A DNA stretch of 64,000 bases, from assembly GCF_000166775.1 (NCBI RefSeq), contig NC_014720.1:1668501-1732500 (forward strand), read 5' to 3'. The notes beneath the pieces are model-generated. The model was given only the letters and a program-made list of their open reading frames with translations, was not told the origin of the DNA and searched no databases. Below, piece by piece: positions 1-64,000 of this stretch. Every line of letters starts with the position of its first letter. Positions within the stretch are counted from its first letter, which is position 1. This DNA comes from Caldicellulosiruptor kronotskyensis 2002. GTDB taxonomy: Bacteria; Bacillota; Thermoanaerobacteria; Caldicellulosiruptorales; Caldicellulosiruptoraceae. Position numbers and translations under genes: made by a program.

Positions 1-790
1 TCTTTCCAAGAGTTATAAGGTCCGGCTCAACATTATATAAAGCTCTTGCCCCTTTTAATGAGAGCCTAAAGCCGGTTATTACTTCATCGAAAATCAGAAC
101 ACTGCCATAGAAGTTGCAAATTTCTCTTAAAGTTTGTAAAAACTCTTTTTTTGATGCTACAGTTCCCATATTTCCTGCCACAGGCTCAATTATAACAGCT
201 GCTATCTCATCTTTGTTTTCTTTAAAAGCTTTTTCTACTGAATCTAAATTGTTGTATTCAACAACAATTGTATTTTGCACAATGTCTTCATCAATTCCTT
301 TTAATCTTAGCTCAGCTACTGCTGATCCTGCTTCTTTCAGAAAGATGTCATGATGACCATGATAACAGCCTGCAAACTTTACTATTTTTTTCTTCCCAGT
401 ATAGCCTTTCGCAAGTCTTACAGCAGTCATTGTAGCTTCTGTTCCTGAATTAACAAATCGAACCATATCAATTTGAGCTGTCTCACACACAAGCTTTGCC
501 ATCTCATATTCAATTTCTGTTGGAGCACCAAATGCTATTTGTTCTTCCACCACTTCTTTTATCCTATTTACAACATCAGGGTCACAATGCCCTAATATCA
601 TTGCCCCCCAGGACAGCACAAAATCAATGTATTCATTCCCATCCACATCAAATATATGGCAGCCTTTTCCTTTTGATATAATAGGCGGAATAATACTCAA
701 ATTCTTAAATGCACGAATTGGACTGTTAACACCACCAGGAATATATCTTTTGGTCTTGTCAAATATCTCTTTACTTTTATCAAGTCTCAT
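1..790 (-). CDS. hemL: Glutamate-1-semialdehyde 2,1-aminomutase (partial, 3' end outside window)
   Basis: This PLP enzyme converts glutamate-1-semialdehyde to 5-aminolevulinate, the second step of the C5 tetrapyrrole pathway. About 263 N-terminal residues are visible by translating the minus strand from the ATG at 790; the gene runs off the left edge. Recognisable pieces are the early PGGVNSP stretch, GHCDPDVV, FVNSGTEATMTAVRLA, CYHGHHD and IFDEVITGFR, all typical of HemL in the class III aminotransferase fold. The PLP-binding lysine lies beyond the edge. An AAGGAG site precedes the ATG, which follows the hemB stop by two bases, so it is the last visible gene of the hemA-cysG-hemC-cobA/hemD-hemB-hemL operon. 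The alternative, an ordinary aminotransferase, is unlikely given the context. Confidence 0.93.
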   Translation of the reverse strand, partial: MRLDKSKEIFDKTKRYIPGGVNSPIRAFKNLSIIPPIISKGKGCHIFDVDGNEYIDFVLSWGAMILGHCDPDVVNRIKEVVEEQIAFGAPTEIEYEMAKLVCETAQIDMVRFVNSGTEATMTAVRLAKGYTGKKKIVKFAGCYHGHHDIFLKEAGSAVAELRLKGIDEDIVQNTIVVEYNNLDSVEKAFKENKDEIAAVIIEPVAGNMGTVASKKEFLQTLREICNFYGSVLIFDEVITGFRLSLKGARALYNVEPDLITLGK

Positions 791-792
791 GC

Positions 793-1770
793 TTACAGCT
801 CCTTTCGATTTAATATCTTTGCAGCCTCTAAAGCATGGTACGTTATAATCGCATCAGCACCTGCTCTCTTTATTGCAGTCAATATTTCAATCATTATCTC
901 TTTTTCATTCAAAAAACCAAGCTTGCCAGCACTTTTTACCATGGCATACTCGCCGCTAACATTATAAGCTATAATAGGAATATTGAATTTCTCTTTTGCC
1001 ACAAAAATTACATCAAGTGATGTCAAGGCAGGTTTTATAATTACAGCATCGGCGCCTTCTAAAATATCAGCTTCTATCTCTCGCAGAGCTTCTCTTTTGT
1101 TTTGGTATGGCATTTGATAACTTTTTCTGTCGCCAAAAGCAGGCCGTGAGTTTGCTACATCTCTAAATGGCGCATAAAGTGAGGATGCAAACTTTGCACT
1201 GTATGGTATAATGGGAGTATAAACAAATCCGTGACTGTCAAGTTTCTCACGGATAGCAGCAACCCTTCCGTCCATCATATCAGATGGACAAATTATATCT
1301 GCCCCTGCTTTTGCATAGGACAGTGCTATTTCACTTAAAACTTCTATTGTCTTATCATTGTCTATTTTATTGCCTTGCAAAATACCGCAATGTCCATGAG
1401 ATGTGTACTCACAAAGGCACACATCTGCAAACACTAATATATCTTCAGAATATTCTTTTATTTTCCTTATTGCCTGCTGGACTGCCCCATCATCCTTGGT
1501 AGCATAACTGCCCATCTCATCTTTCTGTGAAGTCACACCAAACAAAATTACACCGCCAATGTCAGCTTTCTTGATTTCATCCAAAATTTCATATAGTCTG
1601 TCAACAGATACCTTCACAATGCCATCTAATTGCGGCATTCTTTCAAACACGTTTTTACCATCATCAATAAATAGTGGAAAAATAAACTCTTTGCTGTAAA
1701 GTCTTGTTTCATAAAAAAGTTCTCTTAAAGCTTTTGTCTGTCTTAACCTTCTTAATCTTTTAAACTCCAT
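793..1770 (-). CDS. hemB: Delta-aminolevulinic acid dehydratase (porphobilinogen synthase)
   Basis: HemB condenses two 5-aminolevulinate molecules to porphobilinogen in the cytoplasm. The 325-residue protein has the normal length. The cysteine-rich segment DVCLCEYTSHGHCG (around residues 116-129) is the zinc-binding type of active-site metal loop. The two Schiff-base lysines are in PYSAKFASSLY (near 195) and ADAVIIKPALT (near 248). The start overlaps the end of cobA-hemD by 11 bp, so translation is probably coupled. hemL follows directly. Identification is secure. Confidence 0.97.
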   Translation of the reverse strand: MEFKRLRRLRQTKALRELFYETRLYSKEFIFPLFIDDGKNVFERMPQLDGIVKVSVDRLYEILDEIKKADIGGVILFGVTSQKDEMGSYATKDDGAVQQAIRKIKEYSEDILVFADVCLCEYTSHGHCGILQGNKIDNDKTIEVLSEIALSYAKAGADIICPSDMMDGRVAAIREKLDSHGFVYTPIIPYSAKFASSLYAPFRDVANSRPAFGDRKSYQMPYQNKREALREIEADILEGADAVIIKPALTSLDVIFVAKEKFNIPIIAYNVSGEYAMVKSAGKLGFLNEKEIMIEILTAIKRAGADAIITYHALEAAKILNRKEL

Positions 1771-3235
1771 TTTTGACCACCTCTAAAATCTTATTTACTA
1801 TTCCCTCATCAGTTACCTCATTACTAATGATACTTTTAATACCGAAACTTTCCAATGTCTTTTGGGTATGCTCACCAATTGAAATAACTATTTTATTAGA
1901 AAGCATTTCAACCCCATAGCATTCTATAAAGTGTCTAAACATTCCTGAGCTTGTGAATACAAATATGTCTGAATCGTAAACTGCATCATTTGGGTTTTTA
2001 GTAAATTCCATTGAATATGCAAAGATGGTATCAACCTCAAATCCCAGGCTTTCAAGGGAATTTTTGAAGTAATCTCCTGCATTTTTTGACTGCACAGTCA
2101 ATATCTTTTTGCTTTTATCAATTTCATTTTCGAAAATCTTGATCAAGCCATCTGATGAATGTTCATCTGGAATATATTTTACCTTAAATCCTCTCTTTTG
2201 GAGTGAAAGTGCAGTTTTTTTGCCTATTGCAGCAAAGTCACCTTTTATATTTCTCACATCTATATTTTTTTCAATCAAGTAGTCAAAAAAACTATCAACA
2301 CCATTTACGCTTGTAAATACCAATATATTGTATTCAGGCAAAGAGTTTATAATTTTATCAATCTCCTCCCTATGTAGAACTAGTTTTGAACAGCAACCAT
2401 CAACAACGTCCGCACCAAGACTGAATAGCAAACTTTTTATATTCCTTGAGACACTTTTTGGACGTGTGATACAAATTCTTTTACCAAATAAAGGTAAACT
2501 CTCATAAAAAGAAAGCTTATTCCTAAATTTTATGACTTCACCTATTACAAATACCATCGGCGATGTAATTTGATTTTTAAACTTTCCAGTTGCAAAGTCT
2601 TCTAAATGCCCGCTAATTACTTTTTGCCGACCAGTTGTTGCATTAATTACTGCTGCAGTAAGGGTTTTAGGTTGTTTGCCGTGTAAAATCAGTTTTTGTG
2701 AGATACTTTCAACATTTTCGGCAGACATGAGAAATATTAAAGTGCCATCAAGTTTAGAAATTATGTTCCAATTCAGCTCTTCATCGTTGCACGTGTGCCC
2801 AGTAAACACATGAAATTCACGTGCAAGTTTTCTATACGTGATTGGAATACCCGCAAAGGTTAAAGCAGAGTAAAATGAACTAACACCAGGAATAATTTCA
2901 AAAGGTATGTTATTTTCAAATAGTTTTTCTGCCTCTTCTGCTCCCCTTCCAAATATATATGGGTCTCCACCTTTTAGCCGAACAACATTAAAACCTTTTT
3001 TTGCATATTCTATCATTAAGTTTATAATTCTGTCCTGAGAAAGTACATGTTTTTTTGGTTCTTTACCACAGTAGATATAAATTGCATCATCTTTTGCAAG
3101 CTTCAACAAATTTTTGTTTATTAACCTGTCGTAAATTATTACATCAGCAGTTTTTATAGCATTCAGACCCTTTACTGTTATCAAGTCCTCCATGTACGGA
3201 CCGGCACCAACAATATATACTTTTCCAACTTTCAA
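1760..3235 (-). CDS. cobA-hemD: Uroporphyrinogen-III C-methyltransferase / uroporphyrinogen-III synthase fusion
   Basis: This two-domain protein closes hydroxymethylbilane to uroporphyrinogen III (HemD part, about residues 250-490) and methylates it at C2 and C7 to precorrin-2 (CobA part, about 1-240), the branch to siroheme and cobalamin. The CobA part keeps LKGGDPYIFGRGAEE, IIPGVSSFYSALTFAGIPIT and FLMSAENVESI. The HemD part shows ICITRPKS, ILVFTSVNGVDSFF and IFVFTSSGMFRHF. I chose the TTG at 3235, nine bases after AAGGAG; an upstream TTG at 3280 would add 15 residues but has no such site. Oddity: the N-terminal SAM loop, usually GAGPGDPxLLT, reads GAGPYMEDLIT. The gene lies between hemC and hemB. 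Confidence 0.93.
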   Translation of the reverse strand: MKVGKVYIVGAGPYMEDLITVKGLNAIKTADVIIYDRLINKNLLKLAKDDAIYIYCGKEPKKHVLSQDRIINLMIEYAKKGFNVVRLKGGDPYIFGRGAEEAEKLFENNIPFEIIPGVSSFYSALTFAGIPITYRKLAREFHVFTGHTCNDEELNWNIISKLDGTLIFLMSAENVESISQKLILHGKQPKTLTAAVINATTGRQKVISGHLEDFATGKFKNQITSPMVFVIGEVIKFRNKLSFYESLPLFGKRICITRPKSVSRNIKSLLFSLGADVVDGCCSKLVLHREEIDKIINSLPEYNILVFTSVNGVDSFFDYLIEKNIDVRNIKGDFAAIGKKTALSLQKRGFKVKYIPDEHSSDGLIKIFENEIDKSKKILTVQSKNAGDYFKNSLESLGFEVDTIFAYSMEFTKNPNDAVYDSDIFVFTSSGMFRHFIECYGVEMLSNKIVISIGEHTQKTLESFGIKSIISNEVTDEGIVNKILEVVKNGV

Positions 3236-3284
3236 TATACACAACTCCTTCTTGGGCAATCTAATTTCATATGGTAACAAAAAG

Positions 3285-4157
3285 CTAACTTTTGAGCATA
3301 TTACTTAGCTTATTTGCAAGAGACAAAAAGTCAGCTTTGTCACCCTCAATACTTGCTTTTACTAATTTATCACCTCTTAAAAGGGAAGCAAATGCATAAA
3401 TTTTGTCCTGGTCTGTTTTACAAAAAACGCCAATCGACGAATGACACCCTCCTCCCAAAAACTTCAAAACAAGTCTTTCAAATTGGGTTTGGATATATGC
3501 ATCAGTATCGTTTATTTTATTCAAGATGTTTTTATAAGGACTATCCTTAAGGCATTCAATGCATATTGCTCCCTGACCGGGGCAAGGTGTAATCTCATTT
3601 ACATCAAAAATATAACTCACACGAGAATCTAAGTTTAATCGTTTTAATGCAGCATAAGCAAGCACAACTCCATCAAGCCCTTCTGACTCAATCTTTGAAA
3701 GTCGCGTTTCTATATTTCCTCTTATATTAACAACCTGTATATCTTCTCTTAAATTTTTTAAATGTACCTCTCTTCTTAAACTACTTGTTCCAATTTTTGC
3801 GTTTGGTTTTAGCTGGTAGAATCCCACACCATCTTTTGACACAAGCACATCTCTGGAGTCCTCTCTTTCGACAACTGCAACAATATCAAAATTACTATCC
3901 ATTTCACAAGGCAGGTCCTTTAGGCTGTGGACAGCTAAGTCTATTTCCCTTGAGAAAAGTGCAAGTTCAATCTCCTTTACAAATACACCGGGGCTTTTAA
4001 AATCTTTTAAGCTTTTTGTTTTATCAATATCTCCTTTTGTCTTTATAGGAACAAATTCACATTCAATACCTAAGGTTTGCTTGATTTTTCTTGCTACAAT
4101 ATCAACTTGAATTCTGCTAAGCTTGCTGTCCCTTGCGCCAATTCTTAACTTTTTCAT
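3285..4157 (-). CDS. hemC: Hydroxymethylbilane synthase (porphobilinogen deaminase)
   Basis: HemC polymerises four porphobilinogens into hydroxymethylbilane. The 290-residue protein begins with [16 protein letters not shown] and carries DLAVHSLKDLP, KIGTSSLRRE and NIRGNIETR, all family signatures. The cofactor-binding cysteine is in FLGGGCHSSIGVF (near residue 237), which carries the dipyrromethane primer. The ATG overlaps the stop of the upstream dehydrogenase gene by four bases. Downstream, cobA-hemD starts about 50 bases later. Identification is secure. Confidence 0.97.
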   Translation of the reverse strand: MKKLRIGARDSKLSRIQVDIVARKIKQTLGIECEFVPIKTKGDIDKTKSLKDFKSPGVFVKEIELALFSREIDLAVHSLKDLPCEMDSNFDIVAVVEREDSRDVLVSKDGVGFYQLKPNAKIGTSSLRREVHLKNLREDIQVVNIRGNIETRLSKIESEGLDGVVLAYAALKRLNLDSRVSYIFDVNEITPCPGQGAICIECLKDSPYKNILNKINDTDAYIQTQFERLVLKFLGGGCHSSIGVFCKTDQDKIYAFASLLRGDKLVKASIEGDKADFLSLANKLSNMLKS

Positions 4158-4828
4158 CTTGTCACCTCAAAATTTAAAACATCTTCGTAAAACAATTCTA
4201 TAATCTTATTTGCATACCCTTTTTTGAAAAAATAATAAAAGTCATCAGAACAGACAAATTCTAATATCTGGTCTTTTTGTGGATGATGCTTTAATTTTTC
4301 TCTCAAATCAGTTGCCCATTTGCAGAACATGGTAAAACTTTGAAGAAAATTGAGAACTTTCTGTGTAAGATATTTCGAAAGTTTCGGATTTCCCCTATTT
4401 ATTGACAAGCTAAAAACAAATTCATCACTTCTTTCTTGGGCACCAAGTCTCAAGTTTCCAAGATTATAATCTGAACACACCAGATATAGTTTATTTAGTC
4501 TTTTGCAGTGCCAGATAATTCTTTTTTCAAGCTTTCTGTTTGACACCCCAATTACAACTATGTGCTTATCCTTTAAAAAACTTTTGCGAAATTTCCCTCT
4601 TTTGAGTTTTAGATATCCACTTTTCAACTCTCTGAAGCCTATATCAAACCTTGGCGACAAAACTTCAACCTCGCAGCCAGCTTTTAGAAATGTTTTGGTT
4701 TTTATAAAAGAAGCTTTTCCTGCACCTATAACCCCCACCTTAATGTTATTTGCTACAAGTCCAATATGCATAAGATTTTCAAAGCCTGAATCTACTTCAA
4801 GAATATTCTCCTCACCAGATTTGAACAA
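4154..4828 (-). CDS. Precorrin-2 dehydrogenase / sirohydrochlorin ferrochelatase (CysG N-domain, Met8-like)
   Basis: The 224-residue protein resembles the stand-alone NAD-dependent dehydrogenase/ferrochelatase that turns precorrin-2 into sirohydrochlorin and siroheme. A Rossmann start [22 protein letters not shown] is followed by VEVLSP, and the rest matches the CysG-N/Met8 layout, with a helical C-terminal part. The 5' end overlaps hemA by 37 bp. The start is uncertain: TTG at 4828 has a loose AAGGA site, while ATG at 4771 (MHIGLVANN) would fit the family better but lacks a good ribosome site. It sits inside a hem operon beside a siroheme sulfite reductase, so siroheme synthesis is the likely role. 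Confidence 0.87.
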
Positions 4829-5976
4829 ATTTCACCACTTCCTTCTTTGTGTGCCTCTTTCAAAACTTCAACTGCCCTATCAATATATAAATTTGCAATC
4901 CTTAGCAAAAGTTCTTCAATTTTTTCTCTCTCTTCGTTGTTAAAATCCTTTAGCTTCTTCACTTGCATTTTACACAGCAGCTCTGCATGTTTTTTCATAT
5001 CCTCAATCAAGCTTTTATATTGCCTAAACTCAAGCCAATCAATAAATTCAGCAACATATTTGTCAATTATATGGTGATTCTCTTGCATCTTTGAAATTCT
5101 AAGTTCTTTGTTAATGGTATCCATCTTATGGACTTGGTCAATATCAATCACTTTAACGTTCGGAAGTTCATACACCTCAACATCCACATCTCTTGGCACA
5201 GCAAGGTCAAATATGAGCAGATTTTTTCCCTCTGGTATATCATCTTTGTGGACAACTGAATGTGGAGCAGATGTTGAACATATTAGACATTGGGCTTCTA
5301 AGATTGCCTCCTTTTTATCATAATACCTAAACTTTTCAGGATTTAGCTTAACGAATTGGTCAATTTTTTCATTTTTTCGTCCTATCAAAAACACTTTGTC
5401 GACATCTGAATTTTTAAAGTAGTTGCAAAATAAAATTCCAATATTTCCCAGTCCAATGATAGCAATTTTTCTGATATTTGATTCTTTCAAAACCTTTCCA
5501 ACAACTGATGCGATGGTGATGGGATGCTCGTTTAACCTTGCTTTTGTTCGAAATTCCTTTGAACATTTTAAGGCAACTTCAAAAAGCCTTTCAAGGACTG
5601 GATTTTTACCGCCCACCAGCTTTGAAATCTCTTTTGCTTCTTTTACCTGAGCAACGATTTGATCTTCACCAATTAAAAGAGAATCAAAGCCACATACAAC
5701 CTCAAATAGGTGTTTTATGCAATCTTTGTCTTTGTAAATATAAAATAAATGCACATATCTTTTATCCCAGTCAAGTTCAGTGAATATTTTTTCTATGTCG
5801 ACATACTCTTCTGAAAAGAAGTAGATTTCTGTTCTGTTGCAGGTATTGAGAATTATGACTTCATTTGCTAATTTTTTTAAGCTAATTAGCTTTTCTTGCA
5901 ACTTGGTTTTTATCAAAGAGAATTTTTGTCTGATATCAACTTCTACTTTGTGATTGATTCCAACGACCCATAACAC
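4792..5976 (-). CDS. hemA: Glutamyl-tRNA reductase
   Basis: HemA reduces glutamyl-tRNA(Glu) to glutamate-1-semialdehyde with NADPH, the committed step of the C5 pathway. The 394-residue protein shows [10 protein letters not shown] near residue 47 with the catalytic cysteine, then [24 protein letters not shown], the nucleotide-binding [10 protein letters not shown] near residue 175, [12 protein letters not shown], and a helical C-terminal dimerisation region. Start is GTG at 5976 with GGAG ten bases upstream; the ATG at 5972 is out of frame. This is the first gene of the hem operon. An unusual promoter inside an inverted repeat lies 80-140 bases upstream. Confidence 0.97.
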
Positions 5977-6057
5977 AAAACATCATCTCCGAAGGTTTTT
6001 GAACTATACAAATGCTCATACGAAATATTTGATATATATTGTTCTTTATGATAAATT

Positions 6058-6113
6058 GCCCTCAAGAGAAATTTTATCATGCTTGCAAATCTTTGTACAA
6101 TTCTCTTGAGGGC
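6058..6113 (-). promoter_or_regulatory. hemA promoter enclosed by a perfect 13-bp inverted repeat
   Basis: On the minus strand the arm GCCCTCAAGAGAA (6101-6113) is matched exactly by TTCTCTTGAGGGC (6058-6070), separated by 30 bases. Between the arms is a promoter-like pair, TTGTAC (6095-6100) and TAAAAT (6071-6076), spaced 18 bases. No T-run follows the second arm, so this is not an intrinsic terminator for cysN. It could be a DNA operator, or a hairpin in read-through mRNA. The function is inferred only; no known regulator site was recognised. Confidence 0.55.
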
Positions 6114-6200
6114 TGGACAGAATAATTTTTTAATTCTGCAAAGTTTCATTTTTTTGAATATTTAATTTTTGTAAGTTTCAAAATAATGCAAATAATAACT

Positions 6201-7895
6201 TCAGACTGTAAATTTGAAACTTCTATTTGCAGATATATCGTACCACTTGTTAGCAAACATGGCTAAAAGAAAGTTATCGTTCTTTTGTAATTGAACTAAT
6301 TCATTCTTAAAATCCTCAAATTCATCAATTGAGTTCACTTTCAAGTAAAATCCATCTGCTGTTATTATTGGAAGTTCACTGTAAATATACTGATCAATAT
6401 TTACTAAGTCGCTTAATTGGCCTTTTCTAATTTTTGCAACAAGTTTACAATTTATATCAATGACATCAAAACTTTCAGGGTAAGAATAAGTTTCACCCTC
6501 AATAGGAACAGCATCTCCTACTTTAAATGTTCTTTTGTACTTAGGATGTTTTCTAATAAGACCTTCAGACAATGAATAATAATATTCATCAAAGCAATGA
6601 ACTATCATCTCTTTGTCATCTTTTACAAATTTAGTTGCCTCTTCTTTTAGGTTAGCTAAGCCTGATATGATGCCACCGCCAGAGACATCATACTCGTCTA
6701 CTAAAACAAACCTACCTGTTGTAGGATTTACTTTAAATTCATCAAAGCAAATCTTTTCCTTAGTTTTTATAGTCACTTCTGCAACATCGTTTGTTCGAAC
6801 CTCAAGAGCATTTTCTACTGTCTCAAGAGTTGTCGCATCTATAACTTTGTCTATAGAAACAATTTCACATTCTGTCTCTTGTGTAACAAGCTTTAGTTTA
6901 TATGTTTTATTCTTCTCAAGATTTCTTTTTCCAAGCCAAAACAAATTTGCTCTGAATGTATCTGAAACATATAAAGTATTATCGTTTTTGCGAACAATAA
7001 CTTCTCCTCTTTTGTTAAAGAACTCATCTTCAATAGTAATTCCAATAGACATTCCTGCTACTACTTCATCCTTTTTATTATTTTCTGGCCAAAATTCAAT
7101 CGATTTGACTTTACTAACCTTTCCTTCTGGCAGGATTTTTATTTCATCTCCCACTTTTAGCCTTCCAGATTCAAGTCTGCCAGCAATTATCCTCCTGTGG
7201 TCAAATTTATACACATCCTGTATAGGAAATCTTAAGAGTCTATCTTCCAATTCTTTGTCTTTCTCAAAAAGGTCCAAAGCCTGAAGTAGAGTCTCACCCT
7301 TGTACCATGGCATTTTATCAGACTTTCTTGTTATGTTATCTCCTAAAAAACCTGATACTGGAATGTACTTTTGAGGATATACGTTGAGCTTGTTCAAAAA
7401 GGTTGAGATTTCGTATTTGATTTCTTTGAACTTTTCTTCCGAAAAGTCTATCATGTCCATTTTATTGACTACAACATACACTTTTTGTATTCCCAAAAGT
7501 GATAGAATATATGCATGTCTTTTTGACTGTTCCTGTACACCTTCAGCAGCGTCAATAACAAGAAGTGCTGCCTCTGCATTTGCAGCACCTGAAACCATGT
7601 TTTTGAGAAATTCCTTGTGCCCCGGAGCATCTATAATTAAATAGTCTCTTTTTGGTGTTGAAAATTTTATCTGGGTTGTATCAATTGTAATTCCTTGTTT
7701 TTGTTCTTCTTCTAACGCATCTAAAAGATAAGCATATTCAAAAGGTCTGCCCTTTTCTTTGCTTATTCTCTTTACTCTTTCTATTGCAGTCTCTGGGACA
7801 GATTTAGTATCATACAAAAGTCTTCCAATTATTGTTGATTTACCATGGTCAACATGACCTACTACTACAATCTTGAGCAATTCTCTTGCTGTCAT
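6201..7895 (-). CDS. cysN: Sulfate adenylyltransferase subunit 1 (GTPase)
   Basis: CysN is the GTPase that drives ATP sulfurylase (CysD) to form adenylylsulfate (APS). It has G1 [18 protein letters not shown]3 [13 protein letters not shown]4 NKMD and the translation-factor-like domains II and III up to about residue 425. I start it at ATG 7895, eleven bases after AAGGAGG; the upstream ATG at 7919 would place that site inside the gene. At 564 residues it is roughly 90 longer than E. coli CysN. The extra C-terminal 130 residues contain no P-loop and so are not an APS kinase domain. The gene follows cysD by a short gap and is last in the sulfur operon. Confidence 0.93.
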
Positions 7896-7923
7896 AACTT
7901 CAAATACCTCCTTGTACATAGCA

Positions 7924-8724
7924 TTACATGTATCCTTCTTTTCTCAGTTTTTGCATTGCATACGCATCTTCTTGGTCTTGAGCTCGTCCTGCTCTTTCGT
8001 TTACCTTGGTGTTTTTTAGCTCTTCAATTATCTCATCAATTGTTGTTGCATTTGACTCAACAGGGAATGTGCACGGTGCACAACCAAGGCTTCTGTATCT
8101 TTTCCCATTTTTGGCAAAGTACAAATCAATAACTGGGATGTTTTCACGTTTGATGTACATCCAAATATCAATTTCTGTCCAGCTAAGCAAAGGATGAACT
8201 CTTACATGGCTTCCTTTAGGAAAATCTGTATTAAACTGGTTCCAAAACTCAGGTGGTTGATTTGTATAGTCCCATTCAGAATCCTCATTTCTAAGACTGA
8301 AGAACCTCTCTTTAGACCTTGAACCCTCTTCATCCCTTCTGATGCCAAGTATCAAAGCTTCAAACTTGTATTTATTAATCACCTGCTGAAGCGCATCTGT
8401 CTTTAGTGCTTTGCAGCAAACAAGCCTTCCCTTTTCAGGACCCATCCCTTGTTTTAGTGCTTCTTCATTTATGTGGACAATTAAATCAAGGTTGTATTCT
8501 TTAGCCAATTTATCTCTGTACTTTATCATTTCCGGAATTTTGTAGGTTGTATCTATATGAATCAGTGGGAATGGGCAATGTCCGAAAAACGCTTTTTTAG
8601 TGAGCCACAAAAGCACTGTCGAATCTTTTCCTATTGACCAGAGCATTGCTATCTTGCTAAATTTGCTATAAGCCTCTCTCAAAATGTATATGCTTTCTGC
8701 TTCCAATCTATCTAAGTGATCCAT
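7924..8724 (-). CDS. cysD: Sulfate adenylyltransferase subunit 2
   Basis: CysD is the catalytic PP-loop subunit that adenylates sulfate. The 266-residue sequence has the pyrophosphatase loop [13 protein letters not shown] near residue 30, then [53 protein letters not shown] and [13 protein letters not shown], all typical of CysD rather than of PAPS reductase (CysH). It lies between aprB and cysN and is in the usual order with cysN. Identification is secure. Confidence 0.96.
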
Positions 8725-8738
8725 TTTATTCTTCCCTC

Positions 8739-9056
8739 CTAATATGTGGTGTTATCTTTGAGATTCTGTACAATCATTTCTTTTTCGCCGCTGGGTTTTT
8801 CAAAGTACCAGTACATAATCTCATCATTTTCTTTTTCTACATACATAGTTGTTCCATTTCCCCCAATTTCTGCACCTAAAAAATATCTGATTGCAGAAAA
8901 TTTACACTCTTTTACACACGCAGCACAGCCCCAGCAATCACGCGGGTCTCTGATAAATGCTTTCTTATCTTCATCTATCACAATTAAATTGCCTGGACAA
9001 ATTTCAGCACATTTTCCACATCCAATACATCTTTGTCTGTCAATCCTTATGCTCAT
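8739..9056 (-). CDS. aprB: Adenylylsulfate reductase beta subunit-like ferredoxin
   Basis: This small iron-sulfur protein probably passes electrons to AprA for reduction of APS to sulfite and AMP. Two 4Fe-4S motifs are present: [13 protein letters not shown] and [13 protein letters not shown]. The region after the clusters ([16 protein letters not shown]) resembles the AprB beta-sheet tail, but at about 105 residues the protein is shorter than AprB of dissimilatory sulfate reducers. I use ATG 9056, which has AAAGGA eight bases upstream, not ATG 9065. The start overlaps the aprA end. Assignment rests mainly on aprA and cysDN on either side. Confidence 0.87.
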
Positions 9057-10731
9057 ATACCTCATCCTTTTTTACTAAGCTTCTAAAGATTATCTTGACT
9101 TGGCCATCTTCAAATCGGGAATTCACATACTTCAAAAAGTTCTCATCGTCCTTATAAGGATAATCAACAAATTCTTGGAATGCTCTCCATCTTGTTTCTT
9201 TCCTTGCTTCTAAATGATGTAGCAAAACTTTGCAAACATAGAGTCTATCAATAAGCTCATAAATTTTCATAAGCTGGTAAGTATCTTCGGCTCTTAATCT
9301 TTGGGCAAGTGTAAAAAGTTCTTCTATTCTTTCTTTGGCAATTTGTAACCCTTTTAGATTGTACGCATAACCTGCCGAAATCCCACCAGCATAAACATCC
9401 ATTACTTTTTGCATAGCTTCTTCTAATTCTTCTGTGGTGTACAAAGGAGAAGTATTTGTAAAAAATCTGTGAACCTCATAGAGTGTTTGTTCTATTGAGG
9501 ATATATCTAAGGTTTCAAACTCTTTGTCTTTTATATACTTTAGCGCAGAATTTGCAGCTATTTCAGCCTCTGCGAAGCAGCCTGTGACATACTTGTGAGG
9601 ACATCCTCCAACAACATCCCCTGCTGCAAATAAGCCTCTCAAAGTTGTTTGTCTTTCTGTATCTACCCAATAACCACTTGCTGAATGACCACCAACGATG
9701 TATGGTTCTGAGCCTTCAATTTCGACATTCTCAACCGACGGCCCTTTGCCACTGTTGATCCACTTAAGTGTCTGTGATGGTGCCATGTGAAGATATGCTT
9801 TTATTAGCTTCTGTTCGTCCTCTTTTGAAATCCCTACTGTTTTTAAATAACACGGACCTCGGCCTGCTTTCATTTCCTCAACCGTTGAAAATACTCTGTT
9901 GTATGTGGTAGGTCTTCCATATCTTTTTTCATAGTACTCACCTTTTGAATTGATAAACTCAGCTTTTACCTCTTGAACTATTGTTCCTGTTGGCGCTAAA
10001 GTATCCTTACAGCGAAGAGCTATAAATCTAACTTCGTAACTTGTCATCTCGCAACCTGCTCTGATTCCCATTGCATATCCTGAACCTACATTAAAAGGTG
10101 GATACCACATCTTGTGTCTTGAAAATCCAGGGTTGTTAGGCCTGTAGAGCCCTGCAGCACCACCTGTTGCACAGATCACTGCTTTGGCGATGATAATGTA
10201 GAAAACATTGCTATTTATAGAGAATCCATATGCCCCTATTACTTTACTGTCTTTGACGATGTAATCAATGATATTTACATGATTTAGCACTTTGATATTA
10301 CTTTTACTCTCAACTGCTTTTGCTAAAATTGGTTTTATATTTTCGCCATTTATTTTTATGTTTCTTTTACCTCTTGCTAAATATTTTCCATTTGAATCTT
10401 TTAAGATGACAAGCCCCATATCTTCAATCTTCTTTGTAACCTCATTTAATCTTAAGGCCATAGTGTATACCAAATCTTCTCTTACGATATTTTCGTAATC
10501 CTCCTTGACATACTGCAAGTACGTCTCTGGAGTTTCTCCTTCTGTGATATAGGCATTCAGAGCATTGACACCTGCAGCAAGGCATCCGCTTCGCTTAATG
10601 TTTGCCTTTTCTGCAATTAAAACACTCACGTTTGGCGCTTTTTCAGCAATTGCTATGGCAGCAAAACACCCAGCTGTTCCACCACCAATTATGAGTATGT
10701 CAGTTTTTAGCATCTTCACTTCAAAGTTCAT
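9040..10731 (-). CDS. aprA: Adenylylsulfate reductase alpha subunit (FAD)
   Basis: AprA is the FAD subunit that reduces APS to sulfite. The N-terminal Rossmann motif DILIIGGGTAGCFAAIAIAE binds FAD. Other fumarate-reductase-fold marks are KRSGCLAAGVNALNAYI, ATGGAAGLYRPNNPG, RAGCEMTSYEVRFIALRCKD, PTGTIVQ and GLFAAGDVVGGCPHKYVTGCFAEAEIAA. PTGTIVQ and the RYGRPTTYNR region favour AprA over fumarate reductase or aspartate oxidase. Its 563 residues are shorter than dissimilatory AprA (over 600). It is flanked by metY and aprB. In this operon its role is most likely assimilatory (inference). Confidence 0.9.
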   Translation of the reverse strand: MNFEVKMLKTDILIIGGGTAGCFAAIAIAEKAPNVSVLIAEKANIKRSGCLAAGVNALNAYITEGETPETYLQYVKEDYENIVREDLVYTMALRLNEVTKKIEDMGLVILKDSNGKYLARGKRNIKINGENIKPILAKAVESKSNIKVLNHVNIIDYIVKDSKVIGAYGFSINSNVFYIIIAKAVICATGGAAGLYRPNNPGFSRHKMWYPPFNVGSGYAMGIRAGCEMTSYEVRFIALRCKDTLAPTGTIVQEVKAEFINSKGEYYEKRYGRPTTYNRVFSTVEEMKAGRGPCYLKTVGISKEDEQKLIKAYLHMAPSQTLKWINSGKGPSVENVEIEGSEPYIVGGHSASGYWVDTERQTTLRGLFAAGDVVGGCPHKYVTGCFAEAEIAANSALKYIKDKEFETLDISSIEQTLYEVHRFFTNTSPLYTTEELEEAMQKVMDVYAGGISAGYAYNLKGLQIAKERIEELFTLAQRLRAEDTYQLMKIYELIDRLYVCKVLLHHLEARKETRWRAFQEFVDYPYKDDENFLKYVNSRFEDGQVKIIFRSLVKKDEVYEHKD

Positions 10732-10773
10732 CTTACTTTATCACCCTTCTTTAGTTTTGGGAAACATGCCATT

Positions 10774-12003
10774 TTAAATCTTTTCAAGTGCCTGGTAAAA
10801 ATCTTCTATTATGTCTTCTACATCCTCAAGGCCAACACATATTCTTATCATATCTTCATAAACACCCATAGATTCTTTTTCTTCAACAGAAAAGCTTGCA
10901 TATATAGTTGAAGCTGGATGTACAACAAGTGTCCTTACATCTCCTATATTGGTTGAATTTATGACATATCGCAATGAATCTATCACTTTAAAGGCATTCT
11001 CCTTTGTTCCAACCCGTATTGTCAAAATTGCTCCATATTTGCCTCCAAACTGTTCTGTTGCAACTCTAAAGTAACTACTTTCCTCAAGCCCAGGGTAATT
11101 TACTGAAACAACCTTCTTATTTTCTTTTAGGGCTTTGGCAAGGCAAAGAGCATTCTCGCAAATCTTTTGCATACGAACACCGAGGGTTTCAAGCCCGATT
11201 GTATTTAAAAATGCATTAAAAGGCGATATACAGGCGCCAAAATCTTTAAGTAGGCTATTTCGAAGTCGTGCAATGTACGCAAATTCTCCATATTTTTTGT
11301 ATTCCCTTAGCAACGGGTACCTATCATAATCAATTTTCATGTTGCTACTTGCAACTACAATTCCGCCAATACAGCTGCCGCTTCCATTAATAAACTTTGA
11401 TGTTGAGTGAACAACTACATCAGCACCAAGTTTTATGGGTTTTACAAGATACGGTGTTGTGACAGTGCTATCAACAATAAGTGCAATGCCATGCTCATGT
11501 GCAAGCTCAGCTATTTGTTTGATATTTGGCACATCCAGTTTTGGATTTCCTATTGTTTCTACAAAAATTACTTTAGTTTTCTCTGTTATATGCTTTTCAA
11601 AGCTCTCAATGCTGCTATCTTCTGCAAATCTTGTCTTAATACCAAGGTTTTCAAATGATCTGAACAATGAATATGTGCCACCAAAAATCCCGCTTGCTGA
11701 TACAATTTCATCTCCACTTTTTACCAAATTCAATATTGCTAAGGCAACGGCTGCCATGCCAGATGATGTGGCAACAGTAGCAATGCCTTCTTCTAAAAAT
11801 GCTATTCTTCTTTCAAACGCTTCAACTGTGGGATTGTTAATCCTTGTATATATAAAGCCTGGCTTTTTGCCAGAAAAAACCTCTTCCAACTCACGTGCAG
11901 TTTCATATTGGAAAGAATTACATTGGTATATCGGAACGTTAGTTGCCCCCTTATTTTCTTTTTGACCAATACCTCCATGAATTAAAGAAGTATTAAACCT
12001 CAT
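10774..12003 (-). CDS. metY: O-acetylhomoserine sulfhydrylase (Cys/Met metabolism PLP enzyme)
   Basis: This 409-residue enzyme belongs to the Cys/Met gamma-family of PLP enzymes and probably makes homocysteine from O-acetylhomoserine and a sulfur donor. Family signs are the start RFNTSLIHGG, YTRINNPTVEAFERRIAFLEEG, GNPKLDVPNI and the PLP lysine in VVVHSTSKFINGSGSCIGG (around residue 203); the C-terminal PASTIYASF segment also fits MetY/MetZ. Its ATG overlaps the TusA-like stop by one base. Because the operon encodes a ThiS-like carrier, an E1 enzyme and a JAMM protease, the sulfur donor may be a protein thiocarboxylate instead of free sulfide (inference by analogy with Wolinella). Confidence 0.9.
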   Translation of the reverse strand: MRFNTSLIHGGIGQKENKGATNVPIYQCNSFQYETARELEEVFSGKKPGFIYTRINNPTVEAFERRIAFLEEGIATVATSSGMAAVALAILNLVKSGDEIVSASGIFGGTYSLFRSFENLGIKTRFAEDSSIESFEKHITEKTKVIFVETIGNPKLDVPNIKQIAELAHEHGIALIVDSTVTTPYLVKPIKLGADVVVHSTSKFINGSGSCIGGIVVASSNMKIDYDRYPLLREYKKYGEFAYIARLRNSLLKDFGACISPFNAFLNTIGLETLGVRMQKICENALCLAKALKENKKVVSVNYPGLEESSYFRVATEQFGGKYGAILTIRVGTKENAFKVIDSLRYVINSTNIGDVRTLVVHPASTIYASFSVEEKESMGVYEDMIRICVGLEDVEDIIEDFYQALEKI

Positions 12004-12248
12004 TACTGCCCACCCTTTTTTACAAATATTGTATATGTCCCATCATTGTTATTTATCACCTTCAAAATCTCATGTCCTTCTTCTTTTAAGCTTCTTGGGA
12101 CATTTTGAATGGGCTCACCCTCGTTCATTCTTATCTCTATGATTTGCCCTACCTCCATATCCTCCATTGTGGCTTTTGCTTTTACAAATGTCATAGGACA
12201 CACAAGATTAGTAATGTCCAGAAAAACATCAGCCTTGATATCACTCAT
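12003..12248 (-). CDS. TusA-family sulfur carrier protein
   Basis: This 81-residue TusA/SirA-type protein probably carries sulfur as a persulfide on a cysteine. The family signature, normally CPxPxxxxK, appears here as LVCPMTFVKAKATMEDM, retaining Cys-Pro and the lysine. The rest (GQIIEIRMNEGEPIQNVPRSLKEEGHEIL) follows the TusA alpha/beta fold. I start it at ATG 12248, which has AAAGGAG nearby; an upstream ATG at 12266 is less likely. It overlaps the end of the sulfite reductase gene and is followed by metY, so it may hand sulfide-level sulfur from the reductase to the ThiS-like carrier. That role is inferred. Confidence 0.88.
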   Translation of the reverse strand: MSDIKADVFLDITNLVCPMTFVKAKATMEDMEVGQIIEIRMNEGEPIQNVPRSLKEEGHEILKVINNNDGTYTIFVKKGGQ

Positions 12249-13131
12249 CAAAATCACTCCTTTCATTTTCTATTGCTTTTTCCAACTCTTTTTTAAATAT
12301 ATCCCATCCCACTCTCTCTAAGGTATTTCTGAATCTTTCGCCTTGCTTGCCATATTTTTTGTAAAATTCAAGTGTAGCTTGAATGACCTTGTGAACATCC
12401 TCTTTTGAAAATAGTATTGGCAAAATTTGTTTTCCAAGCGCTATGTTGTTTCCAAACATACCACCAAAATAGAGAAGATAGCCTGGCTTGCCTTTCCATG
12501 AATTTGTGGGGCACGACTTTACACACCTTCCGCAATAGGTACACTTGTCTCTATCTATTGTAATCTTCTTGTTTTTCTCATCTATTTGTATTGCTTTAGT
12601 CGGACATACAGCCTGGCAAAGTCCACAAAATGTGCAGCTGCTCTTTTCCCACTCAGGTTTTACTGCTCCTTTTATACCTAAATCATTTTCTTCAGCTTTA
12701 AGGCAATTATTACCACAACCTGTTATTCCGATTTTAAATTTGTGTGGAAGTTCCTGGGCATAATATCTCTTGTCACACTCGTTTGCAAGCTCTGTTGTGT
12801 CTATAATTCCGTTTGGGCAAATGCTACTGCCTTGGCAAGCAGTAATTGTCCTTACTCTTGGTCCGCATGCACCAGGCTCAATGCCCGCTTCTGATAACTC
12901 CTTTTTAACTGCCTCTATATCCTCCAGTCTGATAAATGGTATTTCTACTCCCTGTCGTGCAGTCAGGTGTACATATCCTCTACCATATTTGTTTGCAACC
13001 TCGTATATTTTTTTTAATTGTTCGGCACTTAGTCTTCCGCCAACTACTCTTAGCCTCATAGAAAAATAACCTTTTTGGACCTGTCGCATAAACCCCCCTT
13101 TTTTTAGCTCACTGTAATTTATTTCTTTCAC
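12241..13131 (-). CDS. Siroheme sulfite reductase with ferredoxin domain (AsrC/Fsr-like small form)
   Basis: This 296-residue enzyme probably reduces sulfite to sulfide. Residues 1-60 match the nitrite/sulfite reductase ferredoxin-like half-domain. The siroheme/4Fe-4S cysteines are in CQGSSIC (C-x5-C) and CGNNC (C-x3-C). Between about 165 and 225 sit two ordinary 4Fe-4S motifs, CTFCGLCQAVCP and CTYCGRCVKSCP. This is the small single-subunit layout, like AsrC or the C-terminal half of Fsr, rather than CysI. The GTG at 13131 has AGGGGGT eight bases upstream. A nitrite reductase role cannot be excluded from sequence alone, but the APS reductase and MetY neighbours point to sulfite. Confidence 0.9.
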   Translation of the reverse strand: MKEINYSELKKGGFMRQVQKGYFSMRLRVVGGRLSAEQLKKIYEVANKYGRGYVHLTARQGVEIPFIRLEDIEAVKKELSEAGIEPGACGPRVRTITACQGSSICPNGIIDTTELANECDKRYYAQELPHKFKIGITGCGNNCLKAEENDLGIKGAVKPEWEKSSCTFCGLCQAVCPTKAIQIDEKNKKITIDRDKCTYCGRCVKSCPTNSWKGKPGYLLYFGGMFGNNIALGKQILPILFSKEDVHKVIQATLEFYKKYGKQGERFRNTLERVGWDIFKKELEKAIENERSDFDE

Positions 13132-13153
13132 CTCAGATTACCCCCTAATCTTT

Positions 13154-13564
13154 TTAAATGATTTGGATTTCTTCCTCTTCTACATAACTTTCATATATCC
13201 TAAATGATTTCAGAACAGGATTTTTTTCGTCCATGAGTGATAATATGAGATAGCTCAAACTCTTATCAAAAGCAAGTCTTTTGTCCTCTTCAGATGGCCT
13301 TGCGGGTGTGGTTGGATGGCTATGAAAATTGCCAAGTAATACCCAGCCATTTTTTCTCATATCTTTTACAGCTGCAAACTGTTCAAGTGGATCCATTGAA
13401 AAATGTTCTGGACTTTGGTCTACATTGGTAAGCAAGTAAACTTTCTTGACAATTCTCTTTTCATCCTCAATAACTCCACCCAGAAGTCCACACGCCTCCA
13501 TAGGCAAGGAATTCAAACAATGATTTAACATCTCCTCATATAATGTTTTTGGCAATATTATCAA
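13154..13564 (-). CDS. JAMM/Mov34 metalloprotease (HcyD/Mec+-like)
   Basis: This zinc protease of about 136 residues carries the full JAMM signature: a glutamate in MEACGLLGG, then HSHP, then PSEEDKRLA giving the serine and aspartate (overall E, H-S-H-P-x6-S-x2-D). Such bacterial proteases trim the C-terminus of ThiS-like carriers to expose Gly-Gly, or release amino-acid product from them (Mec+ with CysO; HcyD with HcyS). The start is uncertain: GTG at 13597 lies upstream of an AGGAGG site, while TTG at 13564 lies 12 bases after it and gives a family-like N-terminus. It lies between the E1-like gene and sir. Confidence 0.88.
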   Translation of the reverse strand: MIILPKTLYEEMLNHCLNSLPMEACGLLGGVIEDEKRIVKKVYLLTNVDQSPEHFSMDPLEQFAAVKDMRKNGWVLLGNFHSHPTTPARPSEEDKRLAFDKSLSYLILSLMDEKNPVLKSFRIYESYVEEEEIQII

Positions 13565-13614
13565 TTCTAATTTATCCCTCCTGTTTTTGGTATTCACTTT
13601 TGGTACTCTTATCC

Positions 13615-14427
13615 TTAACCTTTTAAATCACACTGAGGCTGTTCATAGTCGATTAATTCTTTTATTGTTGGATTTTTACCACATACCTCACAGCTTTCTC
13701 TCTTGTTTATCTTTATTTTTCTAAATTCCATCTTCAAAGCGTTGTAAATTAAGATATATCCTGTTAGCAGGTCACCAATTCCAAGCAAATATTTAATTGC
13801 TTCTGTTGCCTGGATTGTCCCAATTATTCCACCCATCACACCTAAAACTCCTGCCTGTCTGCAAGTTGGAACTGCATCAGGTGGTGGTGGGTTTTGAAAG
13901 ATACATCTAAAGCACGGCCCTTTCTCTGGCACATAAGTCATGGTTTGCCCATCAAATCTTATGATACCTGCATGTGAAAATGGTTTTTTTAGTATTACAC
14001 AGGCATCGTTTATCAAAAATTTAGCTGGAAAGTTGTCTGTGCCGTCGATTATAAAATCATAATCTCTATCTTTGATGATGTCTATAATATTGCTTGAATT
14101 TACCATTTCACGATAAGTTACTACCTCCACATCAGGATTCATTTGGTTTATCTTTTCCTTTGCAGAAAACACCTTTGGCTTGCCTATATCAGGTGTAAAG
14201 TGTATTATTTGTCTTTGAAGATTGGAAAGCTCAACTGCGTCAAAATCGACAAGCCCGATTGTTCCAACACCGGCAGCTGCCAAAAACATTGCAGCAGGAC
14301 AGCCAAGTCCCCCAGTCCCAATGATCAAAACCTTAGATTCCAAAAGTTTTTGCTGTCCTTTTACACCAACCTCGTTCATGATGATATGTCTTGAGTATCT
14401 TTCAAGTTGGGTATCTGTTAACTTCAT
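13615..14427 (-). CDS. E1-like adenylyltransferase for a sulfur carrier protein (ThiF/MoeB/HcyF family)
   Basis: This 270-residue enzyme should adenylate the C-terminal glycine of the adjacent ThiS-like protein. Motifs in order: RYSRHIIMNEVGVKGQQKLL, the nucleotide-binding GTGGLGCPAAMFLAAAGVG, DFDAVELSNLQRQ with the catalytic arginine, IIDGTDNFPAKFLIND, and two zinc CxxC pairs, CFRC near residue 175 and CEVC near 248. A cysteine in PTCRQAGVLG aligns with the conserved catalytic cysteine region. There is no rhodanese domain. It overlaps the carrier gene by four bases, which makes a specific E1-carrier pair likely. ThiF or MoeB of the cofactor pathways are the alternatives. Confidence 0.9.
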   Translation of the reverse strand: MKLTDTQLERYSRHIIMNEVGVKGQQKLLESKVLIIGTGGLGCPAAMFLAAAGVGTIGLVDFDAVELSNLQRQIIHFTPDIGKPKVFSAKEKINQMNPDVEVVTYREMVNSSNIIDIIKDRDYDFIIDGTDNFPAKFLINDACVILKKPFSHAGIIRFDGQTMTYVPEKGPCFRCIFQNPPPPDAVPTCRQAGVLGVMGGIIGTIQATEAIKYLLGIGDLLTGYILIYNALKMEFRKIKINKRESCEVCGKNPTIKELIDYEQPQCDLKG

Positions 14428-14633
14428 AATTGTCCACCTCCCATGAAATATAAAAACTCAACCTCATCGCCATCTTTTACTGTAACCTTATCATATTCAC
14501 TTCTGGGGATAATTTGGCCGTTAATTTGCACTGTTACATATTCTTTCATTGAGACATCCAAAACATCTAACAATTCAAAGATTGTCATCTCTCTTTCAAT
14601 TTGTACTTCATTTCCATTTGCTTTGATTTTCAT
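14424..14633 (-). CDS. ThiS/MoaD-like sulfur carrier protein with masked Gly-Gly end
   Basis: This 69-residue beta-grasp protein starts MKIKANGNEVQI and has the ThiS pattern TIFELLDVLDVS, VTVQINGQIIPRSEYDKVTVKDGDEVEFLYFMGGG. The functional diglycine is not terminal: the protein ends GGGQL, so two residues must be removed before adenylation. That fits a JAMM protease encoded two genes downstream. In the established Wolinella HcyS and Mycobacterium CysO systems, a C-terminal thiocarboxylate on such a carrier is the sulfur donor. Here the product is more likely homocysteine because metY is in the same operon (inference). A thiamin or molybdopterin role is less likely because none of those genes is near. 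Confidence 0.88.
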   Translation of the reverse strand: MKIKANGNEVQIEREMTIFELLDVLDVSMKEYVTVQINGQIIPRSEYDKVTVKDGDEVEFLYFMGGGQL

Positions 14634-14659
14634 TCTTTTCTACCTCCCTCAGGAATTTT

Positions 14660-15454
14660 TCATGTATTTTTAAGGCCCCATCTAAGTCTTATTTGATTTT
14701 CTAAGGGACCAAAAATTGCCTTTTCTATCACAAGCCCAAATACAATTGTTACTATCATCACGCTAATGACTTGACTCATATCTGCAAGATCTCTTCCAAC
14801 CATGAGTACTTGTCCCAAACCTTTCGTAGCAAAAAGCATCTCACCTGCCATTAGTGCTCTGAATGCAAATGACCATCCTTGCTTCATGCCTGAGATAACG
14901 TATGGAAGGCTTGCGGGGATTATTACATTTAAGTAAAGTGTTATACCTTTTGCACCCATCGTCTTTGCTGCTTTTATATAAAGTGGATTGACATTTTTAA
15001 TGCCTGACTCTACTGCAAGTGTTATAGAAAATAGAGAACCAATTGCAGTTACAAATATAATGGCTTTTTCTGAAAGGCCATACCATAGTATGGCAAATGG
15101 TAGCCAGCAGACGCTTGGCAATGTTTGAAAACCAAGAATAAGTGGTCTTAAATTTCTATCTAAAAATCCGAACTTTACTATTGAAAGTCCAAGAATAATT
15201 CCCGCAAGAAGAGAAATCAAATAACCTATAACCATTCTTTTAGTTGTTGCCCAGATTGCTATGAACAAAACATTGTTATCCAGAAGTCTTATAAAAGTTT
15301 CTGCTACTGATACAGGAGATGGAAACACATAAGGTTTCCATATCTTAAAAAGCTCAACAAAAATTCTATAGACCAATTCCCAAGCTGCTATCAGAGCTAT
15401 ATAAAACAGTGTCCTTTTCAAAACTCCAATCGCTATCGTATTCTGCTTTTGCAA
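14660..15454 (-). CDS. ssuC: ABC transporter permease, sulfonate/nitrate/taurine type
   Basis: This membrane permease has about six hydrophobic segments. The EAA-type coupling loop reads AAKTMGAKGITLYLNVIIPASLPYVISGMKQGW around residues 170-205, typical of SsuC/TauC/NrtB. The start is uncertain: ATG at 15469 overlaps the ATPase gene by 104 bp, while TTG at 15454 has GAGGTGG close upstream and is chosen here. The partner ATPase and binding protein are just upstream. The substrate cannot be read from sequence; the sulfur operon suggests sulfate, sulfonate or a similar oxyanion. Confidence 0.88.
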   Translation of the reverse strand: MQKQNTIAIGVLKRTLFYIALIAAWELVYRIFVELFKIWKPYVFPSPVSVAETFIRLLDNNVLFIAIWATTKRMVIGYLISLLAGIILGLSIVKFGFLDRNLRPLILGFQTLPSVCWLPFAILWYGLSEKAIIFVTAIGSLFSITLAVESGIKNVNPLYIKAAKTMGAKGITLYLNVIIPASLPYVISGMKQGWSFAFRALMAGEMLFATKGLGQVLMVGRDLADMSQVISVMIVTIVFGLVIEKAIFGPLENQIRLRWGLKNT

Positions 15455-16205
15455 TCTTTTCCACCTCATCTTTTAACTCTTTCATAATAGCAGATATCAT
15501 ATAGACTATGTCAGGATTATCAAGAAGTCGCGGTCTTGCAAGTTTTATTTCAAAAACTTTTTTGATTTTTCCCGGGTTTGAAGACATAACCACCACTTTG
15601 TCTGCTAAAAGCACTGCTTCTTCTACGTTATGTGTGACAAATATAATTGTCTTTTTTGTTTCCCACCAAATTCGCTGAAGTTCAAGTAACAATATATTTT
15701 TAGTTTGGCTATCAAGCGCCGCAAAAGGCTCATCCATGAGCAAAACTTCAGAATCAAGTGTCAAAGCTCTTGCCAAGGCAACTCTTTGTTTCATTCCACC
15801 TGATAATTGGTGAACATAAACGTCTTTAAACTTAGTCAGGTGAACCATCTTTAAGTATTTAAGCGCCCTTTCATGTCTCTCTTTTTTGGGCACACCTCGT
15901 ATTTTCATACCAAATTCAACATTGTCAATTACTTTTAGCCATGGAAATAAAGCTGACTCTTGGAACATTACAACTCTGTCTGGCCCGGGTGACAAGACTT
16001 CTCTGCCGTTTAAAAAAACCTTCCCCTCAGTGGGTTTTTCAAGCCCAGCTATTATATTCAAAAGTGTAGATTTGCCACACCCAGAGGGACCAAGAATGCA
16101 TATAAATTCCCTTTTTTGTACTTCTAAATTTATTTTTTCCAAAACAGTTATTTCTTTGTTTTTTGATTGAAATCTCTTGCTTACATTTTCAATTACCAGT
16201 GCCAT
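15366..16205 (-). CDS. ssuB: ABC transporter ATP-binding protein, sulfonate/nitrate/taurine type
   Basis: This ATPase powers the importer. It has Walker A GPSGCGKSTLLN near residue 40, Q-loop MFQESALFPW, signature LSGGMKQRVALARAL, Walker B VLLMDEPFAALD and the H-loop VTHNVEEA. The last 35 or so residues overlap the permease gene in another frame and are poor in recognisable features; such a long overlap is unusual. It starts two bases after the binding-protein gene ends, so translation is likely coupled. The family is secure and the substrate is not. Confidence 0.93.
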   Translation of the reverse strand: MALVIENVSKRFQSKNKEITVLEKINLEVQKREFICILGPSGCGKSTLLNIIAGLEKPTEGKVFLNGREVLSPGPDRVVMFQESALFPWLKVIDNVEFGMKIRGVPKKERHERALKYLKMVHLTKFKDVYVHQLSGGMKQRVALARALTLDSEVLLMDEPFAALDSQTKNILLLELQRIWWETKKTIIFVTHNVEEAVLLADKVVVMSSNPGKIKKVFEIKLARPRLLDNPDIVYMISAIMKELKDEVEKIAKAEYDSDWSFEKDTVLYSSDSSLGIGL

Positions 16206-16207
16206 TT

Positions 16208-17236
16208 TTAGTACACCTCTTTGTTTTTGATTCTATCTAAAATTTCTGTGTTTACTAACTCTTCTATATTTGGCTTTTCTCTTAAGTATCCCAACTCAAA
16301 ATATGACTCAATGGCTTTTTCTAAGGATTCTCTTTGTATTTCGCTTGAAAGTTTGATATTTTTGAAGGAATCTTTTAGGATGTCTGCCGGCAGCGGCTTA
16401 GAAGTTATCTCAGAAATTTGGTTATTTATTATTTCATATGATTTTTCAGGATTTTTTTCAATAAAGTCTGTTACCTCAAGATGCGCTATGAGAAATTTTT
16501 CTACAATATCAGAATGATCTTTTAAAAACTTTGTGGTAGTAATAATTACTGTTGTAGGAATATCTATGTATTGCCTTATTTGGCTACTGTCAAGCACAAC
16601 ATTGCTATTTACTTCTTTTTTCAACCTTGTTCCCCAAGGCTCAGGAACCAACGCAGCATCTATCTGGTTTCTATCAAGCAAAGTTTTAATGTCTGGATTT
16701 TCAGCTTGAATAATCTCAACATCTCCACCTTTGGTAGTATCTTTTAGCCCAGCTTTGCTTAGCAAAAACCTTAATACAATATCTTGGGTATTCCCATATT
16801 GAGGAACTGCAATTTTCTTGCCTTTTAAGTCATCTAAATTCTTTATATTCAAATCCTGCCCTGAAATCAGCATCATTCCTCCGTTTGTAGCTCCTGCAAT
16901 AATCTTTATTTCTCCATTTGTCTTTGCAAATCCATTTATCGCTGGTATAGGTCCAATATAGCCTATGTCAACCTCATCTGCTAAAAACGCTTCTATCTCG
17001 GCCGGACCTGCATTGAAAACCTTATATTCAACTTTTACATCCTTGCCTATTCTCTTTTGGAAAATACCAAGCTCTTTCCCTACCAATGCTTGGGCATGAG
17101 TTATGTTCGGGAAAAATGCAATTCTTACCTTTAGATTTTTGTCTTTTTTTCTTGCATAGCATCCTGAAAGGAGAAATAACAAAGCAATTGGCAATATAAA
17201 GAAGGCAATTACTTTATAATATCTTTTTATTTCCAT
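16208..17236 (-). CDS. ssuA: ABC transporter substrate-binding lipoprotein (SsuA/TauA/NrtA family)
   Basis: This 342-residue protein has a lipoprotein signal: KRYYK, a hydrophobic run, then lipobox LLSGC near residue 26. The mature part begins VRIAFFPNITHAQALVGKELGIFQ and has DDLKGKKIAVPQYGNTQDIVLRFLL and LVPEPWGTRL, the NMT1/SsuA-like fold. It should capture an oxyanion or sulfonate outside the cell and deliver it to the permease. It is the first gene of the 13-gene sulfur operon, starting at ATG 17236 after GGGAGGT, with a consensus promoter about 150 bases upstream. Substrate assignment is by context only. Confidence 0.9.
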   Translation of the reverse strand: MEIKRYYKVIAFFILPIALLFLLSGCYARKKDKNLKVRIAFFPNITHAQALVGKELGIFQKRIGKDVKVEYKVFNAGPAEIEAFLADEVDIGYIGPIPAINGFAKTNGEIKIIAGATNGGMMLISGQDLNIKNLDDLKGKKIAVPQYGNTQDIVLRFLLSKAGLKDTTKGGDVEIIQAENPDIKTLLDRNQIDAALVPEPWGTRLKKEVNSNVVLDSSQIRQYIDIPTTVIITTTKFLKDHSDIVEKFLIAHLEVTDFIEKNPEKSYEIINNQISEITSKPLPADILKDSFKNIKLSSEIQRESLEKAIESYFELGYLREKPNIEELVNTEILDRIKNKEVY

Positions 17237-17295
17237 TTATGTACCTCCCTAATATTAACTATTAATATCGAAATACTATGAATTCGGGTTATTTT

Positions 17296-17332
17296 TTTAC
17301 CTCTGCTCAAAAAGCTAAAGAGCAGAGGTAAA
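17296..17332 (-). promoter_or_regulatory. 13-bp hairpin in the leader of the sulfur operon
   Basis: TTTACCTCTGCTC (17296-17308 as read on the plus strand) pairs perfectly with GAGCAGAGGTAAA (17320-17332), with an 11-base loop. It lies in the roughly 140-base untranslated leader between the sulfur operon promoter and the ssuA ATG. In the minus direction it is followed by A residues, not T, so it is not a plain terminator. It may stabilise the mRNA or be part of a control structure. It does not resemble a SAM (S-box) riboswitch or a T-box. Confidence 0.5.
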
Positions 17333-17381
17333 TTTTCAGCTTTAAACTTATAAATTTCTATCTGTATACTTGGTTATTAAA

Positions 17382-17410
17382 ATTATAATACATGGTAATT
17401 TTTATGTCAA
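17382..17410 (-). promoter_or_regulatory. Consensus sigma-A promoter of the sulfur operon
   Basis: On the minus strand TTGACA (17405-17410) is followed after exactly 17 bases by TATAAT (17382-17387), a perfect match to the housekeeping promoter. The start point would fall near 17375, giving a leader of about 140 bases before ssuA. A promoter this strong on an assimilatory operon suggests that expression is held down by a repressor or a leader mechanism (inference). Confidence 0.85.
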
Positions 17411-17484
17411 TAGTTTTTTTTAATGTTTTTTTTAAATGGTGAACAGAATATTCATAACTACTTAATTACAACAAAATAAAAAAT

Positions 17485-17568
17485 ATGCTTATAGCAATAA
17501 TTTTGTTGCTGGCAACTGCTATGACTGTTGCAGGTATTAAACTTGTTTCAAGAATAAAAATTGCCTAA
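17485..17568 (+). CDS. Possible 27-residue membrane peptide
   Basis: A short reading frame encodes MLIAIILLLATAMTVAG, a hydrophobic segment, followed by a basic tail (KLVSRIKIA). It is divergent from the sulfur operon and convergent with the MFS gene. It is followed within 25 bases by a hairpin with a T-run that can only terminate plus-strand transcription, which suggests that something is transcribed here. No ribosome-binding site is visible before the ATG, and no clear promoter. This could be a chance reading frame; no family was recognised. Confidence 0.25.
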   Translation: MLIAIILLLATAMTVAGIKLVSRIKIA

Positions 17569-17589
17569 CTTTTTCAATTTTGTTGTTTA

Positions 17590-17655
17590 CCATCCTCATT
17601 GCGGTGCTTTTCTTCTTGTGATTGAAATTTTAGCTCAATGAGGATGGATTTTTTA
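17590..17655 (+). terminator. Plus-strand terminator-like hairpin with long loop
   Basis: CCATCCTCATTG (17590-17601) pairs with CAATGAGGATGG (17636-17647), followed by ATTTTTTATT. The stem is 12 bp with a 34-base loop. The T-run is on the plus strand, although the only recognised gene next to it, the MFS gene, is on the minus strand. It could end a small plus-strand transcript covering 17485-17568. Confidence 0.5.
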
Positions 17656-18879
17656 TTCATATTTTCTGGTTGGTTTTAAGTAAAAAAGAATAATTATGAT
17701 TCCAATTATTGATAATATGGCTGTTATATAGAAATTAAATATATAACTCCCAAAAATATCTCTTATTTTTCCAGACATTAAATTTCCTAAAACAGCTCCT
17801 ACCCCGTATCCTGTAAATAGAATACCATAATTTTTACTATAGTGAATTGTTCCAAAAAACTTTGCAGTTGCAGTTGGTGCGATTGAGAGCCATCCACCTA
17901 AGCTCAACCACAACAAACTAAAAGTTATCATATATAAAAGAGTCATTTTTTCTTTTGCAAAAAGCATACCCATCGAGGCCAAAAACATTAAAGAAAAATT
18001 AAATATTGCCGCAAACCTCGGTGTAATTTTATCAACAAGCCATCCAAAAAATGGCCGACCAATCCCGTTAAATATAGCAAATATAGAAACTGACAAAGCA
18101 GCAGTTTCAGCTGATAACTTTATTATCTCCTGCCCAACAGGACTTGATATTCCAATCGCCATCAGTCCGCTCAGTGTCCCTATAACAAAACAGAACCAAA
18201 GAGCCCAGAAGGTTTTTGTTTTTACCATCTCAGAGGTAGAGTAAGAAATCTCATCTTTTTTGTTCTTAAATTCTACTTCACTTTTTTCTTTTTTAGCTGG
18301 AAACTTTAAGGGTATTGATAACAAAATAATTACAACCAAAAAAACTACTCCTAAAATTCTAAATGTTAATTGAGGGCCATATACTTCTATAAGTTTTCTT
18401 GCAATAGGCGCTGTAATAAGAGGTGACATTCCAAATCCTAAGACAGTCAATCCCACTGCAAATCCCCTTTTGTCTTCAAACCACTTCGCCGAAACTGCAA
18501 TTGGCACTCCATACACAATTCCCACGCCAGTTCCAGCAATAATTCCATATCCCAGAATCAGATTTATCAAACCATTAGAAAAACCTGCCAAAATCCAACC
18601 AATACTAACCAAAATTCCTCCAACTATTGATACCATCCTTGGTCCAAACTTATCTAAAAACCTTCCAGCAAGTGGCATCAAAATAGCATAGAATACAAGA
18701 AAAAACATGTATGGCAAACTACTTTCAGTTGCACTTAGTTTAAATAATTGCTCTAGCGGTTTTCTAAACACACTCCATGAGTATACAGAACCAAGGCATA
18801 AATTAATAATGAGTCCTAACAATATGTAAATATAACGTCTTTTGTTGGCTACATAATTTTCAGGATGATTTTTTATCAT
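17653..18879 (-). CDS. Major facilitator transporter, oxalate/formate antiporter (OFA) family
   Basis: This 408-residue protein has about twelve hydrophobic segments. Family signs are [23 protein letters not shown] near the start, [13 protein letters not shown] in the 2-3 loop, and [10 protein letters not shown] in the second half. OFA members exchange small carboxylates or related anions, but the substrate here cannot be told. It overlaps purE by four bases and has its own AGGAGGG site, so it is co-transcribed with purK and purE. That partnership is unusual and gives no obvious substrate. Confidence 0.87.
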
Positions 18880-19403
18880 CCCTCCTGCCTCCTTTTAAGA
18901 TATTCTTCATACCCAACGCCTTCTAAGTTTTTAGCTTTTTCTTCTACTTCTGATCTCATTTTTTCTTTATATTCAATTACCTTTTGTCTGATATGGGGAT
19001 ACTTTATACTCAGGATTTGAACTGCTAAAATTCCGGCATTTTTAGCATTATTAATTGCAACAGTGGCAACAGGCACTCCTGCCGGCATCTGCACAATCGA
19101 CAAAAGAGAATCCAGACCATTTAAAGAAGAAGTTTTTACTGGAACGCCAATAACCGGCAAAGATGAAATTGAAGCAACCATGCCAGGTAGGTGTGCAGCG
19201 CCGCCAGCCCCAGCAATAATAACTTCTATACCCCGTACTTCTGCCTCTTTTGCATATTTGAACATCCTCTCAGGAGTTCTGTGAGCAGAAACAATTGTTA
19301 TCTCATACTCTATTTCAAAATTTTCAAGAACTTTTGCTGCCTCTTTCATCACAGGAAGGTCAGAATCGCTCCCCATAATAATTCCAACAAGTGGTTTTTT
19401 CAT
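18876..19403 (-). CDS. purE: N5-carboxyaminoimidazole ribonucleotide mutase
   Basis: PurE moves the carboxyl group of N5-CAIR to give CAIR in purine synthesis. The 175-residue class I protein shows [30 protein letters not shown] with the active-site histidine, and [23 protein letters not shown] precedes the ATG. It follows purK by five bases, the normal pairing. Class I PurE needs PurK, which is present. Confidence 0.97.
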
Positions 19404-19408
19404 TAAAA

Positions 19409-20575
19409 TTACACCTCCGCTTTAATTTTGAGCACTTCTTTAACTCTCTTTGCTTTTTCAATTGCTACTTCCAAGTCGTCATCAAGTATTGTCACATGCC
19501 CCATTTTTCTAAAAGGTGCTGTCATCTTCTTACCATAGAAATGAAACGAAACTCCTTCTATAGACAAACTTTCTGCCAAGCCCTCTATCTTTGGTCTTCC
19601 TTTATAATCTTTTTCGCCCAAGAGGTTTATCATGACAGCCGGTGAAAGTTGCTTTGTAGACCCAAGCGGCAGGTCACAGATTGCTCTTATATGCTGTTCA
19701 AACTGACTTGTCACGCATGCTTCTATTGTATAATGTCCAGAGTTATGTGGTCTTGGAGCAACTTCATTTATCAAAATTTCGTCATCCTTTGTCAAAAACA
19801 ACTCAACTCCAAACACACCAACACCATCCAGCACTTCAACCACTTTGATTGCTACTTCTTTTGCTCTTTGCGCTATCTTTTCGTCAATCCTTGCCGGTGC
19901 AACTAAAAAATCAAGAATGTTTGCTGACTGTTCAAAAATCATCTCAACTACAGGATAGCTTTTCACATCTCCTCTTTTGTTCCTGGCAACCATCACTGCC
20001 AATTCCTTTTTTATGTCAACTAACTCCTCTACAAAAGATTCTGTCTCAAGTACTTTATTTAAATCCTCTTTGTCATTTATTACAACAACTCCTCTTCCAT
20101 CATAGCCGCCTTTTGAAGCCTTTTGGACACACGGAAAACCAAACTTCTCAAAAAAAGATACATCCAAATGAGTTACCTTTTCAAACCTTGGTACGGGAAG
20201 GTTTGCACTTTTGAACATTTGCTTTTGTTTGTATTTGTCTTGAATGACTTCCAAACAATAAGGCGATGGGTAAATGTGGTATCCCTTATCATAAAGATCT
20301 TTTAACACTGCTGTGTTGATATGTTCTATCTCATAAGTGGTGATATCGCTTTTTTCAACAAGTTCTTTTAACTTTTCAGGGTTGTAAAAATCACTTACAA
20401 TCAGCTCATCAGAAACCGAAGCTGCAGGACACTCAGGGCTGGGATCTAAAGAGATGACATAAAAGCCCATCTGTTTTGCCTTTTGCGCAAGCATCTTACC
20501 CAGCTGTCCGCCACCAATAATTCCAATTTTCTTTATGGGAAAACTAAAAGTGCTACGATGCATCTCTCTTTTCAT
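19409..20575 (-). CDS. purK: N5-carboxyaminoimidazole ribonucleotide synthase
   Basis: PurK is an ATP-grasp enzyme that carboxylates AIR to N5-CAIR. Signs are [58 protein letters not shown] and [18 protein letters not shown]. Two nearby ATGs, 20575 and 20563, are possible; AAGGAG lies 2 and 14 bases before them, so neither is ideal. An upstream ATG at 20620 gives a tail unlike the family. A weak promoter TTGTTT-N16-TAAACT may lie just upstream. Confidence 0.94.
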
Positions 20576-20627
20576 CTCTCCTTTCCAAATATAGTTTACC
20601 ACAAACTCTTCAAAAAACAATAAATGA

Positions 20628-20657
20628 CCTCCCTACAAAATATTTTTTGCAGGGAGG
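20628..20657 (-). terminator. Terminator after the DUF4914-like gene
   Basis: On the minus strand CCTCCCTGCAAAA pairs with TTTTGTAGGGAGG, giving an almost perfect 13-bp stem just after the stop codon at 20669. The downstream T-rich tract is interrupted (TCATTTATTGTTTTTT), so termination may be incomplete. Confidence 0.65.
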
Positions 20658-20668
20658 CATTGTTTTGT

Positions 20669-22537
20669 CTATTTTATCAAAGATACATAGTCATCCAGGC
20701 TTCCATCATCCAAGCAGCATTCTATAATTCTTCTTCCAAGGGGATGTAAATCCAATGTTTTGAATTTTATAATCTCTTTTTTGAAAAACTCTGTCAAAAT
20801 CTTTGCACCCTCCATATAACCTTCTTCTCCAACCTCTTGCTGAAGGTCAACCTGGAGTAAAAACTTTGGTATATAAGTTCCTTCAACTTTCATGTATTCA
20901 AGTGCCCATCCCAAAAGCGGCAACTTTGCAGGCTTTAGCTGGTCAGGTCTTAATTTTACATTGCCTCTTTTAGCTAAATACTCTCTTGTTATCCATTGTG
21001 GCATAAAACCAACCTTGTATGCACCTATGTGCTGGTTTGGAATGAGAATATACTGAGTTTTTGTAAACTGTAAAATCTGTTCAAGCAAAAGATTTGCTTG
21101 CTTTACCATAAGTCCTGTCGCAAATGGCCAGTAAGAACCAACTCCTTCAGAACTCAATGCTTCTGCCTGTGTTATGCTTGGATTTGCATGGCCGCGGGGG
21201 CTAACAAGCCTCCACAGCCATGCCAATGCAGGTGGTAAAAGGTGAAACATCCCTATAATACCGTAAGTCGGCTTTTGTTTAGTGCAAGGTGGTGTTCTCA
21301 CTCCAAAGCTTCGTATGTCAACCTCAACAGGCTCATCCACAATGTTCGGAATAAACCTGCGAGGCAAAATAACCCTTGGATTAGGGCAAGGTTTTCCTGG
21401 CTCATCCATTGTGTGTTCCCATATAAGACAGGTTGAACCAGGCACACCCTCTAAATTTAAGAATATTAACGGCTCGGGTGGATGAATGCAAAGCCTTTCA
21501 AGCTGTGGGTCTGTACCGTAATGTGGAATATTATCAAGTCTTACAAACCAACCTTGTTCTGCGTCTTTTACAACCATTTTTGAACCCTTTTGAAGGCTGG
21601 GATGAACAAGTGCTATATCGTCTGTCACGGGATGTATCTCGCAAGATTCTTTTATCTCAAGGTAAATTCTTTCTTTGGTTATAATATTTTCTCCAAGCAA
21701 AACTCTATTGTCTTTTTCTCTATGCATCTGCTGGCACATTTCACTCTTTCCGCCACCACTTGCTCCCTCGTGCATGATTGTTATCACGTTGTCATATGGC
21801 GTAACAATCCTGACTGTCGAAGCATGTGCAGCAACCCAGCCTTCCATTTCACCGATGTTCAAAAGCACACCATATACTCCCTTTTTAGCACTTGGTCCTG
21901 GGTACAAGTTATATGAAAATATTTCATGGACGCCATTCAACCTATTGTGCACAACCACTTGTTTTCCGTTAAAATGTGTGTGTCTAAATGGTGGAGCTAC
22001 ATATATCACTGCTTTTGGTTCAAAAACATCGATCTTTTCAAATTCGCTTTTTGGAATAAATCCCTGGATATCAGCAAGCGCAAATCCAAAAAATGCAGCA
22101 TTGAGCGGAGCTATTACAAGAGCAGGATATCCATGTTCCTTTCCTCCAGCATAAAATCCATATACTACTAATTCTTGTTTTTTAAGCCATTCAAATGTTT
22201 CTTTCCTCACTGTTTCAAAATTGTCTCCATAAATGTCTTTATATCGTTGTTTGTCAGTTTCCCCATCATCACCAATAATTAAACTATCTGGGTCTCTTCT
22301 TCTCATGTACACATCAGGATAATTTACAACAATGCCATTTTTGCATCTTGTAACTATGGCCTCAACTACTTCACCCTTACCTTCTACCTCATATTTCACC
22401 TCAAACACCATATTATCTTTTCCACCAAGGGATAAATCTATAAAATCAAGTCTCTTTTCTGGCATAATTATTCCCTTGCAGCTGCTTAAAATTTCATACA
22501 CTTCATCTTTTACCTTTAAGTTTAGAAGCTTGATCAT
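20669..22537 (-). CDS. DUF4914-like protein with a PEPCK-like P-loop
   Basis: This 622-residue protein has a nucleotide-binding loop MHEGASGGGKSEMCQQM near residue 260, recalling the kinase loop of phosphoenolpyruvate carboxykinases, and APPFRHTHFNGKQVVVHNRLNG and HPVTDDIALVHPSLQ around it. I believe it matches the DUF4914 family, but I cannot search. No canonical PEPCK substrate motif was identified, so an enzyme name is not justified. It follows a small unknown gene by 31 bases, starts at ATG 22537 with GGGGGT nearby, and ends in a terminator. The rare length and high conservation of aromatic residues suggest a real enzyme. Confidence 0.6.
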   Translation of the reverse strand: MIKLLNLKVKDEVYEILSSCKGIIMPEKRLDFIDLSLGGKDNMVFEVKYEVEGKGEVVEAIVTRCKNGIVVNYPDVYMRRRDPDSLIIGDDGETDKQRYKDIYGDNFETVRKETFEWLKKQELVVYGFYAGGKEHGYPALVIAPLNAAFFGFALADIQGFIPKSEFEKIDVFEPKAVIYVAPPFRHTHFNGKQVVVHNRLNGVHEIFSYNLYPGPSAKKGVYGVLLNIGEMEGWVAAHASTVRIVTPYDNVITIMHEGASGGGKSEMCQQMHREKDNRVLLGENIITKERIYLEIKESCEIHPVTDDIALVHPSLQKGSKMVVKDAEQGWFVRLDNIPHYGTDPQLERLCIHPPEPLIFLNLEGVPGSTCLIWEHTMDEPGKPCPNPRVILPRRFIPNIVDEPVEVDIRSFGVRTPPCTKQKPTYGIIGMFHLLPPALAWLWRLVSPRGHANPSITQAEALSSEGVGSYWPFATGLMVKQANLLLEQILQFTKTQYILIPNQHIGAYKVGFMPQWITREYLAKRGNVKLRPDQLKPAKLPLLGWALEYMKVEGTYIPKFLLQVDLQQEVGEEGYMEGAKILTEFFKKEIIKFKTLDLHPLGRRIIECCLDDGSLDDYVSLIK

Positions 22538-22568
22538 CGCAATATATACCCCCTATCAAGAAAATTTT

Positions 22569-22994
22569 TCAGTTACTCTCAATAAACTCAATCTTCTCAA
22601 TCAAAAGTTTTAAAAGATATCTGTAGTTTTCAATTACCTCTTTGTCTTGCCTGAAATACTCTCCATTTTCTCTAAAAAACTCCACAACATAATACTCCAA
22701 ACATTGCACCACAATTTTTAAGTCTTTGAGAAAATTTTTATCTTTCCTTATATAAAAGTTAAGGGTTTTGGTGTTTAGGCGAAATACATCCAACAAAACA
22801 AGTGGCAAGGCCCACAGGTCAATGTAACTTCCGTCCCAAAAATACTTATAAAAGAAGCCTGTTAAAAATGGATTTGTCTCACAGTATTCTTTAAAAAATT
22901 TCTCTATGAGTATAAAAAATGTTTTTCTTGTAAACAGTTTTGACGCTAAGTCCTGAGTCTTGTGGAGGTTTGCCTCATAAATTTCAGCAAACAA
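22569..22994 (-). CDS. Hypothetical helical protein upstream of the DUF4914-like gene
   Basis: This 141-residue protein is rich in Phe, Tyr, Lys and Glu and looks entirely helical and soluble. No motif was recognised. The start is TTG at 22994, with a strong AAGGAGG nine bases before it, which supports it being a real gene. It precedes the DUF4914-like gene with a 31-base gap, so they probably form a two-gene operon and may work together. Function unknown. Confidence 0.6.
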   Translation of the reverse strand: MFAEIYEANLHKTQDLASKLFTRKTFFILIEKFFKEYCETNPFLTGFFYKYFWDGSYIDLWALPLVLLDVFRLNTKTLNFYIRKDKNFLKDLKIVVQCLEYYVVEFFRENGEYFRQDKEVIENYRYLLKLLIEKIEFIESN

Positions 22995-23039
22995 TACAAA
23001 TACCTCCTTAATTTGTATTTATCACCTCTGCAGGGCATC

Positions 23040-23088
23040 AAAAAAGGCCAATATTCGCAAAGCTTTTTTGCCCTGCAAATATTGGCCT
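23040..23088 (-). terminator. Rho-independent terminator after the DUF2294 gene
   Basis: On the minus strand AGGCCAATATT (23078-23088) pairs with AATATTGGCCT (23045-23055), followed by TTTTTT. The 11-bp stem with a T-run lies after the stop at 23137. A further GGCCAATAAATTGGCC palindrome lies between. Confidence 0.8.
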
Positions 23089-23136
23089 ACCTTGCAACTG
23101 GCCAATTTATTGGCCCCTTGCTCGGTCTGCCAAATT

Positions 23137-23499
23137 TTACTTACTCAATTTTTTTTCTAAGTTCTCATTTAGAGTTATTACAATTACTTTTTCACCATTT
23201 ACTGTGTTCACATCTGAGTAAATGCCAGCAATATCAACATCAATTACCTGTTTTATTAAGTTTGCCAAATCCTCTTTTGCATTCTCAAACAAAGTTGCTC
23301 TCACCTTTTTGATAAGTTCAATGCCTTCCTTAGTTTGTGCAAGCTTTTTCTCTGTAGGGCTTAAAAAACCAATTAGTCTCACAACAATAATGTCCTCTGT
23401 AATTATAGTTTTTATCTGCTTTGGTCCTCTGCCCATGTATTCTATTTCGAACTTGCTTACTGCCTCGCTGATTTTTGCTTCTATCTGCCCTTTTGTCAT
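23137..23499 (-). CDS. DUF2294-family protein
   Basis: This 120-residue protein matches the Na-/DUF2294 type: TKGQIEAKISEAVSKFEIEYMGRGPKQIKT, then VVRLIGFLSPTEKKLAQTKEGIELIKKVR. The family is small and soluble and has no firmly known function. It is a single-gene transcript with a perfect promoter (23546-23574) and a terminator (23040-23088). No neighbours share its transcript. Confidence 0.8.
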   Translation of the reverse strand: MTKGQIEAKISEAVSKFEIEYMGRGPKQIKTIITEDIIVVRLIGFLSPTEKKLAQTKEGIELIKKVRATLFENAKEDLANLIKQVIDVDIAGIYSDVNTVNGEKVIVITLNENLEKKLSK

Positions 23500-23545
23500 T
23501 TCGCTTTTCTAAAAACCATCCCTGCTTTGTTCAACTTCTTTTTTT

Positions 23546-23574
23546 AGTATAGCAAAATGAAATTTGTATGTCAA
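23546..23574 (-). promoter_or_regulatory. Sigma-A promoter of the DUF2294 gene
   Basis: TTGACA (23569-23574, minus) is followed after 17 bases by TATACT (23546-23551). The predicted start falls about 40 bases before the ATG at 23499. Confidence 0.8.
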
Positions 23575-23690
23575 TATATTTCAACTAAATTATTCTGTAT
23601 ATTGCTAAATCATTGATTATTCTAAATTTTAAAAGCTTAACTTTATGTAAATTGCAAGTTTGAATTTTTCATTATGCACCTTGAGATAAT

Positions 23691-23730
23691 AAAAAAGCAG
23701 GGCTGTGTTTTTTCCTCACACAACCCCGCC
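23691..23730 (-). terminator. Terminator after hcp
   Basis: On the minus strand GCGGGGTTGTGT pairs with ACACAGCCCTGC (one mismatch), followed by TTTTTT. It lies 17 bases after the hcp stop at 23747. Confidence 0.85.
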
Positions 23731-23746
23731 TTTTATCCTATTTCAC

Positions 23747-25399
23747 TTATTTTTTTGACAAAATTTCGTTCAAATCATTCTCTGGGTTTGAAATAGGTTT
23801 TATATTGAATCTCTCAACAAGTACCTGCAGAATATTTGGCGAAACAAATGCTGGCAGTGATGGACCCAAGTAGATGTTTTTAATACCAAGGGACAACAGT
23901 GTCAAAAGTATCGCTACTGCTTTTTGTTCAAACCACGAAAGAACAAGTGTAAGTGGCAAATCATTTACATTAACTCCAAAAGCCTTTGCAAGTTCAATTG
24001 CGATAATGATTGCAGAATATGCATCGTTGCACTGACCAACATCTAAAAGTCTTGGAAATTCAGCAACCATTCCAAAGTCTTTCTTATTGAATCTATACTT
24101 TCCACATGCAAGCGTCAAAATAAGCGTGTCTTTTGGAGTTTTTTCAGCAAACTCTGTATAGTAGTTTCTACCTGGCTTTGCACCATCGCATCCACCAATT
24201 AAGAAGAAATGCTTGATCTGACCACTTTTTACAGCCTCAATTATCTTGTTTGCAACACCAAGCACAGTATTGTGAGCAAATCCAACAAGGATTTTCTTTT
24301 CTTCTTCGTCTTCCTGCCAACCACCAAGTTCTAATGCCTTTTGAATAATTGGCGTGAAATCCTTTTTGCCATTTACTTCTTCAATGTGTGCAACACCATC
24401 AAACCCAACAACACCCGTTGTAAATATTCTGTCTCTGTAACTGTCGCGTGGTTTTTGCAGACAGTTTGTGGTCATCAAGATACAACCTGGAATACCGTCA
24501 AATTCCTTTTGCTGGTCTTGCCATGCACCACCATAATTACCAACAAGATGTTTGTACTTCTTTAGCTCTGGATAACCATGCGCAGGAAGCATTTCACCGT
24601 GTGTATAGATATTTATTCCTTTTCCTTCTGTTTGCTCTAAAAGTTCTTTTAAGTCTTTCAAATCATGACCAGAGACAATTATAAATGGTCCTTTTTTCTT
24701 GGAAATCAAAACTTCTGTTGGCTGTGGATGACCAAAAGTCTCAGTGTGAGCTTTGTCCAAAATTTCCATACATTTAAAATTCTTCTTTCCAAGTTCCATA
24801 CAAAGGTTATAAAGCTCATCTGTTGACAAGTTGCTGTCCAGCGTTTTTGCAAGTGCCGTAAAGAAGAAATTGTTCACATCATCATCCTTGTAGCCAAGCC
24901 TATATGCATGATGAGCATATGCAGCCATTCCTTTTAAGCCATAAATAAGGAGCTCTCTTAAAGACCTGACATCCTCATCAATGTCATCTGCCAGAATTCC
25001 TACCTTTTTCCCGTCTGTTATCATCTCTTCAACATTTTCTGGTGGCCGATAGTAAACGGCAGCGGGTAGATTATCTAAGTTAGAAACTTGATTTTTTAGA
25101 TTTTCTTTCACGCTGTCTGCTTCAAGAATATATCTTACAAATCTTTTCTCATCAAAGTTCACATTTGTAAGGGTAGAAAATAGAGCATCCATCATGAATT
25201 TGGTTGTACCTTCATCAATCTTTTTTCCTTCAGCTAAAATCTTGCTGCCCAAGTATGCAATGCCTTTTAACTGGTATAAGAGCAAATCCTGAAGTGTAGC
25301 AACTCTGCTGTCTTTCCCACAAACACCTACCTTTGTGCAGCCTTTCCCACCTGCTGTCTGTTCGCATTGGAAACAAAACATATCAGTTTGAATCATCAC
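23747..25399 (-). CDS. hcp: Hydroxylamine reductase / hybrid cluster protein
   Basis: Hcp is a cytoplasmic iron-sulfur enzyme linked to detoxification of hydroxylamine and nitric oxide. The N-terminal cysteine set FCFQCEQTAGGKGCTKVGVCGK binds the 4Fe-4S cluster. The hybrid cluster ligands are in the C-terminal half, in LVGNYGGAWQDQQ, LMTTNCLQKP, TGVVGFDGVAHIEE, IGGCDGAKPGRNYY and LACGKYRFNK. The 550-residue length is normal. The start is GTG 25399 or the adjacent ATG, nine or more bases after GGGAGG. It is downstream of a ferredoxin-like gene and divergent from a CRP/FNR regulator. Confidence 0.97.
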   Translation of the reverse strand: MMIQTDMFCFQCEQTAGGKGCTKVGVCGKDSRVATLQDLLLYQLKGIAYLGSKILAEGKKIDEGTTKFMMDALFSTLTNVNFDEKRFVRYILEADSVKENLKNQVSNLDNLPAAVYYRPPENVEEMITDGKKVGILADDIDEDVRSLRELLIYGLKGMAAYAHHAYRLGYKDDDVNNFFFTALAKTLDSNLSTDELYNLCMELGKKNFKCMEILDKAHTETFGHPQPTEVLISKKKGPFIIVSGHDLKDLKELLEQTEGKGINIYTHGEMLPAHGYPELKKYKHLVGNYGGAWQDQQKEFDGIPGCILMTTNCLQKPRDSYRDRIFTTGVVGFDGVAHIEEVNGKKDFTPIIQKALELGGWQEDEEEKKILVGFAHNTVLGVANKIIEAVKSGQIKHFFLIGGCDGAKPGRNYYTEFAEKTPKDTLILTLACGKYRFNKKDFGMVAEFPRLLDVGQCNDAYSAIIIAIELAKAFGVNVNDLPLTLVLSWFEQKAVAILLTLLSLGIKNIYLGPSLPAFVSPNILQVLVERFNIKPISNPENDLNEILSKK

Positions 25400-25445
25400 A
25401 ATATAACACCTCCCAAAATATTATCAATTTTTATTTACCCAAAAA

Positions 25446-26174
25446 TTATTCTTTTATACCACCATCGGTGGTAATTGTTACCTCTTGATACGGCAAAATC
25501 TTCTGTGCCTGAAGCATGGCCTTTTTAACTATGCTTGCAATACCATTGCAACAAGGAACTTCCATCTTGACAACTGTGATGCTTTTTATATTATGACTTT
25601 GAATAATTTCTAAGATTTTTTCATAGTAATATTCAATATTGTCAAGCTTTGGACATCCTATTATTGTCACTTTTCCTTTCATAAAATCTCTGTGGAAAGA
25701 TGCATATGCATAGGCAACACAGTCAGCAGCAATGAGTATATGCGCGTTATCAAAAAACTTTGCATAAGGATTAACAAGATTTAGCTGTACCGGCCAGTTA
25801 ACAAGTTCAGAAAACTCTTTTTTGGTCTCTTCTACCTTTTGATTTTTTTCCTCTGAAGTTGTATCAATATTGTTTCTTTCAATAATCTTTTCCTGAGAAC
25901 CAGGGCACATACATGAAAACTGCCCACGCTGTTTTTTCTGATTGAGCCTTTCTTCCACAGCCTTTTCATTGAATGGTTTCGCTTCAGCTTCAATTATCTC
26001 AATTGCCCCTGTTGGACAAACAGGTAAACAATTTCCAAGTCCGTCACAATATTCTTCACTGACAAGTTTTGCCTTGCCATTTACAAGCTCAATCGCACCC
26101 TCAATACATGCATTCACACACAGTCCGCATCCATTGCACTTTTCCTCGTTGATCTTTACAATCTTTCTTATCAT
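25446..26174 (-). CDS. Hcp-associated 4Fe-4S ferredoxin protein
   Basis: The N-terminal third has two 4Fe-4S motifs: CNGCGLCVNACIEGA and, less regular, CDGLGNCLPVCPTGA. A CMCPG segment follows near residue 90. The C-terminal half (ILIAADCVAYAYASFHRDFMKGKVTIIGCPKLDN and MEVPCCNGIASIVKKA) matches the ferredoxin-like proteins often found beside hcp. It may deliver electrons to Hcp (inference). I start it at ATG 26174, after GAGGG; the longer frame to 26204 would run into the promoter. It is the first gene of the hcp operon. Confidence 0.87.
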   Translation of the reverse strand: MIRKIVKINEEKCNGCGLCVNACIEGAIELVNGKAKLVSEEYCDGLGNCLPVCPTGAIEIIEAEAKPFNEKAVEERLNQKKQRGQFSCMCPGSQEKIIERNNIDTTSEEKNQKVEETKKEFSELVNWPVQLNLVNPYAKFFDNAHILIAADCVAYAYASFHRDFMKGKVTIIGCPKLDNIEYYYEKILEIIQSHNIKSITVVKMEVPCCNGIASIVKKAMLQAQKILPYQEVTITTDGGIKE

Positions 26175-26203
26175 TTTCAACCATCCCTCTCTGTTTACTT
26201 GCA

Positions 26204-26250
26204 ATTATATTTTATATGGTTTAGAATATATTTGCGGTAACATATGTTAC
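26204..26250 (-). promoter_or_regulatory. hcp promoter region with palindromic CRP/FNR-type operator
   Basis: GTAACATATGTTAC (26237-26250) is a perfect 14-bp palindrome in the 110-base gap between divergent hcp and the regulator gene. On the hcp side TATAAT is at 26204-26209 (overlapping alternatives are close by) and there is no good -35 box. The palindrome is centred roughly 40-46 bases before the likely start, the position of a class II activator site. The adjacent CRP/FNR regulator is the obvious candidate. Confidence 0.75.
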
Positions 26251-26284
26251 AGCTTTATATCCATTTTAAAGAAGGTGAAAACCG

Positions 26285-26965
26285 ATGCATCTTGAAAGGG
26301 TACGTCAAAGCAAGCTGTTTAAGATGATGGATCAAAGCGAAATAAAAGAGATATTGGATACCTTTCATATTCTTAAAAAGGATTTTGAAAAAGACCAGGT
26401 GATTGTACTTGAAGGTGACGAATGCAGCTTTGTAGGACTTATACTCAGCGGAATGGTTGAAGTGAAGAAAAGCTCTGTCTCAGGCAAAGAATATACTATA
26501 ACTACATTGTCACAAGGCGATACGTTTGGTGAAGCTGTCATATTTTCTTCGGCAAACACTTTTCCTGCGACAATTGTTTCAAAAACCAAAACAGAGGTTA
26601 TATTTATTCCAAAGCATGCCATAATTGAGATGTGCAAAAAGAACGAAAAGTTTTTACACAACTTTTTAAACCTTCTTTCAGATAGAATCCTTCTCTTGAA
26701 CACTAAACTTAAAGAAAATACGCTTTCTACTTTGAGACAAAAGATTTGTAATTTTTTAATTGAAGAGTACAAAAAACAAAAAACTACAAAATTAAGACTA
26801 AATTTGACAAAGCAAGAGCTTGCCAAAATTTTTAATGTGCAAAGGCCTTCACTTTCAAGAGAGCTTATAAAAATGAAAGAAGAAGGACTAATTGATTTTT
26901 GGGGAAAAGAGATCTGGATAAAAGATCTGGAAAAAATAGAGGAGCATTTATACGAAGATATATAA
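26285..26965 (+). CDS. CRP/FNR-family regulator, HcpR-like
   Basis: The 226-residue protein has an N-terminal cyclic-nucleotide-binding-like barrel (VIVLEGDECSFVGLILSGMVEVKKSS, TLSQGDTFGEAVIFSS), a long dimer helix, and a C-terminal winged helix LTKQELAKIFNVQRPSLSRELIKMKEEGLI near residues 175-205. It lacks the N-terminal cysteine cluster of FNR. HcpR regulators of hcp are established in clostridia and sulfate reducers, so control of hcp is likely. It is divergent from hcp with a shared palindrome; autoregulation is possible. Start ATG 26285 follows AAGAAGGTG. Confidence 0.88.
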   Translation: MHLERVRQSKLFKMMDQSEIKEILDTFHILKKDFEKDQVIVLEGDECSFVGLILSGMVEVKKSSVSGKEYTITTLSQGDTFGEAVIFSSANTFPATIVSKTKTEVIFIPKHAIIEMCKKNEKFLHNFLNLLSDRILLLNTKLKENTLSTLRQKICNFLIEEYKKQKTTKLRLNLTKQELAKIFNVQRPSLSRELIKMKEEGLIDFWGKEIWIKDLEKIEEHLYEDI

Positions 26966-26966
26966 A

Positions 26967-26990
26967 AGGCTGGAGCTATTCCTCCCCAGC
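26967..26990. terminator. Bidirectional terminator between the hcp regulator and ftsY
   Basis: GGCTGG (26967-26972) pairs with CCAGCC (26985-26990). On the minus strand the stem is followed by TTTTAT, and on the plus strand by a T-rich tract, so it can serve the two convergent genes. Confidence 0.65.
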
Positions 26991-27004
26991 CCTGTTAAAT
27001 TTTA

Positions 27005-27910
27005 TTAGTTTTCAAAAAGAGCGTCTACAAATTCTTTTGCATTAAAATACTGAAGATCATCTATCTTTTCTCCAACACCTACAAACTTTACCGGAATCTT
27101 TAGCTCATCATAGATGGAAATTACGATACCACCTTTTGCCGTACCATCAAGCTTTGTAAGTACAATTCCAGAAATATTGACTGCCTGATTAAACTCTTTT
27201 GCTTGATTTAGAGCATTTTGACCGGTTGTTGCATCAATTACAAGCAAAGTCTCTTTTGCAGCTTCTGGCATTTGCTGATTTATTACCCTGTTAATCTTTT
27301 TGAGCTCCTCAATCAAATTTTTCTTAGTATGAAGTCTGCCAGCCGTGTCTACTATCAAAACATCAGCCTTTCTTGCCCTCATCGCCTGGATACCATCGAA
27401 CACAACAGCTGCCGGGTCAGCTCCTTCCACATGCTTTATAATGTCACACCCAACCCTTTTTGCCCAAATCTCAAGCTGTTCTGCAGCTGCTGCTCTAAAT
27501 GTGTCTGCTGCCGCAACTAAAACCTTTTTACCATTTGATTTTAAAAGATTTGCAATTTTACCTATGGATGTTGTCTTGCCAACACCGTTTACACCAACCA
27601 TCAGAATTATGAGGGGATACTTTTCACTTAACTTGTTTTCAAGATTAATAATATTCAACATCTCCTCTTTTAAAAGTTCTTTTACAATTTGAGGATCAAG
27701 AATTCTTTCTTTTTTAACCCTCTCTTTGAGATTTTCTATTATTTTTTGAGATGTTTTGACACCAACGTCTGAGAGTACCAAAACCTCTTCAAGTTCTTCA
27801 AAGAGATCATCATCTATTTGCCTGAATGATTTTAATAAACTCTCCACCTTCTCAGTAAAATTCTTTTTAGTCTTTGAAAGACCTTCTTTAAGTCTATCAA
27901 AAAATCCCAT
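27005..27910 (-). CDS. ftsY: Signal recognition particle receptor FtsY
   Basis: FtsY docks the SRP-ribosome complex at the membrane and is a GTPase. The 301-residue protein has a short N-terminal helical NG-type region with no long acidic A domain, then G1 GVNGVGKTTSIGKIA, DTFRAAAAEQLEIWA, G3 VDTAGRLHTKKNLIEEL, G4 TKLDGTAKGG and the C-terminal VGVGEKIDDLQYFNAKEFVDALF. It directly follows smc by six bases, the common smc-ftsY arrangement. Confidence 0.97.
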   Translation of the reverse strand: MGFFDRLKEGLSKTKKNFTEKVESLLKSFRQIDDDLFEELEEVLVLSDVGVKTSQKIIENLKERVKKERILDPQIVKELLKEEMLNIINLENKLSEKYPLIILMVGVNGVGKTTSIGKIANLLKSNGKKVLVAAADTFRAAAAEQLEIWAKRVGCDIIKHVEGADPAAVVFDGIQAMRARKADVLIVDTAGRLHTKKNLIEELKKINRVINQQMPEAAKETLLVIDATTGQNALNQAKEFNQAVNISGIVLTKLDGTAKGGIVISIYDELKIPVKFVGVGEKIDDLQYFNAKEFVDALFEN

Positions 27911-27916
27911 CTTCTA

Positions 27917-30900
27917 TCATCCTTTCTGTATTTTTTCAATGTTTAGCGATAAAACTTTTGAAACACCGCGTTCTTCCATTGTAACACCATATAGAACGTC
28001 GGCAATCTCCATTGTGGGTTTCCTATGGGTAACGATAATGATTTGGCTCTGGTTATTTAAATTCTTTATATACTGGGCAAACCTTTGAACATTTGCCTCA
28101 TCCAAGCTGGAATCTATCTCGTCTAATATGCACAAAAGAGAACCTTTAAATGTTAAGAATGCGAACAAAAGTGCAATTGCTACCAAAGCCTTTTCTCCAC
28201 CCGAAAGAAGATTTATATTTTGCAGCTTTTTGCCTGGAGGCTTAACATCAATATCTACACCAAGCTCGCCATCCTGCCCTATGAGCTTCAAATCACAACT
28301 TCCTCCGCCAAAAAGCTCAAAGAATATCTCTGAAAACAAACTCTTTATCTTTTCAAAGTTTTCTAAAAATATCTCTTTCATATTTTTTTCAAGATGACTA
28401 ATAAGTCTTTTTAACTCATCTGTTGTCTTCTGCAAATCTTCAATCTGTTTTTGCAAAAATTGCATTCTTTCCTGTAGCCTCTTCTCCTGATCAATTGAAT
28501 ATAACTTTACTTCCCCCAATTCAGAAAGCGCTTGAATACATCTTTCAAGTTCATCTTCTTTCTCTTTTGACCAAAAAACTTCTCTATTTGAAGTATTGAT
28601 TTCTTCATTAAATGTTTCAAAATATTTTTCTTTTATATTCTTCATATAGTTTTCAACATCATGCTTTTCAAGAGCAATTTGCCCAAGTTTTTTTTCTATC
28701 TCCTGAATTTTATTTAAAGCTTCATTTAACTTTTTTTGCTCAGAATTGTATCGGTCAGAAAGTTCAGAGTAATCTTTCTCAAGCCGCTGCAAATTATTTT
28801 TAAACTCTTCTGCTTTCTGTTTTTTCTCCTCTATCTCCTCAGAAGTTTGAAAAATTTGCCCCTCAATCTCTTTTATATTCTCTTCACATTTTACCTTCTC
28901 ATTGGACCTGTACATTTTTTGATTCTCTATCTCAACCATGTTGTAACTTTTACTTTCAAGCTTGTGTTTTAATATAGAAATCTCTGCTTCAATCTTATTC
29001 TTTTCTTCTATCGCTTTTGTGAACTTACCATCCAAAAAATTATAATCTTCTTTTAGTTTGCTCAAAGTAGTTTTAAGATTTGAAATCTTTTTTTCCAATC
29101 CCTCTTTTGATTTTTTGAGATTTTCTAAGTTTTCCTGTGAAGACTTTATGTCGCATTCAAGTGTTATGAGTTGCTGACCTATCAAATTCTTTTCGTTTTC
29201 TAAAGCATCTTTATTTTGGGCAAGCTGTTTTATCTTGTAGTCATACATCTCAATTTCTCTTTCAAGCTCATTCATTTTCGACAATAAATCATTTAAGTTT
29301 TCTTCCGTTTCTTGCTTCGCAGTTTTCAGATCATACAATACTTTACTATTTTCTATAATCAATCTATCCATTTCCTCAAGCTTGGATGAAAGGTTTTTAA
29401 CATCAAGTTCCAGCTCTTCTTTTTCCACTTTTCTTTCCAAAAGAGAAAAATCCGCTTTCTTCTCACCACCAACAAAAACCCCACCTGGTGAAATTAGCTC
29501 TCCCGAAAGTGTAACACACCTTGCCTTATACCCTACCTTTCTTTGATACTCTATAGCTCTGTCGATAGTATCAAAAACTAAGGTCCGACCAAGCAAAAAT
29601 TCTACTACCTTTCTCAATTCATCATTTATATCAATAAACTCATCTGCAAATCCTAAAAAGCCATCTGCGTTAATATCTTCTTTTTGACTCAAAACCGAAA
29701 CAGTATCAATAGGTATAATTGTGACCTTGCCAAGTTTCTCATTCTTTGCTATCTCTATTATCCTTTTTGCATCATCTTCATTTTTCACAACAAGGTGCTG
29801 CAAAGAACTGCTCAGGGCTGTTTCAATAGCTTTTAGATATTCTCTTTTGACAGATATCAAACTTCCCACCGTCCCATACAGACAAATAGGAAGATTTTTT
29901 ACACGTTTGAAAATTTCCTTGATTGTCTTGCTGTATCCTTCATAGCTCTCTTCCATCATTTTTAAAATGCTTAATTTTTCTTGCTTTTTTATCAGCTGTT
30001 TTGAAAGATCTTCTACTAAACTTCTGATGTTGGCAAGATGACTCTCTTTTTCTGATACCTGCTGGTTTAAATCTTCCAGTAAAATAATAAGCTTTTTCTT
30101 TTCATTATCTAATTCTTTAAGTTTTGACTTTTTTGTATCTTGTGCAACGGTCAGTTTTTCAAGTTCATTTAAAATAGCATTTGTCTGCTCAATTATTTTC
30201 TCTTTTCTATTTTCTAAAGTACCTGACAAATGCAAAATTCCATTTAATTTTTGGTTAAACTTTTCTATCTGGGATATGCATTCAATTAACTCTGCTTCTT
30301 TCTTTTGGATTTCTGAATCTATTTTTGTAATGCTTTCTTTTAAAGCTGTAATTTGTTTTTGTAACTTTGCATAAACCTCTAAAACGTTTCTATGCTCTTC
30401 TTCTTTTTCAGAAAGACTCTTTTGTAATTCTTCTATGTTCTTTTTTAAGTCCTCTTTTTGTTTCTCAAGCTGTAAAATTTGCTCTGCCAAATGATCTTTA
30501 AGTTGCTGCTTACTTTCAAGCTGCTTTTTTAAAAACTTTAATCGTGCGGTGTCTTCTGTGAGTTCACCTTTTATATTATCATAAGATATTTTTATTTCCT
30601 CTATCTGGTGGGTCAACAGGTCCATTTGCAATTTGTTCTGATCTATACTTTCTTCAAGTTTTCTTCTCATGTGTATTAATTTTTCAAGTTCCTCATTTAA
30701 TTCCTTCTCTTTTATGAGAAAATCATGATATCTTTTGCCTTTCAAGTTATACTCATAAACATACTTTTCTTTTTTCAAACTTTGGAGTCTTTGATTTATT
30801 TGTAGATATGTCTTGGCTTTTTCTACATCTGGCTTAATTTCCTCCAGCTGTGTTCTCAGTTCAAACATTACATCCTGAAGTCTTTGAATGTTCTCCTCTG

Positions 30901-31450
30901 TTGCCTTAAGCTTTCTCTCTGTCTCTTCTTTTCTGTACTTATACTTTGTAATCCCACACGCTTCTTCAAAAATCCTATACCTTTCTACAGGCCTTGCATT
31001 TATTATCTCATCAACTCTACCTTGGGAGATAATAGAATATCCATCTTTTCCAAGGCCAGAGTCAAGAAAAAGCTCATACACATCTTTCAATCTGCAAGGA
31101 ATTTTGTTTATAAAAAATTCACTTTCACCACTTCTAAAAAGCCTTCTTGTTATCACCACTTCTTGATAATCGATGGGAAGAACCCCGCTTGAGTTGTCAA
31201 AACATATAGAAACCTCAGCAAAACCCTGAGATTTTCTCTTCTCTGTGCCGGCAAAAATAAGGTCTTCTTGTTTTGCTGCACGCAAAAGTTTAAGGCTCTG
31301 CTCACCTAAAGCCCATCTAATTGCGTCTGTGATATTGCTCTTGCCACAACCGTTTGGTCCAACTATTGCAGTAATGCCTTTTTCAAACTCTATCCTTGTC
31401 TTTTCACAAAAAGATTTAAAACCATAGATTTCAAGCCATTTTATGTACAT
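27917..31450 (-). CDS. smc: Chromosome segregation protein SMC
   Basis: SMC is the coiled-coil ATPase of the bacterial condensin with ScpA and ScpB. The N-terminus has FKSFCEKTRIEF and Walker A VGPNGCGKSNITDAIRWALG; long coiled coils flank a hinge around residues 510-640 (YGTVGSLISV through LISPGGVFVGGE). The C-terminus has the signature LLSGGEKALVAIALLFAF and Walker B LLCILDEIDSSLDEANVQRF. I start it at ATG 31450, after a G-rich site; the ATG at 31468 adds six residues. The usual upstream partner rnc is not adjacent but 8 kb away. Confidence 0.97.
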   Translation of the reverse strand: MYIKWLEIYGFKSFCEKTRIEFEKGITAIVGPNGCGKSNITDAIRWALGEQSLKLLRAAKQEDLIFAGTEKRKSQGFAEVSICFDNSSGVLPIDYQEVVITRRLFRSGESEFFINKIPCRLKDVYELFLDSGLGKDGYSIISQGRVDEIINARPVERYRIFEEACGITKYKYRKEETERKLKATEENIQRLQDVMFELRTQLEEIKPDVEKAKTYLQINQRLQSLKKEKYVYEYNLKGKRYHDFLIKEKELNEELEKLIHMRRKLEESIDQNKLQMDLLTHQIEEIKISYDNIKGELTEDTARLKFLKKQLESKQQLKDHLAEQILQLEKQKEDLKKNIEELQKSLSEKEEEHRNVLEVYAKLQKQITALKESITKIDSEIQKKEAELIECISQIEKFNQKLNGILHLSGTLENRKEKIIEQTNAILNELEKLTVAQDTKKSKLKELDNEKKKLIILLEDLNQQVSEKESHLANIRSLVEDLSKQLIKKQEKLSILKMMEESYEGYSKTIKEIFKRVKNLPICLYGTVGSLISVKREYLKAIETALSSSLQHLVVKNEDDAKRIIEIAKNEKLGKVTIIPIDTVSVLSQKEDINADGFLGFADEFIDINDELRKVVEFLLGRTLVFDTIDRAIEYQRKVGYKARCVTLSGELISPGGVFVGGEKKADFSLLERKVEKEELELDVKNLSSKLEEMDRLIIENSKVLYDLKTAKQETEENLNDLLSKMNELEREIEMYDYKIKQLAQNKDALENEKNLIGQQLITLECDIKSSQENLENLKKSKEGLEKKISNLKTTLSKLKEDYNFLDGKFTKAIEEKNKIEAEISILKHKLESKSYNMVEIENQKMYRSNEKVKCEENIKEIEGQIFQTSEEIEEKKQKAEEFKNNLQRLEKDYSELSDRYNSEQKKLNEALNKIQEIEKKLGQIALEKHDVENYMKNIKEKYFETFNEEINTSNREVFWSKEKEDELERCIQALSELGEVKLYSIDQEKRLQERMQFLQKQIEDLQKTTDELKRLISHLEKNMKEIFLENFEKIKSLFSEIFFELFGGGSCDLKLIGQDGELGVDIDVKPPGKKLQNINLLSGGEKALVAIALLFAFLTFKGSLLCILDEIDSSLDEANVQRFAQYIKNLNNQSQIIIVTHRKPTMEIADVLYGVTMEERGVSKVLSLNIEKIQKG

Positions 31451-31557
31451 CTTTAGCTCTTCCCCCATAAAGATTAAAACAACAATTATTTTAGCAAAAA
31501 TATAGGGACAATTCTATACCAGTGTTTCAAAATGATTTTTTAAAAAGATAAACTAAA

Positions 31558-31589
31558 AGAGGCTATCCATTTGGTTTTAGATAGCCTCT
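31558..31589 (-). terminator. Terminator after the 239-residue membrane-anchored gene
   Basis: On the minus strand GAGGCTATC pairs with GATAGCCTC, with a 12-base loop and then TTTTAG. It lies after the stop at 31627 and before smc. Confidence 0.7.
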
Positions 31590-31626
31590 CTCAATTTTAT
31601 GAATTGATATTATATTTTTGTAATTT

Positions 31627-32328
31627 TTATGGTTCATACCCAGGGAGAAAATTGAATGTTTCTGAAGTTATTTTCCACTCTCCATTTTCTTTTTCTAAGT
31701 TGAAACCATACCTTTCACCAAATTTTACTTTATATTCACGTACTTTCTTAGGTAACTTTTCAGCTTTTTCGATAAACCTTTTCTGTTCTTCAGCTGACAT
31801 TTTATAACCTTTAGCATTGGTTATTTCATTTAATTCAGAAGGCGGAATTGTATCAGTATCTAAAGCCAAACCTACAGATTTATATTCACCAAATACGTCT
31901 ACAACAACTGTTGCTTTGTCTCCATTGATTTTTATTTCTAAAAATTTTATATCAGTCATTTTATGTTCAACAGGTTTAAATGAAGAGGGATATGCATCAA
32001 AAAGTACAGCATTCTTATAAATTTCCAATCTATTGGCCATCCAGCCGTATTTATTACTATAATACTTTTCACATGCTTGAGTAATTTCCTTTAATTTTCT
32101 ATTTACAACTTCTTGAGGAATCTGAATGTCAGGTGATTTTGTATATTCTGCAGGATAGTCAAGCATTCCATGTGCTAATTTTAAAGCCCCTATTACTGTT
32201 TTCTTTATTTCCTGTTCATTATCTAATTGTTGACTACTTTTTACATTAATAGCAATAATTAATGCGCTGCACAAAATTAGTATTGATATTAAAGAAATAA
32301 TTAAAGAGAAAATTTTCCTATCCTTCAT
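31627..32328 (-). CDS. Hypothetical membrane-anchored extracytoplasmic protein
   Basis: The protein of about 233 residues begins with KDRK then a hydrophobic run (FSLIISLISILILCSALIIAI), an uncleaved anchor or signal peptide. The remaining 200 residues are soluble, charged and without recognised motifs; the C-terminus ends with a repeat-like EKENGEWKITSETF. ATG 32328 is chosen because GAGGTG lies six bases before it; the ATG at 32346 is within two bases of the upstream stop. It follows a secreted amidase-domain gene by a very short gap, so the two probably act together outside the membrane. Function unknown. Confidence 0.65.
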   Translation of the reverse strand: MKDRKIFSLIISLISILILCSALIIAINVKSSQQLDNEQEIKKTVIGALKLAHGMLDYPAEYTKSPDIQIPQEVVNRKLKEITQACEKYYSNKYGWMANRLEIYKNAVLFDAYPSSFKPVEHKMTDIKFLEIKINGDKATVVVDVFGEYKSVGLALDTDTIPPSELNEITNAKGYKMSAEEQKRFIEKAEKLPKKVREYKVKFGERYGFNLEKENGEWKITSETFNFLPGYEP

Positions 32329-32347
32329 TCTCAACACCTCTCTCATC

Positions 32348-32950
32348 TCATTTTGGACGAATTGCTACTATTGTGGTAGTAGTAGCTCTGACATTGTATG
32401 GTTTTAAATGCCAAATTGCATGAAATCTATCATAAGTGTGTTGATCTTGAACATTGCCAGTTCTCCCATAAGTAGAATCGTACCCTAAACCTACAGAAAC
32501 ACCAGCATGGTCAAATCTTCCATCTGAATTCCAATCATAAAATAGAATATCACCAGGTTGAAGTACATCATTATAATCATTAAAGCCTATTTGCCCCTCA
32601 TATTTCCATCTACCTAAAATCGTTCCCCTGGCTGAGTTTGATAGATATCTGTACAAATCATCAGCTACACTCCAAGCTGTTCCCCAATTCCACCACCAAA
32701 GAACTTTCTCGCAATACCAACCATTTTGTTTATCAAATGGCAAAGTTCCTCCCTCATGCATTGCTTGAGATGCAAAATTTGTGCAATCTGCGTCAAAACT
32801 AGGGTAGTTTGAATTTCTGCTTAGTGCCCAAATATCTGCATATGAAGCAGCCCCAAAGCTATTGTAAGCTGCTTCAACTTTTACGCAATTGAAACAGTTT
32901 ATCAGAACAAAACAGATAAGCATTAAAGATAGCGCAATGTTTCTTTTCAT
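32348..32950 (-). CDS. Secreted amidase-domain protein (Amidase_6-like)
   Basis: This 200-residue protein has a signal peptide (MKRNIALSLMLICFVLINCF, then VEAA). The mature part matches the putative amidase domain: YADIWALSRNSNYPSF, DADCTNFASQAMHEGG with the likely catalytic cysteine, GDILFYDW, and FDHAGVSVG with the likely histidine. Such CHAP/NlpC-like enzymes may cleave peptide or amide bonds in the cell wall. It is followed by the membrane-anchored gene, forming a pair. The substrate is not known. Confidence 0.82.
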   Translation of the reverse strand: MKRNIALSLMLICFVLINCFNCVKVEAAYNSFGAASYADIWALSRNSNYPSFDADCTNFASQAMHEGGTLPFDKQNGWYCEKVLWWWNWGTAWSVADDLYRYLSNSARGTILGRWKYEGQIGFNDYNDVLQPGDILFYDWNSDGRFDHAGVSVGLGYDSTYGRTGNVQDQHTYDRFHAIWHLKPYNVRATTTTIVAIRPK

Positions 32951-33500
32951 AGTCTATCCCCTCCATCCACACAAAATACCATGTTTGATTTTAGGCTCTT
33001 AAGTATTGCATTTTCAATTTGCTAATGTTGTACTCTTATGTTTCTTAATAATTTCAGCAGAAATATAAATAGTTATACAAAACGGAAATATATTATTTTA
33101 GTATACAAAAGTTTTAATGGAATAATATCACCTCTTTGGTAATTTATTTGTCTTTATAATATAAAAAAAAAGAAAAAAATCAATGTGTACTTTTCACAAA
33201 ATTCAGAGTTATATTTTATTATCTTTTACCATTTCTGCGACTGGCTTTCAAGCGATATGTAAATATTCTGAATTTAACAACAGAATAAAGGTGTTAAAGA
33301 GAAAAGCATAACGGGTTTAGGAATTTCGAGAGGTTCAAAAAAAGGATACTGGTATGTCTTACAAACTAATAAGATAGCAAATGTAAATACTTAAAAATTC
33401 ATTTTTTAGTATGGAATAGACTTAGTTGATATGTTTTTTTCAATTAAATTAGGTTGTTGAATAAAAAAATATTACCAACAATACATAAAATAAACACAAA
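32951..33500. other. AT-rich intergenic stretch without a recognised gene
   Basis: About 550 bases between the amidase gene and the IS scar are very AT-rich. They contain two near-copies of AGTATACAAAA/AGTTATACAAAA about 30 bases apart (near 33071 and 33101) and a poly-A stretch near 33164-33180. A short open frame without a start codon at about 33290-33395 encodes an ISRGSKKGYWYV-like peptide and may be a gene remnant. No convincing RNA or promoter was found. Confidence 0.4.
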
Positions 33501-33701
33501 TTATTGATTCCATTCATAAGAAAAAGAAAACTTCTTGCCTTCTAACTTTCTAAGAAGTTGCTCAAACAAAAAAGTAATTAGTATCCAATCAATATACCTT
33601 TTATAATTTCTAAATCCCTTGAGCCTCACATTCTCAAGAGGGTGTGTAAATAATTTTGTGTATTTAAGATAAGCCATCCTTCTTGGTAAGTAATCATTCA
33701 A
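33501..33701 (-). CDS. Possible short orphan or transposase remnant
   Basis: This 66-residue frame (RRMAYLKYTKLFTHPLENV, then IDWILITFLFEQLLRKL) lies just left of the decayed IS element. Its tryptophan-hydrophobic pattern is reminiscent of the C-terminus of some DDE transposases, but no family was recognised. It may be a fragment left by an earlier insertion. It could equally be a chance frame. Confidence 0.25.
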   Translation of the reverse strand: MNDYLPRRMAYLKYTKLFTHPLENVRLKGFRNYKRYIDWILITFLFEQLLRKLEGKKFSFSYEWNQ

Positions 33702-33710
33702 AATTTTAGG

Positions 33711-35018
33711 GAGTTAAAATAAAATTGTGTCCACTGTATAATGAGTATTGAAATAATCACAAAAGGGGGTTCACGATTATGGAGAAAAATGAAATTTTTG
33801 AAACCGCTAAAAATATGGCTATCGAACAAGTGCTAAATATGTATTGCTCCAAGGATGTTCCTACTCGCCCAGCTCTAAAACAGCTAAAAGTAAAACTTGC
33901 TCGATTGCTTTATGTTATCAGAAAGAACTGTTTACCTTGCTAAAAACGAAAACGACAAAGGCAATGGTTTTTACGATAGAAAACTTGCAACACCTGCTAT
34001 GTAGTTTGAAATCTCTGTCCCTCGTACACGCTCTTAGAATTTCCGACCTTCTATTCTCTTCTTTCCGCTACAAAAGAGTTGATAGCTTATCTACTTCCCT
34101 GCTTATGTCGCAAGTACCTCAATGGTTACTCTTGAGCGTTCTCTTGTCCAAACTCTTAAAAGCATGAATTTGCCTTATTCTGAAGACGAAATCGAAAAAA
34201 TCAAAAACGATCTAAAAAACGAGCTTCAACTCTTTAAACAAAGAGAACTTCGATGGCTGTACTTTTGCTCTCATCATTGACGGTTATTCAAAAGCGAAAT
34301 TAAAGATAACTCAAAAGCTAAACAAGCTACTTGCTATGTTGTCCTCGGTATTGATTTAGAAGGCAAAAAAGATATCTTCGGTATTCTGCCCTTTCTTCGG
34401 CAAAGAAAACAAAGCCGATTGGATGAGAGTCTTTGACGACTTAATTACAAGAGGTCTTAAAAAAGTCTTAATAGTCGTAAGCGATGATTTCCCAGGTATA
34501 ATCGATGCTGCTTGGCTCGCTTATCCCCTTGCCGACCATAAGCTTGTTCACCTTCAACGCAACGTTAGAAAACAATAGTCTTGAGATGATGCTTCTGTTT
34601 TCAACAAAGAACTTGATAAATTAAGAACTTCCTCTTCTGACTTCGATGAAGCAGTTTTAAAGTTTAAAGAACTTTGTAATCAATATTCCTCAAAATACCC
34701 CAGATTCTTAAAGGGTATTTGCGAAAAAGCCGAATTTTATCTTGCACATATGAAGTATCCTGAAGATTTAAGAAAGCATATCTATACTTACCTGTGCAGT
34801 AGAAAGTGTGAACAGTATAATTGAAAAATAAGAATAAACTCAGGCGGTTATTTTCAATCTGTAGAAATTTTAGAAATAAACATTTACTTACAAAGAGAAA
34901 ACTTGCGTCGTGGCAAGTGGAAAAACGGAATACCTATTCTTAAAAAATGCAGTTACAATATATTACAGCTCTACAATATGCGCTATTGATGTGGAAAGAC
35001 AAAATTCTTGACAAGTCT
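33711..35018 (+). mobile_element. Decayed IS256-family (mutator-type) insertion sequence
   Basis: About 1.3 kb carries a broken IS256-like transposase. The right end is set where cysK homology stops, near 35018. The left end is set near 33711, where GGGAGTTAAAATAAAATTG begins; this is loosely an inverted copy of the right end (AATTTTGTCTTTCCAC versus AAAATTGTGTCCAC). Boundaries are approximate and no target duplication could be found. The element interrupts cysK. Confidence 0.75.
33779..34989 (+). pseudogene. IS256-family transposase, multiply frameshifted
   Basis: Translation in three frames gives pieces typical of IS256 transposases: MEKNEIFETAKNMAIEQVL, then YLAKNENDKGNGFYDRKLATP, FEISVPRTRS, FGKENKADWMRVFDDLITRGLKKVLIVVSDDFPGI, ADHKLVHLQRNVRK and a C-terminal part. 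At least two in-frame stops and several shifts separate them, so the enzyme is not functional. It starts with ATG 33779 after AAAAGGGGG. Confidence 0.82.
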
Positions 35019-35582
35019 CCCCGTTATTGTTCCACCAGTTCCAACACCTGCAACAAATATATCTACCTGCCCGTCCGTGTCTCTCCATATCTCCTCTGCT
35101 GTTGTCCTTCTATGAATTTCAGGATTGGCTGAATTTTTGAATTGTTGTGGTATAAATGAATTTGGTATCTGTGCTGCTAATTCCTCTGCTTTTTTTACAG
35201 TTCCCTTCATTCCTTCAGCACCCGGAGTTAATACAAGCTCGGCTCCCAAAGCCTTTAAAAGTTTCCTTCTTTCAATACTCATTGTATCTGGCATTGTGAG
35301 TATTAACCTGTACCCTTTTGCAGCTGCCACAAAAGCTAATGCAATCCCAGTATTTCCACTCGTTGGTTCAATAATAACAGTGTCTTTATTTATCAACCCT
35401 TTTTCCTCAGCATCCCTGATCATTGCGTATCCAATTCTATCCTTTACACTTGATGCTAGATTAAAATATTCTAATTTTGCTATAATTCTTGCTTCTAAAT
35501 TATTTAACCTGTTATAGTTTGATAGCTCTAATAAAGGTGTATTACCAATGAGATCAGTAAGATTTTTTGCAATCCTTGACAT
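35019..35582 (-). pseudogene. cysK: Cysteine synthase, truncated by the IS element
   Basis: The N-terminal 188 or so residues of O-acetylserine sulfhydrylase remain: [33 protein letters not shown] with the PLP lysine, [33 protein letters not shown] and [12 protein letters not shown]. At that point the sequence switches to the IS end, adding about 11 foreign residues before a stop at 34983. Normal CysK has about 305 residues, and the lost part is not found on the other side of the element. A good AGGAGG precedes the ATG. The product is probably inactive. Confidence 0.9.
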
Positions 35583-35681
35583 AGTATTACCTCCTATTTT
35601 TTACTTCAAGTATTTTTATATAATTACTTGGTTATCTTTGTTTTAATACCTTAAAAAATGTTTGTCAATAGATTTTAGAAT

Positions 35682-35709
35682 AAAAAAAACAGGTAGTGTT
35701 TCTACCTGC
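35682..35709 (-). terminator. Terminator after spoVS
   Basis: On the minus strand GCAGGTAG pairs with CTACCTG, then TTTTTTTT. It lies shortly after the spoVS stop at 35736. Confidence 0.85.
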
Positions 35710-35735
35710 CATGACTTGTAAAACATTTATTTTCC

Positions 35736-36002
35736 TTACCTTGCCTGAACAATAAACTTTATTGCAGTCCTTTCCTCACCATCAATATCAATTTCAGAAA
35801 ATGCTGGAATTACAATTAAGTCAATACCATTTGGCGCTACTTTTCCTCTTGCAATTGCAATAGCTTTAACAGCTTGGTTTACAGCACCTGCTCCAACTGC
35901 CTGAAGCTCAGCAACTCTTTTTTCCTTTATTACTGCAGTCAGAGCTCCTGCCACTTTTTGTGGTTTTGAATTTGCAGCAACTTTTAGAACTTCCATACTC
36001 AC
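35736..36002 (-). CDS. spoVS: Stage V sporulation protein S
   Basis: SpoVS is a small Alba-like protein required for efficient sporulation stages in Bacillus. The 88-residue sequence EVLKVAANSKPQKVAGALTAVIKE, VGAGAVNQAVKAIAIARGKVAPNG, SEIDIDGEERTAIKF is nearly diagnostic. The start is GTG 36002, six bases after AGGAGG. It is transcribed alone, with its own terminator; pstA lies upstream. Homologues also occur in non-sporulating relatives, so it does not prove sporulation. Confidence 0.95.
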   Translation of the reverse strand: MSMEVLKVAANSKPQKVAGALTAVIKEKRVAELQAVGAGAVNQAVKAIAIARGKVAPNGIDLIVIPAFSEIDIDGEERTAIKFIVQAR

Positions 36003-36101
36003 ATTATACCTCCTGAATATGATGTGGTGATTTCATTTAAATATAAAACCGATTTTATACTATATATAATTCTACATCATTTTAAAAATTCCTTCTTTAA
36101 T

Positions 36102-36944
36102 TTATCCTCTGCCCAAAATTCTGTTATACCTTCGAATTATCATGTTTGCAAACATATTTATTATAAACACAATTACAATAAGCAATGTTGCAGTAGCATA
36201 TGAATTTAATTTTGAAATTCCTTCTGAAGAAAGAATATAAAGATGGACGGACATGGTTCTCGTTGGACTGAATATGCTTGTGGGGAAATTAAGTGAACTT
36301 CCAGCTGTTAAAAGCACTGCAGCAGTCTCACCTATTGCCCTTCCAACTCCCAAGATAACTCCTGTCAATATCCCGGGCATTGCAGGTGGGATTACAACCT
36401 TAGCTATTGTCTGCCACTTTGTCGCACCAAGTGCAAGGCTCCCTTCCCTAAAAGACATCGGAACAGTTTTTATAGCCTCTTCTGAAGTTCGTATAATGGT
36501 AGGCAGAATCATTATCGAAAGCGTAAGTGCACCTGATAAAATGGACCATCTAAATCCAAGTGCAATTACAAAAAATGCAAATCCGAAAAGCCCATAAATT
36601 ATAGAAGGTATTCCTGCCAATGTTTCTGTGCCAAATCTTATAAGCTCAACAGCTTTTCCTTTCTTTGCATATTCAGTCAAATAGATTGCCGCTAATACCC
36701 CTACAGGCGAAGCAATTATGACTGCAAGCAAGGTTACATACAAAGTTCCGACAATAACAGGGAATATTCCTCCGCTTTTGCCCATCTCTTCAGGGTACTG
36801 TAGAATAAAGCTTAAACTTATACCTTTTAGCCCATTAGAAATAATGTGAAATACTATAACAATTAATATTATCATGGTAATTAACGTAAAAAGTCCAATT
36901 ATAGAAAATACAATGCCCTGTACAACTTTATTCTTTCTTATCAT
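36102..36944 (-). CDS. pstA: Phosphate ABC transporter permease PstA
   Basis: PstA is one of the two membrane subunits of the high-affinity phosphate importer. The 280-residue protein has six hydrophobic segments and the coupling loop REGSLALGATKWQTIAKVVIPPAMPGILTGVILGVGRAIGETAAVL. It overlaps pstC by four bases. The ATPase gene pstB, which usually follows, is not present in the next 6 kb. Confidence 0.95.
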   Translation of the reverse strand: MIRKNKVVQGIVFSIIGLFTLITMIILIVIVFHIISNGLKGISLSFILQYPEEMGKSGGIFPVIVGTLYVTLLAVIIASPVGVLAAIYLTEYAKKGKAVELIRFGTETLAGIPSIIYGLFGFAFFVIALGFRWSILSGALTLSIMILPTIIRTSEEAIKTVPMSFREGSLALGATKWQTIAKVVIPPAMPGILTGVILGVGRAIGETAAVLLTAGSSLNFPTSIFSPTRTMSVHLYILSSEGISKLNSYATATLLIVIVFIINMFANMIIRRYNRILGRG

Positions 36945-37795
36945 TTTTCTTCACCAACTTTTCTTGCAATTACATTTGCAATGGTGTTTAAAATCATAAT
37001 AATTACAAAAAGAACAATTCCAGTTGCAAAAAGCGCCTGAGCATGTTTACCAGACGCATACCCCATCTCAATTGCTATATTTCCTGTCAAGGTCCTTACC
37101 TGATCCAAAATACTATTCGGTATTTTTGGACTATTGCCTGCTACCATAATAACAGCCATGGTCTCGCCAATTGCCCTTCCCATACCAAGAATTATTGAAG
37201 CAATGATTCCAGACTTTGCAGCAGGCAAAATAACCCCCTTAATTGTTTGCCAGTGAGTTGCACCAAGGGCTAAAGACCCTTCTTTATACTCTCTTGGCAC
37301 AGACCTTATTGATACTTCTGAGATGTTAATAATTGTTGGCAAAATCATAATTCCCAAAATTATAGAAGACGCCAAAATAGAAAAACCAGACCCACCTAAA
37401 TATTTCCTTATCAAGGGAACCACAACAACAAGACCATAAAAACCATATATCACAGAGGGGATTCCTGCCAACAGCTCAACAAATGGTCTTATAAGCCTTG
37501 ATATTTTTTCATTTACAAGTTCACCCAAAAATATTGCTGTTGCAATTCCAATTGGTACACCTATAATAATTGCTCCCAAAGTAACATAAATCGAACCCAA
37601 AATCATCGGGAATATCCCAAATTTGCCACTTAAAGGTGCCCATTTTTTACCCAAAATAAAGTTCCAAAGCCCATATTCTTTTATGATTGCAAAACCTTCT
37701 TTAAAGATAAAAATGGTGATAAGCAGTACAGAAACTACTGAAATAGCAGCAGCTAAAAACAAAATCATTTCTATTGCACTTTTCTTCTTAGGCAT
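36941..37795 (-). CDS. pstC: Phosphate ABC transporter permease PstC
   Basis: PstC is the partner permease. The 284-residue sequence has six membrane segments and the EAA loop KEGSLALGATHWQTIKGVILPAAKSGIIASIILGMGRAIGETMAV. It follows pstS and overlaps pstA, in the usual pstSCA order. Identification is secure. Confidence 0.95.
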   Translation of the reverse strand: MPKKKSAIEMILFLAAAISVVSVLLITIFIFKEGFAIIKEYGLWNFILGKKWAPLSGKFGIFPMILGSIYVTLGAIIIGVPIGIATAIFLGELVNEKISRLIRPFVELLAGIPSVIYGFYGLVVVVPLIRKYLGGSGFSILASSIILGIMILPTIINISEVSIRSVPREYKEGSLALGATHWQTIKGVILPAAKSGIIASIILGMGRAIGETMAVIMVAGNSPKIPNSILDQVRTLTGNIAIEMGYASGKHAQALFATGIVLFVIIMILNTIANVIARKVGEEK

Positions 37796-37826
37796 AATAA
37801 ATCTTACACCCCATTACAATAAATTA

Positions 37827-38645
37827 CTACTTCACTTTGATGTAATGGTGCTTTTCTACAATGGCCTGTCCTTCTTCGCTTAAAGTAAAATCAATAAATT
37901 CTTTTACAAGACCTTTTGGTTCATCCTTAGTCAAAAACAGAAAAGGTCTCTGAAGTTTATACTTGCCATTTTTTACATTAGCATCTGTAGGTTCCACTCC
38001 TTCTATTTTTACAGCTTTAACACTTGAATCCAGCACACCTATTGAGATATATCCTATTGCATTAGGGTCTTGCGAAACGGACTGTTTCACAGCACCTTGT
38101 GATGGCTGAACAACTGCAGAATCAGAAATTGAACTACCACCCATCACAAGTTCTTCAAATGCACCACGTGTTCCAGACCCCTCTTCTCGTGTTACAACAA
38201 CAATCTGCGCATCTTTGCCACCAACATCTTTCCAACTTTTTATTTTGCCTGTATATATATCTTTTATCTGTTTTATTGTAAGATTTTCAATAGGATTTGA
38301 AGGATGCACAACAATTGCAATTCCATCAACTGCTATCTTGTATTCATGAAGACCTTTTTCTTCTGGTTTTAGTTCTCTCGAAGATGTGCCAATATCAGCA
38401 ACACCGTCTCTGGCTGATTTTATCCCAACACCTGAACCTCCGCCTTGGACCTCAATTTTGGTGTCTGGGTGTTTTTCCATAAACGCCTTTGCTAAATCAT
38501 CTGCCAATGGCTGAACAGAAGTTGAACCCGCAACTGTAATCGAATTTTTAGATTTCTGAGCTTCATTTCCTACATTTTTGCATCCAAAAAGAAGTAAACT
38601 CAAAAAAGATAATACAACTACTAAAACAAAAGATTTTTTGTACAT
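37827..38645 (-). CDS. pstS: Phosphate-binding lipoprotein PstS
   Basis: PstS captures phosphate outside the membrane. The 272-residue protein has a lipoprotein signal with lipobox LLFGC near residue 22. Mature motifs are ITVAGSTSVQPLADDLAKAF, VQGGGSGVGIKSA, IGTSSRELKPEE and TREEGSGTRGAFEELV, which form the phosphate pocket. The promoter region carries four PHO-box-like repeats. It is the first gene of pstSCA. Confidence 0.95.
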   Translation of the reverse strand: MYKKSFVLVVVLSFLSLLLFGCKNVGNEAQKSKNSITVAGSTSVQPLADDLAKAFMEKHPDTKIEVQGGGSGVGIKSARDGVADIGTSSRELKPEEKGLHEYKIAVDGIAIVVHPSNPIENLTIKQIKDIYTGKIKSWKDVGGKDAQIVVVTREEGSGTRGAFEELVMGGSSISDSAVVQPSQGAVKQSVSQDPNAIGYISIGVLDSSVKAVKIEGVEPTDANVKNGKYKLQRPFLFLTKDEPKGLVKEFIDFTLSEEGQAIVEKHHYIKVK

Positions 38646-38725
38646 TTATTCCACTCCCCATTTTAATTTTTTACATATTATTTTTACCCTTATGTTTCTG
38701 ATATATTACGATTTTACACAACTAA

Positions 38726-38765
38726 TGTTAAATCAAATTAAAATGAATGTTAAATCTATGTTAAA
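38726..38765 (-). promoter_or_regulatory. PHO box: four 7-bp repeats with 11-bp spacing upstream of pstS
   Basis: Read on the minus strand, TTTAACA (38759-38765), TTTAACA (38748-38754), TTTTAAT (38737-38743) and TTTAACA (38726-38732) are spaced exactly 11 bp, one helical turn. This is the arrangement of Gram-positive PhoP binding sites (TTAACA-type direct repeats). They lie 80-120 bases before the pstS ATG. Control by a PhoP-like regulator under phosphate starvation is inferred; no phoP gene is in the window. Confidence 0.85.
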
Positions 38766-38770
38766 TAACC

Positions 38771-39796
38771 TTAAAGTCGGCTAATATCAACTACAGTTTC
38801 ATTAGATTCTGTAATCATCCTTATCTTATCAACCTCTTCATTGCTACATAACACTTCAATTTCAGCATGAGAAAAAAGCTGTTTAAACCTTTTGATATTA
38901 CTTTTTTTCTGTCCTACAAATTTTGAGTAGTTCTTAGGATGTACTATAAACAATACTTTAGTAAACTTTTGGTCTTGTAATCTTTCTACTACCTTTCTGA
39001 ATATTATCTCTGAGTCTACAAGCTCACCAAACGAAGGATGAAAAGGTCCTGCTAAAACTTTTGCATTGTAATTTATCTCTTCTGTTGGCTGAAGCCCAAC
39101 TCTAATAACATTTACGCCCTTTTCTATAAATATGGATTTTATCTGGCTACATCTTTCTACTGTCTCATTTAAAGAAAGAGGCTCATATTCTCCTTTTTGG
39201 TACATCTTTGCAAGATAAGTACCCTCTATGACAAGAGTTGGATAAATCCTTGCAATGTCAGGCGAAAAACTGGTCAATATCTTTGCTGTTTCAATATCCA
39301 TCTCAGGTGTTGATTTTGGAAGCCCTACCATAACCTGAACCCCGAGTAAAAACCCAAACTTTTTTATCATTTCCATTGCATTTTTGCTATGCTGAGCAGT
39401 GTGTCCTCTTGCGCACGCATTTAAAACATGGTCAAACATACTTTGGATTCCAAGTTCTATTGTTCTCACATTGTAAAATTTTAATAATATTAATCTCTCC
39501 TCATCAATACAGTCCGGTCTTGTGGAAATTCGAATACTCTTTATTCTCTCGAAACTATTAGCAAGTTCAAGCAATTTTTTTTGAAAATCTATATCGATGG
39601 CAGTAAAATTGCCACCATAATATGCAAGTTCAACCTCCTCATCTAAATTAATTTTCAGTCCTTGTTCAATCTGCCTTTTTATCCTATCCAAGCTTACCTC
39701 TTCTTTTTCTCCAGATATTGTTTTTTGATTGCAAAATATACAGTTAAAAGGACAGGCATACTGGGGAATAAATATGGGTAAAATCCTATGTTTCAC
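38771..39796 (-). CDS. Radical SAM protein, Elp3-like
   Basis: The N-terminus has IPQYACPFNCIFCNQ, the C-x3-C-x2-C that binds a radical-SAM 4Fe-4S cluster; ELAYYGGNFTAID is the GGE-like SAM motif. The rest resembles the Elp3-type oxidoreductase family (STRPDCIDEERLILL, TIELGIQSMFDHVLNA). There is no acetyltransferase domain. It overlaps rnc by four bases, a pairing conserved in Firmicutes. The substrate is unknown. Confidence 0.87.
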   Translation of the reverse strand: MKHRILPIFIPQYACPFNCIFCNQKTISGEKEEVSLDRIKRQIEQGLKINLDEEVELAYYGGNFTAIDIDFQKKLLELANSFERIKSIRISTRPDCIDEERLILLKFYNVRTIELGIQSMFDHVLNACARGHTAQHSKNAMEMIKKFGFLLGVQVMVGLPKSTPEMDIETAKILTSFSPDIARIYPTLVIEGTYLAKMYQKGEYEPLSLNETVERCSQIKSIFIEKGVNVIRVGLQPTEEINYNAKVLAGPFHPSFGELVDSEIIFRKVVERLQDQKFTKVLFIVHPKNYSKFVGQKKSNIKRFKQLFSHAEIEVLCSNEEVDKIRMITESNETVVDISRL

Positions 39797-40461
39797 TCCT
39801 CTTTCTCCCCCATTTCAAGCAAGAATTTATACGCTGCATCCTGCTGAGCCTCTTTTTTTGAAGTTCCGTATCCTTCAGAGACTTTTTTCCCTTCAATGAA
39901 AAGTTCTGACTTGAAATATTTCTTTTCAATTATTTCATAATCTTTGTACACAATCTTTTTTTGCCCTTCCTTCTGTACAAACTCTTGAAGCTTTGTCTTG
40001 TAATCGTAAAAAAGCTTGCCTGCTACAGCTTTTTGAATGTAAGGTTTAAGAAGATTAACAATAATCTTCTCAAGTTTTTCGAAGCCAGATTCAATAAAAA
40101 TTGCTCCAAAAATAGCTTCAACTACATCTGCTAAAATAGATTTGTTCTCATGAAATTTTTCCATTTTTTCACGTTTACCAAAAATTATATGATTTTTAAG
40201 ATTCAGCTTTTCTGCAATCTTAGATAACGTCTGACTGCACACAACTGCAGCTCTTATATTAGTAAGTTCACCTTCAGAAAGCTCTGGAAAATGGACAAAC
40301 AAATATTTGCTCACAGCAAGTTCTAAAGCTGCATCACCAAGAAATTCGAGCCTTTCATAGCAGTTTTTGTTACTATGTGTTGCCGATTTATGAGTAAGCG
40401 CAAGCCTCAACAGATTTTTATCCTTGAATTTGTATCCCAAAGCTTTCTCTATTTCTTCCAT
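39793..40461 (-). CDS. rnc: Ribonuclease III
   Basis: RNase III cleaves double-stranded RNA, for example rRNA precursors. The 222-residue protein has the signature ERLEFLGDAALELAVSKYLF, the acidic residues of LADVVEAIFGAIFIESGFE, and a C-terminal dsRNA-binding domain (KLQEFVQKEGQ through GTSKKEAQQDAAYKFLLE). It follows the fab operon and precedes the radical SAM gene. Confidence 0.96.
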   Translation of the reverse strand: MEEIEKALGYKFKDKNLLRLALTHKSATHSNKNCYERLEFLGDAALELAVSKYLFVHFPELSEGELTNIRAAVVCSQTLSKIAEKLNLKNHIIFGKREKMEKFHENKSILADVVEAIFGAIFIESGFEKLEKIIVNLLKPYIQKAVAGKLFYDYKTKLQEFVQKEGQKKIVYKDYEIIEKKYFKSELFIEGKKVSEGYGTSKKEAQQDAAYKFLLEMGEKEE

Positions 40462-40513
40462 CCTTACTTCTGTTTTCCCCTTTCCTCAAAAATCTTTCAT
40501 TAACAAATACAAA

Positions 40514-40545
40514 ATGCCCCAATTTCTACTTTAAAATTGGGGCAT
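40514..40545 (-). terminator. Hairpin after fabF, likely terminator
   Basis: ATGCCCCAATTT pairs exactly with AAATTGGGGCAT on the minus strand (12 bp, 8-base loop), followed by the moderately T-rich TTTGTATTTG. It separates fabF from rnc. Read-through into rnc is possible. Confidence 0.7.
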
Positions 40546-40555
40546 CTTTATTTTT

Positions 40556-41794
40556 CTATTCTTCGTATTTTTTAAGAACAAGAACTGCGTTGTGACCTCC
40601 AAAACCGAAAGAGTTTGTCATAGCATACTCAATATTTCTTTCTCTGCCCTGATTAACAGTATAATCCAAATCGCACTCTTCATCTTTGGTAGCATAATTA
40701 ATTGTTGGTGGAACAAATTGGTTATATATTGCCAATGCAGTTATCAATGTTTCCACTGCTCCTGCAGCGCCAAGCCAATGACCTGTCATAGACTTTGTAG
40801 AACTTACTGAAAGTTTATATGCATGTTCACCAAACAATTTTTTAATTGCAAGTGTTTCGTATTTATCATTATAAGGTGTAGAAGTACCATGAGCATTTAT
40901 ATAGTCTATCTTTTCAGGATCAATTCCTGCATCCTTTATTGCCCTTTGCATTGCAAGCATAGGCCCTTCTCCTTCTGGGTCAGGTGCTGTTATGTGATAT
41001 GCATCATCTGACGCACCATATCCCACAACCTCAGCATATATTTTAGCTCCTCGCTTTTTTGCATGTTCAAGTTCTTCTAAGATAAGTATCGCTCCACCTT
41101 CGCCCATTACAAAACCGTCCCTGTCTTTATCAAACGGTCTGCAGGCAGAATTTGGATCAGGGTTTGTTGACATTGCCTTCATAGCACAAAAACCTGCAAA
41201 TGAAAGTGGAGTGATTGCCGCCTCAGACCCGCCAGTGACTATCACATCAGCATAGTCTTGCTGAATCATTCTAAATGCTTCTCCAATTGCATGTGCGGAA
41301 GAGGCACATGCTGTAACAATTGTTTCATTTATACCTTTGAATCCATATGTTATTGCAATGTGTCCTGCTGCAATATTTGCTATCATCATTGGAACAAAGA
41401 AAGGACTTACCCTTGATGGTCCTTTCTCTCTCAAGATATTTGCCTGTTCCTCTAATGTCTCAATTCCCCCAATGCCACTTCCTATTACCACACCAACTTT
41501 TGTCTTGTCAATGTTTTCTAAATTGAGTTTACTATCTTCAAGTGCAAGTTTTGTTGCTGCTAAAGCAAAGTGTGTGAACCTATCCATTCTTCGTGCTTCT
41601 TTTTTGTCTATGTAATTTGTGGGGTCAAAGTTTACAATCTCTGCAGCAACCTTTGTAGGAAAGTTTGAAATGTCAAATTTCTCTACAACTTTGATACCAT
41701 TTTTCCCATTTTTGATAGAATTCCAAAATGTATCTATATCAAATCCCAAAGAGGATATAACTCCCAGCCCAGTTATCACAACTCTTCTTTTCAT
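40556..41794 (-). CDS. fabF: 3-oxoacyl-[acyl-carrier-protein] synthase II
   Basis: FabF elongates fatty acids by condensing acyl groups with malonyl-ACP. The 412-residue sequence has the catalytic cysteine in [17 protein letters not shown], the histidines in [11 protein letters not shown] and [14 protein letters not shown], and the C-terminal [10 protein letters not shown]. It is the last fab gene of the operon, separated from acpP by a long hairpin (41826-41873). Confidence 0.97.
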
Positions 41795-41825
41795 TCAAGT
41801 TTACCTCCTAAACGTTTAAAAGTTG

Positions 41826-41873
41826 AATACTTTACCCCTGCTTTTGAAATTCTTAAAAGCAGGGGCAAGTATT
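41826..41873 (-). promoter_or_regulatory. Long hairpin between acpP and fabF
   Basis: The 80-base gap holds a stem of about 19 bp with small mismatches: AATACTTGCCCCTGCTTTT pairs with AAAAGCAGGGGTAAAGTATT around an 8-9 base loop. In the direction of transcription no T-run follows, so it is not a classical terminator. It may protect the acpP 3' end or be an RNase III site, allowing more ACP than FabF to be made (inference). Confidence 0.55.
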
Positions 41874-41875
41874 TT

Positions 41876-42112
41876 TTATTGATGCTCTTCAATATATTTT
41901 ACCGCATCTGCAACTGTTCTAATCTTTTCTGCATCCTCATCTGGAATTTCAATGCCAAACTCTTCTTCAAGCTCCATGATAAGCTCAACAATGTCTAGTG
42001 AGTCTGCACCAAGGTCGTCCAAGAAAGAAGATTCAGGTGTTATCTTGTCTTCTTCAATGTCAAGTTTGTCTGCTATGATCTTTTTTACCTTTTCAAAAAT
42101 TTCGCTGTTCAC
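41876..42112 (-). CDS. acpP: Acyl carrier protein
   Basis: ACP carries growing acyl chains on phosphopantetheine. The attachment serine is in [28 protein letters not shown] start at GTG 42112, eight bases after GGAGG, giving the normal 78 residues; an upstream TTG at 42127 would place that site inside the gene. It lies between fabG and fabF. Confidence 0.97.
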
Positions 42113-42168
42113 AAAAAACACCTCCAAAAATTTTGTATTTTTAATAATCGCCCTACTTAAGAATATTA

Positions 42169-42915
42169 TTACATAATCATCCCACCGTCAACAACAATAA
42201 CTTGCCCAGTAATATAGGATGAAAGGCTTGAGGCAAGAAAAAGTGCCACGTTTGCAATCTCATCAGCCTCGCCAAATCGACCAAGTGGGATGGAAGAAAG
42301 CATGGCCTCTTTTACCTTGTCACTTAAAACTTCTGTCATGTCAGTTTTAATAAATCCTGGTGCTATTGCATTTACCCTGATATTGCGGGACGCAAGTTCT
42401 TTTGCAAGAGACTTAGTAAGACCTATTATTCCTGCTTTGGACGCTGCATAATTTGCCTGTCCAACATTTCCTGCAATTCCTACAACAGAGGATATATTAA
42501 TTATATTGCCAAACCGCTGTTTTACCATCATTTTGGCAGCTGCTCTTGCGCACAAAAACGCTCCTTTTAGGTTTATCGCAATAACCTTATCAAAATCCTC
42601 CTCATTCATTCTAAGAATTAGTCCATCTTTTGTAATTCCGGCATTATTAACAAGTATATCAAGCCTTCCAAACTCCTTTTCCACTTGTGAAAACATATGA
42701 CTTACCTCATCTGGATTTGAAACATCACATTTTATTATCATCGTTTTTGTTCCTATTTTCTCTATCTCTTCTTTCAAATTTTCTGCTTGGGACTGACTTG
42801 ACGAATAGTTAATAACTACATTTGCTCCGTTTTGAGCAAACTTTAAAGCAATAGCTCTTCCAATTCCACGTGATGCGCCTGTAATGAGCGCCACTTTATC
42901 TTTTAATAGTTCCAT
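42169..42915 (-). CDS. fabG: 3-oxoacyl-[acyl-carrier-protein] reductase
   Basis: FabG reduces 3-oxoacyl-ACP with NADPH. The 248-residue short-chain dehydrogenase has [19 protein letters not shown], the conserved NNAG in [16 protein letters not shown], the catalytic serine in [12 protein letters not shown] and [24 protein letters not shown] precedes the ATG. It follows fabD in the operon. Confidence 0.97.
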
Positions 42916-42956
42916 AATTTAAAATCCTCCTACAACAAAATCTTATGAATGCGATG

Positions 42957-43868
42957 TTAAAGATTATTCATGTCTTCAACCTTGTTAATGTTTATAATTT
43001 TAATATCCTTTTTTATCTTCTTTACAAGACCACTTAAAGTGGTTCCAGGTCCTATCTCTACAAATGTATCAAATCCATCTTCCAAAAGTCTATTTACACA
43101 TCCAAGAAAGTTAACAGTAGTATAAACCTGTTTTTCTAAAAGGTCTATTATATCCTCTTTTTTCATATAGTCTGCTGTAACATTCGATACAACGGGGATT
43201 TGAGGTTCTTTTATATCAATTTCTAATAAATGTTTTTTCAGCTTCTCTCCTGCACCTTTTATAAGGCTGCAGTGAAATGGTGCAGAGACGTTTAGTTCCA
43301 CACATCTTTTTGCTCCCTTTTGCTTTGCAATCTCCATTGCAAAATACACAGCTTGTTTTTCTCCAGAAATCACCGTCTGTTCAGGAGAATTGATGTTTGA
43401 AATTTCAACAACTCCCTTCTCTTTTGCTATTCTACAGACTTCTTTTACATCTTCTGCTGACAAGCCCAAAACCGCTGCCATTGCTCCTACACCTTCAGGC
43501 ACCTCATTTTGCATATATTCTCCTCTTTTTGAAACAAGCCACACAGCAGTTTTAAAATCAATACAACCAGATACAACAAGCGCAGAGTACTCTCCTAAAC
43601 TCTGACCAAATACAGCTTCAGGTTCAAGTTTTTCTTTCACAACTTCATATATTGCAATTGAGGTTGTAAGAATTGCAGGTTGAGTAATTTTTGTAAGTTT
43701 AAGTTCCTCTTCGGGACCATTGAAAATAACGTTCTTTAAATCAAAATCTAAAGCTTCATTTGCTAAATCAAAAATCCTTTTGGCAGGCTCAAAATTTTGA
43801 TAAAAATCATAACCCATACCAACAAATTGTGCACCCTGACCAGGAAACATTATTGCTAACTTCCCCAC
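42957..43868 (-). CDS. fabD: Malonyl-CoA:ACP transacylase
   Basis: FabD loads malonate onto ACP. Signatures are IMFPGQGAQFVGMGYDF, the nucleophile serine in FGQSLGEYSALVVSG, SAPFHCSLI with the histidine, and the C-terminal EIGPGTTLSGLVKKI. GTG 43868, which follows AGGAG by ten bases, is the likely start; an upstream ATG at 43895 overlaps fabH and lacks a site. No enoyl-ACP reductase gene lies beside it, although fabK often does. Confidence 0.96.
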   Translation of the reverse strand: MGKLAIMFPGQGAQFVGMGYDFYQNFEPAKRIFDLANEALDFDLKNVIFNGPEEELKLTKITQPAILTTSIAIYEVVKEKLEPEAVFGQSLGEYSALVVSGCIDFKTAVWLVSKRGEYMQNEVPEGVGAMAAVLGLSAEDVKEVCRIAKEKGVVEISNINSPEQTVISGEKQAVYFAMEIAKQKGAKRCVELNVSAPFHCSLIKGAGEKLKKHLLEIDIKEPQIPVVSNVTADYMKKEDIIDLLEKQVYTTVNFLGCVNRLLEDGFDTFVEIGPGTTLSGLVKKIKKDIKIININKVEDMNNL

Positions 43869-43885
43869 TGTATAACCTCTCCTTT

Positions 43886-44872
43886 CTAAATCCATTTAAC
43901 AGCACAAGATGCCCACGTAAGGCCTCCTCCGAATCCAACAAGTACAATCTTGTCACCTTTTTTTATCTTTCCTTCTTCTATTGCCTCATCAAGTGCAATT
44001 GGGATTGATGCAGCAGATGTATTACCATATTTGTGCAGGTTAACAAACACCTTTTCCATTGGAATTTTGAGCCTCTTTGCAGCACTTTCAATTATCCTTA
44101 TATTTGCTTGATGGGGTATGAAAACATCAATATCCGAAGAAGAAAGCCCAACCTTTTCCAAAACCTTTTCAACTGCGTACGGCATTATTTTAACAGCAAA
44201 TTTGTAAACCTCATTTCCATCCATATAGATTTTTCTAAAGTTTGGCATATCTTTAAATTGAGAATAGCTCAAATCACTGAGCCCAAACGCATGACAGTAA
44301 AGCAAAAGCCCGTTTTCCCCATCACTTCCAAGCTCAAACCCTAAAATTCCTTCTTCGCTCGAAGCTGTTAAAATGGAAGCACCTGCCCCATCACCAAAAA
44401 GCACACATGTGGACCTGTCAGACCAGTTAGTTACCTTAGAAAGTGCTTCGGCACCTATAACAAGAGCAGTTTTGCAAAACCCGTTTTGAATAAATTGAGT
44501 AGCAATTGCCATACCATATATAAAACCTGAACATGCTGCGGATATGTCAAAAGCAAATGCATTTTTAAGTTTTAACTCTTTTTGAACAAGGCATGCTGTT
44601 GAAGGAAAAAACATCTCAGGTGTTACTGTTGCAACAACCACAAGGTCAATCTCATCCGGTAAAATTCCTGCCTTTTGCATAGCATTTCTTGCTGCTTGGA
44701 CTGCTAAGTCGGTTGTAGAAAGTTTTCCATCAACTATTCTTCTTTCTTTTATACCTGTTCGCTGGGTTATCCATTCATCAGATGTATCAACCATCTTTTC
44801 TAAATCATGGTTGGAAAGAATTCTCTCGGGTACAAATCTTCCTGTTGAAAGAATCTTGACATTGTGTTTCAT
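43886..44872 (-). CDS. fabH: 3-oxoacyl-[acyl-carrier-protein] synthase III
   Basis: FabH starts each fatty acid chain from acyl-CoA and malonyl-ACP. The 328-residue protein shows the Cys-His-Asn triad: [27 protein letters not shown] and [25 protein letters not shown] and the C-terminal [13 protein letters not shown] also fit. It starts three bases after plsX. Confidence 0.97.
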
Positions 44873-44875
44873 TTT

Positions 44876-45880
44876 TTAGACCTCGCTTTCGGCTGTGATT
44901 TCTTCTTTAAGTAATGCTAATACATTATTTTCATAAAAAGCCTTTGCTTGATGTATTCCGCTGAAAATTGCCTGCCCATCTGATGAACCATGACATTTTA
45001 CTATTATTCCATCTATTCCCAAAAGAGGAGCTCCTCCTACTTCCTTGTAATCGTATTTACCTTTTAATCTTTTGAGGTACGGTTTTAACAAAAGTCCACC
45101 AATTTTGGCTCTAAAACTTGATTTTGCAATATCTTTTAGGATATCAAAAAACAAAAGTCCCATTCCCTCTGTAAGTTTTAAAACTATATTGCCAACAAAT
45201 CCATCACACACAACTATATCAGGGGGTGAAAATGGCAAACTTCTTGCCTCAACATTCCCCACAAAGTTTATGTTTTTTGCACTTTTTAAAAGTTCATACG
45301 ACTGTTTTGAAAGGTCATTGCCTTTATTTTCTTCTGTGCCTATATTCAAAAGCCCGACTGTCGGGTTTTTTTTACCAAGCACCTTACTTACATACACTGT
45401 TGCCATCTGAGCAAACTGCAAAATATTTATTGGTCTGCAATCTGTGTTAGACCCAACATCAATTAAAAGGTACTGCCCATCTTTGTAGGGAAGCTTAGTT
45501 GTCAAAGCAGGCCTATCTATCCCTTTGATTCTTCCAACAATCAAAAGCCCGCCTGCCATCAAAGCACCAGTGCTTCCTGCTGATACAAAAGCATCAATCT
45601 TACCTTCTTTCAAGTACTGCAAACCCACTACGATAGATGAGTCTTTCTTTTGCCTTATTGCTTTTACTGGTTCATCTTCAAATTCTATCTTTTCTTTACA
45701 ATCTATTATTTCTAATTTATCGAGAGGTTGTACTCTTTGAACACACTCTTCTTCAATAATGTTTTTATCGCCAAAAATTACTATTTCGTCATCTCTATTC
45801 TCCTTTAAATAGAGTGCAACGCCCTCTATAACTGCATGTGGTGCGTTGTCACCGCCCATTGCATCAATACCAATCCTCAT
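44876..45880 (-). CDS. plsX: Phosphate acyltransferase PlsX
   Basis: PlsX makes acyl-phosphate from acyl-ACP for phospholipid synthesis. Signatures are RIGIDAMGGDNAPHAVIEG at the start, SAGSTGALMAGGLLIVGRIKGI, LIDVGSNTDC, NIGTEENKGNDLSKQSY and the C-terminal GGAPLLGIDGIIVKCHGSSD. The 334-residue length is normal. It follows fapR by 22 bases. Confidence 0.97.
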   Translation of the reverse strand: MRIGIDAMGGDNAPHAVIEGVALYLKENRDDEIVIFGDKNIIEEECVQRVQPLDKLEIIDCKEKIEFEDEPVKAIRQKKDSSIVVGLQYLKEGKIDAFVSAGSTGALMAGGLLIVGRIKGIDRPALTTKLPYKDGQYLLIDVGSNTDCRPINILQFAQMATVYVSKVLGKKNPTVGLLNIGTEENKGNDLSKQSYELLKSAKNINFVGNVEARSLPFSPPDIVVCDGFVGNIVLKLTEGMGLLFFDILKDIAKSSFRAKIGGLLLKPYLKRLKGKYDYKEVGGAPLLGIDGIIVKCHGSSDGQAIFSGIHQAKAFYENNVLALLKEEITAESEV

Positions 45881-45901
45881 ATTTTACTACACTCCCATTT
45901 C

Positions 45902-46477
45902 CTAATGCGCTGAATTAGTCTCTTCACTCAAAGCGACAAGTATAAATTTGCCTCTGAAAACCTCTTCATTATTCCTCTTGATAAATACCCATACTATATA
46001 TTTATTGTTCCTTTTCTTTTTCAGCTCAGCTCTTGCAACAAGCCTATCATTTGCAAAAACTGGTGTTTTATATTTTATATTCGCCACCCCAATCAAAGCT
46101 GCTTTAGCATCAATAACTGACATAGCAACAGATTCAGCAAAAGCATAGATGTACTGACCCTTGACCATATTACTATTGCTAAAGGTCATCCAAAGCTGTG
46201 GTTCAAACATTGCAATGGCAAAATTCTCAAGCTCTATGTCAATAATCTCTCCCACTACGTCTCGCGGTGAAATAGTTTTAAGTTTAGATATGCTCTCTTT
46301 TGCCATTTCTTTTATTCTTTCTCGAACTTCTTTGATATCCAAAATCGCTCTGTCAAGCCTTATTGTCTGGACAGAACATCCAAATTCACTTGCTAACTCC
46401 TCATCAGTTATAAAAGGATTTTCTTTTATTCTTTGAAGCAAAAGTCTGTGTCTTTCTTTTCTTGATAGCTTTGCCAT
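45902..46477 (-). CDS. fapR: Transcription factor FapR, fatty acid and phospholipid regulator
   Basis: FapR represses the fatty acid genes until malonyl-CoA accumulates. The 191-residue protein has a DeoR-like N-terminal helix-turn-helix (NPFITDEELASEFGCSVQTIRLDR) and a hotdog effector domain (FAESVAMSVIDAKAALIGVANIKYKTPVFANDRLVARAEL). It is the first gene of the operon and a good FapR operator lies just upstream, indicating autoregulation. Confidence 0.96.
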   Translation of the reverse strand: MAKLSRKERHRLLLQRIKENPFITDEELASEFGCSVQTIRLDRAILDIKEVRERIKEMAKESISKLKTISPRDVVGEIIDIELENFAIAMFEPQLWMTFSNSNMVKGQYIYAFAESVAMSVIDAKAALIGVANIKYKTPVFANDRLVARAELKKKRNNKYIVWVFIKRNNEEVFRGKFILVALSEETNSAH

Positions 46478-46507
46478 AATTTTATCACCATGATTTAATA
46501 TTTGATA

Positions 46508-46524
46508 TTAATATCAGGTATTAA
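46508..46524 (-). promoter_or_regulatory. FapR operator
   Basis: The 17-bp site TTAATACCTGATATTAA (minus strand) differs at two positions from the known FapR operator TTAGTACCTGATACTAA. It lies about 8-24 bases after the expected transcription start of the fapR operon, so bound FapR would block transcription. It directly precedes the fapR gene. Confidence 0.88.
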
Positions 46525-46538
46525 ATTCTTATGCCAAT

Positions 46539-46567
46539 ATTATATATAAATATGACTTAATTTTCAA
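46539..46567 (-). promoter_or_regulatory. Promoter of the fapR-plsX-fab operon
   Basis: TTGAAA (46562-46567, minus) and TATAAT (46539-46544) are spaced 17 bases. The galU terminator lies immediately upstream. The FapR operator overlaps the early transcribed region. Confidence 0.82.
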
Positions 46568-46571
46568 TAAC

Positions 46572-46603
46572 AAAAAAGCCACTTTTTTGAAAGTGGCTAA
46601 AAA
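46572..46603 (-). terminator. Terminator after galU
   Basis: On the minus strand AGCCACTTT pairs with AAAGTGGCT, followed by TTTTTTG. It lies 8 bases after the galU stop at 46611. Confidence 0.88.
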
Positions 46604-46610
46604 ACTAATC

Positions 46611-47519
46611 TTAAATTTCTTCTAATTCGTGTAATTTCTCTTTATAATTTTTGGCATTTACAAGAGTAACAAGATAATTGTAAAAATCTTTGCCAATGTC
46701 TTTTCTTGAAAGAGCAATCTCAACTGTTGCTTGCAAAAATCCAAGTTTATTGCCCACATCATATCTTTTCCCTTCAAACTCATAAGCATACATAGCTTCT
46801 TTTTTTGAAAGTTCTCTTAAGGCATCTGTCAGCTGTACTTCTCCACCAACACCTTCTTTTGTGTGTTCCAAGATATTTAATATCTCAGGAGTGATGATAT
46901 ATCTTCCAAGCACAGCGATATTCGAAGGTGCTTCTTCCTTTTTTGGTTTTTCAACAAGGTCCTTTACCTTATAGATTCTATCTTCTATTTGTTTTCCTGC
47001 CACAATTCCATACTTGCTAACATCATCATCTGATACTTTTTGCACACCCAGGATGGTTGTCCTGTACTCTTCATACACCTCTATCAGCTGTTTCAAACAT
47101 GGCTTTTCAGAAATGATGATATCATCACCAAGCAAAACTGCAAAAGGTTCATTGTCAATAAAAAGTCTTGCACAGTATACTGCATCACCAAGTCCTCTTG
47201 GCTCTTTTTGACGTATGTAATGAACATTGTAGTCTGCTATTTTTCTTATTAGCTGAAGATTATCATAATCCTTCTTGTTTTCAAGTGCAACTTCAAGTTC
47301 AAAAGACTTGTCAAAGTGGTCTTCAATTGCTCTTTTGCCACGCCCTGTAACAATTAAAATACTCTCTATCCCCGATTCTAACGCTTCTTCAACTATGTAT
47401 TGAATTGTTGGCTTGTCCACAATGGGAAGCATCTCTTTTGGCTGTGCCTTTGTTGCCGGCAAAAACCTTGTTCCAAGTCCTGCCGCAGGAATGATTGCTT
47501 TTTTAATAATTCTTTTCAC
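46611..47519 (-). CDS. galU: UTP-glucose-1-phosphate uridylyltransferase
   Basis: GalU makes UDP-glucose, used for cell-wall and exopolysaccharide sugars. The 302-residue protein has AIIPAAGLGTRFLPATKAQPKEMLPIVDKPTIQYIVEEA, GDAVYCARLFI, FAVLLGDDIII and VEKPKKEEAPSNIAVLGRYIITPEI. GTG 47519 follows AAGAAGGTG. A TATAAT-like -10 lies upstream at about 47562-47567 but the -35 is weak. It is transcribed alone. Confidence 0.96.
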   Translation of the reverse strand: MKRIIKKAIIPAAGLGTRFLPATKAQPKEMLPIVDKPTIQYIVEEALESGIESILIVTGRGKRAIEDHFDKSFELEVALENKKDYDNLQLIRKIADYNVHYIRQKEPRGLGDAVYCARLFIDNEPFAVLLGDDIIISEKPCLKQLIEVYEEYRTTILGVQKVSDDDVSKYGIVAGKQIEDRIYKVKDLVEKPKKEEAPSNIAVLGRYIITPEILNILEHTKEGVGGEVQLTDALRELSKKEAMYAYEFEGKRYDVGNKLGFLQATVEIALSRKDIGKDFYNYLVTLVNAKNYKEKLHELEEI

Positions 47520-47586
47520 TTATTTATCACCTTCTTTTTATGATTTTATTTAATTAATTCCATTATATCACAAATTGAGAGAAAAA

Positions 47587-47624
47587 AATAAAGCACGACC
47601 TCAAAAATTGGCCGTGCTTTATTT
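47587..47624 (-). terminator. Terminator after the DUF1292 gene
   Basis: On the minus strand AATAAAGCACGGCC pairs with GGTCGTGCTTTATT (one G-T pair), then TTTTT. It lies just after the stop at 47630. Confidence 0.85.
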
Positions 47625-47629
47625 TTCAC

Positions 47630-47929
47630 TTACTCTTCATCATCGTCATACATATCAAAGTCTTCGTCATCAAATCTGGACTGGAAGATTTCAAATACGT
47701 TTTCAAGCTCTTCTTCGTCTTCTACACCCACATATACCTCTTCACCGTCTCTATCTTCTATTCTGAGAATTACAACCTCAGCCTCTTCATCTTCTTTCTC
47801 CATCTCTTCTAAAGGAAGAAGTACTATATAGTCATTGCCATTGTAATTGACTTTATCAAGCATCTCAAAAGATATCTCTCTTCCTTCCTCATCTACCAAT
47901 GTTACTACATTGTCTGCAAACATATCCAT
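47630..47929 (-). CDS. DUF1292-family acidic protein (YrzB-like)
   Basis: This 99-residue, strongly acidic protein matches DUF1292: NVVTLVDEEGREISFEMLDKVNYNGNDYIVLLPLEE, with an acidic tail. YrzB is found near the alaS-yrrK-yrzB genes in other Firmicutes, but those are not adjacent here. It is a single gene with its own terminator. Function unknown. Confidence 0.88.
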   Translation of the reverse strand: MDMFADNVVTLVDEEGREISFEMLDKVNYNGNDYIVLLPLEEMEKEDEEAEVVILRIEDRDGEEVYVGVEDEEELENVFEIFQSRFDDEDFDMYDDDEE

Positions 47930-48013
47930 AATAAATTCACCTCTTTTCTAAATATAGATTATTGTAATACAAAAATTGGCACATGTCAACACTCAAATTC
48001 ATCTACAAATATA

Positions 48014-48331
48014 TTATCCCCACCAGATTTCATCATAACCATCTTCTTGGTCATTTGGTCCTTCGTAAAAGTCCAAATAACAAATCTTGCCTGTAGATTT
48101 CTCAACCATTTTCAACCTAAACATAAAATCCGGATGCTCTATTTTATCAACTGCATCATAATCATAGGCATTATCAGTGGCAACTTCAAACCCAAAACCT
48201 TCAAGGTCGCTTATGACTTCTTTAATCTCATATTCAAAGTCGATATCAATCTCAGGGATATTTCCTTCTTTTAAAAGCTTTGCAACCTCATCGATTTCGC
48301 CTGTTTGATATCTGAAACCTCTTTTTATCAT
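48014..48331 (-). CDS. Hypothetical acidic protein
   Basis: This 105-residue protein is rich in Asp, Glu and aromatic residues (VIEIDFEYEIKEV-like first half, YLDFYEGPNDQEDGYDEIWWG at the end). No family was recognised. The ATG at 48331 follows AAAGGGG. It lies between galE-like and DUF1292 genes, with gaps on both sides. No membrane segment or signal peptide. Function unknown. Confidence 0.6.
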   Translation of the reverse strand: MIKRGFRYQTGEIDEVAKLLKEGNIPEIDIDFEYEIKEVISDLEGFGFEVATDNAYDYDAVDKIEHPDFMFRLKMVEKSTGKICYLDFYEGPNDQEDGYDEIWWG

Positions 48332-48409
48332 ATTCCAAACAACCCCTTTTTAATAGCATTTATAAGTATATTAAATCTTATGATATAATGATACCCTTTA
48401 TAAAAATTG

Positions 48410-49327
48410 TTAAACAGATTTAGATATAAAACATTCAACTGTCTTTTTCAATCCTTCCAAAAGTGAAAATTGTGGTGAAAATCCTAATACACTCTTTAAA
48501 AGATTATTTGAAAGACAGCTGTGTGCAATATCGCCGGGCCGTTTTGATTGATAAACAGGACTTTTTTTGTACCCTGTCAAGCCAGAAAGAATCTCAAATA
48601 GTTCATTTACCGATATATTTTTACCAGTGCTCAGATTAAATGTTCCCGACACAGAACTTTCCAGTGCAATACAGTTTGCTTCAGCAACATCTTCAACATA
48701 TATAAAGTCTCTTGTCTGAGTCCCATCTCCATATATAATTACATCTTTGCTACCCAGCATACGCTCACAAAAAATTGATACAACTCCGCCCTCTCCAAAC
48801 GGGTCCTGTCGTGGTCCATAGACATTTGAATATCTAAAAATGATATACTCAAAATGAAACTTGTGTGCAAACATCTTTATATACTCTTCTGAAGTAAGCT
48901 TAGACAAACCATAAAAAGATTCTGGTCTTAACGGATGATTTTCGTCAATTGGAATATACTTTGGCTCTCCATAAACTGCTGCTGATGATGCAAAAATAAA
49001 TTTTTTTACTTTGTATTTTACGCAGTAATCAAGAAGATTAACCGTGCCCAAGATATTTATACTGCAATCAAGGTAAGAATCTTCCATAGACTTTGCAACA
49101 CTCACCTGAGCTGCCTGGTGTATGCAATATTCAATCTTATTTTCTTCAAATACTTTTTCTAAATTGTCACGAATATCAAGTTGATAGAATTTAGATTTTG
49201 GATTAATATTACAAACGTTGCCGGAAAGAAGATTGTCCACAACGCATACATCATACCCTCTTTCAATGAGTTTGTCGACAATATGCGACCCTATAAAGCC
49301 AGCACCACCTGTCACAAGAATTGCCAA
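48410..49327 (-). CDS. NAD-dependent nucleotide-sugar epimerase (GalE-like)
   Basis: This short-chain dehydrogenase epimerase of about 305 residues probably interconverts UDP-sugars. It has the NAD loop ILVTGGAGFIGSHIVDKLIE, FASSAAVYGEPKYIP with the active serine region, YGLSKLTSEEYIKMFA with the Tyr-Lys pair, FRYSNVYGPRQDP and YGDGTQTRDFIYVEDVAEA. These point to UDP-glucose 4-epimerase or a related UDP-GlcNAc epimerase; which one cannot be told. The start is probably TTG 49327; GTG 49339 lies too close to AAGGAG. Confidence 0.87.
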   Translation of the reverse strand: MAILVTGGAGFIGSHIVDKLIERGYDVCVVDNLLSGNVCNINPKSKFYQLDIRDNLEKVFEENKIEYCIHQAAQVSVAKSMEDSYLDCSINILGTVNLLDYCVKYKVKKFIFASSAAVYGEPKYIPIDENHPLRPESFYGLSKLTSEEYIKMFAHKFHFEYIIFRYSNVYGPRQDPFGEGGVVSIFCERMLGSKDVIIYGDGTQTRDFIYVEDVAEANCIALESSVSGTFNLSTGKNISVNELFEILSGLTGYKKSPVYQSKRPGDIAHSCLSNNLLKSVLGFSPQFSLLEGLKKTVECFISKSV

Positions 49328-49453
49328 CAGACTTTGCACTCCTTTTTATTTTGTATATAGAAAAAGTATATATCTAATTTATTTCGATTGCAAACTTTGA
49401 TATAATTAGAGGGGGAAATAAAATTAAACATCAGGGGGTTTTTAAAATACGAA

Positions 49454-50044
49454 ATGAAAACCAAAAAGATATTTCTATATAGTCTGCACATTTTGAAAAA
49501 CCACTTTCTAACAACTGTCATATTTATAGCCTTTATGTACCTATATTTTTCGATTTTCAGGGGAGTAACTTCACAGCTAATAAGTGGCATATTTATCTGT
49601 CTACTTTATTTGTATGGAAATTTTTCGAGTGGCAGGTTTCATGCAAAAAAAAGAGATGCACTGTCTCTTTTAGAAGGTGCTGTAGCTATAGCTATAGCTT
49701 CACTTCCCACAATTGTTTTAGCTATACTGGCAACAAATTATGTATCTCTGAATGATAAGGGTTTTTTAAATACTCATTGGGCAAATGTAGCATATAGACT
49801 TTGGAACTCCCCTTTTATTGGAGTATATTCATACGCAGATGAGATTGCAAAATCTAAGCATTCAGTCAATGTTATAATAACAACTTACTGGATAACCACA
49901 TTATTCTTGCCTGTTTCATCCTGGATAGGCTATTTAATTGGTGTACTGGAAAAGAAAGAATTAATAAAGCTTCCTGAATATACTTTTTTACCTAAAAAGA
50001 AGAGCCAGAATAAAAAGCAGGGCAAAACCGGTAAATCCTATTAA
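49454..50044 (+). CDS. Hypothetical membrane protein
   Basis: This 196-residue protein has about four hydrophobic segments: near residues 18-38, 40-57, 75-95 and 140-165. The C-terminus is lysine-rich (PKKKSQNKKQGK). No family was recognised. It reads on the opposite strand from its neighbours and its last 57 bases overlap the end of bofA, in convergent orientation. A TATAAT-like box with a weak -35 precedes it. The ribosome site (AGGGGG, 15 bases before the ATG) is poorly placed, so the start is uncertain. Confidence 0.65.
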   Translation: MKTKKIFLYSLHILKNHFLTTVIFIAFMYLYFSIFRGVTSQLISGIFICLLYLYGNFSSGRFHAKKRDALSLLEGAVAIAIASLPTIVLAILATNYVSLNDKGFLNTHWANVAYRLWNSPFIGVYSYADEIAKSKHSVNVIITTYWITTLFLPVSSWIGYLIGVLEKKELIKLPEYTFLPKKKSQNKKQGKTGKSY

Positions 50045-50170
50045 AATTCCAATTGCAAGGTTTATTATGTTAAATCCAATATGAAGACCATACGGCTGGC
50101 ACATGAGATTAAAAAGGATGATAAAAGATGCAGTAAGAATAAATCTTACAATTAAATCAAAAAGTTTCAT
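49988..50170 (-). CDS. bofA: Pro-sigma-K processing inhibitor BofA-like
   Basis: BofA inhibits the SpoIVFB protease in Bacillus sporulation. The 60-residue protein is almost all membrane: LIVRFILTASFIILFNLMCQPYGLHIGFNIINLAIGILIGFTGFALLFIL. The N-x-x-x-QPYG-x-x-IGFN-type segment between two hydrophobic stretches fits BofA. AGAGGG precedes the ATG. It lies after recR and a YaaL-like gene, the usual order in Firmicutes, and overlaps the plus-strand membrane gene at its 3' end. Confidence 0.82.
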   Translation of the reverse strand: MKLFDLIVRFILTASFIILFNLMCQPYGLHIGFNIINLAIGILIGFTGFALLFILALLFR

Positions 50171-50244
50171 ATATTGATTCCCTCTGATTTAACTTTTCTA
50201 AATATAAATTTATGTCAAATCAAAAATAAAAAGAACCCTCTTTT

Positions 50245-50493
50245 TCAGTGAGGGTTCTGCTTTAAGATTTTATACAGGTAGTTTAACCACTTTTCAGCAA
50301 GAATTTGTTGATAGATGGCAATCTCTATAAGGTCTTGATCAGAAGCGAAATTAAAAATGGTGTTTGCCGAGGCAAGTAAACCTTTTACATAATTAAGTAA
50401 TGATTCATAGTCATTTCTTTTTTGATCATCCATTTCTTTGCTAAGTTTATCTACAAATTGGTCTGTGACAACATTTAAAATATCTACTTTCAT
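50245..50493 (-). CDS. YaaL-like (DUF2508) protein
   Basis: This 82-residue helical protein lies between recR and bofA, where DUF2508/YaaL is found in other Firmicutes. Sequence features such as EIAIYQQILAEKWLNYLYKILK fit that short family. There is no good ribosome site before the ATG, so the start is uncertain. Function unknown. Confidence 0.65.
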   Translation of the reverse strand: MKVDILNVVTDQFVDKLSKEMDDQKRNDYESLLNYVKGLLASANTIFNFASDQDLIEIAIYQQILAEKWLNYLYKILKQNPH

Positions 50494-50567
50494 CTTAAAT
50501 TAGCATTTAACCTCATTTATAAAGCTTCTTTTATATATTATGCACCAATATTTTATTTAATATACTA

Positions 50568-51173
50568 CTAAATCTCTCTTCTTCCTTCTATTGCTTTAAG
50601 AATTGTAACCTCATCAGCATACTCAATGTCTCCACCAACTGGAATTCCTCTGGCAATTCTTGTAACCCTGATACCCATTGGTTTTATAAGCCTCGCTAAG
50701 TAGGAGGCAGTTGCCTCACCGTCAACGTCAGGATTTGTGGCAATTATAACCTCCTTGATTTGTGGGTCAGAAAGTCTTTTCATCAAAACATCAATGGTAA
50801 GCTGTTCAGGGTATTTACCTTTGAGCGGGGATATCGCCCCGTGCAATACATGATATAGTCCTTTATATTCCTTTACTCTTTCAAGTGCTGCAACATCCTG
50901 TGGTTCTTCCACAACACAGATAATACTTTTGTCTCTTTTCTCGTCTTTACAGATAGGACATACCTCGTCTTCTGTAAAGTTACAGCACACTCTGCACAGT
51001 TTTGTGCTGGTTTTAGCACTCAAGATAGCATCAGCAAGTGCTTTGACATCTTCGGTTTTCATGTTAATGATATGAAATGCAAGCCTCTGGGCAGTTTTTT
51101 GCCCAATTCCCGGAAGCTTTTCAAGCTGCTGAATTAGTTTCGATATAGCATTTTCTTTTTGCTGCATCTTCAT
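50568..51173 (-). CDS. recR: Recombination protein RecR
   Basis: RecR works with RecO and RecF to load RecA at gaps. The 201-residue protein has a helix-hairpin-helix start ([24 protein letters not shown]), a zinc site [16 protein letters not shown], and a Toprim domain ([39 protein letters not shown]). It follows ybaB by 12 bases, the usual pair; dnaX is not adjacent. Confidence 0.96.
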
Positions 51174-51185
51174 CTCAACCTCGTT

Positions 51186-51527
51186 TTAAAAAAGACCTGG
51201 GATACCAAACCCTGTAACTTTTTGCATCTCTTCTTCAACCATCTTGTCAACTTTTCTTATAGCTTCATTTACACATGCAACTATCAAATCCTGCAAAGTT
51301 TCTACATCTTCCGGGTCAACAACCTCGGGTAATATTTGAATGCTTTTTATTTCTTTTTTACCATTAATAACAACCTTGACAGCACCACCGCCACTACTTA
51401 CCTCAATCTCCCTTTGATTTAATTCCTCTTGCAACTTTTCTATTTCCTCTTGCATCTTTTTTGCCTGTTTTTGGAGCTGATTTATATTAAAGCCACCACC
51501 AAGCCCAGGAAACTTATTTTTTGCCAT
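51186..51527 (-). CDS. YbaB/EbfC family nucleoid-associated protein
   Basis: This 113-residue DNA-binding protein has the family pattern [56 protein letters not shown], then [33 protein letters not shown] precedes the ATG. It is followed by recR. In many genomes dnaX precedes it; here the upstream gene is sbcC. Confidence 0.94.
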
Positions 51528-51580
51528 TAAAGTTTTACCTCCTTATCCAACATTAATTTCTTTTCAAAAATACTTTAATA

Positions 51581-54154
51581 TTATACAACAAAAATTTTAG
51601 ACCCTTCCACATCTTTTTTAACAATAATCCGTTGGTCAAATGCATCCATTAAGTCCTCAATGTGGGTTATAACAAGTATAGTGTCAAATTGGTCTTTAAT
51701 TCTATTCAAACATTCAACAATGTGGTCTTTTCCCTCTTCATCTTGAGAACCAAAACCTTCGTCTAAAATTAGCATTCTGATTGAAGCACCTGCTCTTTTG
51801 AGAAGTACCTTTGAAAGAGCAATTCTGATAGCAAAATTTATCCTGAAAAGCTCTCCTCCAGAAAAAAGCTCATAGTTTCTTGTACCGTTTGCATCAGAAA
51901 TTTCTATCTGGAGAGTTTCTATTGTTTTTCCAGATGCTGTTTCTTTTTGGGTTTTAAAATCTATTGAAAATGCTCCGTTTGTTAGTATTTTTAAAAGTCC
52001 ATTTGCTTCATCTCTTATCTGTGGCAGCGTATTCGCAATAATCTCATTTTTTATTCCATCTGGTCCTGTGATATCTATTATTATGTCGTATATTTCAATC
52101 TTTTTTTTCATCTCCTCTATTTCACTCTCAAGCCTCAATAACTTCTTTTTTGCCTCTTCAATCTGATTTAGTTTCTGCTCAAGGATTCCCAATTCCTTTA
52201 AAACAGAATTAAGACTTTCTTGAAGATTTCTTATTTTACTTTCACAGCTTAGAATATCTGACTTTACTTTTTCAAGCATTGCAGTATGTGCAATAGTAGA
52301 TATATTTGCTATCTCCTGCTTTAAATCCTCAACCTTTTTCAAAATCTCTTTTTCCTGTTCTTGATACTCAAGTATCTCCTTTTTTAAATTCTCAGCTTTG
52401 ACCTTGTTTATAGTAAGCTCATTAAATAGGCTTTGATATATTTCAAGTTCTTTTTCTCTTTGCAAAAGCTGGATGTAGTAATTCTCATCAAAGTTTAAAA
52501 TGGAAATTTCTCTTTTTAGGTTTGTCATCTCTTCTTTTAACCTTTCTATCTCATCTTCACAAAGCTTTATAGTTTGGGTCACCTGAATTACTGAATTTTG
52601 TAGATTAACAATGTTTTGTGTTTTCTGCCCCACCTTAGCCTTCAAGTTTTCAAACATCCCGTGAAGCTTTTTTTCTCTTGCCCGAAGAACCTCTTCAAGT
52701 TTTATCTTCTCTTCAAGCTCAGAAAACTCTTTTTTCAAAATTTCAAGTTTTTTTATCAAACTTTCTCTTCTTTGTTTAAATTCCCTACCCTGGGCTGCAA
52801 TTTCACTCTTTATATGCTCTTTTTCTTCCTGGCCATTAATTTGACGCAAGCATACTGGGCACCTTCCCTGATTTGCTTCTATGAGCCTGTAACTTGAAGC
52901 AAGCTCTTTTAATTTGTTCTCCACCACTTCTAACAACTTTTCATGTTTTACAATCTCATCTCTTTTTTTCTCTTGTTCATGTTTATACTGTTTTACTTTT
53001 TCCAGCTCATTTTCGACCTTTGAAATTTCAATCTCTACTTTTTTTATCTCTTCTTCATACTTTGAAATCTCAGAAGTTTCATTATTAAGTTGTAAATTAC
53101 TTTCTTCAATACTCTTTTCAAATATTCTTTTCTGATCCAGTTTGTTTTTTATGTCCCTCTCACACAGAACTATTTTATTTTTGAGCTCAAGATACGTTTC
53201 ATAATCTTTTCTCTTGAGTTCAACCTTTTCTTTTACCATCTCATACTCTTTAACCATTGCAGTTATTTTATCTTCTTCATTTAACTTTTCTTCAATTTTT
53301 AAAAGCTCTTTTCTGGCAGTTTCAATCCTATACCTTATCTCCTCAGCTTTTCTCTGATGTTCTATCATTTCACTCTTTTTCTGACTCAATAAACTAAGTT
53401 TTTGTTCTATTTCAGACTTTTTTGAAATAAGGGCATTTAGTTCATTTCTCAAACCATTTAATTCAGCTTCAATTGCTGTTCTCTTCTTTTCCAAATCAGC
53501 CACCAAAGATTTTATAGACTCTTCCTCTGACAAAATCTTATTTTCTTCCTCTATTTCTCTGTTCTTTATATCCAGCAAAACTTTTATTTCTCTTCGTTTT
53601 TCTTTCGCAAGTTCGTTTATCCTGTCATATATGCTCAGGTTCAATATCTTTGCAAGCACTTCACGTCTGTCCTCTGGCGAAGACAGCAAAAAATCTTCTG
53701 TTCTCTTTTGAGAAAGATATGTTGAATGCAAAAAGACATTAAAATCTATTCCTAAAATATTCTGAAGCTTTTCTTGAGTTTGGGTGTTAGTTGCTTCATT
53801 TATAGGTATGAGGCTGTCTGCTTTTCTAACAAAAAGTGAAAGGTACTTTTTACCTCTTCTATCAAGTCTTCTCACAACTTTATATATGGTCTTATTCAAT
53901 TCAAATTCAAATTCAACCTGCATATAATCACTATGTGAGTTTATATACTCTGTTTCTGCAACTTTTCCACGTTTTCCTGTTTGAAGTCTTTCAAACTCAC
54001 CAAAAAGTGCCCAGGCAATTGCTTCAGCAATAGAAGATTTTCCATTTCCATTCTTCCCTATGATACAAGCAACTTTTATATTACTAAAATCAATCTCGTT
54101 CTGACTATCCTTGTATGATTTGAAATTTTCAATCCTTAAAAAAAGAGGTTTCAA
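51581..54154 (-). CDS. sbcC: Nuclease SbcCD subunit C (Rad50-like ATPase)
   Basis: SbcC is the SMC-like ATPase partner of SbcD in processing DNA ends and hairpins. The 857-residue protein has Walker A IGKNGNGKSSIAEAIAWALFG at the start, long coiled coils, a zinc hook GRCPVCLRQ near residue 430, the signature ELFSGGELFRINFAIRIAL and Walker B MLILDEGFGSQDEEG. TTG 54154 follows GAGGTGG. It lies after sbcD with a gap of 27 bases, within the sbcCD-herA-nurA operon. Confidence 0.95.
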   Translation of the reverse strand: MKPLFLRIENFKSYKDSQNEIDFSNIKVACIIGKNGNGKSSIAEAIAWALFGEFERLQTGKRGKVAETEYINSHSDYMQVEFEFELNKTIYKVVRRLDRRGKKYLSLFVRKADSLIPINEATNTQTQEKLQNILGIDFNVFLHSTYLSQKRTEDFLLSSPEDRREVLAKILNLSIYDRINELAKEKRREIKVLLDIKNREIEEENKILSEEESIKSLVADLEKKRTAIEAELNGLRNELNALISKKSEIEQKLSLLSQKKSEMIEHQRKAEEIRYRIETARKELLKIEEKLNEEDKITAMVKEYEMVKEKVELKRKDYETYLELKNKIVLCERDIKNKLDQKRIFEKSIEESNLQLNNETSEISKYEEEIKKVEIEISKVENELEKVKQYKHEQEKKRDEIVKHEKLLEVVENKLKELASSYRLIEANQGRCPVCLRQINGQEEKEHIKSEIAAQGREFKQRRESLIKKLEILKKEFSELEEKIKLEEVLRAREKKLHGMFENLKAKVGQKTQNIVNLQNSVIQVTQTIKLCEDEIERLKEEMTNLKREISILNFDENYYIQLLQREKELEIYQSLFNELTINKVKAENLKKEILEYQEQEKEILKKVEDLKQEIANISTIAHTAMLEKVKSDILSCESKIRNLQESLNSVLKELGILEQKLNQIEEAKKKLLRLESEIEEMKKKIEIYDIIIDITGPDGIKNEIIANTLPQIRDEANGLLKILTNGAFSIDFKTQKETASGKTIETLQIEISDANGTRNYELFSGGELFRINFAIRIALSKVLLKRAGASIRMLILDEGFGSQDEEGKDHIVECLNRIKDQFDTILVITHIEDLMDAFDQRIIVKKDVEGSKIFVV

Positions 54155-54181
54155 ATTACATCCCCACCTCTTACTTTTCCC

Positions 54182-55444
54182 TTATTTTTCTTGGATTTCA
54201 TGTAGAAGTTTTTTAAATTCTGATACAATCTTATCTTTATTTTCTACATCCCTGTATTTCTGGCTTGCAGATAAAAACTTTTCGAATGCCTCAACAGGGT
54301 CCGACTTTTCATCAACCTCAGCAATTCTAAAATCTTTCTTTGAGTCAATTACCTCAATTTCGATAGGCGCTAAAACAAAACATCTGTCTCTCAAAAACCT
54401 TTCAACAAGCCCAATGTCAATCTTCTCTTTTATCAAACTCTGAGTTTTTATTATGAGCTTTACAACCGAAACCTGAATACTACTTGAAGTATTTTGCTCA
54501 AAAATTTGTATTTTCTCTTCTATTTTGTCAAGAATCTTTTTGGTGAGATTTTCTACTTGGTCTTCAAACACATCAATCTCCAACTGGCAAAAAGGTCTTA
54601 CCTTAACAGGTTGAAACTCAAACCTAAAGCTATCTTTATCTAATTCAAACACAACAAACCCCTTGCTGTCGTTTGCTTCAGAAAAATCTATTCTATCAGG
54701 CGACCCACAATACAGCACAGTAGGGTTTGCTGCATGTAAAATCTGAGGCTTGTGAATGTGTCCAAGGGCCACAAATTTTAACTTTGGATTTAAAAGGCAT
54801 GAAAGAGGCACTTTTATGTCTTTGCCAAGCATAATTGATCTTTCGCTTCCAATCTGCGCCTCTACTACAGTAAAGTGCCCAGCAAGTATTGTTGGAATAT
54901 TATCTTCTGAAGAGTCTAAAACCTGGCTTAGTTTTTTCTCAAAAAAATTGGCTGCTATCATATCAAGCTCTTCTGTCTTTTGAGGAAATGTCTCATCCAC
55001 AAACCTTTCAAGATAAAGGTATGGCACAGCTATAATGCGAAGCTTTTCATCTCTTATTTCAAATTCTTTGACTTCAAAAGGTTTGTCCATTACAACAATG
55101 TTTGGCTGTTCAAATATCTCAAAGACCTTTACAGAATGGTCTTTTGTCTCAAATGGATGCATATCATGATTGCCTGGAATTATAATGACCAAAACACCTT
55201 CTTTCGAAATATCCACAATCCTCTTGTAAAACATATTCCTCAGCGTAGAGTTTGGTTCCCTGTCTTTAAAAATATCGCCTGTTATAAGCAAAAAGTCAAT
55301 GCTGTTATCTCTTATAAACTGCAATATTCTGTCAAATGTTTTGAAAAAGTCATGTACACGTGAGCCAAGTCCGTCTGGAGTTTCGCGGCTATAAGTTGTC
55401 ACTCCGAAATGAAGGTCAGCTGTATGAACTCCTCTAATTGCCAT
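54182..55444 (-). CDS. sbcD: Nuclease SbcCD subunit D (Mre11-like)
   Basis: SbcD is the metal-dependent nuclease partner of SbcC. Its five phosphoesterase motifs are visible: VHTADLHFGV, LLITGDIFKDREP, VIIPGNHDMHPFE, ILAGHFTV and VALGHIHKPQ. The 420-residue protein has a C-terminal capping region. GAGGGAG precedes the ATG. It sits between herA and sbcC. Confidence 0.95.
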   Translation of the reverse strand: MAIRGVHTADLHFGVTTYSRETPDGLGSRVHDFFKTFDRILQFIRDNSIDFLLITGDIFKDREPNSTLRNMFYKRIVDISKEGVLVIIIPGNHDMHPFETKDHSVKVFEIFEQPNIVVMDKPFEVKEFEIRDEKLRIIAVPYLYLERFVDETFPQKTEELDMIAANFFEKKLSQVLDSSEDNIPTILAGHFTVVEAQIGSERSIMLGKDIKVPLSCLLNPKLKFVALGHIHKPQILHAANPTVLYCGSPDRIDFSEANDSKGFVVFELDKDSFRFEFQPVKVRPFCQLEIDVFEDQVENLTKKILDKIEEKIQIFEQNTSSSIQVSVVKLIIKTQSLIKEKIDIGLVERFLRDRCFVLAPIEIEVIDSKKDFRIAEVDEKSDPVEAFEKFLSASQKYRDVENKDKIVSEFKKLLHEIQEK

Positions 55445-55473
55445 CTTATTCTCCCTCTTAAAAAATTTTTAAT

Positions 55474-57138
55474 TTAATAGTCCATCTCATCAAGCCACTT
55501 CTTAGATGCCTCTAAAGTTCTTTCATACTTTTCATCCACTTCATCTTTTTTGAAATAAATTGAAACAAAATCATAAAAGCTACTATCATACCCCCTCGTT
55601 TTTATCGCAATTGGCATAGGAACTGCATGACCTATTAACAAAGCCTGCTGTTTCGAATCAAGCGACTCTATAATTGCCCTCAGCTGCTTACTATTTTTCA
55701 TACCAGCAAGTGCACTTGTAATGTCAGCTTCATCAGAAAGTGATAAAATAACCCTTGTTCCAATTTGCGATGCAATCTCGCTGTCTATCTGAGAAGGTCT
55801 CTGGTCTATACACATAAGGCTTACCTTAGCTTTTCTCATCTCTCTTGCTATTGTTCCAAATATTGTTTGTTTTGCAACATCAGGTGACAAAAATCTGTGT
55901 GCTTCTTCAATTGCAATCACAAGTGGCCTTGGAGGGTAATATTTTTGTCTATTCGAAATATATCTTTCATACATTTGCATGTATTTCTGATAAATGCGTC
56001 TTGAAAGAACATTAGTAACAAAAAGATAGTTGAGTAATTTATCATTTTTCCCAAATGTTATATCAACGCTGATACCTTTTTGAAGATAATTCAAAATTAT
56101 ATCAATTGAATTTGTACCAGGTCGTCTATCATATCTAAGGTAGGGTAATTCTTTTAACACAGAAAGTTTTCTGATAAGTGCTAAAAGAGAGCTTCTATTG
56201 ACAACAGCTTCACTGTCTTTAAACCTCTCTGCTAAGTCCTCACCATTTATAAGTATCTCTTCAAGCCAGTGTTTACCCTCTGTCTCCAATTTATTTTTCA
56301 GTGCAATCATAACCTGTTGTGCTGTCTCATTGAGGTTTAGCTCTTCTGCAATTGATAAAATATCCTCGATCTCAACATCTCTAACATCAATCTCAATCGG
56401 CAAAACACCTGATAAAGATGAATTGTTTTCAATTGTCATTATCTGGACTTTGCTTCCAAAAAGACTTTTAAGTCCTCTGACATGTCGGTTTTCCTCATCA
56501 ACGCTGTCAGGTCCATGGTCTGAGTGAGCATCAAAAATGAGAAGCGATGCCTTATCACAAAGGATAATCCCTGCCATCAATAATCTTGCTATAAATGATT
56601 TTCCTGTACCAGTCCTGCCGTAAATGCCACTGCTTCGTTCAATAAACCTTTCCATATCTATGCAAACTGTAGAGCTTTCGTCCATGTCCAGAACACTTCC
56701 AACTGGAAAATAACGTTTTGGATCTTTTTCAAAACTTCCAAACACATCTGAAATATCATCATAGGTAGCTCTTCTAACACTTGAAGCATGAACGGGTATG
56801 TTTCTTATAGGCTGATTTTTCTTTTCCTCAAGGTCATATGAAAGAACTGGCTGTGCCTTGAACACGGTGTAAATAGAAGTCCCTCTTGTAATCCTGTTCA
56901 AAAGTAGGCTTGAGTTCCCTCGCGGAAGTTCTGACAAAGATTGCTTGTTCATGCCATCTATTATCATGTCGGTAAGCATACAGTAGTACTTCCTCTTTTC
57001 TGTTTGGCTAACAAGAATTGCTCCAATCCTTGTACTTTCCACAACAGAATCATCCTCTACTTTTATTGCAAGACCTTCTGAATACGAACCACCTATGATT
57101 TTACCAATCTTGTTCACTTCATACATACTACTTGCCAT
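55474..57138 (-). CDS. herA: HerA-family DNA translocase ATPase
   Basis: HerA is a hexameric translocase that works with the NurA nuclease in archaea and some bacteria. The 554-residue protein has an N-terminal HAS-barrel (KIGKIIGGSYSEGLAIKVEDDSVVESTRIGAILVSQ), Walker A GRTGTGKSFIARLLM near residue 175, Walker B LVIAIEEAHRF near 410 and the arginine-finger region ASQIGTRVILSLSDEADI. ATG 57138 follows AAGGGTG. It stands between a small HAS-barrel-like gene and sbcD. Confidence 0.93.
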   Translation of the reverse strand: MASSMYEVNKIGKIIGGSYSEGLAIKVEDDSVVESTRIGAILVSQTEKRKYYCMLTDMIIDGMNKQSLSELPRGNSSLLLNRITRGTSIYTVFKAQPVLSYDLEEKKNQPIRNIPVHASSVRRATYDDISDVFGSFEKDPKRYFPVGSVLDMDESSTVCIDMERFIERSSGIYGRTGTGKSFIARLLMAGIILCDKASLLIFDAHSDHGPDSVDEENRHVRGLKSLFGSKVQIMTIENNSSLSGVLPIEIDVRDVEIEDILSIAEELNLNETAQQVMIALKNKLETEGKHWLEEILINGEDLAERFKDSEAVVNRSSLLALIRKLSVLKELPYLRYDRRPGTNSIDIILNYLQKGISVDITFGKNDKLLNYLFVTNVLSRRIYQKYMQMYERYISNRQKYYPPRPLVIAIEEAHRFLSPDVAKQTIFGTIAREMRKAKVSLMCIDQRPSQIDSEIASQIGTRVILSLSDEADITSALAGMKNSKQLRAIIESLDSKQQALLIGHAVPMPIAIKTRGYDSSFYDFVSIYFKKDEVDEKYERTLEASKKWLDEMDY

Positions 57139-57145
57139 ATCTCAA

Positions 57146-57742
57146 TCACCCTTCTTGTACAGTCATTATCAGATTCTCTAACCTTTCAATTATAGGCTCA
57201 AGTAAATTTAGGTCATATTTAAGATAAGCATTCAAGCTTTTTCCCATCTGTTCTATATAATAATAGTCTTTTCCTCTTGCAAGATATGCAAAAAAGAGCA
57301 TCCACGGGATAACTTCAATAATGTCAATATCTTTTGCTTTCAGCACAGAATTTAGAAAAAGACCATTTTGAGTAGCAAGAAGAATTTCTTTTTGGTTTGC
57401 CAACTCAACCAAACTGTGAAGTCTTATACTTTTGTCAGGAAGACATCCAACAAACTTGCCATCTACTATGTATCCAAGAACAACACATTTAAAATAACCT
57501 TTCAAAATATGGCTAATTTGTGGATACTGCTTTTTAATCTCCTCTGGTGATTTCCATAAAGCTCTCGGGTATCCTCCCTCGGATATGCTGCCGATATCAT
57601 ATCTTGTAACACAACCGACCACTGTGTAATCATCCAAATTAAATTTTATAAACCTTCCAGGTGTAGGTATGTTGTTCAAATCCTTTGCCTCACAAGTAAG
57701 CTGTGTAAAAGAGATATCTATTATCTCACCTACTATCATCAC
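57146..57742 (-). CDS. Small HAS-barrel-like protein between nurA and herA
   Basis: This 198-residue protein has an N-terminal region VGEIIDISFTQLTCEAKDLNNIPTPGRFIKFNLDDYTVVGCVTRYDIGS, resembling the HAS barrel at the start of HerA. The rest is helical (residues 95-198) and has no motif I recognise. GTG 57742 has AAGGAG eight bases upstream. It lies between nurA and herA with eight-base gaps, so a role in the same complex is likely, perhaps as an adaptor for the HerA hexamer. It is not a known HerA or NurA component. The function is a guess. Confidence 0.7.
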   Translation of the reverse strand: MMIVGEIIDISFTQLTCEAKDLNNIPTPGRFIKFNLDDYTVVGCVTRYDIGSISEGGYPRALWKSPEEIKKQYPQISHILKGYFKCVVLGYIVDGKFVGCLPDKSIRLHSLVELANQKEILLATQNGLFLNSVLKAKDIDIIEVIPWMLFFAYLARGKDYYYIEQMGKSLNAYLKYDLNLLEPIIERLENLIMTVQEG

Positions 57743-57757
57743 TAAAACTACTCCTTT

Positions 57758-58930
57758 TTATATTATTCTTTTTATCTTATTGTTCTTTTTAGCAGAGTAG
57801 TGCACAAGATTATCTTCAAAACTTTGCAGCATGCTTTCTATCGAATCCTTGTCGTCTTTAGATATTACAGAAAATTCATGGGCATGGGTCAAAGATATAG
57901 GGTAACCAAACCCAAGCTGACACTGATGATAAATAGCACCCAGACAACTTTCAAACCAGTTTTTATCGTTTGCTATATAGAGCGGAAACTCAACTCGTGC
58001 TATCTCGTAACCTGTGTTCAAATAAACAAAGCCTATATCGGTCTTTTCAAACTCATCAAAAGCTCTTCCTAAGGTGTAAAAGATATTTGAATACTCTCCC
58101 TCTTTAAGACTGGAAAATAAAACCACATCTTTCATTCTGCCTATCTTTTCGCACTCTCTTTTTTGATTCTTTGGACACTCTCTACAGTTTATCCTTGGTT
58201 TCTCACACATATGTATTCTGTAAATATTTGAAATAATTGAATTTTTAGGGATAGAAATAAAACCGCATACGGCTATTTTCTTTTGCTCTGCCAGGATGAA
58301 TATCCTTTCAAGAATAGCATTTGCTTTTCTGCCAAAACGCATACCTTGCCTGTCTTGCGACCAGTCAACAAGATTGCCGTCGTAAAGCACTATTTTTAGC
58401 TTATCTGTTTGAGTACTCTTTTCTATATACTCTAAAATTGCCTCAAACTCTTTTTGCTGGCGCTCTTGTGATATCTCAGAAGTATTTTTAAAAGTAACGT
58501 TGTCTTTATCAGAATATAATTCCTGGTCGAGGTAAATGTAGGGAAAAGTTCTGTACCAAAATCTACTTTCTTTTTCTCCATAGGCAATAAAGACACACGC
58601 TATGTTCAGCACATAATAAGGTGTTAGAATATGCCTATCTATTTCTGTATTACTGCCATCTACTGCAAACACCTCATAGTCAGTATTCAAATGGCATTTG
58701 TGAGATTTCAAAAATTCATTGTAATTGCTATAGTATGGAAGGCAGAATAAAATCTCATTTTTCTCATCCTTGCTGGGAATTTTGGCAAGAATGCTTTGAA
58801 TTTTTCTTCCATCTATCGATTTTAAAAATGTAAGCACATTTTCAATATTTGATTTTAGTTCTTTTTCGTGTTTTGCTAAAATCTCTTTCTTCTCATTTAT
58901 CTGTTCAGATAAACTATAAAGGTCTAACAT
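57758..58930 (-). CDS. nurA: NurA-family nuclease
   Basis: NurA is a DNA nuclease that works with HerA to resect DNA ends. The 390-residue protein has a RNase H-like N-terminal half with the metal-binding FAVDGSNTEIDRHIL near residue 87, a C-x-x-C cluster (NCRECPKNQKREC) near 250, and the C-terminal YPISLTHAHEFSVISKDD. No other nuclease motif is seen. It heads the operon nurA-57146-herA-sbcD-sbcC. Confidence 0.88.
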   Translation of the reverse strand: MLDLYSLSEQINEKKEILAKHEKELKSNIENVLTFLKSIDGRKIQSILAKIPSKDEKNEILFCLPYYSNYNEFLKSHKCHLNTDYEVFAVDGSNTEIDRHILTPYYVLNIACVFIAYGEKESRFWYRTFPYIYLDQELYSDKDNVTFKNTSEISQERQQKEFEAILEYIEKSTQTDKLKIVLYDGNLVDWSQDRQGMRFGRKANAILERIFILAEQKKIAVCGFISIPKNSIISNIYRIHMCEKPRINCRECPKNQKRECEKIGRMKDVVLFSSLKEGEYSNIFYTLGRAFDEFEKTDIGFVYLNTGYEIARVEFPLYIANDKNWFESCLGAIYHQCQLGFGYPISLTHAHEFSVISKDDKDSIESMLQSFEDNLVHYSAKKNNKIKRII

Positions 58931-58994
58931 CTTATCACTTCCAAAATTATTCTTATACTTAATTATATCTCTTGTACTTCATTTTATCAAACAT

Positions 58995-59468
58995 TTATTC
59001 GCAAATCAAAACAACTGCATATGCTGAGATTCCTTCTTCTCTTCCTTCAAACCCCAATCCTTCTGTTGTTTTTCCCTTGATATTTATCTGCGTACTTTCT
59101 ATCTTGAGACAATCTGCAATTTTATTCTTCATCTCATTAGTATAAGGAGAAATCTTGGGTCTTTGGGTAACTACTGTTGAATCGATGTTCACTATTTTCA
59201 TATTCTTTTCTTCCAAAAGGTTTGCCACTTCTTTTAAAAGGACCAAGCTTGAAATGTCTTTATAATTAGGGCTACTGTCTGGAAAAAGCCTTCCAATATC
59301 ATTTTCCCCCATAGCACCAAGAATGGCATCAATTATGGCATGAACCAAAACATCCGCATCTGAATGTCCCAAAAGCCCTTTTTCAAATGGTATTTCAACT
59401 CCGCCCAATACAAGTTTTCTTCCCTCGACAAATTTGTGAACATCATATCCAATTCCTACTTTAAACAT
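58995..59468 (-). CDS. ispF: 2-C-methyl-D-erythritol 2,4-cyclodiphosphate synthase
   Basis: IspF makes the cyclic diphosphate of the MEP isoprenoid pathway. The 157-residue sequence is typical: [71 protein letters not shown], and [19 protein letters not shown]. The zinc ligands Asp and His in YDVH and Asp-His are present. AAAGGAGAG lies 13 bases before the ATG, inside the end of a broken upstream gene. Confidence 0.97.
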
Positions 59469-59473
59469 TTGAT

Positions 59474-59772
59474 TTAAACTCTCCTTTCAAATATTACAAT
59501 TCCTTCTTTTAAGATTTTATTTCTGAACGTTTCGTTTTCTAATTTCTCAAGTTCAACTAAGTCAACCTTATAAAGCCCTGCAGCTTCATCCAAATCTAAT
59601 TTAAAACCAGCTGTTGTTTCACCATCTACCACTATTGCAATGTCAATATCCGAATTTTTTTATAATCACCTCTTGCTCTTGAACCAAATAATATAGCCTT
59701 TTTTATTGTCCTTTCATTTCTGATAAGCTCCATAATTTTCTCAAATATGACATCTTCAATCCTAAATTTCAT
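59474..59772 (-). pseudogene. MNT-type nucleotidyltransferase, frameshifted
   Basis: The N-terminal part reads IMELIRNERTIKKAILFGSRARGDYKK with the GSRARGD active-site motif, followed after a frameshift by SDIDIAIVVDGETTAG and a C-terminal helical part ending at 59474. The shift falls in a run of seven A residues near 59659; one more A would restore the frame. This is the minimal nucleotidyltransferase antitoxin class that pairs with HEPN proteins. It overlaps the preceding HEPN gene by four bases. Likely inactive, though slippage in the A-run could rescue some product. Confidence 0.78.
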
Positions 59773-60029
59773 TTAATCAACTCCTCAATTTTTTTCTCAA
59801 GTTCCTCAAACAAAGGTAAGTAGTCACTTATTATTCTCTCAAATATTATTTTGGCAACACATTCATCATAGGTGTGGACCGTCAAGTTCCTATCTTCAAT
59901 CATCCTTAGCCATTTTTCTTGATTTTCAATCAAGCCCACTGAAAATGCTTCTTTGAAAACTGCTCTGGGTGAAGAAATATTTTAAAGTGCTTTCTGAAAG
60001 TTAGCAAATCTTTCTCTAATTTTTTCCAT
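59769..60029 (-). pseudogene. HEPN-domain protein remnant (HI0074-like)
   Basis: The first residues MEKIRERFANFQKAL match the start of HEPN-type nucleotidyltransferase-binding proteins. Then a TAA stop follows, and in the same frame comes ISSPRAVFKEAFSVGLIENQEKWLRMIEDRNLTVHTYDE, containing the R-x4-H-type toxin motif (RNLTVH). About 50 residues seem lost between the two parts. ATG 60029 has GGAGG upstream. The pair with the adjacent MNT gene is a decayed toxin-antitoxin-like module. Confidence 0.75.
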
Positions 60030-60124
60030 ATCATTCATCCTCCATTTTCTTTTTGTCCCTTTTAACATCTCAATATTTAAATTATATCACACATAAAAAA
60101 GAGCTCTTAGTCTTTCAAAAAAAT

Positions 60125-60154
60125 TTGACATGTAAAGAATCTTAATGGTATTAT
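60125..60154 (+). promoter_or_regulatory. Promoter of the lysine operon
   Basis: TTGACA (60125-60130) and TATTAT (60149-60154) are spaced 18 bases. The expected start is near 60161, about 34 bases before the lysine riboswitch. Confidence 0.75.
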
Positions 60155-60194
60155 TAAATAAACACCACAAGTGAATAACTCATAATATATTAAT

Positions 60195-60369
60195 AGATAG
60201 AGGCGCGTCTTTTAAGAGTAGGCAGGTGGATGTGAAAGAAGACACAGATGAGACCTGTTGAAAGGAAAAGACGCCGAAGGGAGTTTCTTTCTTCTTGGAA
60301 ACTTCCCTGGGTGCATGGAGAATATCCATGCAACTGTCACCAATTGAAAAATTGGTGGAGCGCTATCTG
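60195..60369 (+). ncRNA. Lysine riboswitch (L box)
   Basis: The conserved core is present in order: AGATAGAGGCGC at the start, AAGAGTAGG, GACGCCGAAGGGA, CTGGGTGCATGGAGAAT, CAACTGTCACCAATTG and GGTGGAGCGCTATCT closing helix P1. AGATAG at the start pairs with CTATCT at the end. This matches the lysine-sensing element placed before lysine genes in Firmicutes. It controls asd, dapA, dapB and the ACT gene. Lysine should favour termination. Confidence 0.95.
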
Positions 60370-60434
60370 TTAATATATTGTATACTTGATGTACAATATA
60401 TTAACAGAAGCTGGCTCAAAAACCAGCTTTTTTT
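60367..60434 (+). terminator. Riboswitch expression platform with antiterminator and terminator
   Basis: AAGCTGG (60408-60414) pairs with CCAGCTT (60423-60429) followed by a T-run, an intrinsic terminator. Upstream, CTGTTAATATATTGTA (60367-60382) pairs exactly with TACAATATATTAACAG (60392-60407). The 3' strand of P1 (60358-60369) can pair with 60405-60417, which overlaps the terminator's 5' arm. Helix P1 with lysine and the antiterminator are therefore mutually exclusive. Confidence 0.85.
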
Positions 60435-60494
60435 AGTTTTGCACAAACACATTGAAACATAACTTTAATTTTTGAAGAGGAGGTTTACAGTAAA

Positions 60495-61496
60495 GTGGCA
60501 AAGAAAATCAGAATGGCAATAGTTGGCGCAACAGGCATGGTTGGAAGAACATTTTTAAAGGTCTTGGAAGAGAAAAATCTGCCGGTTGAAGAATATTTCC
60601 TCTTTGCATCAAGCAGGTCAGCAGGGACAAAAGTTGAGTTTATGGGAAAAGAATACACAGTTGAAGAGTTAAAAGAAGACTCATTCGACAGGGGCATTGA
60701 CATTGCTTTGTTCTCTGCTGGTGCTTCAACATCTCTTCACTTTGCTCCAATTGCAGCATCAAAAGGCTGTATTGTAATTGACAACTCAAGTGCATGGCGT
60801 ATGGAAAAGGATGTTCCTCTTGTTGTACCGGAGGTTAACCCTGAAGATATTAAATGGCACAAGGGAATTATTGCAAACCCTAACTGTTCAACCATCCAGG
60901 CAGTTGTTGTTTTAAAACCTTTGCATGACAGGTACAAAATAAAAAGAATTGTGTACTCAACATACCAGGCAGTTTCAGGTGCAGGGTATCAAGGATATTT
61001 GGATTTAGAAGAAGGATTAAAAGGTGCTCCTCCAAAGAAGTTTCCATATCCAATTGCAGGAAATGTTATTCCCCATATTGACGTATTTTTAGAAAATGGA
61101 TATACAAAAGAAGAGATGAAGATGATAAACGAGACAAGAAAGATTTTACATGATGACTCTATAAAGATTACTGCAACAACTGTTAGAGTTCCTGTTTTCA
61201 ACGGTCACAGCGAATCAATAAATGTGGAGTTCGAAAAGCAGTTTGATTTAGAAGAGTTAAAAGAAATTCTCAAGAATGCTAAAGGTGTAGTTGTTCAGGA
61301 CGACCCTGCAAATCTTTTATATCCAATGCCAATTTATGTTTCTGGAAAAGATGAAGTTTACGTTGGAAGAATTAGAAGAGATGAATCTGTTGAAAGTGGC
61401 GTAAATCTGTGGGTTGTTGCAGACAATATAAGAAAAGGAGCAGCAACAAACGCTGTCCAGATTGCTGAAAAGGTAATAGAATATTTCTTTAGCTAA
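60495..61496 (+). CDS. asd: Aspartate-semialdehyde dehydrogenase
   Basis: Asd reduces aspartyl phosphate to aspartate semialdehyde, the branch to lysine, threonine and methionine. The 333-residue protein has RMAIVGATGMVGRTFLKVLEE, the catalytic cysteine in ANPNCSTIQAVVVL, and SGAGYQGYLDLEEGL. GTG 60495 follows AGGAGG by about 9 bases. It is the first gene behind the lysine riboswitch. Confidence 0.97.
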   Translation: MAKKIRMAIVGATGMVGRTFLKVLEEKNLPVEEYFLFASSRSAGTKVEFMGKEYTVEELKEDSFDRGIDIALFSAGASTSLHFAPIAASKGCIVIDNSSAWRMEKDVPLVVPEVNPEDIKWHKGIIANPNCSTIQAVVVLKPLHDRYKIKRIVYSTYQAVSGAGYQGYLDLEEGLKGAPPKKFPYPIAGNVIPHIDVFLENGYTKEEMKMINETRKILHDDSIKITATTVRVPVFNGHSESINVEFEKQFDLEELKEILKNAKGVVVQDDPANLLYPMPIYVSGKDEVYVGRIRRDESVESGVNLWVVADNIRKGAATNAVQIAEKVIEYFFS

Positions 61497-61549
61497 TTGA
61501 AAAGTGGATAAACTTTAAAGTTTGAATAAATTGGGAGGGTTTATTTGCT

Positions 61550-62437
61550 ATGTCTCTTTTTAAAGGTTCAGGTGTTGCCTTAATAACACCATTTAAAGAT
61601 GAGGAAAGTGTAGACTTTGAAACTCTTGGAAGGCTTGTTGACTTTCACTTAGAGCACAAGACAGATGCAATCATTGTATGTGGTACAACTGGGGAACCTT
61701 CAACAATGCCAGATGATGAGCATTTAGAAGTAATCAGATTTGTAATTGACAGAGTAGCCGGTAGAAAACCTGTTATTGCTGGTGTTGGTAGCAATCACAC
61801 AAAACATGCCGTTTATCTTTCCAAAAAAGCACAGGAGCTTGGTGCAGATGGTCTTTTGCATGTAACACCATACTACAACAAAACAACTCAAAAAGGATTG
61901 ATTGAGCACTTTAAAGAAATAAACGATGCTGTATCAATTCCTATTATTGTCTACAACGTACCATCAAGAACAGGATTAAATGTCCTGCCTGAAACCATGA
62001 AAGAGCTTGCAAAACTGCCAAATATAAAGGCAATAAAAGAAGCAAGTGGCAACATCACACAAGTTGCTGAAATTGCTATGCTCTGTCCTGAAATTGATAT
62101 CTATTCTGGAAATGATGACCAGATTGTACCCATTCTCTCTGTTGGTGGAATTGGCGTTATCTCAGTGCTGGCAAATATTCTGCCTGATGAAACACATGAC
62201 ATTGTTGAATATTTCTTAAACGGTGAAATTGAAAAAGCAAGAGAACTTCAGCTAAAGCTTCTTCCTATAATCAAAGCACTCTTTATTGAAGTAAACCCAA
62301 TTCCTGTAAAAGAAGCTATGAACATGATGGGATTTAATGTCGGAAAGCCAAGATTGCCACTTACCACTATGACAGAAAAGAACAGGGAAATACTCAAAAA
62401 AGCACTTGTTGACTATGGCATTTCGGTAAAAGAATGA
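61550..62437 (+). CDS. dapA: 4-hydroxy-tetrahydrodipicolinate synthase
   Basis: DapA condenses pyruvate with aspartate semialdehyde. The 295-residue protein has the start [29 protein letters not shown] with the GTTGE motif, [28 protein letters not shown] and the Schiff-base lysine in [11 protein letters not shown] near residue 161. GGGAGG precedes the ATG by about 11 bases. It follows asd. Confidence 0.97.
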
Positions 62438-62474
62438 GAATAAAATAATAACAAGGATTGGATGTGAGACACAA

Positions 62475-63233
62475 ATGATTAGCATCTTACTTAATGGCTG
62501 CAATGGCAAAATGGGTCAGGTTGTGAGCAGAGTTGCTAAAAACTATGACAATATCAAGATTGTTGCAGGAATTGATTTAAATACAACTAAAAACTTTGAC
62601 TATCCTGTTTACAAAAGTCCTGAGGAAGTTACTGAAAACGTTGATGTCATAATTGACTTTTCTCTTCCTGAAGCAACAATGAAAATACTTGAGTTTGCAA
62701 AGCAGAAACAAAAGCCAGTTGTAATAGCAACAACAGGCTTTACATCTGAACAGAAAGCTAAAATTTTAGAATATTCAAAGCAAGTTCCTATTTTCTGGTC
62801 TGCCAATATGTCTTTGGGAGTAAATCTTGTTGCAGAGCTTATTCAGAAGGCTTATAAGGCTCTTGGTCCGTCATTTGATATTGAAATCATCGAAAAACAT
62901 CATAACCAGAAAATAGATTCACCTTCTGGCACAGCCCTGATGCTTGCTGATGCAATAAACGAGGTTGCAAATAATTCTTATGAGTATATCTATGACAGGC
63001 ATACAAGGAGAAAGAAAAGACAGCAAAACGAGATAGGAATATCATCTGTGCGCGGTGGAACAATTGTGGGTGAACACAGTGTCATTTTTGCCGGCCCTGA
63101 TGAGATTATTGAGATAAAACACACAGCACTTTCAAAAGAAATCTTTGCAAACGGGGCAATCAAGGCTGCAATGTTTATGATAGGCAAAGGCGCGGGTATA
63201 TATAATATGAAAGATTTGATTAATTCAATGTGA
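62475..63233 (+). CDS. dapB: 4-hydroxy-tetrahydrodipicolinate reductase
   Basis: DapB reduces the DapA product with NAD(P)H. The 252-residue protein has the N-terminal LNGCNGKMGQVVSRVA and IEIIEKHHNQKIDSPSGTALML with the family's HH-x2-K-x-D-x-PSGTA motif. The C-terminal RGGTIVGEHSVIFAG and IKAAMFM also fit. It lies between dapA and the ACT gene in the riboswitch operon. Confidence 0.97.
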   Translation: MISILLNGCNGKMGQVVSRVAKNYDNIKIVAGIDLNTTKNFDYPVYKSPEEVTENVDVIIDFSLPEATMKILEFAKQKQKPVVIATTGFTSEQKAKILEYSKQVPIFWSANMSLGVNLVAELIQKAYKALGPSFDIEIIEKHHNQKIDSPSGTALMLADAINEVANNSYEYIYDRHTRRKKRQQNEIGISSVRGGTIVGEHSVIFAGPDEIIEIKHTALSKEIFANGAIKAAMFMIGKGAGIYNMKDLINSM

Positions 63234-63245
63234 GGTGTTTTAAAT

Positions 63246-63713
63246 TTGAAGCCTGTGACAAATTTAAATGTCACTCAGAACGTTGCCATGATAACTCTTG
63301 ACAATGTCCCTAATAAAATTGACTTAATAGCATCTATCTTCAATGAAGTGGCAAACCATGGAATAAACATCGATATGATAAGCCAAACAGCACCTTATAA
63401 AGGAAACATAAACCTATCATTTAGCCTTGACGAAGAAAATGTACCAAAGGCAATCTCAGCACTCAGCAAGTTCAAAAAAGAGATTCCTCACCTGAGAATT
63501 GATATCGTGTCGGGTTTGAGCAAGCTTTCTATCTTTGGTGAAGCAATGAAAGACATTCCCGGCGTTGCAGCATCACTCTTCACCATTTTAGCTGAAGCAG
63601 GTGTTGAGCTTAAGATGGTGACAACAAGTGAGGTTGACATATCATATTTGATTGACCAGAAAGACGAGGAAAAAGCTGTTCAGATTATAAAAGAAAGATT
63701 TGATTTAAAATAG
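63246..63713 (+). CDS. Stand-alone double ACT-domain protein (aspartate kinase regulatory type)
   Basis: This 155-residue protein consists of two ACT domains resembling the C-terminal regulatory half of aspartate kinase: VAMITLDNVPNKIDLIASIFNEVANHGINIDMISQ, and LSIFGEAMKDIPGVAASLFTILAEAGVELKMVTTSEVDISYLI. There is no kinase domain. TTG 63246 follows GAGGTG by eight bases. It is the last gene of the lysine operon. It may bind lysine or threonine and regulate a separate aspartate kinase (inference). Confidence 0.85.
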   Translation: MKPVTNLNVTQNVAMITLDNVPNKIDLIASIFNEVANHGINIDMISQTAPYKGNINLSFSLDEENVPKAISALSKFKKEIPHLRIDIVSGLSKLSIFGEAMKDIPGVAASLFTILAEAGVELKMVTTSEVDISYLIDQKDEEKAVQIIKERFDLK

Positions 63714-63724
63714 GTTGTATGCAT

Positions 63725-63766
63725 GCTGCCCAAAACTGCCTTTTAAGCTGGGGCAGCTTATTTTTT
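63725..63766 (+). terminator. Terminator after the lysine operon
   Basis: GCTGCCC (63725-63731) pairs with GGGCAGC (63751-63757), followed by TTATTTTTT. It comes 12 bases after the ACT gene. Confidence 0.8.
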
Positions 63767-63772
63767 GCAGTA

Positions 63773-63801
63773 TTGAATTTTACTGTTTTACTTAGTATAT
63801 T
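63773..63801 (+). promoter_or_regulatory. Promoter of the reverse gyrase gene
   Basis: TTGAAT (63773-63778) and TATATT (63796-63801) are spaced 17 bases. It lies just after the lysine operon terminator and about 50 bases before the TTG start. Confidence 0.65.
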
Positions 63802-63849
63802 GAAAAATAGAAGAGCTAATTAAAATTTAAAAAACAGGAGGAGTGTTGG

Positions 63850-64000
63850 TTGGCAACAGGTGCGAAATACTACCATTCATGCATAAACTGCGGCGGAATA
63901 AATACAGATACAAGAAATGAAAAAGGGCTTCCATGTGAGAAGTGTCTTAAAGATGACCATCTTACCGAAAATGTATTTGAACTCTTAAAAGGTTGCGGGT
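63850..64000 (+). CDS. rgy: Reverse gyrase (N-terminal fragment, cut by window end)
   Basis: Reverse gyrase adds positive supercoils and occurs in organisms growing at high temperature. The first 50 residues are visible: MATGAKYYHSCINCGG, then RNEKGLPCEKCL. The two C-x-x-C pairs (CINCGG and CEKC) form the N-terminal zinc finger typical of reverse gyrase. TTG 63850 has AGGAGGAG eight bases upstream, and no other start fits. The helicase and topoisomerase domains lie beyond the window. Identification rests on the zinc finger alone. Confidence 0.8.
   Translation, partial: MATGAKYYHSCINCGGINTDTRNEKGLPCEKCLKDDHLTENVFELLKGCG

Follow-up and report, generated by a model that had tools for sequence, protein, structure and literature searches.

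In the stretch of Caldicellulosiruptor kronotskyensis 2002 DNA analysed here (64,000 nucleotides, referred to below as the window), the phosphate transporter genes pstSCA are preceded by four direct repeats in 11-bp register, which very probably form a Bacillus-type PhoP box placing the pstSCA promoter under phosphate-starvation control. The first-pass annotation had proposed a PHO box at this place, and the sequence evidence supports that reading through conservation among relatives, a -10 element at a fixed distance and the recurrence of the same arrangement before other phosphate genes. As a regulatory site the array is almost certainly a PhoP (Pho) box of the Bacillus type, well conserved and ordinary of its kind; the less ordinary features around it are a transporter in two separate parts linked by boxes of one type, a conserved array of eight repeats and a Pho-linked sensor that resembles methyl-accepting chemotaxis proteins (MCP-like). 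No paper on the Pho regulon of Caldicellulosiruptor was found in the open-licence literature, which, being confined to papers of that kind, is weak evidence of absence, and the present analysis gives an outline of this regulon for a group in which we found no dedicated study. Coordinates of the features are collected in Table 1.

Table 1. Features of the pstS region (window positions) and of related loci (genome positions)
Feature	Position	Strand	Basis
Pho half-site 1 (distal), TTTAACA	38759..38765	-	direct read; alignment columns 1-7
Pho half-site 2, TTTAACA	38748..38754	-	direct read and alignment
Pho half-site 3 (weak), TTTTAAT	38737..38743	-	direct read and alignment
Pho half-site 4 (promoter-proximal), TTTAACA	38726..38732	-	direct read and alignment
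-10 element TAAAAT	38711..38716	-	9 bp past half-site 4; TANNNT at spacing 9 in 13/13 family and 16/16 class pstS arrays
pstS, phosphate-binding lipoprotein	37827..38645	-	TIGR02136, E 2.2e-84, above curated cut-off
pstC, permease	36941..37795	-	TIGR02138, E 8e-92, above curated cut-off
pstA, permease; frame overlaps pstC by 4 bp	36102..36944	-	TIGR00974, E 2.6e-89, above curated cut-off
Radical-SAM gene upstream of pstS, co-directional	38771-39796	-	
Response regulator called PhoP	genome 1399182-1399880 (L023 4183-4881)		phosphate-gene neighbourhood
Eight-repeat array before pstS2-phoA	genome 2828546-2828629 (L024 10547-10630)		
Four-repeat array and -10 before MCP-like sensor	genome 2821190-2821229 (L024 3191-3230)	-	

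Array and promoter ahead of pstS

Read directly, positions 38765-38726 of the minus strand hold TTTAACA, TTTAACA, TTTTAAT and TTTAACA at steps of 11, 11 and 11 bp, and the letters, coordinates and exact spacing first described are all confirmed; the strand, the fixed 9-bp distance to the -10 and the absence from the operon of pstB, which has a box of its own elsewhere, are additions to that description. Three of the four hexamers are TTAACA and the third is TTTAAT, with spacers of exactly 5 bp, which fits the Firmicutes Pho-box consensus TT(A/T/C)ACA with a spacer of 5 ± 2 bp. The array lies in an intergenic gap of 125 bp, 6 bp past the stop codon of the upstream gene and 80 bp short of the pstS ATG (38645), and it matches a reference of four TTTAACA at 11-bp steps in 25 of 28 positions. 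The best non-overlapping array elsewhere in the window reaches 19/28, and among the 300-bp regions upstream of the 55 window ORFs of at least 150 aa only that of pstS scores above 18.

The box is retained well beyond the host genome. PstS was found in 30 of the 31 genomes, and an array of at least 23/28 stands upstream of the best pstS in 29 of these 30, that is, in all 13 of the family (12 of the host genus, host included, and one of another genus) and in 16/17 from the rest of the class; the sole exception is the best PstS of G021, whose second PstS falls outside the count. Even the weak third repeat persists, 12/12 genomes of the genus having TTTTAA(T/A/G) there. When 36 family promoters were aligned (13 pstS, 10 pstB and 13 pstS2), fourteen columns proved invariant, among them the T, the A and the final T of the -10 element. 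Twenty-nine named Firmicutes-type pstS loci, chosen among 80 listed, gave lower array scores (16-24), and 16 of them carried TANNNT 9 bp past the best array, compared with 1/17 other pstS loci.

A TANNNT element stands exactly 9 bp past the last repeat in all 29 pstS arrays (13 of the family and 16 from the rest of the class). Among spacings of 0-21 bp, only 9 bp covers the whole of either group, the runners-up being 1 bp (13/16, in the class only) and 17 bp (8/13, in the family only). A classical promoter, in which the TTAACA of the last repeat would serve as -35 and TAATAT, 17 bp away, as -10, also fits the window; this candidate was rejected and the -10 at 9 bp preferred, because TANNNT at the classical spacing occurs in 8/13 family arrays and in none of the 16 from the class. 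At 16-18 bp from TAAAAT, the pstS promoter offers, as read by eye, at most two of six bases of a TTGACA -35. Repeats and a -10 without a recognisable -35 are the layout expected if PhoP dimers replace the -35, the position of the PhoP box relative to the promoter in Bacillus subtilis being our basis of comparison. This architecture of four 11-bp repeats, a 9-bp gap and a -10 is shared by 29 pstS promoters of the class and offers a test object for the replacement of the -35 by PhoP.

The separated pstB and the adjoining regulator pair

The three transporter genes of the window were identified with curated NCBIfam cut-offs, and they make up the whole operon: pstB is absent from it, and past pstA the same strand continues with an 88-aa protein, which has no NCBIfam match and is presumably SpoVS-like, and a cysteine synthase-like fragment. 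The latter frame (34983-35582, 199 aa) matches the CysK model (298 positions) over positions 2-179 only and looks truncated or frameshifted.

The complete genome (2,843,785 bases, one contig), which encodes three large GH48 proteins and whose gene content suits Caldicellulosiruptor, has a single locus that exceeds the PstB cut-off; it occupies 1403479-1404216 and lies 302 kb away from pstS. This pstB has its own -10 and its own box, TTTAACA TTTAACA TTAAACA TTTAATG, at 1403371-1403410, and it is followed by phoU. Divergent from it are genes for a DUF47 (PhoU_div) protein and a PiT-family transporter, the box lying between DUF47 and pstB, and a response regulator and a histidine kinase adjoin the DUF47 and PiT-family genes. 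In genomes G000-G008 every pstB that passes the E limit is likewise far from pstS (the nearest at about 295 kb), and at the phoPR locus the array before pstB scores 25 in 8/8 family genomes scored. Intact operons were seen in the four outgroup genomes (G014-G017), where pstB lies 2-4 kb from pstS and no box precedes it in any of the four (scores 15-16). Further pstB-phoU pairs occur elsewhere in G002 and G005 (L106 and L107), behind arrays scoring 22 and 24, and in G010 (L241), behind a Pho array of its own; G010 also has a second array that is nearly a duplicate. On account of these boxes before separate copies, it can be stated that a pstB apart from pstSCA stands, in the cases seen, behind a Pho-type promoter. 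The split transporter illustrates how regulation can hold the parts of an operon together once they are separated. Some copies of these genes are irregular: at the phoPR locus of G005 (L273 8907-9676) pstB is divided between two frames, giving two tblastn pieces, the other copy in that genome being intact; G009 (L251) has a truncated second pstB-phoU copy; and in the phoPR-type cluster of G010 it is pit that reads in two frames.

The first-pass annotation had named the lack of a PhoP-PhoR pair as evidence that would speak against it. A regulator-kinase pair is present beside pit-DUF47 and pstB-phoU, although neither protein attains the curated cut-off of any named phosphate model: with PhoB the regulator obtains 233.1 bits where 296.2 are required, with YycF 244.9 where 340 are required, and the kinase obtains 387.9 bits with PnpS, whose cut-off is 400. 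It is for this reason that our naming of the pair as PhoP-PhoR type rests on the gene neighbourhood (pit-DUF47 and pstB-phoU). A tblastn search in stretches of G001, G005, G009, G010, G011 and G012 recovered part or all of the cluster of regulator and kinase, pit, DUF47, pstB and phoU in 6/6 of these relatives.

A comparable connection has been described in Staphylococcus aureus, where, in the part of the source drawn on here, PhoPR works in one network with PhoU and PitR, a PhoU-like regulator of Pit (PMC13170248). The adjacency of DUF47 and the PiT-family transporter resembles that network and suggests that the DUF47 protein may be the counterpart of PitR; the arrangement differs from that of S. 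aureus in that the genes are clustered here and a Pho box separates DUF47 from pstB.

Which regulator reads the array

A chance origin of the repeats in an AT-rich intergenic stretch, or a role unconnected with any regulator, would find some footing in the base composition of the region and in the 25 occurrences of TTTAACA on the two strands of the window, but the score of 25 was never attained by shuffled sequence. Dinucleotide shuffles of the whole window on both strands (n = 300) gave maxima of 18-23, shuffles of the 125-bp gap (n = 20,000) a maximum of 23, and with any step of 9-13 bp allowed, 25 was reached in 0/5,000 shuffles. The earlier judgement that such phasing is unlikely by chance therefore holds, and since register and fixed -10 are kept in 29 promoters, conservation has already refuted the chance reading, to which we give practically no weight.

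The array could be a box for WalR (YycF), an essential cell-wall regulator and close paralogue of PhoP, in which case pstSCA would be tied to the state of the cell wall. A WalRK-like pair is encoded (L026; WalR 339.6 bits against a cut-off of 340), and the B. subtilis WalR consensus, quoted from an excerpt as TGTWAH-N5-TGTWAH (PMC9210968), shares with the array its 11-bp period of direct repeats, a related half-site and a paralogous regulator. Moreover, Pho-like and WalR-type repeats are intermixed at 86475-86519 (L026 6476-6520), a site with TATAAT 9 bp downstream that lies downstream of walK, between it and the gene of an unknown secreted-looking protein. The G at the second base of the WalR half-site, however, is absent from the pstS array (T in 4/4), none of the 144 half-sites in the alignment of 36 promoters has it, and the targets of the arrays are phosphate genes, contrary to a WalR reading, which we therefore consider improbable. 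Slightly less probable still is that another OmpR-family regulator, answering to a phosphate-linked or an unrelated signal, reads the pstS array: the genome encodes six OmpR-type DNA-binding domains, of which two were examined, but of these two only the regulator encoded next to pstB-phoU and pit-DUF47 is surrounded by phosphate genes, and its cluster recurs, in part or in full, in each of the six relatives checked.

PhoP thus remains the preferred regulator of the array, and its binding, the activation that would follow and the low-phosphate signal may be pictured as follows. When phosphate is scarce, PhoR would phosphorylate PhoP, two dimers of which would bind head-to-tail along a single helical face. 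They would occupy the four half-sites, which span about -61 to -22 as counted from the -10 spacing, with a predicted transcript start near 38704; bound PhoP would then bring RNA polymerase to a promoter with a good -10 and no recognisable -35. Because the same box and -10 precede pstB-phoU, the two parts of the transporter, 302 kb apart, would be made together, and the same regulon would take in the scavenging genes pstS2-phoA, ugp-like, glpQ, phosphoesterase and 5'-nucleotidase.

The PhoB half-site of Escherichia coli, CTGTCAT, differs in sequence from the half-sites found here, which come in arrays of four to eight repeats. What the two systems have in common is the 11-bp unit and, by prediction for our array, tandem head-to-tail binding of an OmpR-family protein, the E. 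coli box being described in the consulted part of one report as two 11-nt direct repeat units (PMC4415409). The nearer likeness is to the PhoP box of B. subtilis, given in an extract of PMC3036859 as direct repeats of TT(A/T/C)ACA with a spacer of 5 ± 2 bp: TTAACA, the 5-bp spacer, four repeats, the place before pst genes and the position just ahead of the -10 all agree. Unlike that box, the array described here has a degenerate third half-site (TTTTAAT) that is kept so and spacers that are all exactly 5 bp, and the gene order also differs, with pstB elsewhere.

Other Pho-type promoters in the genome

The genome scan for further 11-bp TTTAACA arrays that had been suggested with the first description recovered a coherent set of phosphate genes. 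A 56-column box model (R1), built in part from promoters that it then recovers, gave eight matches in its own genome at E<0.01: those of pstS, pstB, pstS2 (two), a metallophosphoesterase (E 1e-4) and a ugp-like operon (E 0.0025), together with the site at 86475 and another at 275027, neither of which precedes an evident phosphate gene. Divergent arrays lie between the ugp-like transporter genes and glpQ, and others before the metallophosphoesterase and a 5'-nucleotidase; the 5'-nucleotidase site is weak (R1 E 0.63) and that of glpQ is absent from the R1 list at E<=1. Within the ugp-like operon, transposase-like frames stand between the binding-protein and permease genes (L025 2981-4276).

The longest array precedes pstS2, which in this genome is followed by the alkaline phosphatase gene phoA: eight repeats at 11 bp with a -10 at 9 bp, found in 13/13 family genomes with 46-49 of 56 matches. 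The occurrence of conserved four- and eight-repeat arrays in one genome allows the number of repeats to be tested against the threshold or order of induction. Eight kilobases before pstS2 lies the gene of the MCP-like transmembrane sensor, whose 11/11 orthologues have arrays scoring 23-25 and, 9 bp past them, a -10 reading TAAAAT or TACAAT, the observed score being attained in none of 2,000 shuffles for each of the 11; at the E limit used, no orthologue was found in the family genomes G006 and G012. The protein has a HAMP domain and an MCP signalling domain of 31.6 bits, below the Pfam cut-off of 34.6, for which reason its MCP-like identity is tentative. The genome has 12 CheW-domain matches and, therefore, a chemotaxis system.

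A joint reading of these observations can be offered, which we put forward as a speculation more doubtful than not. In this family of anaerobes the split Pst system would be held together only by its matching boxes, and array length would order the response, the eight repeats of pstS2-phoA taking four PhoP dimers and responding more sharply or later than a four-repeat promoter. PhoP would also switch on the MCP-like sensor, which may report phosphate to chemotaxis, perhaps through PstS in the manner of CtpL of Pseudomonas aeruginosa, a protein which, in the portion of the paper used here, reports phosphate to chemotaxis through PstS (PMC4926252).

Several sites were set aside in the course of the scan. 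A pattern of two repeats and a -10 gave 91 hits in the genome and 132 in the reversed control, that is, no enrichment, and because the control outscored the genome the two-repeat scan was dropped and only longer arrays were regarded as informative. One of its hits, 1771195-1771238 (L028), enters the end of hypF on the antisense strand and was not counted as a Pho promoter; partial R1 matches resembling it (model positions 5-56) occur, perhaps at hypF, in four relatives at E 0.0095-0.025. The sites at 2696141 and 1060017 (the pattern with two and three mismatches) were left out for want of a -10 at 9 bp, as were 2496835 and 1540959, the latter of which lies inside a response-regulator ORF.

Two arrays stand before genes of another kind. 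The Pho-like array at 275027-275078 (L239 3028-3079; R1 E 0.0019) is followed, as read by eye, by three short Gly/Cys-containing peptides, a radical-SAM/SPASM protein and a CPBP-type protease, possibly a RiPP cluster. Copies of its promoter block occur in G007, G008 and G011, and the block stops at a ACTGTACACC-like sequence, which looks like the end of a mobile element; the idea that the block is a Pho-controlled RNA was discarded, as it has no Rfam match and the alignment of the four copies holds only to that end. In G006, a strong Pho array (L252 2966-3020; E 7e-6) precedes genes for a BtrH_N/DUF4872 protein and an ABC exporter.
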